Virus record (IMG/VR): IMGVR_UViG_3300042876_000459
Coordinates: 1-35,494 of that record
From: a virus
Direction: 5' to 3' (one strand)
Length of the DNA stretch: 35,494 nt
Numbering within the stretch: the first letter of the stretch is position 1; each line of letters opens with the position of its first letter. Below, piece after piece: positions 1 through 35,494 of this stretch. A model generated the notes under the pieces. It saw only the letters and a list, made by a program, of their open reading frames with translations, did not search any database and was not told the DNA's origin. Made by a program: the position numbers and the translations under genes.

Positions 1-1
1 A

Positions 2-1096
2 GCGATCCCTGCTACCGTGCTTGCGTCCTGCCCTCGCGTGCTCGGCCGCGCTTCTGCGACTTACAACAATGCCACTGGCTCGGCTGCTGCCTACAACGTC
101 GAAGTCGAATACGGCGTGTTTGAGTGGGCAAACTCCACGGCAGGAGACGCCATTGCCGCTGACGACATCGGCAAGCTCGCGTATGCTGTTGACGACCAGA
201 CTGTCGCTCTGACCAGCAATGGCGGAACGCGCCCGATTGCAGGTCTCATTGTCGACTTCAAGCCGACCGTACTAGGAGGCACGAGCGTTCCTTGGGTCTG
301 GTCGAACCCGATGGTGCCTGTCTTCTACGACACGCTAACGGACCTCGCCAGCACTGCGAACGCCAAGGGCGCAAGCCTTGTTGGGATTGAGGACTCTGCC
401 AACTACTACGCCGCAACCACTGTGGAAGCTGCTCTTGCCGAAGTCGTGACGGACCTTGCTGCAACGACGGCCACCAACGGCGCAAGTCGAATCGGAGTCC
501 AGGACAGTGGCAACTTCACCACGAACACCACAGTGGAGACATGCCTTGCCGAGGTCTACCAGCACGTAAAGAGCACTCAAAAGCAGATCAGCATTCCGCT
601 CGCCACATTCGTTGACGCCGACGGCGACCCCATCGTCAAGTTCAACAACGGAGTAGCAGACGGCTTCACCATCGTCGATTCGAAGGCGTGCGTATACCGA
701 GTCAATAACTCGGCCAATCCGCCTGTCATCATGACGACAGTCCAGATGCCGCAAGACCTGGACGACACGGCAGACATGGTCATCCACGCGCTGATTTCGA
801 AGAGCAGCAATACCATCGGCGACGCTTGCACGCTCACTATTGCCGCCTACTTCCAGACCCCGGCGGCGCTTCACGATGCTGACGCGAACTGCGGCGGGAC
901 CTCGAGCGCAATCGTCGGCAATGCTGCGGCCAAGACTGTCACGGAAGTCACCCTAACTATTGCTGCTGGTGACATCCCTGCGGCCCCATCGTCAATGACG
1001 ATGATCATGAATATCACAGACGGAACGCTCGGCACGGACGACGCGTTCATTCACGCCGTGTGGATTGAATACAAAGGAAAGGCTCTAACCTCCTAA
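2..1096 (+). CDS. Capsid decoration (cement)-head fibre fusion protein, 5' end cut by window
   Basis: The reading frame is open from the first bases of the window, so the true start lies upstream. The GTG at 17 falls inside what looks like a domain and is not a convincing start. The first ~80 visible residues (GVFEWANS, then DDIGKLAYAVDDQTV) resemble the DUF2190/Mu-like decoration proteins that stud the capsid; about 35-45 residues of that domain seem to be missing. Two imperfect copies of a ~30-residue unit follow (GASLVGIEDSANY...TVEAALAEV and GASRIGVQDSGNF...TVETCLAEV). A C-terminal beta-rich domain with QDLDDTADMVIHAL comes next, a type seen in head-fibre proteins of environmental phages. 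It sits directly before the major head gene, as expected for a capsid accessory protein. Family calls are from remembered motifs. Confidence 0.7.
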   Translation, partial: AIPATVLASCPRVLGRASATYNNATGSAAAYNVEVEYGVFEWANSTAGDAIAADDIGKLAYAVDDQTVALTSNGGTRPIAGLIVDFKPTVLGGTSVPWVWSNPMVPVFYDTLTDLASTANAKGASLVGIEDSANYYAATTVEAALAEVVTDLAATTATNGASRIGVQDSGNFTTNTTVETCLAEVYQHVKSTQKQISIPLATFVDADGDPIVKFNNGVADGFTIVDSKACVYRVNNSANPPVIMTTVQMPQDLDDTADMVIHALISKSSNTIGDACTLTIAAYFQTPAALHDADANCGGTSSAIVGNAAAKTVTEVTLTIAAGDIPAAPSSMTMIMNITDGTLGTDDAFIHAVWIEYKGKALTS

Positions 1097-1116
1097 GGAT
1101 CGGTTGAGAGGAAACC

Positions 1117-2052
1117 ATGGGTACTGAATACAATCTCATCTCGACCGATGCGCAGAGGGCTCTCGAGGAGTTCTCGCAGGACTTCGCAGCTGCGCTGGTC
1201 AATCCAGGCGTCCAAGAATGGGCGAAGCAGTTCGGGCTTTACCGAGCTAGCAGAGCTCTTAAAACCACATACCCAATCCCTGTCAGCAGTGCTGGGTATA
1301 CCGAGTTCAAGGGCGATATGCGGTATCGCTCCTTGTTCGAGAAAAGCCTATCGCTCACGCCGAAGACCTATCAGGATGGCGTTAGCGAACTCGCTAGCAT
1401 TATAGAAGCTCCAGATTTCATCGGCTGGACTACGGAGCCGCAGGCGATTGCAGCTGGAGCGACGAGCCTCATGAACGAGGTTATCGTAACGCTTCTCGAG
1501 GCGAACGGAACCTGCTGGGACGGCAAGACTTTCTTCGCGGCAGACCATCCATACAACGTTTTCAAGACCTCTGTTGGAACGTTCGACAACGATGTCGGCG
1601 GCGCTGGAACCACGCTCACTGCAGCTAACGTCAAGACCGCAAAGACGAGCTTCCGCAAGATCAAGGGAGCCAACGGCAAGCCCCTCGGACTCAAGCTCAC
1701 GCATCTGCTCGTGCCGTCGGCGCTCGAGGAGACTGCTCGCGAGATTCGCGATCGCGATCTGGTTGTGGAGTCGTCAACCATCGGTGCGGTCAACAATCTG
1801 CTCAAGGGAACCTTCGAAATCATCGTTTCCGACGAGCTTACGAGCGACTCCGTTTGGTACGCGCTCGCCCTCAACAAGCCTGGAATGTACCCGTGGATCG
1901 TCCAGGACGAGGGAGCCCCCGAGGAAATCAGGCTCGACAAGACATCTGACTACTACAAGACCACGCTCAAGGTTGCCATCAGCTACGTGCTTCGCGGTGG
2001 AGGCGCATTGGCGCTTCCGCATTGCGTCCAGAAATGGGCTGGCAGCGCATAG
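1117..2052 (+). CDS. Major head (capsid) protein, Mu gpT-like
   Basis: 311 residues, close to the ~305 of Mu gpT. The motif GKTFFAADHP at about 134-143 is typical of the gpT family (Mu-like prophage major head subunit). The rest has the alpha/beta pattern of an HK97-fold capsid shell protein: an N-terminal helix-rich part, a central FIGWTTEP region, and a C-terminal strand-rich part with YVLRGGGALALP. Many copies would form the icosahedral shell. The start follows GAGAGGAAACC, a good ribosome binding site. It is preceded by the decoration protein and followed by two strong hairpins before the connector gene, which may keep capsid mRNA abundant. Confidence 0.9.
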   Translation: MGTEYNLISTDAQRALEEFSQDFAAALVNPGVQEWAKQFGLYRASRALKTTYPIPVSSAGYTEFKGDMRYRSLFEKSLSLTPKTYQDGVSELASIIEAPDFIGWTTEPQAIAAGATSLMNEVIVTLLEANGTCWDGKTFFAADHPYNVFKTSVGTFDNDVGGAGTTLTAANVKTAKTSFRKIKGANGKPLGLKLTHLLVPSALEETAREIRDRDLVVESSTIGAVNNLLKGTFEIIVSDELTSDSVWYALALNKPGMYPWIVQDEGAPEEIRLDKTSDYYKTTLKVAISYVLRGGGALALPHCVQKWAGSA

Positions 2053-2067
2053 TAGGCCCAGAAAAGT

Positions 2068-2101
2068 CCTGGCTTGTTCCCCCTCCTGCCAGGCCCGTTT
2101 T
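2068..2101 (+). terminator. Hairpin with short T-run after the major head gene
   Basis: CCTGGC (2068-2073) pairs with GCCAGG (2088-2093) across a 14-base loop and is followed by CCCGTTTTC. It lies 16 bases after the capsid stop. This is consistent with a weak or partial rho-independent terminator separating the most highly expressed head gene from the rest of the late operon. Confidence 0.45.
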
Positions 2102-2103
2102 CA

Positions 2104-2136
2104 CCCCGACTACCTAGGCAAACCTAGGTACCGGGG
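2104..2136. other. Strong two-part hairpin before the connector gene
   Basis: ACCTAGG (2112-2118), loop CAAA, CCTAGGT (2123-2129) is a perfect 7-base stem. It is enclosed by a second stem, CCCCG (2104-2108) with CGGGG (2132-2136). There is no T-run afterwards, so it may act as an mRNA stabiliser or processing site instead of a terminator. It ends 12 bases before the next start codon. Confidence 0.5.
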
Positions 2137-2148
2137 TTGTGGCGGTAG

Positions 2149-2793
2149 ATGAGTGCATATTGCTCGCAGGCTGATGTCTATAGGTTCGTCCCTCCTGGGA
2201 TTCTGGCGAACCCTGCGCGCATTGTTTCGTCTGCAGTAGCTGCCACGAATATCTTCGTGCTTGACGGCCACGGTCTGACGCTGGACCAGGAACTCACGTT
2301 CCGAGCTGAGTCTGGCGGAAGCCTTCCCTCTCCGCTCGTCGAAGGCACAACCTACTACGCGATTCCTGTCGCATACGATACGTTCAAGGTCGCGGCAAGC
2401 GCTGGTGGATCTGCTGTCGATATCACTACGGCTGGGAGCAATATCCTAGTTGTAGCGTCGCTTCCGTGGACGGCGTGGATAACCGAGTGCTCGGCCATGC
2501 TGGACCAGACGCTTCCAGCACATCTGGTTCCAATAACCAGCACCGTGCCGGAGCCTGTGAAGCTCTATTGCGCTGCTTTGCTAGCGATGCGGGCACTTGC
2601 GCATGTTGGGGCCAAGACTGACGCAATCCAAAGCCAGCTAGATTTTTGGGCGAAGCAGACGGACAAGTGGGCGAGAGGGGTCCCAATCCGAGGAACCAAC
2701 GCACCATCGCGAGGGAACCTGTCCGTACGAGCAACCACGACCGCTACCGACCCGAGGGGCTGGACTAACGGCAGCCCGACGAAGGTGCTTTGA
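2149..2793 (+). CDS. Head-tail connector, DUF1320 (Mu gp36)-like, with an inserted beta domain
   Basis: The N-terminus (MSAYCSQADVYRFVPPG) and the C-terminal part (VKLYCAALLAMRALAH... then LDFWAKQTDKWARG) resemble DUF1320/gp36 connector proteins, which follow the major head gene in Mu-like phages. Roughly residues 37-100 interrupt this. HGLTLDQELTFRAESGG, a TTYY motif and DTFKVAASAGG match a small beta domain that recurs as an insertion in phage structural proteins. The protein should sit at the neck joining head and tail. At 214 residues it is longer than plain family members (about 140), which fits an insertion. The stop overlaps the next ATG (TGATG). Confidence 0.65.
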   Translation: MSAYCSQADVYRFVPPGILANPARIVSSAVAATNIFVLDGHGLTLDQELTFRAESGGSLPSPLVEGTTYYAIPVAYDTFKVAASAGGSAVDITTAGSNILVVASLPWTAWITECSAMLDQTLPAHLVPITSTVPEPVKLYCAALLAMRALAHVGAKTDAIQSQLDFWAKQTDKWARGVPIRGTNAPSRGNLSVRATTTATDPRGWTNGSPTKVL

Positions 2794-3206
2794 TGGCGTT
2801 GCGAGCATCCAAGACGCAGAACTTGCGCAGGTTCAACAAAGACCTGCTGAAGGTGTCTGCCGTCGCTGCCATCAATGTCGCGAGGGAAGCGGCCGCAGTT
2901 CTGAACGGGTTTCTCGCATCGGACTACGACGCTGGGAATACTGTGTACGGGGACTCGCGAGCGTCAGGCGTTCGTGGCGAACCGTTGGATTTGGTAGTTA
3001 CTAGAGCTACTAGAAACAACCTGCGCTTTTCTAGCGATGGTACTTCCAAGATACGTGTAGTCGGGCTCCCAAACTATGCAAGGTACCTTATTGGGAAGTA
3101 CCGAATCCTCCCGATCGGAAACGCAGCACTGCCATTCAAGTGGAACTCTGCCATCCGCGACCTGCTAGACCGTGAGATGCGCAAGATTATTAGCGGGGAA
3201 ACCTGA
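2793..3206 (+). CDS. Putative tail completion / neck protein
   Basis: 137 residues, basic and helical at the N-terminus (RASKTQNLRRFNKDLLKVSAV), with no recognisable catalytic motif. Its place between the DUF1320-like connector and the next small neck gene matches the HK97 gp10-type or Mu gp37/38 tail completion proteins. ATG at 2793 is chosen because it overlaps the upstream stop as TGATG; a TTG one codon earlier is possible. Its stop overlaps the next start by one base. The function is inferred from position and size. Confidence 0.5.
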   Translation: MALRASKTQNLRRFNKDLLKVSAVAAINVAREAAAVLNGFLASDYDAGNTVYGDSRASGVRGEPLDLVVTRATRNNLRFSSDGTSKIRVVGLPNYARYLIGKYRILPIGNAALPFKWNSAIRDLLDREMRKIISGET

Positions 3207-3808
3207 TGCTGTATGAGATCGCCAAGGAGGTCCAGACAGCACTAGAAGCGAAGGGAGTCCCCCATCGCGTCGTATACGGACCTGAGCGCGCCCCAACGCA
3301 GGTCACGAACGCTCGCATAGTAATAGAGCGCGACCGCGAGACTGGCGACGTTTGGAATGCTCCCAGGTCGAGGACTGCGAACCCGAAGATGCTCGGCGTT
3401 CGCTCCGTTGGTGCCATCGTTCGCATCTTCGCGAAAAGCTCGAAGGCAGGGGCTGGAGTCCACGAGCACGAGCGCGAAGCCGACATCCTGGCCGACCAGA
3501 TTGCTGTTGCGCTCCACAAGGTGATCCGTGCCAGGAACACTTTGTACTCAGTGCAGCGAGCAGGCCTGCTTTCGGCTCAGGCAGCCCAGATGCAGGGGCT
3601 CGAATCCTGGCCCGGAGCAATCTACGAAGTTCGACTTTCAATCGACCGTGGCGTCTATGACACGACATGGGCAGGTGCCTCCAAGAGCACGGCCACCATG
3701 GGCGGCGCGCATGGCGTTTCAATCGGCCACACTCTGACAGTCGGCGGCGATGCCGTCGCTACAGATAGCCTACCTAACGCAACAACGGAGTTTGCAGATG
3801 GCAGCTGA
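3206..3808 (+). CDS. Putative tail terminator / completion protein
   Basis: 200 residues. An N-terminal helix (MLYEIAKEVQTALEAKG) is followed by alternating strands and helices (ARIVIERDRETG, GAIVRIFAKSS, EADILADQIAVALHKV), a layout common in tail terminator proteins that cap the tube at the neck. The last ~50 residues look flexible and Ala/Thr/Gly-rich. It lies directly before the sheath gene, and its end overlaps that gene's start by 11 bases. The call rests on position and fold pattern, not on a diagnostic motif. Confidence 0.5.
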   Translation: MLYEIAKEVQTALEAKGVPHRVVYGPERAPTQVTNARIVIERDRETGDVWNAPRSRTANPKMLGVRSVGAIVRIFAKSSKAGAGVHEHEREADILADQIAVALHKVIRARNTLYSVQRAGLLSAQAAQMQGLESWPGAIYEVRLSIDRGVYDTTWAGASKSTATMGGAHGVSIGHTLTVGGDAVATDSLPNATTEFADGS

Positions 3809-5771
3809 TCTCCCCAGTGCAACTACCAGGATTGACGATACTGCGGGCCCCGTTGCTGCGGGAACCAAGTATTGCGCCATTCTGGCCCCAGTACCAACGG
3901 CAGCAGACTACACGCCTCGAGTGTTCTCTAATGCCGCGAGCATCTACGCGACGCACGGATATTCCGAAGGAGTTGACTACGCCGCGATCCATATCGAGGA
4001 AACAGGGCTCCCTGTAATCTTCGTCCCTATGGCTATTGCTACTCCTGGCACGGTCGGTCGCTTCAATACCTCAGGCAATACCGGAACGAGTGTAGTTTCG
4101 GTTGCAGCGGGAGGTTCAGGCTCGCTCGACGAAACCGATGGCGAGGTTGTCGTTGTGACCGGTGGGACCGTCGGAACGAGCCAGATCGTTATCGACCTGT
4201 CTCTCGACGGTGGCCGCTCCTACAAGACCATCAAGATAGGCACCGCGTCAAGCTACGTCATCCCTTACGTTGGCCTCACGCTGTCGTTCGCTGGTGGGAC
4301 GCTGGTTGCTGGCGATACCGCGCTAACGTGGCACTCGACAGCTCCCATGTGGAACTCCACTGGAATGACTGCGGCCAAGACGGCGCTGCAGAACCAGACC
4401 AAGCAGATCCGCAACTGGATGGTGATGGGCGAGGTCAGCGACGCCACCACGGCAGGCTACGTGACGACGGCCGTCAACGCCTATGAGACTGCTAGCGAGC
4501 GATATTGCTACGCCAAGGTTCAGGTTAGGGACAGGCTACCAGCAGCAACCTTGAGCCAGTCTCGCGTCAGCATGACAGGGTCTCCGACGATCACGTTTGC
4601 TGAAGTAGGAGCAACTGGCGACACAATCACAAGAGGTTCAGGGTCTTTCATCACTGACGGCTTCGTCAATGGAGATACGATTCGCGTTACCGGGGCTGTG
4701 GCTTCAGGAGGTGCAAACAATGTTACCGGCGTAGTCGCCAACGTTGCCGCAACAGTCCTGACGCTGGACACGACTGACCTCGTCAACGAAGGCCCAATTT
4801 CAGGAGTGTCAATCACGTCCGAGCCTACGCTTACCTTTGCTGAGGTAGGCGGGACTGGCGACACGATCACGCTCAGCCGAGGCTCGTTCCTAACTGATGG
4901 CTTCCGCAGCGGCGACACCATTACCGTTACCGGAACGTCAGGCAATAACGTAACCGGGGCTATCACTACTGCTGCCGCGCTAGTCCTGACCATGGGGTCG
5001 ACCGACCTTGGCGCTGAGGTTATTGGCTCCTACGGAGTGTCAATCACTGCTGGCGAAACCAAGGCCGTTTGGGTTGCTGCCATGGACTCCGCGATGGCGA
5101 CGGTGTCGAGTCAGAAGCGCGTTGACCTTGGTCTCGGACGTGGCCGCAAGCTGAGCCCGTTCCTTCAGCATTCGATGCGCCGTCCGGTTCAGTGGGCAGA
5201 CAACGTCCGAGCCTTCCAGCACGACCTGCATATCCCCACGTGGAAGAAAGCTAACGGCCCCTGCGACGGCTGGGATTTGAACGACGCCGATGGCGTGCTG
5301 TACGAGTTCGACGAGCGCGTGGACGGAGGAGCGTTGTCCGGTGGGTTCACCTGCTTCAGGACTTGGGGCAACGGTCCTGCTGGAGCGTTCATCGCGCTAT
5401 CCTTGACCCGAGCTGCCGAGGCTAGTCCGCTGAGCCGAACGCACAACATGGCTGTCGCAGACGTAGCGCAGTCCGTTTGCCAGGCTGAAGCCGAGAACGC
5501 CATTGGAGAGTCGCTCATCCTGAACGATGACGGCACCGCCACGCAAGAGTCGCTCAACGCCATCAAGCAGCGCGTCGACAGCTCCCTCAAGCGCAACCTG
5601 CTTGCCGACTTGGAGGGCGAGGGACAGCGCGCTAGCAACGCCTACTGGACGCCTCGCACCGACGATGACCTGAGCGTTGCAGATGCCACCTTGAACGGAG
5701 TCCTGACGCTGAACCTGCGCGGGACAATCGAGCATATCAATACCATCGTCAAGGTAAACCTCGGAGGCTAA
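3798..5771 (+). CDS. Contractile tail sheath protein with inserted tandem beta domains
   Basis: 657 residues from the ATG at 3798, which follows an ACGGAG ribosome binding site; upstream in-frame codons overlap the previous gene and look non-coding in this frame. The N-terminus (GTKYCAILAPVPTAADYTPRVFSNAASIYATHGYSEGVDYA) and the C-terminus (FTCFRTWGNGP, then the ESLNAIKQRVDSSLKRNL helix) are sheath-like; the sheath contracts to drive the tube into the host. It is long compared with Mu gpL (~495). The excess lies in a Gly/Thr-rich beta segment (about residues 95-180) and two ~80-residue repeats at 263-342 and 343-420, each opening PT(I/L)TFAEVG.TGDTIT. These probably decorate the outer tail surface. 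Confidence 0.82.
   Translation: MAADLPSATTRIDDTAGPVAAGTKYCAILAPVPTAADYTPRVFSNAASIYATHGYSEGVDYAAIHIEETGLPVIFVPMAIATPGTVGRFNTSGNTGTSVVSVAAGGSGSLDETDGEVVVVTGGTVGTSQIVIDLSLDGGRSYKTIKIGTASSYVIPYVGLTLSFAGGTLVAGDTALTWHSTAPMWNSTGMTAAKTALQNQTKQIRNWMVMGEVSDATTAGYVTTAVNAYETASERYCYAKVQVRDRLPAATLSQSRVSMTGSPTITFAEVGATGDTITRGSGSFITDGFVNGDTIRVTGAVASGGANNVTGVVANVAATVLTLDTTDLVNEGPISGVSITSEPTLTFAEVGGTGDTITLSRGSFLTDGFRSGDTITVTGTSGNNVTGAITTAAALVLTMGSTDLGAEVIGSYGVSITAGETKAVWVAAMDSAMATVSSQKRVDLGLGRGRKLSPFLQHSMRRPVQWADNVRAFQHDLHIPTWKKANGPCDGWDLNDADGVLYEFDERVDGGALSGGFTCFRTWGNGPAGAFIALSLTRAAEASPLSRTHNMAVADVAQSVCQAEAENAIGESLILNDDGTATQESLNAIKQRVDSSLKRNLLADLEGEGQRASNAYWTPRTDDDLSVADATLNGVLTLNLRGTIEHINTIVKVNLGG
4584..5058 (+). 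repeat. Tandem ~240-base repeat inside the sheath gene
   Basis: Two adjacent units, 4584-4823 and 4824-5058, encode similar 80-residue domains with shared landmarks TFAEVG, TGDTIT, LTDGF or ITDGF, GDTI.VTG, NVTG, VLT, and a closing GVSIT. DNA identity is highest at the start of each unit (TTTGCTGA.GTAGG, then ACTGGCGACAC.ATCAC). This suggests an internal duplication with later divergence. Confidence 0.7.
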
Positions 5772-5779
5772 GGCTGATT

Positions 5780-6286
5780 ATGGCACAGCAAGCATACCCG
5801 ACACTTCAAGGCGAAGCTCAAAGCTGGGCGAATATCTCAGCCAAAGCCACGCTATACGACGGGCCCTCAATCGACCTGTCCGACATCGCCGGCCTGTCCT
5901 GGGAGAACCCTGTCGAGCGCGCAGTACAGCGTCGAACAGACGGGCAGATCAAGGCGCGCACGCGAGGGCAAGCGACTCCAACTGCCAAGGTTTCGTTCTA
6001 CGCCGACGGAGCCCAAACGTTCATCGAGAAGCTCATCGATATTGCTATCGCCAAGGGCTACGTCGACAACGGCGAAGCGCTGTACGGCATGGTCGGTTTT
6101 GACATCTTGGTACAGCATACTCCGCTTGGGACGACATCGATTCGTCAGGTCGAGATCCTTGGATGCTGCCTGTCCAAGGACGCGGCCGACCATGCCGAGG
6201 GAACCGACGCAGACAAGAACGAACTGGAGCTTTCAGTCGTTCGCATCGTTCGCACCGTCAACGCCAAGCGCGGGCGTATTCTCTAA
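5780..6286 (+). CDS. Tail tube protein
   Basis: 168 residues, strand-rich, with no transmembrane segment. The position between sheath and tail chaperone is where Mu-like phages carry the tube gene (gpM), and the size is close to that of simple tube proteins. Visible segments such as SIDLSDIAGLSWENPVERA and the ELELSVVRIVRTVNAKR C-terminus fit a beta-barrel tube protomer. It starts 8 bases after the sheath stop, as in a shared transcript made in high amount. The call is mainly from synteny. Confidence 0.65.
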   Translation: MAQQAYPTLQGEAQSWANISAKATLYDGPSIDLSDIAGLSWENPVERAVQRRTDGQIKARTRGQATPTAKVSFYADGAQTFIEKLIDIAIAKGYVDNGEALYGMVGFDILVQHTPLGTTSIRQVEILGCCLSKDAADHAEGTDADKNELELSVVRIVRTVNAKRGRIL

Positions 6287-6306
6287 CAGTATCACTAGGG
6301 GAAACA

Positions 6307-6780
6307 ATGGTTGAACTCAAGGACAGAATCAAGGCAGCAGAGGAGCGCATCAAAGCGGCAGAAGCGAAGCGGCAATCGCACCGCGACGCGGAGACTGCCG
6401 AGAGGCTAGAGCAGCTTGCCGTAGATTCGGAGGCTATCTCGGAGTTGGAAGCCACCCATGGCGACGGTCGTATCATCGCCATCGAGCTTAGCTCGTGGAA
6501 GCCTGGCGAGGGATGCCCCGTCAAGGTTGCCGTTCGCGTTCCTCGCGGTAGCGAGCGACTTTGCCAGCGCTTCATCGAGCAAATCAATCGCGCCAAGGAG
6601 GGCTCGAAGGATCGCATCGTGGCGCAGGATGCGCTTGCTACGGAGTGTTGGGTATACCCTGAAAAGGGATCCGACGGCTTCAAGGCTGCCCTGGAAGCGT
6701 CTTCTTTGATTCTGTCCCATGCTGCGCTTCAAATCGTCAAGGCCTCGCAAGGGAGGGCTGAGGACGAGGGAAAAGGATAG
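6307..6780 (+). CDS. Tail assembly chaperone, short (zero-frame) form
   Basis: 157 residues, starting at the ATG after an AGGGGAAACA ribosome binding site. The N-terminal 45 residues form a charged coiled coil (LKDRIKAAEERIKAAEAKR). It lies between the tube and tape measure genes, the fixed location of lambda G/GT-type and Mu gp41-type chaperones that coat the tape measure during tail assembly. The end of the frame carries a -1 frameshift signal, so this short form should be the majority product and the longer fusion a minority one. Confidence 0.75.
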   Translation: MVELKDRIKAAEERIKAAEAKRQSHRDAETAERLEQLAVDSEAISELEATHGDGRIIAIELSSWKPGEGCPVKVAVRVPRGSERLCQRFIEQINRAKEGSKDRIVAQDALATECWVYPEKGSDGFKAALEASSLILSHAALQIVKASQGRAEDEGKG

Positions 6781-6941
6781 CGGAACGGACGAAACAGGCG
6801 CGCTCTAAGATAGGAGCTTTGGCTGCGTGCCTGACAGCGCTGGCTGATGACGATGGCGACGATATAGACAGACAAGCGGCCATCAATTGGATCACGGAAT
6901 CGTTGTGGATTTGGCGCAAGTCGCTGACGCAGAAAAGGTGA
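6307..6941 (+). CDS. Tail assembly chaperone, long form by -1 ribosomal frameshift
   Basis: Predicted 211-residue fusion: 156 residues in the zero frame up to the AAA codon at 6772-6774, a one-base backward slip on GGGAAAA, then 55 residues in the -1 frame ending at TGA 6939-6941. The -1 tail begins RIAERTKQARSKIGALAACL and ends WIWRKSLTQKR. This frame has no start codon or ribosome binding site of its own and exactly fills the gap before the tape measure GTG at 6945. The arrangement matches the conserved programmed frameshift of long-tailed phages (G/GT). In that family the extension recruits tube protein to the chaperoned tape measure. Confidence 0.8.
6749..6774 (+). promoter_or_regulatory. 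Programmed -1 frameshift site (slippery heptamer with upstream SD-like element)
   Basis: The heptamer G GGA AAA (6768-6774) is in the exact X XXY YYZ register of the zero frame (codons GAG GGA AAA GGA TAG). The stop follows two codons later. A Shine-Dalgarno-like AAGGGAGGG (6749-6757) lies 10 bases upstream of the heptamer, the spacing known to stimulate frameshifting at E. coli dnaX. No strong downstream hairpin is obvious. Confidence 0.8.
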
Positions 6942-6944
6942 CAC

Positions 6945-8708
6945 GTGGCAGACGGCGCAAGTTTCGAGTTGAGCATTGAGGCTAGGTCGGTCGGCGTAGA
7001 CACGTCGGCCGAGCAGCTAAATTCCCTTGCCGATAGGCTCGATGCTGCTGCTGCTGTGTCCACGAACTTCGATAACGCCATTGAGCGCACTAGGCAATTG
7101 CTTACCGACGCAGCTGCTGCGTCTACCGCTGCTGCTGATGCTGTCGCTGCTGGAGAGAGCAAGTTCAAGCAGCTTGAGCGCGCCGCTACCAATGCGGCCA
7201 AGGAAGTAGACAAGGTTGGCAAGGCTGGCAAGGACACCACAGAGCTACAAGCGAAAGCTGCTGCTGCTGCTGCCGCCGTGCAGGCTGAAGCTACAGCTCT
7301 AGACAAGTTGAGAGCGGCAAGCAAGTCCGCAAGCGACGAGCAGAAACGCCTTGAAGGAACGCTAAAATCGCTTGAGAGTGCAGCCAACCAAAGCGCCAAG
7401 AGCGTCGCCAACGGTGGCGTGTCCGTCGACGCGTTGATGAAGTCAGGCAAGGCTGCGCTTGGCCCAATGGGTGGTCTGTTCGAGAAGGCAGAACTTCTCA
7501 AGGGCGCGTTCGCAGGAGGTGGCTGGCAGGCAATCCTAGCTGGTGGAGCTGTCGCTGCTGTTGCTGCGCTTGCTGCTGCGTTCGTTGCGTTGGGCGTTGG
7601 GCTGGTAAAGGCGTACTTCGGGCTCGCCAAACTGGCAGTTACAACGAACGTCAAGGCGATGAAGGCGCTCGATGAGATAGCGAAGAAGGCCGAAAAGGAC
7701 TTCTCAAAGCTATTCTCAGGAGTTCGCGTCGACACGTTCATAGCTGCCTACAAGGATGTCGCAAGCCTACTAGACGAAAGCTCCAGCGCAGCGCAAGGCG
7801 TCAAGGCAATCCTGTCCACGATGCTGAATCCGTTGTTTGACAGCGCTGCCACCATCGGCCCCATCGTCAAGGAGTTCCTCCGAGGCATCGTTCTTGGTGC
7901 GTTGCTCGCTGCAATTGCTGCGGTACGGCTTCGAAACGCAATAGCTGAGGTCATTCCAGAAGGCATCTTTGCGAACGTCGACCTGCTGTCGTCTGCGCTA
8001 GACGCTGGGAAGTATGCGTTCTTCGCTGTAATTGCAGTGGTTGGACTGCTCACTGTTGCGTTCGGCGCGCTGCTAGTAGTGCTAGCGTTGGTTGTAATAG
8101 CAGGAATGCTGCCTGTTATAATGCTCGTCGCGCTTGCCGCTGCGTTCGCGTTCCTGGCATACGTCATCTACGACTCTATATCGTCAGGCCTTGCCATCAT
8201 CGCAGACTTCGCAAGCTCTGCAGCCGATTACCTTGGCTCGCTAGCTGAAGCTGCGTATGAGGCAGGGGCAAACATCATCCAAGGCCTGCTTGATTCAATT
8301 GCGTCAGGGACTGGGATGGTGCTGGCAGCGCTGCAGAACCTAGGTGCCGGCGCCATGAACGCGCTCAAGTCGGCACTCGGAATCGCGAGCCCATCGAAGT
8401 TCGCACTTGAGTTCGGGCAGAACGTGACTGGAACGTTTGCAGACACAGTGGAGTCAGGTGCCGACGAAACCAACGCGGCGCTTGAGTCTATGGCAGAGCC
8501 TCCTGACATGCCGTCGAACCTATCCTCGCAGGCTGCAAGCGGACGGCAGGCAGCCTCGAGCCAGTCTACAAGCTCGGTGTCTATCACTGGTCCGTTCAAT
8601 TTCTACGGGGTCCAGGGTGCCGAGGACGCTGAGTCCAGGTTCGAGGCAATGCTAACAAGGGCGCTAGAGGGCGATGTCCTGGCGCTAGGTGGAGAGGTGC
8701 CAGCATGA
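6945..8708 (+). CDS. Tail tape measure protein
   Basis: 587 residues starting at GTG, 3 bases after the frameshifted chaperone stop, with AAAAGG upstream. The N-terminal third is an Ala-rich coiled coil (about residues 20-160). Hydrophobic segments lie near 190-230 and 345-410, and a C-terminal GIASPSKFALEFGQNV motif is typical of tape measure proteins. It sets tail length and is injected with the DNA; at about 1.5 angstrom per residue the tail would be near 90 nm. The poly-Ala and Ala-Val tracts are encoded by repetitive GCT/GCC codons. The end overlaps the next start by 4 bases. Confidence 0.88.
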   Translation: MADGASFELSIEARSVGVDTSAEQLNSLADRLDAAAAVSTNFDNAIERTRQLLTDAAAASTAAADAVAAGESKFKQLERAATNAAKEVDKVGKAGKDTTELQAKAAAAAAAVQAEATALDKLRAASKSASDEQKRLEGTLKSLESAANQSAKSVANGGVSVDALMKSGKAALGPMGGLFEKAELLKGAFAGGGWQAILAGGAVAAVAALAAAFVALGVGLVKAYFGLAKLAVTTNVKAMKALDEIAKKAEKDFSKLFSGVRVDTFIAAYKDVASLLDESSSAAQGVKAILSTMLNPLFDSAATIGPIVKEFLRGIVLGALLAAIAAVRLRNAIAEVIPEGIFANVDLLSSALDAGKYAFFAVIAVVGLLTVAFGALLVVLALVVIAGMLPVIMLVALAAAFAFLAYVIYDSISSGLAIIADFASSAADYLGSLAEAAYEAGANIIQGLLDSIASGTGMVLAALQNLGAGAMNALKSALGIASPSKFALEFGQNVTGTFADTVESGADETNAALESMAEPPDMPSNLSSQAASGRQAASSQSTSSVSITGPFNFYGVQGAEDAESRFEAMLTRALEGDVLALGGEVPA

Positions 8709-9256
8709 CATCGCCAGCAACCGACCCAGGCCTCTACGATGTCATTGTGTTCGACGGCGGAGTGTCCCCTGGCATAGTCACATTGAGCGGCCACAAGCGC
8801 GAGCAGAAGCTAGATGTCAAGGACGCTGACGGTCAGAAGGGTGCAAGCACTAGCTGGAAGGGCGAGAAGGTAGGCAAGTTCACGGCAACGTTCGAGCTTG
8901 TCTACGACCCAATCGAAGGCATTGATGACTTCTCAGCCTGGGACATCTTCGTTGAAAAGCTATGGTCCACCGTGCCGCCGAAGTCTGGCGAAAAGCCTGT
9001 AGCTAAGGATATCTGGCACCCCGACCTGGAGCGAAATCACTATCGCTCAGTGATTTTGGACACCATGGGCGAGATGGTTCACACGAAGCCAGGATTAGCC
9101 AAGGTCTCGGTAGTGTTGAGCGAGTACTATCCGCCGAAACCTGCCAAGACAGGCGGCGCTAGCGGTAGCAAGAAAGGCGCTGAGGACCCGAACGATCCGC
9201 TAGTCAAGGCTCGTAAGGAGCTTGAGGACGTTATCAATGAGGGCAAGACGCCATGA
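8705..9256 (+). CDS. Tail/baseplate protein following the tape measure
   Basis: 183 residues. The beta-rich N-terminal domain (YDVIVFDGGVSPGIVTLSGHKREQKLDVKDADGQKG) has the look of tube-like or hub-adaptor proteins that cap the tail tip. A Pro/Lys/Gly linker (about 145-165) and a short charged helix (PLVKARKELEDVINEG) end it. It occupies the place of Mu gpN (gp43), which bridges tube and hub. I do not recognise a specific family. Coupled at both ends by ATGA overlaps. Confidence 0.5.
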   Translation: MTSPATDPGLYDVIVFDGGVSPGIVTLSGHKREQKLDVKDADGQKGASTSWKGEKVGKFTATFELVYDPIEGIDDFSAWDIFVEKLWSTVPPKSGEKPVAKDIWHPDLERNHYRSVILDTMGEMVHTKPGLAKVSVVLSEYYPPKPAKTGGASGSKKGAEDPNDPLVKARKELEDVINEGKTP

Positions 9257-9495
9257 GAATCGTCGTCAAGGGCTCTCCTCCAAGCATTGGGCCTCAGGCA
9301 CCGGGCATGCCGTCAATACATGGTATTCTGCCAACAATCGTTGATGCAGAGATCTATGATGACTGCGGAACACCAATAACAGGCGTGGTTGGGCCAATCG
9401 ACATTCACATATCTGGCGATCCAAACGAGCCAATCGTTGCTACTCTAAGGTGTCTGGTGACATCGCTGGACATCGAATGCGAGGAGAAGCCATGA
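9253..9495 (+). CDS. Small baseplate-region protein of unknown function
   Basis: 80 residues with no signal or membrane segment. It is Pro/Gly/Ile-rich (SPPSIGPQAPGMPSIHGILPT) and strand-rich in its second half. It is locked between two baseplate genes by 4-base overlaps at both ends, so it is very likely translated and part of tail-tip assembly. No family recognised. Confidence 0.6.
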   Translation: MRIVVKGSPPSIGPQAPGMPSIHGILPTIVDAEIYDDCGTPITGVVGPIDIHISGDPNEPIVATLRCLVTSLDIECEEKP

Positions 9496-10625
9496 GTACA
9501 GCAACACTAGCTGGCTCCTCATGCACGCGCGTTCGAGTCCACCTGCCTAGCTGGGGCCTGTGGTGGGCGGATTGCGAGCTTGACTCTGAGGCAGACCTCA
9601 GCGGCTCTGTGACGCTTGTCCTTGCCGACATGACGCTAGTTGGTGCGGTAATATCAGGAGGAGCGTGGCAGGGACGAAGCTCCTACCGCATCGTTGGAGG
9701 CGCTGGTGGATGGTGCCAGTCTATCCCAGCCAAGGCATACGTGAACGATGCCGGGGTCAAGATTTCTAAGGTAGCGCAGGACGCTGCTGAAGCTGTAGGC
9801 GAGACGCTTGCGGACGTTCCCACCGGCACGTGCGGCCTGGCGTTCGACCGGTTCGAGGGCCCAGCTTCTAACGTGTTACACTTGGTGGCGCCACAGTCCT
9901 GGTACGTTGGCGAGGACGGAGTTACTAGGTTCGGAGCGCGGGCTGCGTCTACCCTGTCGAGTTCATACGTTGTCGAGAGCGCGGACATAGCTGGTGGCTA
10001 CCTGTCGCTGATGGCGGACTCGATTGCTGCTATCGTCCCAGGCGTGGTTGTGGAGTCGGTATCGGCCGTCGATGTCGTGCATACTCTGGACTCGTCGAAG
10101 CTGCGCTCTCAAATCTGGGGCTCTGCGTTCGGCTCCGTCACCAAACGGCTTGCCGCGTGGTCTCGCATTATCGAGCAGCTGCGCCCATTCGACCGGTATC
10201 GTGGGACGTGGGAGTATCGCGTTGTCTACCAGAACGGCGAGCGGCTAGACCTGCAGCCTGCAGCGTCCAGGTTCGGCCTTCCAGACCTGCGTTCCGTGCG
10301 CGTGCGACCTGGATTGGCAGGGTGTCGAGCTGATGTTACGCTAGGCTCGCTGGTGCTGGTCACGTTCGTCAATGCTGACCCGTCCAGGCCCGTGGTGATA
10401 GCGTTTGACGACCCTGATTCGGTAGGGTTCGAGGCTACTCGGATCGACCTCGCCGGCGACGAGGACACTGCCCCCATCGTGGACTTCGCTGGCAGGGTAG
10501 TCCGGTACGGCGATGTTATCTGCATGCCCACCGGCACGGCTGCCACGCCTATCCTGTATCAGGTGTCGGGAACGGCTGCGCTGACTCCTAGCCCAGTCCT
10601 TGTTGCGTCGAGGGTGCGAGCATGA
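9492..10625 (+). CDS. Baseplate hub / spike-like protein
   Basis: 377 residues from the ATG at 9492, which overlaps the previous stop (ATGA); earlier in-frame codons lie inside that gene. The N-terminal part is strand-rich (RVRVHLPSWGLWWADCEL) and the middle is hub-like. The C-terminal third contains LGSLVLVTFVNADPSRPVVIAF, the OB-fold pattern of baseplate assembly protein V/Mu gp45 and related spikes, where a G..V.V.F..GDP..P.V motif recurs. It probably combines hub and spike-base roles (Mu gp44/gp45). No separate spike gene follows. Confidence 0.65.
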   Translation: MSTATLAGSSCTRVRVHLPSWGLWWADCELDSEADLSGSVTLVLADMTLVGAVISGGAWQGRSSYRIVGGAGGWCQSIPAKAYVNDAGVKISKVAQDAAEAVGETLADVPTGTCGLAFDRFEGPASNVLHLVAPQSWYVGEDGVTRFGARAASTLSSSYVVESADIAGGYLSLMADSIAAIVPGVVVESVSAVDVVHTLDSSKLRSQIWGSAFGSVTKRLAAWSRIIEQLRPFDRYRGTWEYRVVYQNGERLDLQPAASRFGLPDLRSVRVRPGLAGCRADVTLGSLVLVTFVNADPSRPVVIAFDDPDSVGFEATRIDLAGDEDTAPIVDFAGRVVRYGDVICMPTGTAATPILYQVSGTAALTPSPVLVASRVRA

Positions 10626-11029
10626 CAACCGACTTCGGCAAGGATTCGCTGTGCGTGAACGCTCTATATTCAGGGCGCTTCGCCACAGGTACGCGGCTGG
10701 TTGCGCAGCGACTATACCATGCCCTCACAACGCCTCGTGGGAGCCTTCGAGGTTCGGAAGCACACCTCTCATGGGGAGATGACCTGACGGAGCTTGTGGG
10801 AGCCAACGGAGGCAGGGACACCGAAGCTGCCATCCGAGCCAAGGTGTCGCGAGCCGCTGGCCTTGACGACCAGATCCGAAGCGTCGAAACCACAATCGTC
10901 AGCTCGCAGAACAGCATGGGAGCCCACACGCACGAGGTTACGGTTGTCGGTACCACGGCAACTGGACCGTTCAGGCTCGTGCTTGCCATATCCGAAGTGA
11001 CGGTCGAACTAATAGGGATGAGTGCATGA
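10622..11029 (+). CDS. Baseplate wedge protein, gp25/Mu gp46-like
   Basis: 135 residues. RLVAQRLYHALTTPRGSL near residues 25-42 is the signature of gp25-like wedge proteins, in which a helix and then TPRG.. precede a short strand; the partner helix AAIRAKVSRAAGLDDQIRSVE follows. Members join the sheath base to the wedge and prime sheath polymerisation. Its order directly before the gpJ-like gene agrees with Mu (gp46-gp47). Coupled by ATGA on both sides. Confidence 0.72.
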   Translation: MTTDFGKDSLCVNALYSGRFATGTRLVAQRLYHALTTPRGSLRGSEAHLSWGDDLTELVGANGGRDTEAAIRAKVSRAAGLDDQIRSVETTIVSSQNSMGAHTHEVTVVGTTATGPFRLVLAISEVTVELIGMSA

Positions 11030-12192
11030 CAACGCTTGACGATCTCATCGTTCAAGAGACCAAGGACACCATCCTTGCAAGAGGCCTTGGCTTTGCTACA
11101 ACGCTTGGTGTCCCTGTCACCTCGTGGCAGGTAGGCGACCCGACGGAAGCGCTGTTCCACTTCGTTGCTGAGATCCTCGAAACAGTCGAGGAAGTAGCTG
11201 CAAACTACACCAAGTCGGCGTTTCTGGACATAGCGGCCGAGGACTCGACGCTTTACGATTGGCTTGTAATAGTAGCGGATCAAGTCTACGGCTACACGGC
11301 AAGCGCGGCCACCTACTCGACGTGCACGGTGCGACTCACGAACGGAGGAGGAGGCCTATACGTATTCGACCCTGGCGACGTAACGGTCAAGGATAGCACT
11401 ACTGGCACCACGTTCCACAATACGACAGGTGGGACTCTGGCTAGCGGCCCCGCAACTACGCTCGACCTGACGTTCGTGGCCGACACAGCAGGCACCGATG
11501 GTTCGTCTGGGATAGGCGACATCGATACCATGGTCACAACCTATCTAGGCGTGACATGCGCGAATACTACGGTTGCTCTTGGAGTGGACGCTGAGTCTGC
11601 TGCGAGCATCGTCGACGGTTGCCGCGCCAAGCTAGGCTCGCTTTCGCCTAACGGGCCTGCTGATGCCTACGCATACGTTGCCTTGAACTCCGAATTGACG
11701 ACCTCAACGGTTGCCACGAAGGTGCGCGTGACTGGAGATTCGGCCACAGGCAACGTATCGATCGTTGTCGCAAGCGACGCTGGGACTGTAGGTGGAGGAG
11801 ACCTGACGCTCATCCAGGCTGCCATTGATGAATGGGCCACCCCGCTGTGCGTGACGGCCACCGTTACGAGCGCTACCGGAGTTACCATCCCAGTCACCTA
11901 CGAAATCTCAGCCTACACTTCGTGGGGGCTTACTGACGCTGAGGTAGAGCAGGCCGTAGAGGATTCTCTTGCTGCATGGTTCGCAGACCGCCCAATCGGT
12001 GGAGACATCATCCCGCCTGCAACAGTCGGCTTGATCCAGGTCAACATGCTTGAAGCAGCCATTCGAGAGACATCCAACAAAATCATCGCTGTTTCTGTGA
12101 CTGCTCCTGCTACCTATACGACTCTAACCGCGTCACAGGTTGCAGTGCTTGGGACGTGTACTGCTACGATTGATTGGGTGGACGACCCATGA
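11026..12192 (+). CDS. Baseplate protein J-like (Mu gp47)
   Basis: 388 residues. The N-terminal helical part (WQVGDPTEALFHFVAEILETVEEVAANY, then FLDIAAEDSTLYDWL) and a central beta domain with TVRLTN and DVTVKDSTTG match the baseplate J family. The C-terminal domain with an ALGVDAESAASIVDGCRAKL helix and GDIIPPATVGLIQ also fits. It builds the outer wedge of the contractile baseplate. Size is very close to gpJ/gp47. Overlaps by 4 bases link it to both neighbours. Confidence 0.87.
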   Translation: MTTLDDLIVQETKDTILARGLGFATTLGVPVTSWQVGDPTEALFHFVAEILETVEEVAANYTKSAFLDIAAEDSTLYDWLVIVADQVYGYTASAATYSTCTVRLTNGGGGLYVFDPGDVTVKDSTTGTTFHNTTGGTLASGPATTLDLTFVADTAGTDGSSGIGDIDTMVTTYLGVTCANTTVALGVDAESAASIVDGCRAKLGSLSPNGPADAYAYVALNSELTTSTVATKVRVTGDSATGNVSIVVASDAGTVGGGDLTLIQAAIDEWATPLCVTATVTSATGVTIPVTYEISAYTSWGLTDAEVEQAVEDSLAAWFADRPIGGDIIPPATVGLIQVNMLEAAIRETSNKIIAVSVTAPATYTTLTASQVAVLGTCTATIDWVDDP

Positions 12193-12989
12193 GTAACAAG
12201 TTCCGAGGACTATTCGAGAAGCTCCTGCCGTGGTGGCTGCAATCAGGGGATGGTGGAGCCGTATCGTATTCGCTCGGACTGATGCTAGACTTGTTTGCCG
12301 AGCGCATGCTGCTCAGCCTGAAGGCTCGCTTCCCTGACTATGCCCCGTCAGACGCTTTGACGCAGCTCAGCCGGGACAGGAAGATCGTTCGAGGTCGCAA
12401 CGAAAGCGATGCAGCGTTCGCGGTCAGGCTCAAGCTATGGTTGGACTCCCACAGGATTCGAGGAAACCCGTTCGCACTGATGAAGCAGTTGCGCGCCTAC
12501 TGTCAAACTGACCTTCTAATCAGGACTGTGGACAGGCGAGGGAATTGGTTCGAGATCGCGGCGGACGGGACGCAGACTGTTTACAGAGCCGTAGGTAACT
12601 TCGATTGGGATGGCACTGCAGCCACGTCGTGGTCGAGGTTCTGGGTCATTATCTACCCTAACGGTGGGACCGTACCGTGGGCTCCGTCAGGCGTTTTGGG
12701 AGCTACTAACCCGACGCTGTGGGGAACTGGAAAAGTGCTCGGCTCGGCAGGCAGGACCATAGGGACTACTGCGACATCATCGGACGTTGCAGCGGTTAGA
12801 ACGATCTGCAAGCAGTGGAAGCCAGCGAATGCTATCTGCGAGTGGATTATCATCGCCTACGATGAGACGTTCTTTGCTCCTGCTGAGTCAGGCCCTGTAG
12901 GGTACTTCGGTAACTGGGGCCGCGAAGTCGCAGGAAACTACGTGCCGATCCGCTCGTGGACGGCTGCATATTGGAAGGGGCCGACATGA
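12189..12989 (+). CDS. Tail protein I / Mu gp48-like baseplate-fibre connector
   Basis: 266 residues from the ATG at 12189, chosen for its ATGA overlap with the gpJ-like stop. The N-terminal helical part (FRGLFEKLLPWWLQSGDGGAVSYSLGLMLD) and position right after gpJ match tail protein I/gp48-type proteins that attach fibres to the wedge. The second half, with repeated Trp and Gly (SWSRFWVIIYPNGGTVPW, CEWIIIAYDETFF), is a beta domain common in fibre-linked proteins of environmental phages. Exact family uncertain. Confidence 0.65.
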   Translation: MSNKFRGLFEKLLPWWLQSGDGGAVSYSLGLMLDLFAERMLLSLKARFPDYAPSDALTQLSRDRKIVRGRNESDAAFAVRLKLWLDSHRIRGNPFALMKQLRAYCQTDLLIRTVDRRGNWFEIAADGTQTVYRAVGNFDWDGTAATSWSRFWVIIYPNGGTVPWAPSGVLGATNPTLWGTGKVLGSAGRTIGTTATSSDVAAVRTICKQWKPANAICEWIIIAYDETFFAPAESGPVGYFGNWGREVAGNYVPIRSWTAAYWKGPT

Positions 12990-13549
12990 GTACGAACTAC
13001 ACTCCTGCAGCAACAGACCACGCTACCATACCAATCCCTGACGATGGGGACGACGCGGTAGCGCTTTCGTTTTCTCCTGCATACGAAGCTCTTGCGGACA
13101 ACATCGAGTTTACGCGAGGGCAGTACAAGGAAGTGTCATTCAACATGTATGCCAGCGCTGCATACACGGCGCTGGTGGAAACGAACTCTCACACGTATGG
13201 GACTGGCGATTACAACATCAACTCCTCAGGGATAGCCGTTCGGACTGGCGATGTTATTGACATAAGCCTGAACTGCAATCTGGTGACAGGAGCTTCAATC
13301 ACGCATGGTTACGTGAGGCTAGCTACCCAAATAGGGGCCGGAGCTGTAACTGCTATTGATGGTTCAGAGACAATATGCCAGGAGTCATTGAACGTCCCGT
13401 TGCACATGCGAGCTACCAAAGAGCTTGTGTTCATCGGAGGCCCGAGCACGGTGAAGGTTTGGGTTCAGGCACTAACAATTGCTGGATCTAACAACGTGAC
13501 TGTGGACGGCCCATTCAACGCAACGATCTCGATACGGAGGGCGCTGTGA
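12986..13549 (+). CDS. Putative tail fibre / appendage protein
   Basis: 187 residues from ATG 12986 (ATGA overlap). It is strand-rich with no membrane segment: an N-terminal Thr/Asp-rich arm ([19 protein letters not shown]), then a beta-sandwich-like body ending [16 protein letters not shown]. The region holds only fibre-type genes from here to 17587, so a role in the distal tail or receptor contact is likely. No family recognised. Confidence 0.55.
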
Positions 13550-13890
13550 CCAAGGCTGCCTACGACGCGACCATTAGTGCTACACTAGCAGGGCCGGCAG
13601 GTCCTGCTGGAGCGATGGGAGCCGTAGGACCAACCGGCCCCACTGGTCCAACCGGGCCTACAGGGCCGACTGGAGCGACAGGGGCTACAGGAAGCGTTGG
13701 TCCAACCGGGCCTACAGGGGCCACGGGCAGCGCTGGAGCCACAGGAGCAACGGGGCCTGACGTGTCATTGTATCCTGACTATTCAATACCTTACTGGAAT
13801 GGTTCTGCGTGGACCTATCTAGAACTGGCCGTTGGGTTGTCGTTGGTCCTTAGGCACGATGGTTCAGCCCCATATTGGGAGGTTCTTTGA
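13546..13890 (+). CDS. Collagen-like fibre protein 1
   Basis: 114 residues, GTG start in a GTGA overlap. A short N-terminus ([15 protein letters not shown]) leads into about 19 consecutive Gly-X-Y triplets (residues ~16-72), mainly GPT, GPA and GAT. A ~42-residue C-terminal domain ([19 protein letters not shown]) probably serves as a trimerisation or tip domain. Gly-X-Y repeats of this type form collagen-like triple helices in phage fibres. The Thr-rich Y position, in place of hydroxyproline, is usual for bacterial and phage versions. Confidence 0.8.
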
Positions 13891-14216
13891 TGGCATGGAT
13901 CGACGGAATCTCTGGTAGCACAGGCCCCACCGGTCCCACTGGCCCTGCAGGACCTTATGGCCCAACAGGCCCGACAGGGGCAAGCCCGACAGGACCGACG
14001 GGCCCTACCGGAAGTGCTGGCGCTACGGGCCCCACTGGTCCCACCGGCCCCACTGGTTCTACGGGCCCCACCGGCGCTGGCCCTACCGCTGCTGCGTCAG
14101 TCATATTCTACGTATATAGCGGCGCGCTCGTAGCGTTGCAAGGGAGTGAGGGGCAAGTAGTCCTTGGAACCAACTACGAGACAAACAAGGACATCACATG
14201 GGGAGCCGAGCCATGA
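13890..14216 (+). CDS. Collagen-like fibre protein 2
   Basis: 108 residues from ATG 13890, which overlaps the previous stop (TGATG). It opens [10 protein letters not shown], almost the same as the start of the next gene ([11 protein letters not shown]), then has about 19 Gly-X-Y triplets. One break (GAS PT GPT, near residue 36) breaks the triplet phase. The C-terminal ~40 residues ([18 protein letters not shown]) are hydrophobic and strand-like, without collagen repeats. A phase break usually introduces a kink in a triple helix. Confidence 0.78.
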
Positions 14217-14548
14217 CATGGCTTGACTCTATACTAGAGGGCAGCAACGTTGCCGGCCCGACTGGCCCGACAGGCGCCACAGGCCCGACAGGTCCGACGG
14301 GTCCCACAGGTGCCACAGGCCCGACAGGTCCGACGGGTCCCACAGGAGCTACAGGCCCGACAGGGGCCACCGGTAGCGCTGGAGCCACAGGAGCAACGGG
14401 GCCAGCGGGCCCTGACACTACTGGATGGGCAGCTGGGGACATGATCGGGACAAACGGTAGCGGCACTACAATTAGAATCCCTGGGGTTGCTGGCTCGACA
14501 CATCTAAAGATCTCAAGTGGTACGCCCACCTGGACGGAGTTCTCATGA
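14213..14548 (+). CDS. Collagen-like fibre protein 3
   Basis: 111 residues. The ATG at 14213 is preferred over 14198 because it gives the standard ATGA overlap and an N-terminus ([11 protein letters not shown]) that aligns with the previous gene. About 18 unbroken Gly-X-Y triplets follow, including a near-exact 36-base tandem repeat at 14276-14347. The C-terminal domain ([17 protein letters not shown]...WTEFS) is unrelated to those of the two sister genes. Shared repeats with distinct tips suggest different minor fibres or tips on one fibre type. Confidence 0.78.
14276..14347 (+). repeat. Two copies of a 36-base collagen-coding repeat
   Basis: Units 14276-14311 and 14312-14347 are almost identical and encode [12 protein letters not shown] blocks. 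A separate stretch of more than 25 bases (AGCGCTGGAGCCACAGGAGC and onward) is shared between this gene near 14377 and the first collagen-like gene near 13731. This indicates exchange or duplication at the DNA level. Confidence 0.7.
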
Positions 14549-15330
14549 GCTTTATTAGCGGGATACTCAACAAGATTTACACGCAGCGCGATGGCAGGGT
14601 CCCAGTACTTGAGGATCCTGCAGGCAACGCTGTCAACGCGCAAGGAAACACGGCAGGCGCTCAGCTCGTGGACTTGGCTGGGTCGACAATCCCACTGCCA
14701 AGCGGAGCGGCCACAGAATCGACGCTGTCAACGCGCGCGTCAGAAGCCACGGTAGCCACGCTAGCGACTCAGGCAACGCTAGCAACGCGAGCCACCGAAG
14801 CCACGCAGCTTCTCGTCAAGACGGCTGCAGAATCGCTCGAGTCTGCGCTGGCGACTGATGACGCGGCGATGGGCACTCGCGAAGCATTACCTGCGGCTGG
14901 CATCTACTTGGCCGACCCGTCCGCCGACACCCTCGACAACGGCGACGCGGGGCGCGTGCTTCTGAACGCTCGTCGGATGCCGGTGGTCGACCTTGGCACC
15001 TTGATCGCAGGCGAGGACCAGACGCGAAACAACCTGCACACTACCCCAGGCGGTTCGTTTCTCGCCATTGCAACAGCGGGCACCAACACAGTCAAGACTG
15101 GCGCCGGGACGTTGTGCCGTATCATCGTGACCAAGGTGATTGCGAGCGGAACCATCAAAGTCTACGACAACACGGCAGGCAGCGGCACTGTTATCCTCAA
15201 CACGTTCGGCTGTTCGGCTACCGAGCTGAACTCCAACGTGCCTCACGTCATCGAGATCCACGCCGACTTCGCGACTGGTTGCACGGTCGTTTCCGTTGAA
15301 AACGTCGAATTTACCGTAGTCTACAGGTGA
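14545..15330 (+). CDS. Tail fibre/appendage protein with Ala-Thr heptad stalk
   Basis: 261 residues. It starts [21 protein letters not shown], again with the short hydrophobic-plus-Ile opening seen in the collagen-like neighbours. A stalk at about residues 55-92 repeats ATLxTxAT/ATEAT in 7-residue steps, as expected of a trimeric coiled stalk. The C-terminal domain (from [15 protein letters not shown] to the [10 protein letters not shown] end) is a beta-rich module frequent in phage tail or head appendages. The start overlaps the previous stop (ATGA). Confidence 0.6.
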
Positions 15331-15334
15331 TATT

Positions 15335-15565
15335 ATGGCAGTCACAGTTAGATCGATCGATACCGCAAAAGCGACTGTTGCCGTCACCTGGAGCGACGGA
15401 GAGCAGACTACACTTCATATGGCCGACGAGTTCCTGTTCGGCGCGAATGCTGCGAAACAGCTAGCGCGCGAACTGAAGCGAGTAGATAAAGACCGCACGA
15501 AGAACAAGGGACCGGCAACGACAGCTAGCGCAGTCAACACCGAGCTTGCGAAACCGGACGTGTGA
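15335..15565 (+). CDS. Small protein in the fibre cluster, unknown function
   Basis: 76 residues. The N-terminal half is strand-rich (AVTVRSIDTAKATVAVTWSDGEQTT) and a basic helix follows (KQLARELKRVDKDRTKNKG). It could be a fibre adaptor or a small chaperone for fibre assembly, which are often encoded beside fibre genes, but nothing in it is diagnostic. It begins 4 bases after the previous stop and is followed at once by the next start. Confidence 0.5.
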   Translation: MAVTVRSIDTAKATVAVTWSDGEQTTLHMADEFLFGANAAKQLARELKRVDKDRTKNKGPATTASAVNTELAKPDV

Positions 15566-15566
15566 T

Positions 15567-16058
15567 ATGGGTTCGCTCGTCGACACGGTCACGAACACGC
15601 AGGTCAATATAGACTATGCCCATCATGAGATCCATGATGGCGATGCCTTTTCGTGCACTTACGTTGCCACTGCTTCTGGCGTTGTAATCCACATCAAGAC
15701 AGGCGCGAAGTACGCGCACATCAAGATTCTAGTCGAATGCGCAGTCGGCGTGGTCGGCGCGTTGTATGAGGACCCCACTTCGTCGAACGATGGGACTGGG
15801 CTAACCGAGGTGAATCGCAACCGCAATAGCGCGACATCTCCAACGGTTGCCGTATTCCACACTCCGACAACTTCGAACAATGGCACGCTATTGGAGTCAT
15901 GGGCGAGCGGCAATTCTACCGGAGCAGCGAGGTTCGGCGGTGCGTCGCGCGCTGATGACGAATGGGTCCTCAAGCCGAACGAAAGCTACCTCAAAGTCAT
16001 TACTCCTGACTCGAGCGCACGCGTGGCCGTGCGTTTGGATTGGTACGAGAAATCATGA
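15567..16058 (+). CDS. Putative structural / fibre-associated protein
   Basis: 163 residues from ATG 15567, one base after the upstream stop. The opening block, NIDYAHHEIHDGDAFSC, belongs to a class of phage structural proteins starting with an IDY.HHE.H.G motif. Beta strands follow, including a conserved-looking DPTSSNDGTGLTEVNRNRNS section and a C-terminal RVAVRLDWYE strand. I recall such proteins beside fibre genes in many environmental phages; their role is not known to me. ATGA overlap with the next gene. Confidence 0.55.
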   Translation: MGSLVDTVTNTQVNIDYAHHEIHDGDAFSCTYVATASGVVIHIKTGAKYAHIKILVECAVGVVGALYEDPTSSNDGTGLTEVNRNRNSATSPTVAVFHTPTTSNNGTLLESWASGNSTGAARFGGASRADDEWVLKPNESYLKVITPDSSARVAVRLDWYEKS

Positions 16059-17587
16059 CGCGTTCATTCGCTACAGCAAGGTCGTTCGCAACAGCGCGAT
16101 CGTTCGCTGCTGCTCGTTCGTTTGCATCAGCGAGAGGGCCGGACACCGCTCGCGTGTTTCGAGATGTGTCGTTCGACTATCAGCCTGGGTACAAGTTCGA
16201 CCCGTTGGCGGCGGCCGGCATCGATGGCGGGTTTGGCTCGGCAACGAACTGGACGGCACCTGGAGTCTGGACGATCTCTGGTGGAGTGGCGTCTACAGGC
16301 CTTGGCGCTGCAAATAATTTGTACACTTCGGTGTCTCCGCTTGCTGTTGGGCACCTGTACCGACTGACCTATACCATTGTCACGCTGGACAGCGGGACAT
16401 ATCGCATATACTGCGGCGGCTCGGCTCCCGGCACCGTTCGCAACGCTGTCGGTACGTATAGCGAAATCATTCGATGCGTTGGCGATGGCATCGTCTATGT
16501 TGTCAATGGCAACAACACTGTAGGATCCATCGACAATATCATCATAGAGCCGCTTGAAAGCGTGGTCTATTCACTTCCGTCGTGGCTCGCTCATAGTTAC
16601 TCTGGCGCTGGTATCACCTACGCTCTGTACTCGCAGATTGCAGCGGACCGTGTCATCTCCGGCTTGTCGGGGCCGCGCAGCAGGAACGTTGGTGCGGGAT
16701 TCGGGCTGGCGATTGAAGCAACGCGAACGAATCTTTGCACGCAAAGCTCGACGTTCAACGGCGCGGCGTGGTCGGTGGTCGCTGGCGGCTCTTCCACGAA
16801 CGACTCGACGGCGGCGCCAACGCTAGCGGTAACGGCAGACACGCTGACGTACACAGCCACCGCTGACTCTGGCAAGCGGCAGATTGGGATGCCAACGACA
16901 CCTCACAACCAGTCGTTGCACATCAAAAAAGCGACCGGCTCGAAGATTACAATCGAGGAGACTACAGGGGCAAGCGAGACCTCATATGTTCCGCTGACGA
17001 CGTGGCGGCGCGTGGACAGGAACTGCACGCCATCTGGTGCAGGCATCATACGCGTTGGCGGGACATCGACAGGGGAAGCTGGTGATTGCTACGTTTGGGG
17101 TGCTCAGGTCGAAGCCGCTCTGTACCCGTCGAGTCACATTCAAACCATTGCAGCGGCCGTTCAGCGTGCAGCCGAGAAGCTCACGATCTCGGACCTTGCC
17201 GGCTGCATCATGAACGGCTACTACGACCTCGGACTCAAGTTCGCCCCGCACTACGCGTCTACCGAGTATGCTTCCAATCACACGCTTTGGTACGCAGACG
17301 CTACGAACCAGGCCTACATTCGCGCTGCTGACGACGTGTTCGTGTTCGTTTGCGGCGGCGTCACCATCGAGTCCGCTGCGCAGACATGGGCACGAGAAGC
17401 TCAATTCGACGTTCGGCTCCGTCGGACTCCGACTGCGTGCGAACTCGTCGTCAACGGAGTCGCAAGCTCAGGAGCCGTCCAAGCAGCATGGTCGAGTCCG
17501 CCAGCCACCGCGACGCTACTGTCAGGCGCATCAGGCGCGGAGGAATGCGCGTCGCTAATTCGGTTCGACTGCCGCGTCCCAGTCTAG
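16055..17587 (+). CDS. Tail fibre / receptor-binding protein with N-terminal RSFATA repeats
   Basis: 510 residues from ATG 16055 (ATGA overlap). It begins with four copies of a basic hexapeptide (RSFATA, RSFATA, RSFAAA, RSFASA). A carbohydrate-binding-type region comes next (FGSATNWTAPGVWTISGGVAS), and the block EATRTNLCTQSSTFNGAAW through GAQVEAALYPSSHI is shared by many phage fibre and capsule-binding proteins. The last ~120 residues form a lectin/laminin G-like sandwich (YYDLGLKFAPHY... FDVRLRRTPTACELVVNG). It is the largest fibre gene, so it is the best candidate for host recognition. Confidence 0.68.
   Translation: MTRSFATARSFATARSFAAARSFASARGPDTARVFRDVSFDYQPGYKFDPLAAAGIDGGFGSATNWTAPGVWTISGGVASTGLGAANNLYTSVSPLAVGHLYRLTYTIVTLDSGTYRIYCGGSAPGTVRNAVGTYSEIIRCVGDGIVYVVNGNNTVGSIDNIIIEPLESVVYSLPSWLAHSYSGAGITYALYSQIAADRVISGLSGPRSRNVGAGFGLAIEATRTNLCTQSSTFNGAAWSVVAGGSSTNDSTAAPTLAVTADTLTYTATADSGKRQIGMPTTPHNQSLHIKKATGSKITIEETTGASETSYVPLTTWRRVDRNCTPSGAGIIRVGGTSTGEAGDCYVWGAQVEAALYPSSHIQTIAAAVQRAAEKLTISDLAGCIMNGYYDLGLKFAPHYASTEYASNHTLWYADATNQAYIRAADDVFVFVCGGVTIESAAQTWAREAQFDVRLRRTPTACELVVNGVASSGAVQAAWSSPPATATLLSGASGAEECASLIRFDCRVPV
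16058..16134 (+). repeat. Four tandem 18-base repeats at the fibre gene start
   Basis: Units of the form CGTTC(A/G)(T)TCGC...GC encode RSFATA-type hexapeptides back to back from codon 3. The repeats differ mostly at synonymous or Ala/Thr/Ser positions, so the peptide pattern is kept. Exact unit borders are approximate. Confidence 0.6.
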
Positions 17588-17596
17588 GAGACCACA

Positions 17597-17872
17597 ATGA
17601 TCGACTCCGTATTGCTTGCAGCAACCATCGTAGCAATAGTTAGAAAAGCGGCACCTGCCGTTGATGGAGCGTGGGTGTTGCTGGTCGCGGCAGGGGCAGC
17701 GATTGGAGCCGCGCTGATGCAGCACGCCCCTGATTGGAAGGCTGTTGGCATCAACGCTATTGTGGCTTGGATTGGTGCTGTGGGAGGCGTGTCGCTAGTC
17801 CAACGACTCATCGACCGTGCTACGTGGCCCGAAGCTCCAACGAGCCGGCAGAGCCCGCAGGCTAAGCGATGA
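17597..17872 (+). CDS. Holin-like small membrane protein
   Basis: 91 residues after a GGAGACCACA ribosome binding site. Hydrophobic segments lie at about 4-16, 24-42 (AWVLLVAAGAAIGAALMQ) and 50-70 (AVGINAIVAWIGAVGGVSLV), with a short hydrophilic C-tail (TSRQSPQAKR). Small size, two or three membrane spans and the position after the fibre genes fit a holin, which permeabilises the inner membrane to end infection. It overlaps the next gene by 4 bases, itself probably a lysis accessory. The family is not specifically recognised. Confidence 0.6.
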   Translation: MIDSVLLAATIVAIVRKAAPAVDGAWVLLVAAGAAIGAALMQHAPDWKAVGINAIVAWIGAVGGVSLVQRLIDRATWPEAPTSRQSPQAKR

Positions 17873-18324
17873 GCCCGGTGGCAGTCAGAGGCAACGGCCG
17901 GCACCCTAGCCTGCCTGATGATGAGGGCGACCATGAGTGCATCATGCGGCACGAGATTGCCAACATGCGCTCGACAGAGGACGCCTTGCTTGAGGGGCAG
18001 GGCAGGATGTTGGGCGAGTTCATGGAGTTTCGCGCGCATCAAACGGCGTTCGGCGAGACACTCCGAGCGCTCGTCGTCAAGGTCGACTATCTCAGTCGAG
18101 ACACAGACCGCTTGCAATCGCAGTCCGAGATAACCCAGGTTCAAACCCGCGAGGAGCTTATCGCTCGCGTTCGTGCTGCTGAGGAAGCCGCCAAGCGCTC
18201 CGTCCCGCCGGCTGGAATCAAGATCGAGATGGATCGCTCGACGCTAATCAAGATCGTGCTGGCAATCGTCGGAGCGTTCGCGGGCGGCGGCGGGTTAGTC
18301 AAGCTACTTGAGGTGATGAAGTGA
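17869..18324 (+). CDS. Coiled-coil protein with C-terminal membrane anchor, probable lysis accessory
   Basis: 151 residues: a charged N-terminus with an HECIMRHEIANM segment, a long coiled coil (about 35-105, RTEEDALLEGQ-like heptads and QVQTREELIARVRAAEEAA), then one hydrophobic segment at ~123-145 (TLIKIVLAIVGAFAGGGGLV). This resembles XhlA/BhlA-type accessory proteins, or an inverted spanin-like topology. The neighbours are a holin-like gene before it and a lipoprotein after it, both joined by 4-base overlaps, which supports a lysis cassette. Confidence 0.5.
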   Translation: MSPVAVRGNGRHPSLPDDEGDHECIMRHEIANMRSTEDALLEGQGRMLGEFMEFRAHQTAFGETLRALVVKVDYLSRDTDRLQSQSEITQVQTREELIARVRAAEEAAKRSVPPAGIKIEMDRSTLIKIVLAIVGAFAGGGGLVKLLEVMK

Positions 18325-18572
18325 ATCGAATCGCGCTATTCGTAACCGTGTTCCTAGCCGCAGCCATCGTCGGCGCGTGCGTGCGCGGGTTGCCCTCGCG
18401 CCTAATTCAAGGCTCTGCCGACGCTTGCGTGCAGCGCGCTCGCGAGCTTGGTGACATGGAGCTTGAGATCGCGTGCCAGACTGCAAGCGACTTGAGCCCG
18501 CTCCTGGACTTGATTGCAGCTCGTAGGTATGGTATGAATGGCTGTGGAGGGAACGATGGGGGAGCCGACTGA
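18321..18572 (+). CDS. Small predicted lipoprotein, possible outer-membrane spanin
   Basis: 83 residues, GTG start in a GTGA overlap. The N-terminus NRIALFVTVFLAAAIVGAC is a signal sequence with a lipobox-like VGAC, so Cys20 is the likely lipid-attachment site. The mature part holds three or four more cysteines and ends in a Gly/Asn/Asp-rich tail. Next to a holin-like gene, an outer-membrane spanin role is plausible in a diderm host. No proline-rich Rz1 pattern is present, so this stays tentative. Confidence 0.5.
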   Translation: MNRIALFVTVFLAAAIVGACVRGLPSRLIQGSADACVQRARELGDMELEIACQTASDLSPLLDLIAARRYGMNGCGGNDGGAD

Positions 18573-18693
18573 TACTATTCCCGCGCCGCCACCCGAGCCC
18601 GAGGAGGGCGAGGAGCTTCTCCCGATCCTAGACTGGTTGCGGTGCCCAGAGTTGAGGCCTGAGGATTCCTACGGAGGCGATGGTGGGCTATGA
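18556..18693 (+). CDS. Acidic 45-residue micro-protein
   Basis: The frame opens at ATG 18556 after GTGGAGGGAACG, a strong ribosome binding site inside the end of the upstream gene. It ends at TGA 18691-18693, overlapping the next ATG as ATGA. The peptide is Pro/Glu-rich (IPAPPPEPEEGEELLPIL), then WLRCPELRPEDSY, with no membrane segment. Clean coupling at both ends is the main evidence that it is a real gene. Function unknown. Confidence 0.6.
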   Translation: MGEPTDTIPAPPPEPEEGEELLPILDWLRCPELRPEDSYGGDGGL

Positions 18694-19736
18694 GCATCTG
18701 CCTGTGTATGATCGTCAAGGACGAGGCTAGCATCATCAGGAGATGTCTAGACTCAGCCAAAACGGTCATTGACTCATGGTGCATCGTCGATACTGGCTCC
18801 ACCGATGGGACGCAGGGCATCATTCGCGAGCATATGGCTGGAATCCCTGGCGAACTGCACGAGCGACCTTGGGTAGACTTCGCTCACAATCGCTCTGAAG
18901 CTATCGAGCTTGCCAGGCCGTTGGCGGATTGGCTGTTGCTGCTCGATGCTGACGAAGTGCTCGAAGCATCATGCCCGTTCGAGCCTGTGGCCGATGAGAT
19001 AGTCACTACGCATCTCCAGGCCGGTGGAGAGTTCGCGTTCCTTCGCACTACTTTTATTCGAGCGTCGTTGCCGTTTCGGTACGAAGGCGTCGTCCACGAA
19101 GCTGTTGTCTGCGACGAGCCTCATTCAGCCGGACAGTTGCATGGCTGGACGGTCACGTATCATCCAGATGGAGCTCGAAACGGAGACCCACAGAAGTACG
19201 AACGCGACATCGAAGTGCTTCGAACCGTGCTTGAAAAGGACCCCGCGAACGCGCGTTACAGGTTCTACTTCGCGCAATCGTTCCGCGATGCAGGCAGACC
19301 TTTTGAAGCTATCAATGAGTATCAAAATCGTGTGAAGCTAGGTGGATGGCAGGAGGAAGTCTGGTACTCGCTGTTCCAAATCGCCGTGCTTTTTGAACGT
19401 GTCGGCAGGGACCCGACGCAGAACTACCTTCGAGCGTTCCAATATCGTCCTTCAAGGCCTGAACCCATGGTCGAATTAGCTCGCTGGAATCGCGCCGCTG
19501 GAAACTTCGAGCTTTGCTACTGGTTTGCGAAGATTGCTGCCGAGATTCCTCGTACGAAGGATGGGCTATTCGTCGACACCTCATCACCTTGGCGAGCTCT
19601 CGACGAGCTTGCGCTTGGAGCGTATTACACTGGCCGCAAGGACGAGTTTGCTATCATCACTCAAAAGCTATTGAAGGTCTGCCCGGAACACGCTCGGCAT
19701 AGAATCGAGCAGAACGCGACATACGCATGCCTCTAG
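18690..19736 (+). CDS. Family 2 glycosyltransferase
   Basis: 348 residues. MSICLCMIVKDEASIIRRCL with VDTGSTDGT (33-41) and LLLLDADE (82-89, containing the D86-A-D88 motif that holds the metal and nucleotide-sugar) define a GT-A-fold GT2 enzyme of the SPBc2/WcaA-like type. The C-terminal half (about 170-345) is helical and repeat-like (YRFYFAQSFRDAGRPFEAINEY), reminiscent of TPR. It transfers a sugar from a nucleotide donor; the acceptor is unknown and could be a virion protein or host surface glycan. No membrane segment is seen. It lies late in the structural operon, which favours virion decoration or surface modification. Confidence 0.82.
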   Translation: MSICLCMIVKDEASIIRRCLDSAKTVIDSWCIVDTGSTDGTQGIIREHMAGIPGELHERPWVDFAHNRSEAIELARPLADWLLLLDADEVLEASCPFEPVADEIVTTHLQAGGEFAFLRTTFIRASLPFRYEGVVHEAVVCDEPHSAGQLHGWTVTYHPDGARNGDPQKYERDIEVLRTVLEKDPANARYRFYFAQSFRDAGRPFEAINEYQNRVKLGGWQEEVWYSLFQIAVLFERVGRDPTQNYLRAFQYRPSRPEPMVELARWNRAAGNFELCYWFAKIAAEIPRTKDGLFVDTSSPWRALDELALGAYYTGRKDEFAIITQKLLKVCPEHARHRIEQNATYACL

Positions 19737-20458
19737 TCTACGGCCTCGGCCTCATCCAAGACTTCGTCCTCGACTCCGATCCGCGGTATGGGTTCGAGAT
19801 CGTCGACACCTACCCTGCTGAAGCCTACCTGAGCAAGCCGTACATCACCGGCGTCGACCAGGGTTCTGCGAACTCATGCGTGCTGCAAGCTATCATGCAG
19901 GCGTTCTTTCTACTGGGCAAGCCGCAGATGAGCGCGAACGCTGCCTACTACGCGGCTCGGATCGTGGGCGGCGGCGAGACCTCGCACGACGGTCGCATGC
20001 TTCGTGACGACGGTTGCAGGCCTCGCGACGCCTGGGCTGCACTGCTGCGACACGGATACCCGCTCGAGGAGAAGTGCCCGTCCGACCCGGAGTCTATTGA
20101 CATCCCGCCCGATTGGGACTGCTGGCAAGAAGCGGCAGACGCAGATTGGGTGCGGGGTCGAAGGATTCTCGTGAACCGGACTAACGCCATCAAGCAGGCG
20201 ATCTGTCGAGAGGAACCGGTCGTGGTCGGGCTCGCTGTGGACCAAGCGCTGCTTGACCTTGGTGGAGGCGTGTGGACGTTCAATGGGGCGTTGAAGGGTT
20301 GGCACATGCCAGTCGTAATCGGCTACAACGTTCTCGGCATCATTGTCGCTAATTCGTGGGGCGAGTCTTGGGGCAACCATGGCGAAGGTTGCATCTCGTG
20401 GGAGCAGGTCGAGTCGGAGTGGACCTCAGATATCAGCGTGCCGGAGGTCAAGTTGTGA
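19727..20458 (+). CDS. Papain-like C1 family cysteine peptidase
   Basis: 243 residues. DQGSANSCV places Gln45 (oxyanion hole) and Cys51 (nucleophile) as in papain's QGSCGSCW. GWHMPVVIGY supplies His193, and VANSWGESWG supplies Asn209 and the Trp that shields it. All four catalytic positions are thus present. There is no signal peptide and only ~40 residues before the catalytic domain, so no classical inhibitory propeptide. It starts inside the end of the glycosyltransferase gene (10-base overlap). Possible roles are virion or injected-protein processing, or attack on host proteins; the sequence does not say which. Confidence 0.85.
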   Translation: MPLVYGLGLIQDFVLDSDPRYGFEIVDTYPAEAYLSKPYITGVDQGSANSCVLQAIMQAFFLLGKPQMSANAAYYAARIVGGGETSHDGRMLRDDGCRPRDAWAALLRHGYPLEEKCPSDPESIDIPPDWDCWQEAADADWVRGRRILVNRTNAIKQAICREEPVVVGLAVDQALLDLGGGVWTFNGALKGWHMPVVIGYNVLGIIVANSWGESWGNHGEGCISWEQVESEWTSDISVPEVKL

Positions 20459-20901
20459 AGCTGCATCTGACTCCGATCACAATATCAGACGCGAAGACAT
20501 TCGTTGCCGATCACCATCGGCATCACCCAGCACCTACAGGCGCTATATTCGCCGTAGCAGTCTCGAATGAGTCAGGCGTGGTTGGCGTAGCTATAGTCGG
20601 TAGGCCTGTGGCTAGAATGTGCGATAACGGCTGGACGGCCGAAGTGATTCGCGTGGCTGTTTTGCCAGGCGTCCCGAACGCATGTTCTATGCTTTATGGC
20701 GCCGCATGGAGAGCGTGTCGAGCGTTGGGTTATGCGAGGCTCATCACGTATATTTTAGCCACCGAGCCTGGGACATCATTGGCAGCCGCAGGATTTCGCA
20801 AAGTAGCAGAAGTAAAGGCTGAGACTTGGCATAGGGAGTCTAGGCCTAGAGTTGACAAGACACCATTGCAAGGCAAATTTAGGTTCGAGAAGGTCGCATG
20901 A
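20455..20901 (+). CDS. XF1762-family protein (GNAT-like fold)
   Basis: 148 residues from GTG 20455, which overlaps the peptidase stop (GTGA). The blocks FVADHHRHHPAPTGA, VGVAIVGRPVARM, EVIRVAVLPGVPNACSMLYGAA and LGYARLITYILATEPGTSLAAAGF are the conserved pattern of XF1762 proteins, found in many phages and prophages. The layout resembles an N-acetyltransferase core (the strand-P-loop region VIRVAVLPGVPNACS). A substrate is not known to me. It sits in the late cargo cluster between a protease and a lipoprotein. Confidence 0.78.
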   Translation: MKLHLTPITISDAKTFVADHHRHHPAPTGAIFAVAVSNESGVVGVAIVGRPVARMCDNGWTAEVIRVAVLPGVPNACSMLYGAAWRACRALGYARLITYILATEPGTSLAAAGFRKVAEVKAETWHRESRPRVDKTPLQGKFRFEKVA

Positions 20902-21152
20902 AACGAACTCTCCTACTTCTTTGGATGGTTGCCTGCACGCCGGCCACCTCGCCAGCGACAGGCTCAGCCTGCGAGCGCGCGTGTTCGACGCTCGCGGAGC
21001 TTGGCTGTCCCGAGGGCCAGCCGACGCCTCGCGGGAAGCCTTGCCTCGAGGTATGCCATCAGCAAGCGCCGCTGCTCCGCGTCGACTGTGTCGCAGAGGC
21101 GGATACGGTTGAGGACGTAAGGCAGTGCTCGGTTAGGTGCGTCGCACCCTGA
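20898..21152 (+). CDS. Cys-rich small lipoprotein
   Basis: 84 residues in ATGA overlap with the upstream gene. MKRTLLLLWMVAC is a short signal with lipobox MVAC, so Cys13 should be lipidated. The mature part has eight further cysteines, in patterns CERACSTLAELGCPEG and CLEVC...DCVAEA...CSVRC, likely four disulfides in the periplasm or on the cell surface. I recall similar small lipoproteins in phages of diderm environmental bacteria. Roles in superinfection exclusion or as a spanin are possible. Its 3' end overlaps the convergent HTH gene by 20 bases and closes the late operon. Confidence 0.6.
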   Translation: MKRTLLLLWMVACTPATSPATGSACERACSTLAELGCPEGQPTPRGKPCLEVCHQQAPLLRVDCVAEADTVEDVRQCSVRCVAP

Positions 21153-21342
21153 GTTCCGGGTGCCTGGCGATCCACCGTTGCATCGTGCGCAGCCCCACCC
21201 CAAGCGCTTCAGCTGCCCCTGCCTGAGTCCCAGCTTGAGCTAGCTCGATGGCGATGCGCGCGATTGCGTCCTCGCGCAGGCCATAGTCACCGGATTTGAG
21301 CATCGCTCCGAGGGCGATACCAATAGGGGAGCCGGCGCTCAT
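21133..21342 (-). CDS. Small helix-turn-helix protein (Fis/homeodomain-like)
   Basis: 69 residues from ATG 21342, which overlaps the upstream minus-strand stop (ATGA). The C-terminal ~40 residues (AIARIAIELAQAGTQAGAAEALGVGLRTMQRWIARHPEL) form a clear helix-turn-helix: the G-x-A-AEALGV turn and a recognition helix RTMQRWI. It likely binds DNA as a small regulator. The extended version starting at 21375 would overlap the zinc-ribbon gene without a ribosome binding site. Confidence 0.65.
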   Translation of the reverse strand: MSAGSPIGIALGAMLKSGDYGLREDAIARIAIELAQAGTQAGAAEALGVGLRTMQRWIARHPELRVRRT

Positions 21343-21716
21343 GATACTCGCTCCCCACCACACCATCTGTCCCATGCGTTTTGCAAGGCCACGCGCACGT
21401 CATCGCGATCTACGCCAGAACACCAAACGCTGTCGGCGCCATGAGTGTCGTGCGTGATCGTGATGTCTGCTCCAGGGAATTCCTCGGACATAGCCGAGTA
21501 CAGCAGAGCAACGTAGCTTTCCACGTCGTCAGCGGACGGCATCTCATCGCCCCAGCCGTCATTGTTGAGCGAGATCTGAATCATGACAGCATTACCCACT
21601 ACGGTGCTTTGGATCGCTGCCTTCGGATGATCTGGACAGCTCATACATTCGCCATCGACAAGCCCTTCAGACTCGACTTCGTTTCCGCATTCTTCGCAGC
21701 AATATACGATCTTCAT
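21339..21716 (-). CDS. Zinc-ribbon protein of unknown function
   Basis: 125 residues, with strong ribosome binding site TAGGAGGGTCCA before ATG 21716. The N-terminus carries CCEECG and CMSCPDH (Cys7/Cys10 and about Cys25/Cys28), a four-Cys zinc ribbon. The rest is an alpha/beta domain (DDVESYVALLYSAMSEEFPGADITITHD) containing WCSG and CGG near the end. A hairpin lies just upstream of the ribosome binding site. The downstream HTH gene is coupled to it. Confidence 0.6.
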   Translation of the reverse strand: MKIVYCCEECGNEVESEGLVDGECMSCPDHPKAAIQSTVVGNAVMIQISLNNDGWGDEMPSADDVESYVALLYSAMSEEFPGADITITHDTHGADSVWCSGVDRDDVRVALQNAWDRWCGGERVS

Positions 21717-21732
21717 TGGACCCTCCTACGTC

Positions 21733-21765
21733 AAAAGCCCCGGCCCACCGAAGGGTGCGGGGCTT
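21733..21765 (-). terminator. Hairpin-T-run module between minus-strand genes
   Basis: AAGCCCC (21735-21741) pairs with GGGGCTT (21759-21765), with an inner CACC/GGTG stem and a GAAG loop. On the minus strand the stem is followed by TTTT, then GACGTAGGAGGGT. It ends the 21782-21982 gene and lies right before the ribosome binding site of the zinc-ribbon gene. Confidence 0.6.
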
Positions 21766-21781
21766 GGCTGAGCGAGTGGTA

Positions 21782-21982
21782 CTACATAGACGACACGTCG
21801 AGCGCCTTGCAGAGTGCCACGTATGCGTCGTGTTGAGGCATTTCTAGCCCTTGCGACCGTGCGATGCGCACGCTGTCGTATACGTAGTCTTGGATCGTGA
21901 CGCCTTGCTCGGCTGCCTCGGCCGTGATGGCCTGCTCGTTATCCAGTCCAAACACAGAGATGAACAGTTCGTTCGTTGTCAT
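21782..21982 (-). CDS. Small hypothetical protein
   Basis: 66 residues from ATG 21982; an ATG two codons earlier (21988) would sit only one base from the AGGAGGGT ribosome binding site, so the second is preferred on spacing. Acidic and helical: LFISVFGLDNEQAITAEAAEQGVTIQDYVYDSVRIARSQG. The TAEAAEQGVTIQDYVYD stretch recalls short ribbon-helix-helix-like or adaptor proteins, but no family is recognised. Bounded on both sides by hairpins. Confidence 0.55.
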   Translation of the reverse strand: MTTNELFISVFGLDNEQAITAEAAEQGVTIQDYVYDSVRIARSQGLEMPQHDAYVALCKALDVSSM

Positions 21983-22001
21983 TGTCATACCCTCCTAACT
22001 C

Positions 22002-22028
22002 AAAAGCCCCAGGCTTTCGCTCTGGGGC
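22002..22028 (-). terminator. Hairpin-T-run module upstream of the 21982 gene
   Basis: GCCCCAG (22006-22012) pairs with CTGGGGC (22022-22028) around a 9-base loop. On the minus strand it is followed by TTTT, then GAGTTAGGAGGGT. It starts 7 bases after the stop of the 53-residue gene and so could end that transcript while its flank serves the next gene. Confidence 0.6.
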
Positions 22029-22034
22029 ATCTCC

Positions 22035-22196
22035 TCACCATTCCGTCTCTCTTATCGCTCTCGCCATCTCGTCGCAGTCATCCTTTCCCCATCCCCACCT
22101 CGTCGCCATCTCTGCCACCATCTTGACTGCCTCCCTCTTGCTTCCCGTCACTTCCTTCACCATCTCAACCATCTTGTTCGCTTGTTCGTTGCTCAT
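22035..22196 (-). CDS. Small charged protein, probably translated from a leaderless mRNA
   Basis: 53 residues: MSNEQANKMVEMVKEVTGSKREAV region, then WGWGKDDCDEMARAIRETEW. It is helical and amphipathic, with Met and Val at regular spacing. No Shine-Dalgarno is present, but a promoter (TTGCGC, 17 bases, TATATA) ends six bases before the ATG. It is first in the four-gene minus-strand cluster. Function unknown; a regulator or small binding protein is possible. Confidence 0.6.
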   Translation of the reverse strand: MSNEQANKMVEMVKEVTGSKREAVKMVAEMATRWGWGKDDCDEMARAIRETEW

Positions 22197-22202
22197 GATC
22201 TA

Positions 22203-22231
22203 TATATACGCCTTCGAAGGCGCATGCGCAA
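22203..22231 (-). promoter_or_regulatory. Leftward sigma70-type promoter
   Basis: On the minus strand, -35 TTGCGC (22231-22226), a 17-base spacer, and -10 TATATA (22208-22203). The ATG at 22196 follows after 6 bases, so the transcript start should coincide with the start codon. The spacer contains the palindrome at 22209-22222. Confidence 0.55.
22209..22229. promoter_or_regulatory. Two overlapping palindromes within the leftward promoter
   Basis: CGCCTTCGAAGGCG (22209-22222, perfect 14-base palindrome) overlaps GCGCATGCGC (22220-22229, perfect 10-base palindrome). The first fills the spacer and the second overlaps the -35 box of the leftward promoter. Operator sites for a dimeric regulator are the simplest reading. 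Confidence 0.5.
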
Positions 22232-22246
22232 CCATAAATCGACAGG

Positions 22247-22274
22247 TCGACAATTTTTTCTGAAGTGCTATGAT
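22247..22274 (+). promoter_or_regulatory. Rightward promoter for the hydrolase gene
   Basis: TCGACA (22247-22252), a 16-base spacer containing a T6 tract, and TATGAT (22269-22274). The ATG at 22282 lies 7 bases after the -10 box and there is no ribosome binding site, which predicts a leaderless mRNA. A second TCGACA copy lies 8 bases upstream (22239-22244), giving a direct repeat. Confidence 0.55.
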
Positions 22275-22281
22275 ATAAGCC

Positions 22282-22863
22282 ATGAACGAACGAATCAATA
22301 ACGTTCGCGCCCGTATGGTAGCGCTAGCGCGCGATTGCATCGGCTGGGACTGCGGAGACCCATATACGCGGCCTGATTTTGAGCGGCTCATTGGTCCTGC
22401 CCCAACTGGAGCGCGGTGGCCGCTCGACCTGCCATACCTCAACGAACCGCACGGACGGCCGAATGGGATGTCTACCTGCGCGATGGTAGCGATGGGTCTG
22501 CTGCGCCGGCTTGGCCCCGGCTCTGACGCTGTGATGGCTCCCTACAAGCCTGGCGACGGCCTCGATGTCGCGATCCAGTTCGCCAAGGAGTGCGGTGCTT
22601 GGCAGATGCCGGTCGTCGGAGCGGACTTGCGTCCAGAGCCTGGGGATATCGTCCAGCTTGTGGGGCCGATGCACGCCTTGGTTTGCGTGGATTGGGACGG
22701 AGACATGCTCGTCAGCGTGGACGGCGGGCAGGTTGGCAAGACCGGATTGCAGGCTATCAAGGAGCGGCGCCGACCATGGGAGCTGCGAGGCGGCGTACCG
22801 TGGCTTGGCGGGCGGCGTGTCGATGGGTGGATCGCGCTGGACTTGCTTAGGTGGACTGCTTGA
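22282..22863 (+). CDS. NlpC/P60-CHAP-like hydrolase, candidate endolysin
   Basis: 193 residues. STCAMVAMGLLRRLG (Cys66 at the start of a helix), PEPGDIVQL and GPMHALVCVDWDGDMLVSVDGGQ (His131, then Asp/Gln positions on following strands) are the order and spacing of a papain-fold cell-wall peptidase or amidase of the NlpC/P60 or CHAP type. No signal peptide and no binding domain are visible, so release would depend on the holin. It has its own promoter, apart from the holin-like gene. Its end overlaps the convergent operon by 17 bases. An alternative role is tail-associated peptidoglycan cleavage. Confidence 0.65.
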   Translation: MNERINNVRARMVALARDCIGWDCGDPYTRPDFERLIGPAPTGARWPLDLPYLNEPHGRPNGMSTCAMVAMGLLRRLGPGSDAVMAPYKPGDGLDVAIQFAKECGAWQMPVVGADLRPEPGDIVQLVGPMHALVCVDWDGDMLVSVDGGQVGKTGLQAIKERRRPWELRGGVPWLGGRRVDGWIALDLLRWTA

Positions 22864-23071
22864 CCTTGCGCACAACGAACTCCACCTTGATATCGGCCAC
22901 CACGTACTGCGTGACACCGCCGTTATCGTCCTCTACGCACACAATTAGCGGCTCGTCTCGCCATGGCCCTAGTATCCTTCGAGCAAACCATTCGGCTGCC
23001 TTGTGGGATTTCTTGACTGGCGCATCGTCTGCAAAACGTTGGCAGCCTCTTCTGTGCTCCCAGACTTTCAT
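22847..23071 (-). CDS. Small hypothetical protein, last gene of the leftward early operon
   Basis: 74 residues from ATG 23071, preceded by AAGGTGG and overlapping the upstream stop (ATGA). The N-terminus is basic (KVWEHRRGCQRF), then WFARRILGPWRDE and a strand-rich C-terminus (PLIVCVEDDNGGVTQYVVADIKVEFVVRKV). No family recognised. Longer in-frame extensions upstream are antisense or out-of-frame to the next gene and are not supported. Confidence 0.55.
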   Translation of the reverse strand: MKVWEHRRGCQRFADDAPVKKSHKAAEWFARRILGPWRDEPLIVCVEDDNGGVTQYVVADIKVEFVVRKVKQST

Positions 23072-23373
23072 GTATCCACCTTTATCGCTAGAATAGCTCG
23101 AAGCTGCTCGTCGGATAGTCTGCGCACGTTGCACCCTAGTGCTACGAGATGGCGACTTGCCTGTGCCATCAACTCGTCTCTGTCTAGTTGAGCCCGCAAG
23201 AACATCATGCGGCTCGAAGTGTGAGAGTATCGTTGCTGCCCAGTGTCCTTGTCGTACTGCATGCCGTGGTCTGTCGTTATCCAGCGCCGGCCCACCTTGA
23301 CGATGGTCCGTTGCGTTTGATTCCCGCTCCACGTGCACCTCGTCCAACATGTGTCGCCTACTTGCCAGGTCAT
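23068..23373 (-). CDS. Hypothetical phage protein with small beta-barrel N-terminus
   Basis: 101 residues from ATG 23373 (ATGA overlap). The first ~60 residues (WQVGDTCWTRCTWSGNQTQRTIVKVGRRWITTDHGMQYDKDTG) have the VGD..W......R.IVKVGR.W...D.G pattern of small SH3-like barrels common in phage early regions. A helical tail (ELMAQASRHLVALGCNVRRLSDEQLRAIL) follows. The function is not known to me. Confidence 0.55.
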   Translation of the reverse strand: MTWQVGDTCWTRCTWSGNQTQRTIVKVGRRWITTDHGMQYDKDTGQQRYSHTSSRMMFLRAQLDRDELMAQASRHLVALGCNVRRLSDEQLRAILAIKVDT

Positions 23374-23897
23374 TGCACCACCCAATCCTCCCCCGCGTAG
23401 GTCCAGAACTCCCCCACGTAGCTACAGAACTCGCCCGCGTGCATCGAGCGAACCCATTTGGGCCACTCGGGATGCTCGTCGAGCCGCTTGCAATGGGTCC
23501 TGCCGCCCTTGTCGAGCGCGAGAACACGAACGGCCTCGGCGGGCAGGCAATCGACGATAAAGGGGGAATGCGTCGAGCACACTACCTGCAACTGAGGATG
23601 TTCGTCCAAGGCGGCCCGCAAGTCGTCCATGAGCCTTCTTTGAGACTTAGGATGCAGGTTGCCTTCGATCCTGTCCGCGATAACCAAATCGGAGCACTCG
23701 CACATTTGCATGATGGCTTCCCGAGTCGGATCGCCGAACCGAGGCGTTCCTGGAAAGGCCAGTTGGATGCCATAAAGGATCGCCGTCTTGCCCGAGCCGT
23801 TCTCTCCAACGAAGCACGTGATTCGAGACTTGCAGTCAAGCTCCACGCGCATTTCAGGGAAGAATCCGACTCCTTTGATGTCAACGTGCTCTATCAT
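23370..23897 (-). CDS. Miniature AAA/ABC-type ATPase (OLD/SMC-like)
   Basis: 175 residues from ATG 23897 (ATGA overlap). Walker A is GENGSGKT (31-38). A degenerate Walker B (LVIADRIEGNLHP, 71-83) and the H-loop region VVCSTHSPFIVD (105-116) follow. Relatives of the AAA_21/OLD group are usually 300-600 residues, with a long helical insert and an ABC signature. Both are missing here, and the usual Glu after the Walker B Asp is Arg76. The C-terminus has a duplicated GEF..Y-type segment (GEFCSYVGEFWTYAGED). It may bind ATP without normal turnover. Confidence 0.75.
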   Translation of the reverse strand: MIEHVDIKGVGFFPEMRVELDCKSRITCFVGENGSGKTAILYGIQLAFPGTPRFGDPTREAIMQMCECSDLVIADRIEGNLHPKSQRRLMDDLRAALDEHPQLQVVCSTHSPFIVDCLPAEAVRVLALDKGGRTHCKRLDEHPEWPKWVRSMHAGEFCSYVGEFWTYAGEDWVVQ

Positions 23898-24118
23898 GGC
23901 TCCTCGTCCGGCAATGTTTGGATGGCTCGAATGGCGTCCGCGCCAGAAATTGGCTTTGTGAAGTCGCTTTTCGACAGGCGTCCCGACCAAACGACCAGCA
24001 GGTTGAATCCCCGCCAGGCAACGCGGCAGGCGTGCGGGCCCGAATGCCCTTCAGGCAACTCGCATTCGACACTGTAATAGGGCTCCTCTGTCATCTCGGC
24101 ACACGCGCGGCAATTCAT
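23894..24118 (-). CDS. Small zinc-binding protein
   Basis: 74 residues, coupled at both ends by ATGA overlaps. Cys/His residues are spaced CRAC, then CELPEGHSGPHAC (C, H, H, C), a pattern found in short phage zinc proteins. The second half (AWRGFNLLVVWSGRLSK) is strand-rich. The role is unknown; it precedes the mini-ATPase and follows a common phage hypothetical. Confidence 0.55.
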   Translation of the reverse strand: MNCRACAEMTEEPYYSVECELPEGHSGPHACRVAWRGFNLLVVWSGRLSKSDFTKPISGADAIRAIQTLPDEEP

Positions 24119-24609
24119 GGGCAGGCCTCCTCTTCGTCGTCCTTAGGCCGAAGCACGATGCGACTTTCGTCCGTAAAATACGCCACCGGCACGGCCTTTT
24201 CGATCCAGGCGTCCAGGAAGGTCTGCAACTCGGCGTAGTGCGCATAGGAGATTTGCTCCGACGCCTCCTCGAACCATCGTTCCCGAACGGCGTCCCACAA
24301 TTCCCTGGCGTTATCCTTGGACATTTCCTTTCTTTTCCGCGAAGCAAGTATCCACTCAAGCAGCCGCTTGGTCGTCTTGTCCCCGTCGAATTCCGTCTTT
24401 CCCCCAGCGAACTTGCTGGCGAAGTAATGCCAGCTCTCGTCCTTACCCAAAAAGAACTCGCGGAAGTCCTTGCAGGCATGCGCCGACCAGCGATAGCAGA
24501 ATGCCCCGAAGTCCGAGTCGGACATGAAGAAACCGTCCGACGTGAGCAGCACGACGGCCCAGTTGCTGTGGGTCTCGCCGTGTAGGTCGTATCGGTGGAT
24601 GGGGTTCAT
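24115..24609 (-). CDS. Conserved phage hypothetical protein
   Basis: 164 residues. The N-terminal pattern HRYDLHGETHSNWAVVLLTSDGFFMSDSDFGAFCYRW, then FREFFLGKDESWHYFASKFAGG, TEFDGDKTTKRLLEWI and a helical C-terminus, is that of a widespread but uncharacterised early phage protein. There are no catalytic or metal motifs, and the end is acidic (RPKDDEEEACP). Translation is coupled to both neighbours. Confidence 0.6.
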   Translation of the reverse strand: MNPIHRYDLHGETHSNWAVVLLTSDGFFMSDSDFGAFCYRWSAHACKDFREFFLGKDESWHYFASKFAGGKTEFDGDKTTKRLLEWILASRKRKEMSKDNARELWDAVRERWFEEASEQISYAHYAELQTFLDAWIEKAVPVAYFTDESRIVLRPKDDEEEACP

Positions 24610-25043
24610 AGCTTCAACTCCCCAGCGTTGATATGCTTACGGATGATGTCGCAGCACTGCTGTCTAGTGGCATAGGCGGCGGCATAGTCGGCGGCATAGG
24701 CGGCGGCATAGGCGGCATCGGCGGCGGCATAGGCGGCATCGGCGGCATCGGCGGCGGCAAGAACCTGAACCACATCCTCCTCTCCGCGCAGCCACGCCTC
24801 GGCTTCCTCTATCGCGAGACGAGGTCTATCATCACCCATAGGCACAAGGTGCAGCACCAGCCGCGCGCATTCGCATGCTATAACCACGCAAGCGCGCTGG
24901 CCTATGTCTGCCCGCTTTGCCAGCCACAGCATCCAGTCGGACCGCTCGCACTCAGCCCAGGCCTGTGCGCTGCTGCGGTCGCCGACCCATTCGATGGATT
25001 CGGAGCAGGCTTTTAGTTCGATCAGTCGTTCGCGGAATGTCAT
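24606..25043 (-). CDS. Phage 'putative immunity' protein with Ala-Asp-Tyr repeat tail
   Basis: 145 residues from ATG 25043 (ATGA overlap, GAGGGG upstream). TFRERLIELKACSESIEWVGDRSSAQAWAECERSDWMLWLAKRADIG and the ACECARLVLHLVPMGDDRPRLAIEEAEAWLRGE block fit a family usually labelled putative immunity protein, common in phages but untested. A ~30-residue run of Ala with regularly spaced Asp and Tyr (AADAADAAYAAADAAYAAAY) follows, then a helix with CCDIIRKHI. The repeat is encoded by GGC-rich DNA and probably forms one long helix. Confidence 0.65.
   Translation of the reverse strand: MTFRERLIELKACSESIEWVGDRSSAQAWAECERSDWMLWLAKRADIGQRACVVIACECARLVLHLVPMGDDRPRLAIEEAEAWLRGEEDVVQVLAAADAADAAYAAADAAYAAAYAADYAAAYATRQQCCDIIRKHINAGELKL
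24668..24759 (-). repeat. GCC-rich short tandem repeat inside the immunity-like gene
   Basis: About 90 bases built from GGCGGC, GGCATA and GGCATC blocks (plus strand) encode the Ala/Asp/Tyr tract. Spacing of the ATA/ATC blocks varies between 6 and 12 bases. This is the kind of array prone to length change by slippage, always in steps that keep the frame when multiples of three are lost or gained. Confidence 0.7.
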
Positions 25044-25201
25044 CTCACTACCCCTCGGCCCGAGCAGTACGAGCACATCCAGTGTTCCGGCCCGCCTCCA
25101 CTGCCACCGCACGCAGGACACTCCAACTCCTCCACTGGTTCGTCGTCTGGAGGAAGCTCGATGTCATGTCCAAAGTCATCATCTTCGTCATCGTCTTCCA
25201 T
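25040..25201 (-). CDS. Small DnaJ-zinc-finger-like protein
   Basis: 53 residues, 6 bases after the upstream stop and overlapping the next gene by ATGA. A very acidic N-terminus (EDDDEDDDF) leads to ECPACGGSGG and WMCSYCSGRG, two CxxCxGxG zinc-binding motifs as in DnaJ, but without a J domain. It could bind unfolded protein or nucleic acid. A protein with the same motif pair is encoded at 29969. Confidence 0.65.
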   Translation of the reverse strand: MEDDDEDDDFGHDIELPPDDEPVEELECPACGGSGGGPEHWMCSYCSGRGVVR

Positions 25202-25207
25202 GATGCC

Positions 25208-25993
25208 TCAGTACTTGTCAGGGTCGGGGCCACGGTCGTATTCTGGAGGTAGGTCGCCAACGTCCTTGTTGAGCTTGACTCGCTTGCCATCCTGCACTGG
25301 TGGCTTGACTTCTGCTGGCATCCCCACCGTATCGATAACATCGCCATCGTCTACAGTGAGGGCTCCATTTGTCAACATGGCATAGATCGCTGCAAACATT
25401 TTGCGCTCGGCTTTGCCCAGAATTGCGTCAACGCCCATGCCTGAGTTGACCCTCACCGCTATGCGTGTGTCCTCGCCAGTTTCCTTGTTGATGCCGCGCA
25501 CCAGCTCGCACGGCTTCCCGTTCAGCAACCAAGACGCGCGCATGCTTACTAGCGCTCCCTTGTCGCCGACCATCTGGGGGACTTGTGGGGTCAACGTCAG
25601 CCCGCTGAGTCCAGGCCAGTCATTGACCATCCGCTTGAGCGCGTTCTTGGCGAGATAGCATCGGCCTGAGATAATGTTGATCTCGTTGTTGATCGGGCTA
25701 GCACCCTTGATCATTCCTTCAATCATGCAGTTTCGCACCACATCGATCGGATAGCCGCCTTCCTTGTCCTTGTCCGTGACGAACCCTAGCGGGGAGCCCT
25801 GGAGCGGCATGAATATTCGCTCTACCAAAGCATCAGGCAGTGCACGCTTCATCGCCTCAATACCAGCCGCCAGTGACACAGCGCGCTTGAGTGCTGGCAG
25901 CCCTGCTATTGCTGAGGCGCTGCACTTCTGAATCGCGCTCTCGATAGTACTTGTTGCGTCATCAATTGCTTTTACCATCGCATCGCTTGCCAT
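25208..25993 (-). CDS. Putative single-strand DNA annealing protein (RecT/Erf-like)
   Basis: 261 residues. The central part (FMPLQGSPLGFVTDKDKEGGYPIDVVRNCMIEGMIKGASPINNEINIISGRCYLAKNALKRMV) has the RecT-like theme of helices choosing substrates followed by a strand-rich core. The segment DTRIAVRVNSGMGVDAILGKAERKMFAAIYAMLT ends the domain, then a flexible Pro/Asp/Lys-rich tail follows. Neighbour evidence is strong: the preceding gene, overlapping by one base (TAATG), is a Cas4-like nuclease. That pair recurs in phage recombination modules. I do not see a signature that proves the family. Confidence 0.55.
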   Translation of the reverse strand: MASDAMVKAIDDATSTIESAIQKCSASAIAGLPALKRAVSLAAGIEAMKRALPDALVERIFMPLQGSPLGFVTDKDKEGGYPIDVVRNCMIEGMIKGASPINNEINIISGRCYLAKNALKRMVNDWPGLSGLTLTPQVPQMVGDKGALVSMRASWLLNGKPCELVRGINKETGEDTRIAVRVNSGMGVDAILGKAERKMFAAIYAMLTNGALTVDDGDVIDTVGMPAEVKPPVQDGKRVKLNKDVGDLPPEYDRGPDPDKY

Positions 25994-27078
25994 TACACTG
26001 ACCTCTTTACTTGTAGCTTATGACTGATTGTCGTTTCGATTGCCCCCGCAGCCTCAAGCGCCTCGACGAACGCTTTTGCTTGCGAGGCCTTTGCTCCGCG
26101 AGGAGCACTGTCTGCAACGTGGCACTTTGCCTTGGTCAAGGAAACGGATAGGACATCGGCTAGAGCTTCGTACTTGAAACCGAAGCCTTCCAGTACTGGC
26201 AATGCCTTCATCGCCAGGACTTGCTTGCGCTCCACTGACTCAAGGACTATTTTCGCGTCGTCTGCCTGGATTGCCCCACGCGCAACTACGCGAGCCTTGA
26301 TGGCGTCCTGCACGGCTTCCGCCATGCGTCCTACTCGACGAGCTTGCTCTAGCAGGTCTACGATTTGCTTCGGTGTCATGGCGTCCAAAGCAGCCTGGTC
26401 TGGTGTCGTGCCAATGATGCCAGCGATGTCCCTGCGAGCGAGCGCGTTGGCAGCTGGGCACTCATGAGAGCGAGGGCAGTATTCGCACTGTGGCCCGGGA
26501 TGGTAGGAGCCGTCGTGGTCTATGACTCGTTGAATGATAGACTGCTCCCACGCAACCATCTGGTCGCGCGACATCGTGTATCGTTCAACCTCTCCAGTGC
26601 GCACCCATGCGATGGTTGCTACTGCGCGGTCCACCGTGCTATTGTTGCTGAGTGCAAGCCAGCAGTACCCAAGCATCTGCTGCTTGTAGCTTGGGTCCTT
26701 GCGGCTAGTCTTCCAGTCTAGAATGTTTGCGTCGCCGTTCAGCGAAATAACATCGACGTGGCCCGTCAGCGCATACTCGCCCCCAAGAAAACAGCCCATC
26801 TCTTGCTCTGCAATTGCGTCGGGATAGCCATCCTTGAGTTTAGCCCACATCTTCGCGCCTTGAGCCACGAGCACGCGCAGTTCCGTGAGGTCGGCACCGA
26901 AGTATGTGGAAGCATTCTGCACTAGCGAAAACGGGTCCTCTCCCTCAACCATTCTAGCGAACACCCAATGAGCAGCCGTGCCCATAGCGGCTGCAGTCTC
27001 ATCGCCTCGTACTGGCACGACAGGAGGCACTGAAGCCATTGGGCAGGACCACAGCAGGTCAAGTTTAGATGCTCTCAT
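25993..27078 (-). CDS. PD-(D/E)XK nuclease with Fe-S cluster (Cas4/RecB-like, DUF2800-type)
   Basis: 361 residues. His37 in GTAAHWVFARM, Asp109 in LTGHVDVIS and Asp121-Trp-Lys123 in ILDWKTSRKD form the RecB-type nuclease core. YKQQMLGYCWLA is the QhxxY-like motif region. Cys12 (LWSCPM) with Cys198, Cys201 and Cys207 (CEYCPRSHEC) are placed to hold a 4Fe-4S cluster. A C-terminal helical region (about 215-361) is extra. It is likely an exonuclease producing single strands for the annealing protein encoded next. Confidence 0.8.
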   Translation of the reverse strand: MRASKLDLLWSCPMASVPPVVPVRGDETAAAMGTAAHWVFARMVEGEDPFSLVQNASTYFGADLTELRVLVAQGAKMWAKLKDGYPDAIAEQEMGCFLGGEYALTGHVDVISLNGDANILDWKTSRKDPSYKQQMLGYCWLALSNNSTVDRAVATIAWVRTGEVERYTMSRDQMVAWEQSIIQRVIDHDGSYHPGPQCEYCPRSHECPAANALARRDIAGIIGTTPDQAALDAMTPKQIVDLLEQARRVGRMAEAVQDAIKARVVARGAIQADDAKIVLESVERKQVLAMKALPVLEGFGFKYEALADVLSVSLTKAKCHVADSAPRGAKASQAKAFVEALEAAGAIETTISHKLQVKRSV

Positions 27079-27308
27079 GCTACGCCCACCGGGCTGTAGC
27101 TGGGCCTTGTTGCCGATCGCTCAGCACGCAGCGCATCGATGCACGATAGCGCGCAGGCAGGGCAGAAGTGTCTTGCGGCGCCTGTGTGCAGCGGCACGAG
27201 CACCCAAGCCATCGACCGCAGAGCGGCCTGCGTGTCTGTTGGGAGGCCTTCGACGATAGCCTCCTCCTCGCATAGCGAGCATCGGACTCTCATGAAGTAG
27301 TCGATCAT
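27075..27308 (-). CDS. Small zinc-binding protein
   Basis: 77 residues; AAGGATAGATGTC places a ribosome binding site eight bases before ATG 27308 (M6 at 27293 is an alternative). Cys pairs CSLC (~10-13) and CPACALSC (~49-56) with a His before the second pair resemble a zinc ribbon. A Ser/Pro-rich tail ends it. Overlaps the nuclease start by ATGA. Role unknown. Confidence 0.55.
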   Translation of the reverse strand: MIDYFMRVRCSLCEEEAIVEGLPTDTQAALRSMAWVLVPLHTGAARHFCPACALSCIDALRAERSATRPSYSPVGVA

Positions 27309-27313
27309 GACAT

Positions 27314-27442
27314 CTATCCTTTATAGTGCTTGCAGTGCACTTTCAGAAATAGCCCCAACGACACCATCAGCACCCATGGGTCCACACGCCATGAGCACCA
27401 TTGGTGGACTGCCCCGCATGGACAACGGAGGCTTGGCACCAT
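27314..27442 (-). CDS. 42-residue Cys/Trp-rich micro-protein
   Basis: Frame ATG 27442 to TAG 27314. The peptide opens MVPSLRCPCGAVHQWCSWRV, then has a hydrophobic stretch (WVLMVSLGLFL) and CKHY near the end. The end contains the ribosome binding site of the next gene, 5 bases downstream, typical of this operon. Another ATG at 27447 overlaps the upstream stop as ATGA but gives a 26-residue frame ending early. Tentative: could be a zinc-binding or membrane peptide. Confidence 0.4.
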   Translation of the reverse strand: MVPSLRCPCGAVHQWCSWRVDPWVLMVSLGLFLKVHCKHYKG

Positions 27443-27443
27443 C

Positions 27444-27617
27444 TCATGGGCAAGCATTATCGTCCTGCCCCCCAATTTCTGCGATGTCAAGCAACTGCCT
27501 TAGCCGCTCCTCGTCGCAGGACATGAACGCAGCATCAACAGCCGTGTCCCATGCCTCCAGCATCTGCTTCTCGAGCGACATCGGATTCGACTTGTCGATA
27601 ACACCTTTTATAAGCAT
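27444..27617 (-). CDS. Small acidic hypothetical protein
   Basis: 57 residues from ATG 27617 with AGGAGTCATCCG upstream. Helical: EKQMLEAWDTAVDAAF, then DEERLRQLLDIAEIGGQDDN. It overlaps the end of the DUF1874-like gene by 10 bases. A longer in-frame version upstream has no support, since it runs antisense-like through the neighbour in another frame. Function unknown. Confidence 0.55.
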   Translation of the reverse strand: MLIKGVIDKSNPMSLEKQMLEAWDTAVDAAFMSCDEERLRQLLDIAEIGGQDDNACP

Positions 27618-27940
27618 CGGATGACTCCTATTTCGCAATGTTCTAGGATGAAGTTTGGGCCAAGCGTGCCCTTGGTTTCCGGCGTAAGTCGCGGCGTTCC
27701 CGGTGGAAACGCCAGACGAAACACCAACGCCTCGTCGCCTGGACGCATGGCAGCCTGGATTCGATTCTGTGGCACGTGAATGCCGTACAAATCCGACATC
27801 GCTTCGGCGGTTTCGGCGTAGCCTACCGTGGATGTGAACGGCCCCGCTCGCAACCACTCAGCCGCTTGTGCGTGAGTAAGTGGCTCGTATTGAAACAAGC
27901 CGAACGAGGTCAAAACTGCGCTGTTTAGTATGTACCGCAT
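27608..27940 (-). CDS. DUF1874 (STIV B116/AcrIII-1-like) protein
   Basis: 110 residues, strong ribosome binding site GGAGAATAGAAA. MRYILNSAVLTSFGLFQYEPLT, then STVGYAETAEAMSDLYGIHVPQNR and MRPGDEALVFRLAF follow the DUF1874/YddF-B116 pattern (ILNSAF... G-H-x-x-T-A... V..NR....GD.ALV..L..R). Family member SIRV1 gp29 is the AcrIII-1 ring nuclease that degrades cyclic tetra-adenylate and blocks type III CRISPR. Its catalytic His lies in G-H-x-S/A-T; here that position is Tyr41 (GYAET), and the acidic residue two or three after the conserved Arg is missing. It may bind but not cut, or have another role. Confidence 0.72.
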   Translation of the reverse strand: MRYILNSAVLTSFGLFQYEPLTHAQAAEWLRAGPFTSTVGYAETAEAMSDLYGIHVPQNRIQAAMRPGDEALVFRLAFPPGTPRLTPETKGTLGPNFILEHCEIGVIRCL

Positions 27941-28080
27941 TTTCTATTCTCCTTCGACGCCAATCGAGCGCACCGCCACGCGGCACGCATACTTCGCCAC
28001 AGTCGCGACCAGAATCCAGTCGCGCCGCGCACATAGGCGCATTCATGCATCATTATTTCTGCTGGAACATTGTGTTTCAT
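27925..28080 (-). CDS. 51-residue basic micro-protein
   Basis: Frame from ATG 28080 (AAGGTGG upstream, ATGA overlap) to TAA 27925. Arg/Trp-rich C-terminal half (FWSRLWRSMRAAWRCARLASKENRK), helical and strongly basic, with two or three cysteines. It overlaps the DUF1874-like start by 16 bases and contains that gene's ribosome binding site. It could bind nucleic acid or membrane; no family recognised. Confidence 0.5.
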   Translation of the reverse strand: MKHNVPAEIMMHECAYVRGATGFWSRLWRSMRAAWRCARLASKENRKCGTY

Positions 28081-28727
28081 TGAGCCACCTTCGCGGACAA
28101 TTTGCCCGCCAATTTGATTGCAGCGTCGAGTCGCGGGCACGAAAGCCCGCGCAAGTCTACGTCTGCGCCAATTCGCCGAAGCTCGCGATTCAGCGACCGG
28201 AAGCCATCGACCGGCCGCATGTAGCGCATTAGCGGCGCTAGCTCGCGCGCGACGGCAACGGCGGCCTGCTCTCGCGCCCAGCGGCCGATATCGTCGCCGT
28301 GCTCGGCGCGGATCGCGCGAATAGCGGCGTGGATCTGAGCCGCTTCGATTCGCGAACACAAGTGCTCGTTTTGGAGCCGATCTAGGCTCCAGCCCTCGGC
28401 GATGGCTCGAGTCCTCGGCGTGGCCGGGACGAGCCAATACAGATCGTCCCGCTCCCGAAGTTCCCATCCCTGGAAGCGGGCGATTTTTGCCGCCAATCGC
28501 GGCATATACTCGGCTGCACACAGCCGGCCTCCGCGATAGGCACGGATCTCCGCGCGCAGTTCGCCGAGTTTGCGCGCCTTGTGGTAGAGCGGCAGCCCGG
28601 TTCCGTCGGCGGGCGTGCGAAGCCATTGGCGCCACTCTCCGAGTGTCGTGCCGCGGAAGCCATCGGTGAGCCGAGGGTCTTCGGCGACGGCCAGCCGCAG
28701 GCGTGCGGTGCGATCCGCGCGCCTCAT
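28077..28727 (-). CDS. Hypothetical GC-rich early protein
   Basis: 216 residues from ATG 28727 (ATGA overlap). Arg/Ala-rich, mainly helical: a LGEWRQWLRTP region, a KARKLGELRAEIRAYRGG helix, the compact block FQGWELRERDDLYWLVP and a long helical C-terminus (IEAAQIHAAIRAIRAEHGDD). GC content is well above most of the window (68% in the sampled 28201-28260). No motif assigned. It is joined to the PcfJ-like gene and may work with it. Confidence 0.5.
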   Translation of the reverse strand: MRRADRTARLRLAVAEDPRLTDGFRGTTLGEWRQWLRTPADGTGLPLYHKARKLGELRAEIRAYRGGRLCAAEYMPRLAAKIARFQGWELRERDDLYWLVPATPRTRAIAEGWSLDRLQNEHLCSRIEAAQIHAAIRAIRAEHGDDIGRWAREQAAVAVARELAPLMRYMRPVDGFRSLNRELRRIGADVDLRGLSCPRLDAAIKLAGKLSAKVAQ

Positions 28728-29569
28728 AGCCGACCCCATCGGTCCCCGATCTCGGGGCGCTTGTTGGCGCGCAGGAATGCGCGCAGCCATTTCGCACAAA
28801 CTTGGGGCGGCTGTTTGTCGCCGGCCCCGAAGAATTGAGCCACCGACCCGTCAGGGCGTAGCTCGATCGTTGCTCTGGCCCCTCGGATATCGAGGGCCAG
28901 AATACTCGACTGGCCGCGCTCCACTGCGGAGGCATAGCCTCCGACGCAGTGACCCATCTCGCTGCCCTCTCGGACGAGGTCCGCCGGGGTGAGCAGCCAG
29001 CTGGCGGCGCTGCACGCGCGCCCCTGGAGCAGACGCCAGCTCGGAGCTGGTGCCAAAATCCGTTGATCCCGGCTCTCACGCTCCAACCAGGCCGCTCCGA
29101 ACCGCTGGGCGGCGGCCTCGAAAGCCGCGCTCACGCCCGTGCGGGGGCCTCTGACGAGGTCGCAGTCCTGGACCTCGTCGAGTTTGTCCGCCCAACGGGC
29201 GCGGACGATCTGCCCGGCCGGGCCGGGGTATGTCCGCTCGCGGCGCAGCGCTTCGCCCTCGATGGGGTCAGCGCTGACGCGAATAGCCCAGCGGGCCAGG
29301 ACCCACGAGCGCATGACTGGCACTCCTGCGCGGCAGCAAAGCCAGCGCAGCGGCGACTCGGCCGGAGCCTCCGTCAGCCACGCATGCGCCTCGGCACGCG
29401 TGAAATCGGCGGACGAGTCCGCCATCTTTGCGACCTCACGAGGTGCTTTGCCCCGTCGGATCGCTTTAGCCTGTTCCAGCGAACAGGCCGGGAACTCCGG
29501 AGCCAGCCAATCGGCCAGCGTCGGATCCGGTGCGCGCCCCCTGCGCGCTTGAACTTTCATTTGGCTCAT
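28724..29569 (-). CDS. PcfJ-like protein, first gene of the leftward operon
   Basis: 281 residues. The C-terminal domain, about 165-265, has LVREGSEMGHCVGGYASAVERGQSSIL and ATIELRPDGSVAQFFGAGDKQPP, the hallmark of the PcfJ family (L..EG..M.HCVG.Y). The family was named from enterococcal plasmid pCF10 and occurs in phages and plasmids; its biochemical role is unsettled. The N-terminal half is helical. The ATG at 29569 follows a promoter -10 box by 8 bases and has no ribosome binding site. Confidence 0.75.
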   Translation of the reverse strand: MSQMKVQARRGRAPDPTLADWLAPEFPACSLEQAKAIRRGKAPREVAKMADSSADFTRAEAHAWLTEAPAESPLRWLCCRAGVPVMRSWVLARWAIRVSADPIEGEALRRERTYPGPAGQIVRARWADKLDEVQDCDLVRGPRTGVSAAFEAAAQRFGAAWLERESRDQRILAPAPSWRLLQGRACSAASWLLTPADLVREGSEMGHCVGGYASAVERGQSSILALDIRGARATIELRPDGSVAQFFGAGDKQPPQVCAKWLRAFLRANKRPEIGDRWGRL

Positions 29570-29577
29570 GACTTATG

Positions 29578-29605
29578 ATGATAGCACCTATTGTGATGGC
29601 GTCAA
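29578..29605 (-). promoter_or_regulatory. Leftward early promoter
   Basis: Minus strand: -35 TTGACG (29605-29600), 16-base spacer, -10 TATCAT (29583-29578). The start codon of the PcfJ-like gene is 8 bases further on, with no Shine-Dalgarno, so the mRNA is predicted to be leaderless or nearly so. Confidence 0.6.
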
Positions 29606-29610
29606 CCTTT

Positions 29611-29623
29611 CTTTTCAGAAAAG
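29611..29623. promoter_or_regulatory. Palindromic operator candidate between divergent early promoters
   Basis: CTTTTC-A-GAAAAG is a perfect 6+6 inverted repeat centred on 29617, exactly midway between the two -35 boxes (29605 and 29629). The adjacent Cro/XRE-type gene product is the obvious candidate ligand. Confidence 0.55.
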
Positions 29624-29628
29624 CGCGC

Positions 29629-29657
29629 TTGACATATGCGCTGGCAATTAGTACTAT
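29629..29657 (+). promoter_or_regulatory. Rightward early promoter
   Basis: TTGACA (29629-29634, perfect -35), 17-base spacer, TACTAT (29652-29657). ATG 29665 begins 7 bases after the -10 box with no ribosome binding site. The best promoter match in the window. Confidence 0.8.
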
Positions 29658-29664
29658 GCCCAAC

Positions 29665-29919
29665 ATGGATCCGGGGACAAAGCTGCGGGAATTTCGCCTT
29701 GGACTTGGCCTTTCGCAACGACGAGCGGCTAAACAGTTGAGGGTTTCCAATACGTTGCTGGGCCAATGGGAGCTTGGCAGCGCTGTTCCGACCGCGCTCT
29801 ACCGGGCAGCGATCGCTCGTTGGACGGGCGGTCGTGTTGGTGAAAGTGAGTGGGGATTGACCCCTCAGGAGGCAGCTGCTTCAGCTTTGTTGGCTGAGGT
29901 AGGACCGGCGACAAAATAG
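29665..29919 (+). CDS. Cro/XRE-type helix-turn-helix regulator
   Basis: 84 residues from ATG 29665; the ATG at 29656 overlaps the -10 box and cannot be the start. TKLREFRLGLGLSQRRAAKQLRVSNTLLGQWELG is a canonical XRE helix-turn-helix (helix 2 QRRAAKQL, recognition helix NTLLGQWE). The C-terminal ~40 residues may dimerise. It is first gene of the rightward operon, facing the leftward operon across a 95-base gap with a palindrome. It is therefore the likely master repressor or Cro of the early region, probably acting on both promoters. Confidence 0.8.
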   Translation: MDPGTKLREFRLGLGLSQRRAAKQLRVSNTLLGQWELGSAVPTALYRAAIARWTGGRVGESEWGLTPQEAAASALLAEVGPATK

Positions 29920-29924
29920 AAAAC

Positions 29925-29951
29925 GGCCCGGTCTGCGCTAACAGCCGGGCC
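29925..29951 (+). terminator. Hairpin with adjoining Shine-Dalgarno (third hairpin-SD module)
   Basis: GGCCCGG (29925-29931) pairs with CCGGGCC (29945-29951) across 13 bases; AAGGAGGGAGGG follows directly and ATG comes at 29969. There is no T-run, so it may attenuate or protect the mRNA instead of ending it. Confidence 0.5.
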
Positions 29952-29968
29952 AAGGAGGGAGGGTTGAC

Positions 29969-30172
29969 ATGCGCAACATAAGGGGAGATTCGCGAGTCGT
30001 CAAGAGCCTTCGTTGCTCGCTCTGCCATGGCGTCGGAGCACTGCGCATCGAGGAGGGCTATGACTGCGATGTGATTTGTGGGCAATGTCGCGGACGAGGC
30101 TCCGTGGCAAACCCGTTCGTGGCGTGGAAAGTAAGACTGGAAAAGGAGCAGAGCAGTGATCGATGTCAATAA
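29969..30172 (+). CDS. Small DnaJ-zinc-finger-like protein
   Basis: 67 residues after a very strong ribosome binding site. CSLCHGVGAL and CGQCRGRGSV are two CxxCxGxG motifs about 20 residues apart, a zinc knuckle as in DnaJ but with no J domain. It pairs in style with the 53-residue protein at 25040-25201 in the opposing operon. The basic N- and C-terminal ends could favour nucleic acid binding. Its 3' end overlaps the next gene by 17 bases. Confidence 0.65.
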   Translation: MRNIRGDSRVVKSLRCSLCHGVGALRIEEGYDCDVICGQCRGRGSVANPFVAWKVRLEKEQSSDRCQ

Positions 30173-30602
30173 GTACCTAGTGTCAGAAGTGGAGCAAGCG
30201 GCCGCGAAGGCGGAATATGAAGCCGCAAAGGCCAATCTCGACGCCATCGAGATCCGGCGCGAGCGTGTGACTAAGATCGTGCGGGAATGCTCAGGTGTCA
30301 TCTCTGAGGAAGCCATCATAGCTGCTCTCGACACCGAGTTTGGCAGCACGTCCGAGCCCGAGCCTCCCACCGTAGACGCTCCTAAGCCGGCAAGGAAGGC
30401 ACCTGTAGCTCGTCGCGCTCGTGCCAGCGCAGATGAAATGGAGGAGCGCAAGCAGGCCGTCCTCGCACAGATTCACGCTGGAGTGCAGTCGATCAAGCAG
30501 ATGGCTGAGAACACCGGCATCCCGTACCAGAACGTCCAGAACGTGCTCAAAAAACTCAAGGACGGCGGCTGTATCGAAAGCGATCCTTGGAGGGTTCTGT
30601 AG
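30156..30602 (+). CDS. Coiled-coil plus winged-helix DNA-binding protein
   Basis: 148 residues, GTG start after AAAAGGAGCAGAGCA. The N-terminus is a charged helix (about 10-60: EQAAAKAEYEAAKANLDAIEIRRERV), followed by an acidic/Pro linker and a basic patch (KPARKAPVARRARAS). The C-terminal ~50 residues (AQIHAGVQSIKQMAENTGIPYQNVQNVLKKLKDGG) form a winged helix-turn-helix of the MarR/IclR-like kind. Probably an early regulator or replication accessory protein. Confidence 0.62.
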   Translation: MIDVNKYLVSEVEQAAAKAEYEAAKANLDAIEIRRERVTKIVRECSGVISEEAIIAALDTEFGSTSEPEPPTVDAPKPARKAPVARRARASADEMEERKQAVLAQIHAGVQSIKQMAENTGIPYQNVQNVLKKLKDGGCIESDPWRVL

Positions 30603-30620
30603 GTTGGAGGAGGGTGGACG

Positions 30621-31502
30621 ATGAGCGAAGCTGACAAGACGGAAACAGGCATAGTCAAGTTCGACAACGACGAGTTCCGTATGCGCGATGTCGATGTGGC
30701 CCGTCGACTGGAGTTCAAGGAACCAAGAGCTATCCGAAAGCTCATTAAGCGACACAAGTTGGAACTGCAAGAGTTTGGGGATCTACCCATGCGGGACACC
30801 GTGTCCCGCATCGAGAAAACAGGCGCAATTCGCGGGATCGAGGAGCGCAAGTATTACGAGTACTGGCTCAACAAGGACCAGATCACTCTAATCTCTGTAC
30901 TGAGCGAGCAACCCAACGGGACCAAGCTGGCTGTAGCTATCATCAAGGACATCAATGCTCTAACCGCCAAGGTCAAGGAGCTTGAGCAACAGCTTGCGGG
31001 GCACATCGTTCACATCCCAATGGTGTCCAGGTTCCTCCTGGAGTCCGCAAAGGATTGGGAACTGCTCTGGGCAACGGATGTTCGAGAGGCTGTCGGACGC
31101 GTCTATGGCTGGAAGATCAAGGACACGAAGTTCCCTGTGTACATGGGGAACATCATCGGGAAGATCTATGACATCGTCATCGGCAAGGAATTGATGGACG
31201 AGGCAAGGAAACGCCAGGATGAGTCTGGCGGCCACGACAGCGCTCTCCTGCATCAATTCTTTACTGATGAGATGCGCGAACTATTCAAGCGCAAGCTGGA
31301 CACCGTGTGGGGCATCGCAAAGCTGTCCAGGGATCCTAACGAGTTCTGGGGCCAAATGTGCCACGTGTTCAAGCAAGACGCGATGCAGATGGTGCTGTTC
31401 GACGCGCCAGGATTCTGCACTAAATGCGGAGCACCGTCCCAGCCAGATTGGAAGGTGTGCGCATATTGCGGCAAGTCTACGAAGTCCAAGAGGGCACAAT
31501 GA
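30621..31502 (+). CDS. Rha/P63C-domain phage regulatory protein with C-terminal zinc ribbon
   Basis: 293 residues after GGAGGAGGGTGGACG. The N-terminal ~110 residues (FRMRDVDVARRLEFKEPRAIRKLIKRH... YYEYWLNKDQITLISVLSEQPNGTKL) match Rha/KilA-type phage regulators. The middle (~145-250: VYGWKIKDTKFPVYMGNIIGKIYDIVI, LLHQFFTDEMRELFKRKLDTV) matches the P63C domain. CTKCG...CAYCG at 266-283 is a zinc ribbon. Such proteins are common in phage early regions and interfere with host or phage regulation; exact targets are not known. Confidence 0.7.
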   Translation: MSEADKTETGIVKFDNDEFRMRDVDVARRLEFKEPRAIRKLIKRHKLELQEFGDLPMRDTVSRIEKTGAIRGIEERKYYEYWLNKDQITLISVLSEQPNGTKLAVAIIKDINALTAKVKELEQQLAGHIVHIPMVSRFLLESAKDWELLWATDVREAVGRVYGWKIKDTKFPVYMGNIIGKIYDIVIGKELMDEARKRQDESGGHDSALLHQFFTDEMRELFKRKLDTVWGIAKLSRDPNEFWGQMCHVFKQDAMQMVLFDAPGFCTKCGAPSQPDWKVCAYCGKSTKSKRAQ

Positions 31503-31726
31503 TCCACGCACGCAACCTACCCGACAAGGCCCTTATTTTAACCATCAGAGCCGAGGACGCCCAGAAAGTCGCTCGCGCTCTATCATCATTGCTGGGCGAA
31601 CTGGATGGCGAAGTCGAGCGAGTCATTGATGGGCAGCTCGTTCGCATCGTCAAGCTGGGGCCTCCTCCTGCTCCTCCTGCTGAGGCTCACATCCCAATCT
31701 GTGGCGAGCTTGGGGAGAGGTCATGA
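31499..31726 (+). CDS. Small hypothetical protein
   Basis: 75 residues from ATG 31499 (ATGA overlap). The N-terminal ~55 residues (ALILTIRAEDAQKVARALSSLLGELDGEVERVIDGQLVRIVKL) read as a compact alpha/beta fold. A Pro-rich PPPAPPAEAHIP tail follows. No family recognised. In-frame codons upstream fall inside the P63C gene and are not used. Confidence 0.5.
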   Translation: MIHARNLPDKALILTIRAEDAQKVARALSSLLGELDGEVERVIDGQLVRIVKLGPPPAPPAEAHIPICGELGERS

Positions 31727-31806
31727 TGACGGCGCTGGTGGCTGTGCTGGGCTACGCCGCGCTGATTGCGTTGCTGGCATACGTATCGTGGAGGGTGGAC
31801 CCATGA
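31723..31806 (+). CDS. 27-residue membrane micro-protein
   Basis: Frame ATG 31723 to TGA 31806, overlapping the previous stop and the next ATG by 4 bases each. Residues 3-22 (TALVAVLGYAALIALLAYVS) are one complete hydrophobic helix with a WRVDP end. The double ATG leaves the exact start (31723 or 31726) open. Coupling at both ends in a tightly packed operon makes translation likely. Confidence 0.6.
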   Translation: MMTALVAVLGYAALIALLAYVSWRVDP

Positions 31807-31985
31807 GGACAACAATCAAGCTAGACATCTATATAGACGACAAGCTGCATTGTAGCGACAAGTGTAGGTGGCTGTACTGTACCTACGATCTGGAGTGCAT
31901 GTGTACGCTGTTCGACCGCCCGACCGAACGTGACTCCGACGGCAGGTACAAGAGATGCCAGAAGTGCCGGAAGGCGGGACTGTGA
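31803..31985 (+). CDS. Small Cys-rich protein
   Basis: 60 residues, ATGA overlap and GTGGAGGGTGG upstream. CSDKCRWLYCTYDLECMCTLF then RCQKCRKAG give seven or eight cysteines in the middle and end, a pattern I associate with short zinc-binding early proteins of phages. Basic C-terminus. Coupled to the next gene by a GTGA overlap. Role unknown. Confidence 0.6.
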   Translation: MRTTIKLDIYIDDKLHCSDKCRWLYCTYDLECMCTLFDRPTERDSDGRYKRCQKCRKAGL

Positions 31986-32179
31986 GCTACAGCGTTTCGC
32001 TTCGCGATGACACGGACCTCGACCCATCGATATCCAAGGCGATGCGCTGGCTCGTCGGTGGGCCTCATGGGCTCGTAGGGTGGTTCGTGGACGAGGCTAC
32101 TGCAAAGTATGTCGCCGCGATGCTGAACGGTGCTGCTGAGCCTACTACCAAGCAGCTCGGACTGTTTGGGGAGGGATGA
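31982..32179 (+). CDS. Small hypothetical protein
   Basis: 65 residues from GTG 31982 (GTGA overlap). It holds an SKAMRWLVGGPHGLVGWFVDEATAKYVAAMLNGAAE region, helix-strand-helix, and a Leu/Gly/Gln end (KQLGLFGEG) that resembles a beta-clamp-binding peptide (QLGLF, consensus QL[S/D]LF). That suggests, without proof, contact with the host sliding clamp. Coupled on both sides. Confidence 0.5.
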   Translation: MSYSVSLRDDTDLDPSISKAMRWLVGGPHGLVGWFVDEATAKYVAAMLNGAAEPTTKQLGLFGEG

Positions 32180-32367
32180 CGATGTCGAATCTTCGATGCC
32201 CCTGGTGTGCCTGGTCCGTGCCTGATGGCGACCCATTGCCCGAGCACTGCATGCTGGTCCACTGGGAGGGCTACCATCACAGGGACTGGACGGTCGTCCG
32301 CAATATCATCGTGTCAATAGTCTGTACTCCTATGAGTATAGACTCCGACGATGGGGATGGCGATTGA
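32176..32367 (+). CDS. Small zinc-finger protein
   Basis: 63 residues starting at ATG 32176 (ATGA overlap; ATG 32182 also possible). RCPWCAW, then EHCMLVHWEGYHH place two Cys and several His residues as in a C2H2-like finger. The end is acidic (DSDDGDGD). Function unknown; it belongs to the run of tiny proteins between the regulator and the replication initiator. Confidence 0.55.
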   Translation: MTMSNLRCPWCAWSVPDGDPLPEHCMLVHWEGYHHRDWTVVRNIIVSIVCTPMSIDSDDGDGD

Positions 32368-32432
32368 GCTTGGTCTTGTGCGCGTTGGTGTTCGTGTGGG
32401 TGGCGTTCTGCCTTTGGGAGGCGAGGGACTAA
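32364..32432 (+). CDS. 22-residue membrane micro-protein (TTG start)
   Basis: TTG 32364 overlaps the upstream stop (TTGA); the frame ends at TAA 32432, one base before the initiator ATG. The peptide LVLCALVFVWVAFCLWEARD is almost wholly hydrophobic. TTG is a weak start and the frame is very short, so this is tentative. The coupling pattern and a second single-helix peptide 560 bases upstream support it. Confidence 0.4.
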   Translation: MSLVLCALVFVWVAFCLWEARD

Positions 32433-32433
32433 G

Positions 32434-33426
32434 ATGGCGTATCGCAAGGTGGACTGCAGGGTATGGGCTGATGCTAAGTTCGCCAGGCTGTCTGACGAGG
32501 CGAAGCTACTGTGGTTCTACTTGATGACTTGCCCCGAAACGACAAGCCTGCCTGGGGTCATAGTGGCGGGCCCAGCTGGGATGGCTGAGGCGCTCGGATG
32601 GGACCTGAAAGGGTTTGGCAAAGGGTTTGGGGAACTGTTTAGGGAAGGGTTAGCCAAAGCCTCCTGGCAACCCCCCCGGAACGGTTCCGAGGTGGCTTTC
32701 GGGAAGGGTCGTTTGGTGTGGCTTCCGAACGCTTGGAAGTACAATCGGCCTGAGAACCCGAACGTGGTTTTGGGGTGGGGAAAGCACTGGGACGTAGTGC
32801 CCGAGTGTCCACTGAAAGATGAGATATATCAAGTGCTTGAATCCTTTACCAAAGGGTTAGGCAAAGGGTTTGCGGAAGCCTTTCGAAAGGGTTGCCCAAA
32901 GGGTTCCCCAAACGGTTTGGCAAATCAGGATCCGGATCCGGAGCAGGAACAGGAACCATTTCAGAGAGAGATACACGATGCCGCAAGCGGCCCGTGTGAC
33001 CCCATCCCTGCCGAGCCTGTGACACCCAAACGGACCCGAGCTGCCAAGCCAGAGAAGCCAGCACCCGAGCCCACCGGTTTCGTCCAGGTTCGTGACTGCT
33101 GGTTCCAGGTGTTCGAATCTAACCGTGGCTGCAAGCCTGCCTTCGATGCCCGTGATGGTAAGGCTATCAATACATTGCTCGCAAAGCTCGGAGAGCAGAG
33201 AGCGTGCGAGGCCATCCGCAATGCTTTCACGGACTCGTGGTGGGCTGCCAATAGAGCCTCGTTGCCAGACCTTGCAAGCAACCCTAACCCGCACCTAGGT
33301 GCCAAGCCTCGCATCAACGGCAAGCAAGGCCTCCTGCAGCCGTCCGCAGGCAAGCAATGGGGCGAAACTGCGCAAGCTCCAACGGAAGCCGAGTGGTCGG
33401 AGTTCGAAAAGAAAGGCCTGTTCTGA
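32434..33426 (+). CDS. Phage replication initiator-like protein
   Basis: 330 residues; GGGAGGCGAGGGAC supplies the ribosome binding site. The N-terminal ~120 residues (VWADAKFARLSDEAKLLWFYLMTCPETTSLPGVIVAG... LVWLPNAWKYNRPENPN) are a winged-helix replisome-organiser type domain. It continues through a KG-rich repeat zone (~58-165), then a DPDPEQEQEP linker and a C-terminal helical domain (CWFQVFESNRGCKPAFDARDGKAINTLLAKLG) that may bind the helicase loader encoded next. Iteron-like DNA repeats lie within the gene, as the origin lies inside lambda O. Confidence 0.72.
   Translation: MAYRKVDCRVWADAKFARLSDEAKLLWFYLMTCPETTSLPGVIVAGPAGMAEALGWDLKGFGKGFGELFREGLAKASWQPPRNGSEVAFGKGRLVWLPNAWKYNRPENPNVVLGWGKHWDVVPECPLKDEIYQVLESFTKGLGKGFAEAFRKGCPKGSPNGLANQDPDPEQEQEPFQREIHDAASGPCDPIPAEPVTPKRTRAAKPEKPAPEPTGFVQVRDCWFQVFESNRGCKPAFDARDGKAINTLLAKLGEQRACEAIRNAFTDSWWAANRASLPDLASNPNPHLGAKPRINGKQGLLQPSAGKQWGETAQAPTEAEWSEFEKKGLF
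32608..32917 (+). repeat. Iteron-like AAAGGGTT repeats, candidate origin
   Basis: Exact AAAGGGTT at 32608, 32620, 32851, 32863, 32886 and 32898, plus AAACGGTT at 32910. Steps within clusters are 12 bases (one step is 23). The first four copies read AAA-GGG-TT. in the gene frame, but those at 32886 and 32898 read .A-AAG-GGT-T, shifted one base. An AT-rich GAGATATATC (32821-32830) lies between the clusters. Confidence 0.6.
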
Positions 33427-34160
33427 TGACTTTTGACATCGAAGAAGTGTTCGGCACTGGCCCATGGGCGTGCCACTGTGGAGAGCTTATAGACTGGCCT
33501 GGAGCCTGCGATAGGTGCGCAGCGAAGTGGCAGCGTCAGCGCGAGGGCGAGGAGGCTCAGGCAGCCTTGAGCACCATTCCTGACCGCTTCGTGTGGGCGA
33601 AGTTCTCAGCTCCTGAGTTTGCCGTCCGAGTCAACCCGCTCCAGTCGAGGGCCGCACGGCTTGGCTTCCACGACTTGCTGCAGCCTGACAGGGCGAAGGA
33701 TTCGATGGTGATATGCGGAGAGTCAGGAGCAGGCAAGACGACAATCGCTGTTGCTCTCATGCACCAGCTTGTTTCGAAGCTCCCTGATATTGGCATCAGA
33801 GCTCGGTTTGCCTCAGCCATCGAACTGGGAAAGTCCAGGGTCGAGTGTCAGTACGGAAGCAGGCCGCAGATCGTCGAGATGTGCAACCGCGCTTCGATTC
33901 TGTTTCTGGACGATCTCGGAGCAGAATCGGCTAGCAATAAAGACCCTATCGTCGAGGTCATACAGGCTCGCCACGATGCGAACAAGGTCACTGTGTACAC
34001 GACCTGGCAAACCCGGCCGCAGATAGCACAGCGATATGGTGGAGGAGTGGAACGGCGCATATACGAGCGAGGCATAGTGATTGATGTCGCAAAGTACGAG
34101 CCTGGATACAAGCCGCTCGGAGGAGAGCCGCTTCGCAACGCGAAAGGAGAGATCGCATGA
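33426..34160 (+). CDS. DnaC/IstB-like AAA+ helicase loader
   Basis: 244 residues from ATG 33426 (TGATG overlap with the initiator). The N-terminus has CHCGELIDWPGACDRC, a possible zinc site. Walker A is GESGAGKT (98-105), Walker B ILFLDDLG (158-165), sensor 1 region VYTTW (190-194), and Arg210/Arg211 (GGVERRIYER) are in the arginine-finger position typical of DnaC-like loaders. It would load the host replicative helicase at the phage origin. The immediate initiator neighbour supports this, as in lambda O-P. Confidence 0.85.
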   Translation: MTFDIEEVFGTGPWACHCGELIDWPGACDRCAAKWQRQREGEEAQAALSTIPDRFVWAKFSAPEFAVRVNPLQSRAARLGFHDLLQPDRAKDSMVICGESGAGKTTIAVALMHQLVSKLPDIGIRARFASAIELGKSRVECQYGSRPQIVEMCNRASILFLDDLGAESASNKDPIVEVIQARHDANKVTVYTTWQTRPQIAQRYGGGVERRIYERGIVIDVAKYEPGYKPLGGEPLRNAKGEIA

Positions 34161-34633
34161 GATGCCGAATCCTCCCAGGCTTCCGTGGCGTCATGACCAA
34201 GCAATACGCGCCCAAGGTCATCTACTGGCCCGATGCGGTAGAGGTAGTGATACCAGGCCTCAAGCTCCACAGCTTGAACTGGATGCTCGCCGGCATCTCG
34301 GAAGGCTCAAGACGCATGAGGCACGCAGCGGCCAAACATCAGCGCGCTGTCACGACGCTCGTGCTGAGGTCGGAACTCGGTGGGCCTGCTGGAACTAGCT
34401 GCCGCGTCACTATCACTAGACTCAGTCCTGGAACGCTCGACGATGACGCGCTGCCGGCAAGCGCCAAGCATGTTCGCGATGGCGTGGCAGACTGGCTCGG
34501 AGTGGACGACCGTGACCCGCACGTCGAGTGGCGATACGCACAGCAGACCGCTCCACCACGTTCGTGCGGCGTATCGATACGCATCCAGTGGCTGCGCAAC
34601 ACCGCTCCTCGAACGCTTCCAGGGGTTGCATGA
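34157..34633 (+). CDS. RusA-like Holliday junction resolvase
   Basis: 158 residues (ATGA overlap). The segment RVTITRLSPGTLDDDALPASAKHVRDGVADWLGVDDRDPHVEWRYAQQ carries the RusA pattern: a D-D-D-(N/A)-L motif at 95-99, a helix with K..RDGVAD and acidic Asp117/118. The two Asp groups are the metal-binding catalytic residues in RusA. The usual Asn after the Asp is Ala98 here. The N-terminal part (~1-80) is longer than in E. coli RusA (120 residues). It probably resolves branched replication intermediates. Confidence 0.75.
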   Translation: MRCRILPGFRGVMTKQYAPKVIYWPDAVEVVIPGLKLHSLNWMLAGISEGSRRMRHAAAKHQRAVTTLVLRSELGGPAGTSCRVTITRLSPGTLDDDALPASAKHVRDGVADWLGVDDRDPHVEWRYAQQTAPPRSCGVSIRIQWLRNTAPRTLPGVA

Positions 34634-34923
34634 GCAAGCGCAAGGCTTCGCCTAGAATCGATTGCAAGACCTCGGACGGGTCGAAGTCCAATCCTGACTC
34701 CAAAACGATTCCTGGGGCAACGTCGGGGCAGCGTGAGCCTACTCCGCGTCACATCGCAGTTGGAGACCGCCTGGTCGAAGCTCGCGAGGACATGTTCGTA
34801 TGCGCCGTCTGTAGCAATAGGTTCGTTATTGATTGGGACACTGCTTGGGTTGACTGTCTATACGCATGGTTGGAGCAACACGGGGGAAACTGTTATGCGT
34901 CTGCCACCGTATTGGGTCGTTAG
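34630..34923 (+). CDS. Small zinc-ribbon protein
   Basis: 97 residues from ATG 34630 (ATGA overlap). The N-terminal half is Ser/Lys/Pro-rich and probably disordered. The C-terminal half, RLVEAREDMFVCAVCSNRFVIDWDTAWVDCLYAWLEQHGGNC, carries one CAVC pair and two further Cys residues, a zinc-ribbon layout. It overlaps the next gene by 29 bases. Function unknown; it belongs to the replication block by position. Confidence 0.5.
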   Translation: MSKRKASPRIDCKTSDGSKSNPDSKTIPGATSGQREPTPRHIAVGDRLVEAREDMFVCAVCSNRFVIDWDTAWVDCLYAWLEQHGGNCYASATVLGR

Positions 34924-35308
34924 AAAGCTCGTGCTGGTTTGCCTCGATTGCGGTGCCGACCACACTCCAGTCGAGACAGCGAGAGGACCGGAGATTAGGC
35001 AGCGATGCCCATCCTGCTATGCTGCCCACAGAAGGCTAATAGCGGCTCGTGCTGCGCAGGCTAGGCCATCAGTGCCGAAACCTCGCAGGGACACAAGGGA
35101 GCGCGACGAAGGTACTGATAGTGATAGCGCTCTTATTGATATCAAGACCGTCGTTGCTCGTGCTGATGAGAGACACGATTGCGCTCGACGGGGAGAGTGC
35201 CTGACAGGCGCATGTCAACGAGGTCTGCGAGTACTGCCTTGTGCGACATGTAGTGACTACCAACGCGAAGAGTATGAACCTGTGTTGGCCGTTGGGTGGT
35301 TGTGGTGA
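34895..35308 (+). CDS. Double zinc-ribbon protein, last clear gene
   Basis: 137 residues from ATG 34895, with GGGGGAAACTGTT upstream; longer starts lie antisense to nothing but have no ribosome binding site. CLDCG and RCPSC (about 15-50) form a first ribbon, and CARRGECLTGACQ...LPCATCSDY a second, separated by a basic linker (RRLIAARAAQARPSVPKPRRD). Probably DNA-binding or regulatory. It ends the rightward operon; a region of about 150 bases with no clear gene follows. Confidence 0.55.
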   Translation: MRLPPYWVVRKLVLVCLDCGADHTPVETARGPEIRQRCPSCYAAHRRLIAARAAQARPSVPKPRRDTRERDEGTDSDSALIDIKTVVARADERHDCARRGECLTGACQRGLRVLPCATCSDYQREEYEPVLAVGWLW

Positions 35309-35457
35309 ACTTTAGCATGGGTAAGCAATGACCCTGTTGCGTAAAAGTACTGAACACGGACTTGCGCAAATGGAGACATTCGTGAACTGCAGTTCGCTGT
35401 ACTTACATGTGTGCATAGACCATCGCATATGCACAAGCGCTGTTTGCTACGATAAAA
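35309..35457. other. Intergenic stretch after the rightward operon
   Basis: No convincing gene here. A frame from ATG 35370 stays open to the window edge (about 41 codons), but it has no ribosome binding site and runs through a strong hairpin. Several TGCGCA/CGCA..TGC-type short inverted motifs are present (GCATATGC at 35426-35433) without a clear promoter match. Confidence 0.3.
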
Positions 35458-35483
35458 GAAGGGGGTATTTAGTGACCCCCTTC
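35458..35483 (-). terminator. Strong terminator hairpin near the right edge
   Basis: GAAGGGGGT (35458-35466) and ACCCCCTTC (35475-35483) form a perfect 9-base stem with an 8-base loop. On the minus strand the stem is followed by TTTTATC, so it best fits termination of leftward transcription entering from beyond the window. It may also stop the rightward operon weakly. Confidence 0.65.
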
Positions 35484-35494
35484 AAATTCTGGAG

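Follow-up and report, generated by a model that had tools for sequence, protein, structure and literature searches.

Candidate iterons of a probable intragenic replication origin within the linker and predicted recognition-helix codons of a phage initiator gene

The 35,494-bp viral sequence studied here (IMG/VR record IMGVR_UViG_3300042876_000459; hereafter referred to as the window) carries, within the gene for a predicted winged-helix replication initiator, two clusters of a short DNA site, and the comparison with 101 relatives strongly supports selection on the DNA of these sites over selection on the KG peptide that they encode in the window. We consider it probable (about 0.8), judging from the sequences and from the analogy with known replicons, that the array consists of iterons bound by the winged helix of the initiator itself, and that it forms, or is the core of, an origin located inside the initiator gene.

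The octamer AAAGGGTT is present in the window in six exact copies, all on the + strand and all confined to positions 32608-32905, inside one gene (Table 1), against 0.44 copies expected from shuffled sequences; none of 100 shuffles reached six copies. A preliminary description of this DNA had placed these copies in two clusters with steps of approximately 12 bp inside the initiator gene and had proposed that the octamer stays unchanged in two codon registers, and both statements were borne out. The first four copies are read AAA-GGG-TT (phase 0), while the last two lie one base out and are read A-AAG-GGT-T (phase 2). When synonymous codons were shuffled within the gene and the protein was held constant, no more than four copies arose in 20,000 trials. 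The single near copy that had been described is present as well; a second forward copy with one mismatch exists besides it, so that the pair comprises GAAGGGTT and AAACGGTT. Weaker copies (GAACTGTTT, GAATCCTTT and GAAGCCTTT) fill the 12-bp grid, and the change of register within the array comes about through a single 11-bp step (32875 to 32886). Counted as a 7-bp core of the type AA-SSS-TT, the two clusters contain nine canonical cores, and the stretch of the gene between them contains two more.

Table 1. Positions of the repeat sites and of associated features in the window
Feature	Position	Strand	Remarks
Initiator gene, 330 aa	32434..33426	+	ORF; predicted winged-helix N-domain, disordered linker, helical C-domain
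Codons of residues 58-70, predicted recognition helix H3	32605..32643	+	AlphaFold2 model
Site 1, AAAGGGTT	32608..32615	+	Cluster 1, read KGF
Site 2, AAAGGGTT	32620..32627	+	Cluster 1, read KGF
Degenerate copy GAACTGTTT	32632..32640	+	Cluster 1, 12-bp grid position
Near copy GAAGGGTT	32644..32651	+	Closes cluster 1; read EGL; 7-bp core exact
Additional core AACGGTT	32680..32686	+	Inside a 12-residue insertion missing from relatives
Asn108 codon	32755..32757	+	Residue covarying with site type; outside both clusters
Degenerate copy GAATCCTTT	32839..32847	+	Cluster 2, first grid position
AAAGGGTT site	32851..32858	+	Cluster 2, read KGL
AAAGGGTT site	32863..32870	+	Cluster 2, read KGF
GAAGCCTTT	32875..32883	+	Cluster 2; form used by most relatives; read EAF
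AAAGGGTT site	32886..32893	+	Cluster 2, shifted register, read (R)KG(C)
AAAGGGTT site	32898..32905	+	Cluster 2, shifted register, read (P)KG(S)
Near copy AAACGGTT	32910..32917	+	Last of cluster 2, read (P)NG(L)
QDPDPEQEQE tract	32926..32955	+	Immediately follows the array; corresponds to the purine-rich (CAGGAR)n / QEQE tract in relatives
DnaC/IstB-like helicase loader gene	33426..34160	+	PHROG 50 E 1.8e-15; Pfam IstB_IS21 E 1.2e-6

The encoded protein matches the profiles PHROG 25711 (E 1e-12) and PHROG 1701 ('DnaD-like helicase loader'; E 1.8e-11, residues 2-174), and in addition PHROG 6251 and 8064; a search of the Pfam collection matched no family. An AlphaFold2 model computed from 75 sequences gives pLDDT values of mostly ~90-97 for residues 11-150, except for an insertion at residues 81-90. 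The order of its elements (helix 21-32, strand 42-44, helices 47-54 and 58-70, wing strand 94-96, helices up to residue 153, then a disordered linker before the helical C-domain) is that of a protein whose N-domain is modeled as a winged helix. The recognition helix of winged-helix proteins is the third helix, and H3 (residues 58-70) is by its topology the predicted recognition helix. Since this helix is the third of the winged helix, cluster 1, with sites at residues 59-61, 63-65 and 71-73, lies over the predicted recognition-helix codons and where they end. Cluster 2 covers the end of the N-domain codons and the codons of the linker. The DnaC-like loader that had been noted next to the initiator is recognized by both profile collections (Table 1), and the start of its gene overlaps the stop of the initiator gene.

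Several features of the window lie beside this array. The wing region contains an insertion of 12 residues (QPPRNGSEVAFG; window positions 32665-32703, residues 78-90) that is missing from the aligned relatives; the core AACGGTT (position 32680) lies within it, and AAGGGT (position 32704) comes after it. Upstream of the replication genes, positions 30621-31499 encode a protein with weak P63C, pRha-like and zinc-ribbon matches. Three adjacent ORFs at positions 13546-14548 carry collagen-like G-P-T repeats, which are encoded by tandem repeats of 9, 18, 27, 36 and 54 bp.

A search of IMG/VR with the single protein yielded no relatives; an alignment query succeeded. Relatives drawn in this way from IMG/VR and from GTDB genomes, most of them metagenomic sequences, were clustered at 85% identity into 101 representatives; only two annotated phages carry the N-domain at this level of similarity. 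The 7-bp core AA-SSS-TT is found in these 101 non-redundant relatives at the same two places of the gene, the H3 codons and the linker, with up to nine canonical sites per gene. Fewer canonical sites are present in an enterobacterial clade, which, judged by its repeats, may use a variant site. AAGCCTT is the core of most phages and, by unbiased counting, the commonest shared core; in the helix codons it is translated as E/K-A-F, and in those of the linker frequently as K-P-S or K-A-S. At the equivalent positions the window has AAGGGTT, read K-G-F and K-G-S/C, so that one DNA change, CC to GG, replaces Ala by Gly in one register and Pro by Gly in the other. Across the collection, AAGCCTT sites encode EAF/KAF and KPS, AAGGGTT sites encode KGF and KGS/KGC, and inverted or shifted sites encode EPF, GTL and NPL.

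We also searched IMG/VR at the DNA level. The pattern AAAGGGTT-N4-AAAGGGTT, which sets two octamers 12 bp apart, returned 100 stretches, among which the N-domain profile recognized more than 10 winged-helix initiators, and in these the octamer is read KGF, xKG(L/S), EPF, GTLS or NPL. A single gene (L131) uses the readings GTLS, GTLS, EPF, KGF, KGF and EPF. A degenerate triple-site pattern returned just three stretches. Of nine proteins encoded downstream of the initiator in relatives, six proved to be DnaB-like helicases.

Individual relatives add further detail. Two related initiators, those of Citrobacter phage Chris1 and Actinobacillus phage vB_Apl-pPE4, possess a DnaT C-domain and are 36-38% identical over the N-domain; the two places that carry the clusters in the window carry site-like repeats in them as well, but these depart from the canonical core (TAAGGC/GCCTTA variants), and an extra set lies at the start of the gene. 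In the two cultured relatives (L004:2941-3000 and L005:2947-3006), a group of TAAGGC/GCCTTA-type repeats occupies the first 60 bp of the gene. A relative on a contig almost as long as the window (35,480 bp; IMGVR_UViG_3300018914_000006) has 51% N-domain identity, yet AAGCCTT sites. In three relatives (L242, L278 and L169), AACCGTT or AACCCTT cores over linker and helix codons have TTCGAAA between them, read VSK, FRK or FET, and the spacers look conserved in these sequences, too. More distant winged-helix phage proteins (L196:5260-6354, L198 and L114) contain tandem AAAGGGTT copies, read KGS, in the linker only, which suggests that the tandem-site habit extends past this initiator family.

The sites are concentrated at the two places in the gene. 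The density of AA[CG]{3}TT in the 101 phages amounts to 35.2 per kb in the H3 codons and 29.7 per kb in the linker; it falls to 0.70 per kb elsewhere in the gene and to 0.46 per kb beyond the gene. Steps within clusters are mostly 12 bp (n = 254), followed by 24 bp (n = 34), 11 bp (n = 18) and 23 bp (n = 12), and the commonest core type accounts on average for 93% of the sites in a phage. Since unbiased tests of the top 8-mer in single genes were often individually non-significant, we used pooled tests. Synonymous shuffling, which leaves the proteins unchanged, gave 66 and 88 sites (maxima 79 and 106), compared with 204 and 318 observed; such shuffling accounts for about a third of the sites. 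Those 8-mers that the H3 codons and the linker codons have in common out of register numbered 398 (shuffled mean 21, maximum 42), and those in common on opposite strands numbered 477 (mean 56, maximum 83), which is 8 to 19 times the level of the synonymous shuffles. Moreover, the H3 codons of a phage match its own linker better than the linkers of other phages (1246 against a mean of 608 and a maximum of 793 in 2000 permutations).

These data bear directly on the idea that a KG, EAF or KPS peptide was multiplied by selection or slippage and that the DNA repeat is its by-product. Tandem KPS or KAL units in some linkers (e.g., in L038 and L274) do resemble local expansions, and local duplication may add copies. 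Peptide likeness is, however, no source of out-of-register or opposite-strand matches, and we therefore conclude that selection acts on the DNA and not on the KG peptide, as the preliminary description had proposed. One and the same site is read KGF, xKG(S/L), EPF, GTL or NPL across its copies, and the 115 different 5-bp spacers found among 254 steps speak against plain tandem copying. Had the peptide been the target, relatives would be expected to keep KG and lose the octamer; the reverse is seen, in that the shape and the place of the DNA site are kept while the residues vary with it. On the strength of the out-of-register and opposite-strand excess, we rejected a peptide repeat as the main cause and regard it as highly improbable. 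An RNA-level element, be it a structure or a protein-binding site in the mRNA, hardly comes into consideration at all: the sites are transcribed along with the gene, but both site orientations occur within one gene, the six exact octamers in the window all point the same way and hence could not pair with each other, and AA-SSS-TT is strand-symmetric as a class, as is expected for duplex DNA.

A Q/E/D tract directly follows the linker array in 78 of the 101 relatives. Its Gln codons are 426 CAG to 38 CAA, compared with 403 to 293 elsewhere in the gene, and because of this excess of CAG the purine-rich (CAGGAR)n tract may be selected as DNA, too.

The type of site varies together with a residue of the initiator that neither cluster encodes. 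In a ranking of the N-domain columns by how closely they are associated with site type, the top place went to residue 108, above residues 60 and 64, which are themselves encoded by sites. Phages with Ser108 (n = 79) have 382 AAGCCTT sites and 12 others (382/394), whereas in those with Asn108 (n = 22) 101 of 126 sites contain an AAC half and 25 are AAGCCTT. The mutual information between residue 108 and site type is 0.515; in 4000 tree simulations it did not exceed 0.155 (0/4000 as high), and a dependent model for the residue and the site type fitted better (LR 46.6, 4 df). As residue 108 had been picked as the best of about 135 columns, we tested the association on later-fetched relatives, less than 85% identical to the earlier ones: 12 of 14 with Asn108 have non-AAGCCTT sites, and all 11 with Ser108 have AAGCCTT. 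These later sets were fetched by peptide patterns that contain the residue, so that what they probe is the site type conditional on the residue, not how frequent the residue is. The association has exceptions: the tree includes 20 phages with Asn108, and 4 of them carry mostly AAGCCTT. Parsimony places 10 changes between AAGCCTT and other types on this tree, only two of which are forced by well-supported branches; the tree was built from 110 columns, and the majority of its forks have weak support. Because it offered too few path-disjoint pairs for a test of residue 108, we relied on the tree simulation and on the later-fetched relatives.

We read the sites as binding sites of the initiator because they are conserved at the level of duplex DNA, are phased, occur only in this gene and track an initiator residue; going by this pattern, they are very probably bound by the protein encoded there. 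Other proteins with short sites exist, and a host nucleoid protein, a partition protein or another phage protein might occupy the array in place of the initiator. None of our results speaks for this, and both the restriction of the sites to the initiator gene and the manner in which residue 108 follows site type, on the tree as well as in the later samples, argue against it; we consider it improbable.

Two well-studied types of replicon offer parallels. In pSK41, the winged-helix N-domain of the RepA_N protein Rep binds Rep boxes in the central part of the rep gene, the linker between the N- and C-domains is encoded by this array, and the Rep domains resemble DnaD (PMC5703833). The sites of the window and of its relatives are likewise central in the gene and over the linker; unlike those of RepA_N, they have in the window a 7-bp core at 12-bp steps, and a second array lies over the recognition-helix codons. 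No Pfam match to the RepA_N domain was found in the window protein or among 75 aligned members, and PDB sequences searched with a profile yielded no meaningful match. A Foldseek search with the window model produced weak matches (E 0.7-1.9, probability 0.63-0.89) to the initiator and Rep-DNA entries 4pt7, 4pql, 4pta and 5kbj, which we take to be RepA_N domains.

In phage lambda, a proven case, iterons lie inside the initiator gene O, between the codons of the N- and C-domains and beside the gene for a helicase-recruiting protein (PMC7466680). The annotated lambda iterons in gene O fall into codon phases 0, 2, 2 and 1, that is, three phases, and the iteron-like sites over the linker in the window similarly occur in several codon phases; those of lambda, in contrast, are annotated as 18 bp. 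No lambda iteron 8-mer is repeated within codons 1-113 of O, and lambda thus has no array over recognition-helix codons. The window protein gave no match to PHROG 678 ('replication initiation O-like'), the O-type N-domain. The best reading of these comparisons is that the window system resembles lambda O and the RepA_N plasmids but would differ from them by shorter sites and by a second array over the predicted recognition-helix codons. In the open-access literature we came across no account of iterons that lie in the codons of a recognition helix, which does not prove that there is none.

The parallels with lambda O and RepA_N, the helicase or loader neighbors and the covariation with residue 108 are our reasons for reading the array as an origin. 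GC skew, which had been suggested as a means of locating the origin, was uninformative in this respect: over the full window it follows the direction of transcription and points to no origin. Nor was a clear AT-rich unwinding region found beside the array, the AT content in 60-bp intervals peaking at 0.58 (32800-32859). The initiator could also use its sites as operators to regulate its own transcription or the downstream genes, with the origin located elsewhere; binding by its own N-domain, as reflected in residue 108, fits this equally well, and the sites do lie inside a transcribed gene. The usual place of operators is the promoter, however, and here both arrays are within the gene, with up to nine canonical sites per gene at 12-bp steps, in the manner of iteron arrays, and next to genes for a helicase loader or a DnaB helicase. 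We therefore judge an operator function to be unlikely.

In the iteron reading, the site is a short pseudo-palindrome, AA-S-S-S-TT, in which two AA[G/C] half-sites flank one central base. Dimers of the N-domain would bind approximately one site per 12 bp, and binding over both the linker codons and the recognition-helix codons would build a nucleoprotein complex. The C-domain, together with the adjacent loader, DnaC-like in the window, would then bring the helicase; in most of the relatives checked, a DnaB helicase is encoded downstream.

A further and more tentative possibility is that the initiator is self-addressed, i.e., that the DNA of its recognition helix is itself part of the array that it recognizes, so that reader and target would be forced to co-evolve. 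A change of site type would then rewrite helix residues 60 and 64 (Ala to Gly, Pro or Arg), accompanied by the Ser/Asn switch at residue 108. Were this to be true, though at present we would sooner doubt than assert it, such self-addressing would set compatibility groups among these phages.

For a large and almost uncultured family of initiators, the analysis provides a predicted origin, a predicted binding site for each phage and a predicted specificity residue. It also presents a clear natural case in which selection at the level of the DNA overrides the choice of the peptide within the codons of a predicted DNA-reading helix, and thereby gives a route to studying the joint change of an initiator and its sites.
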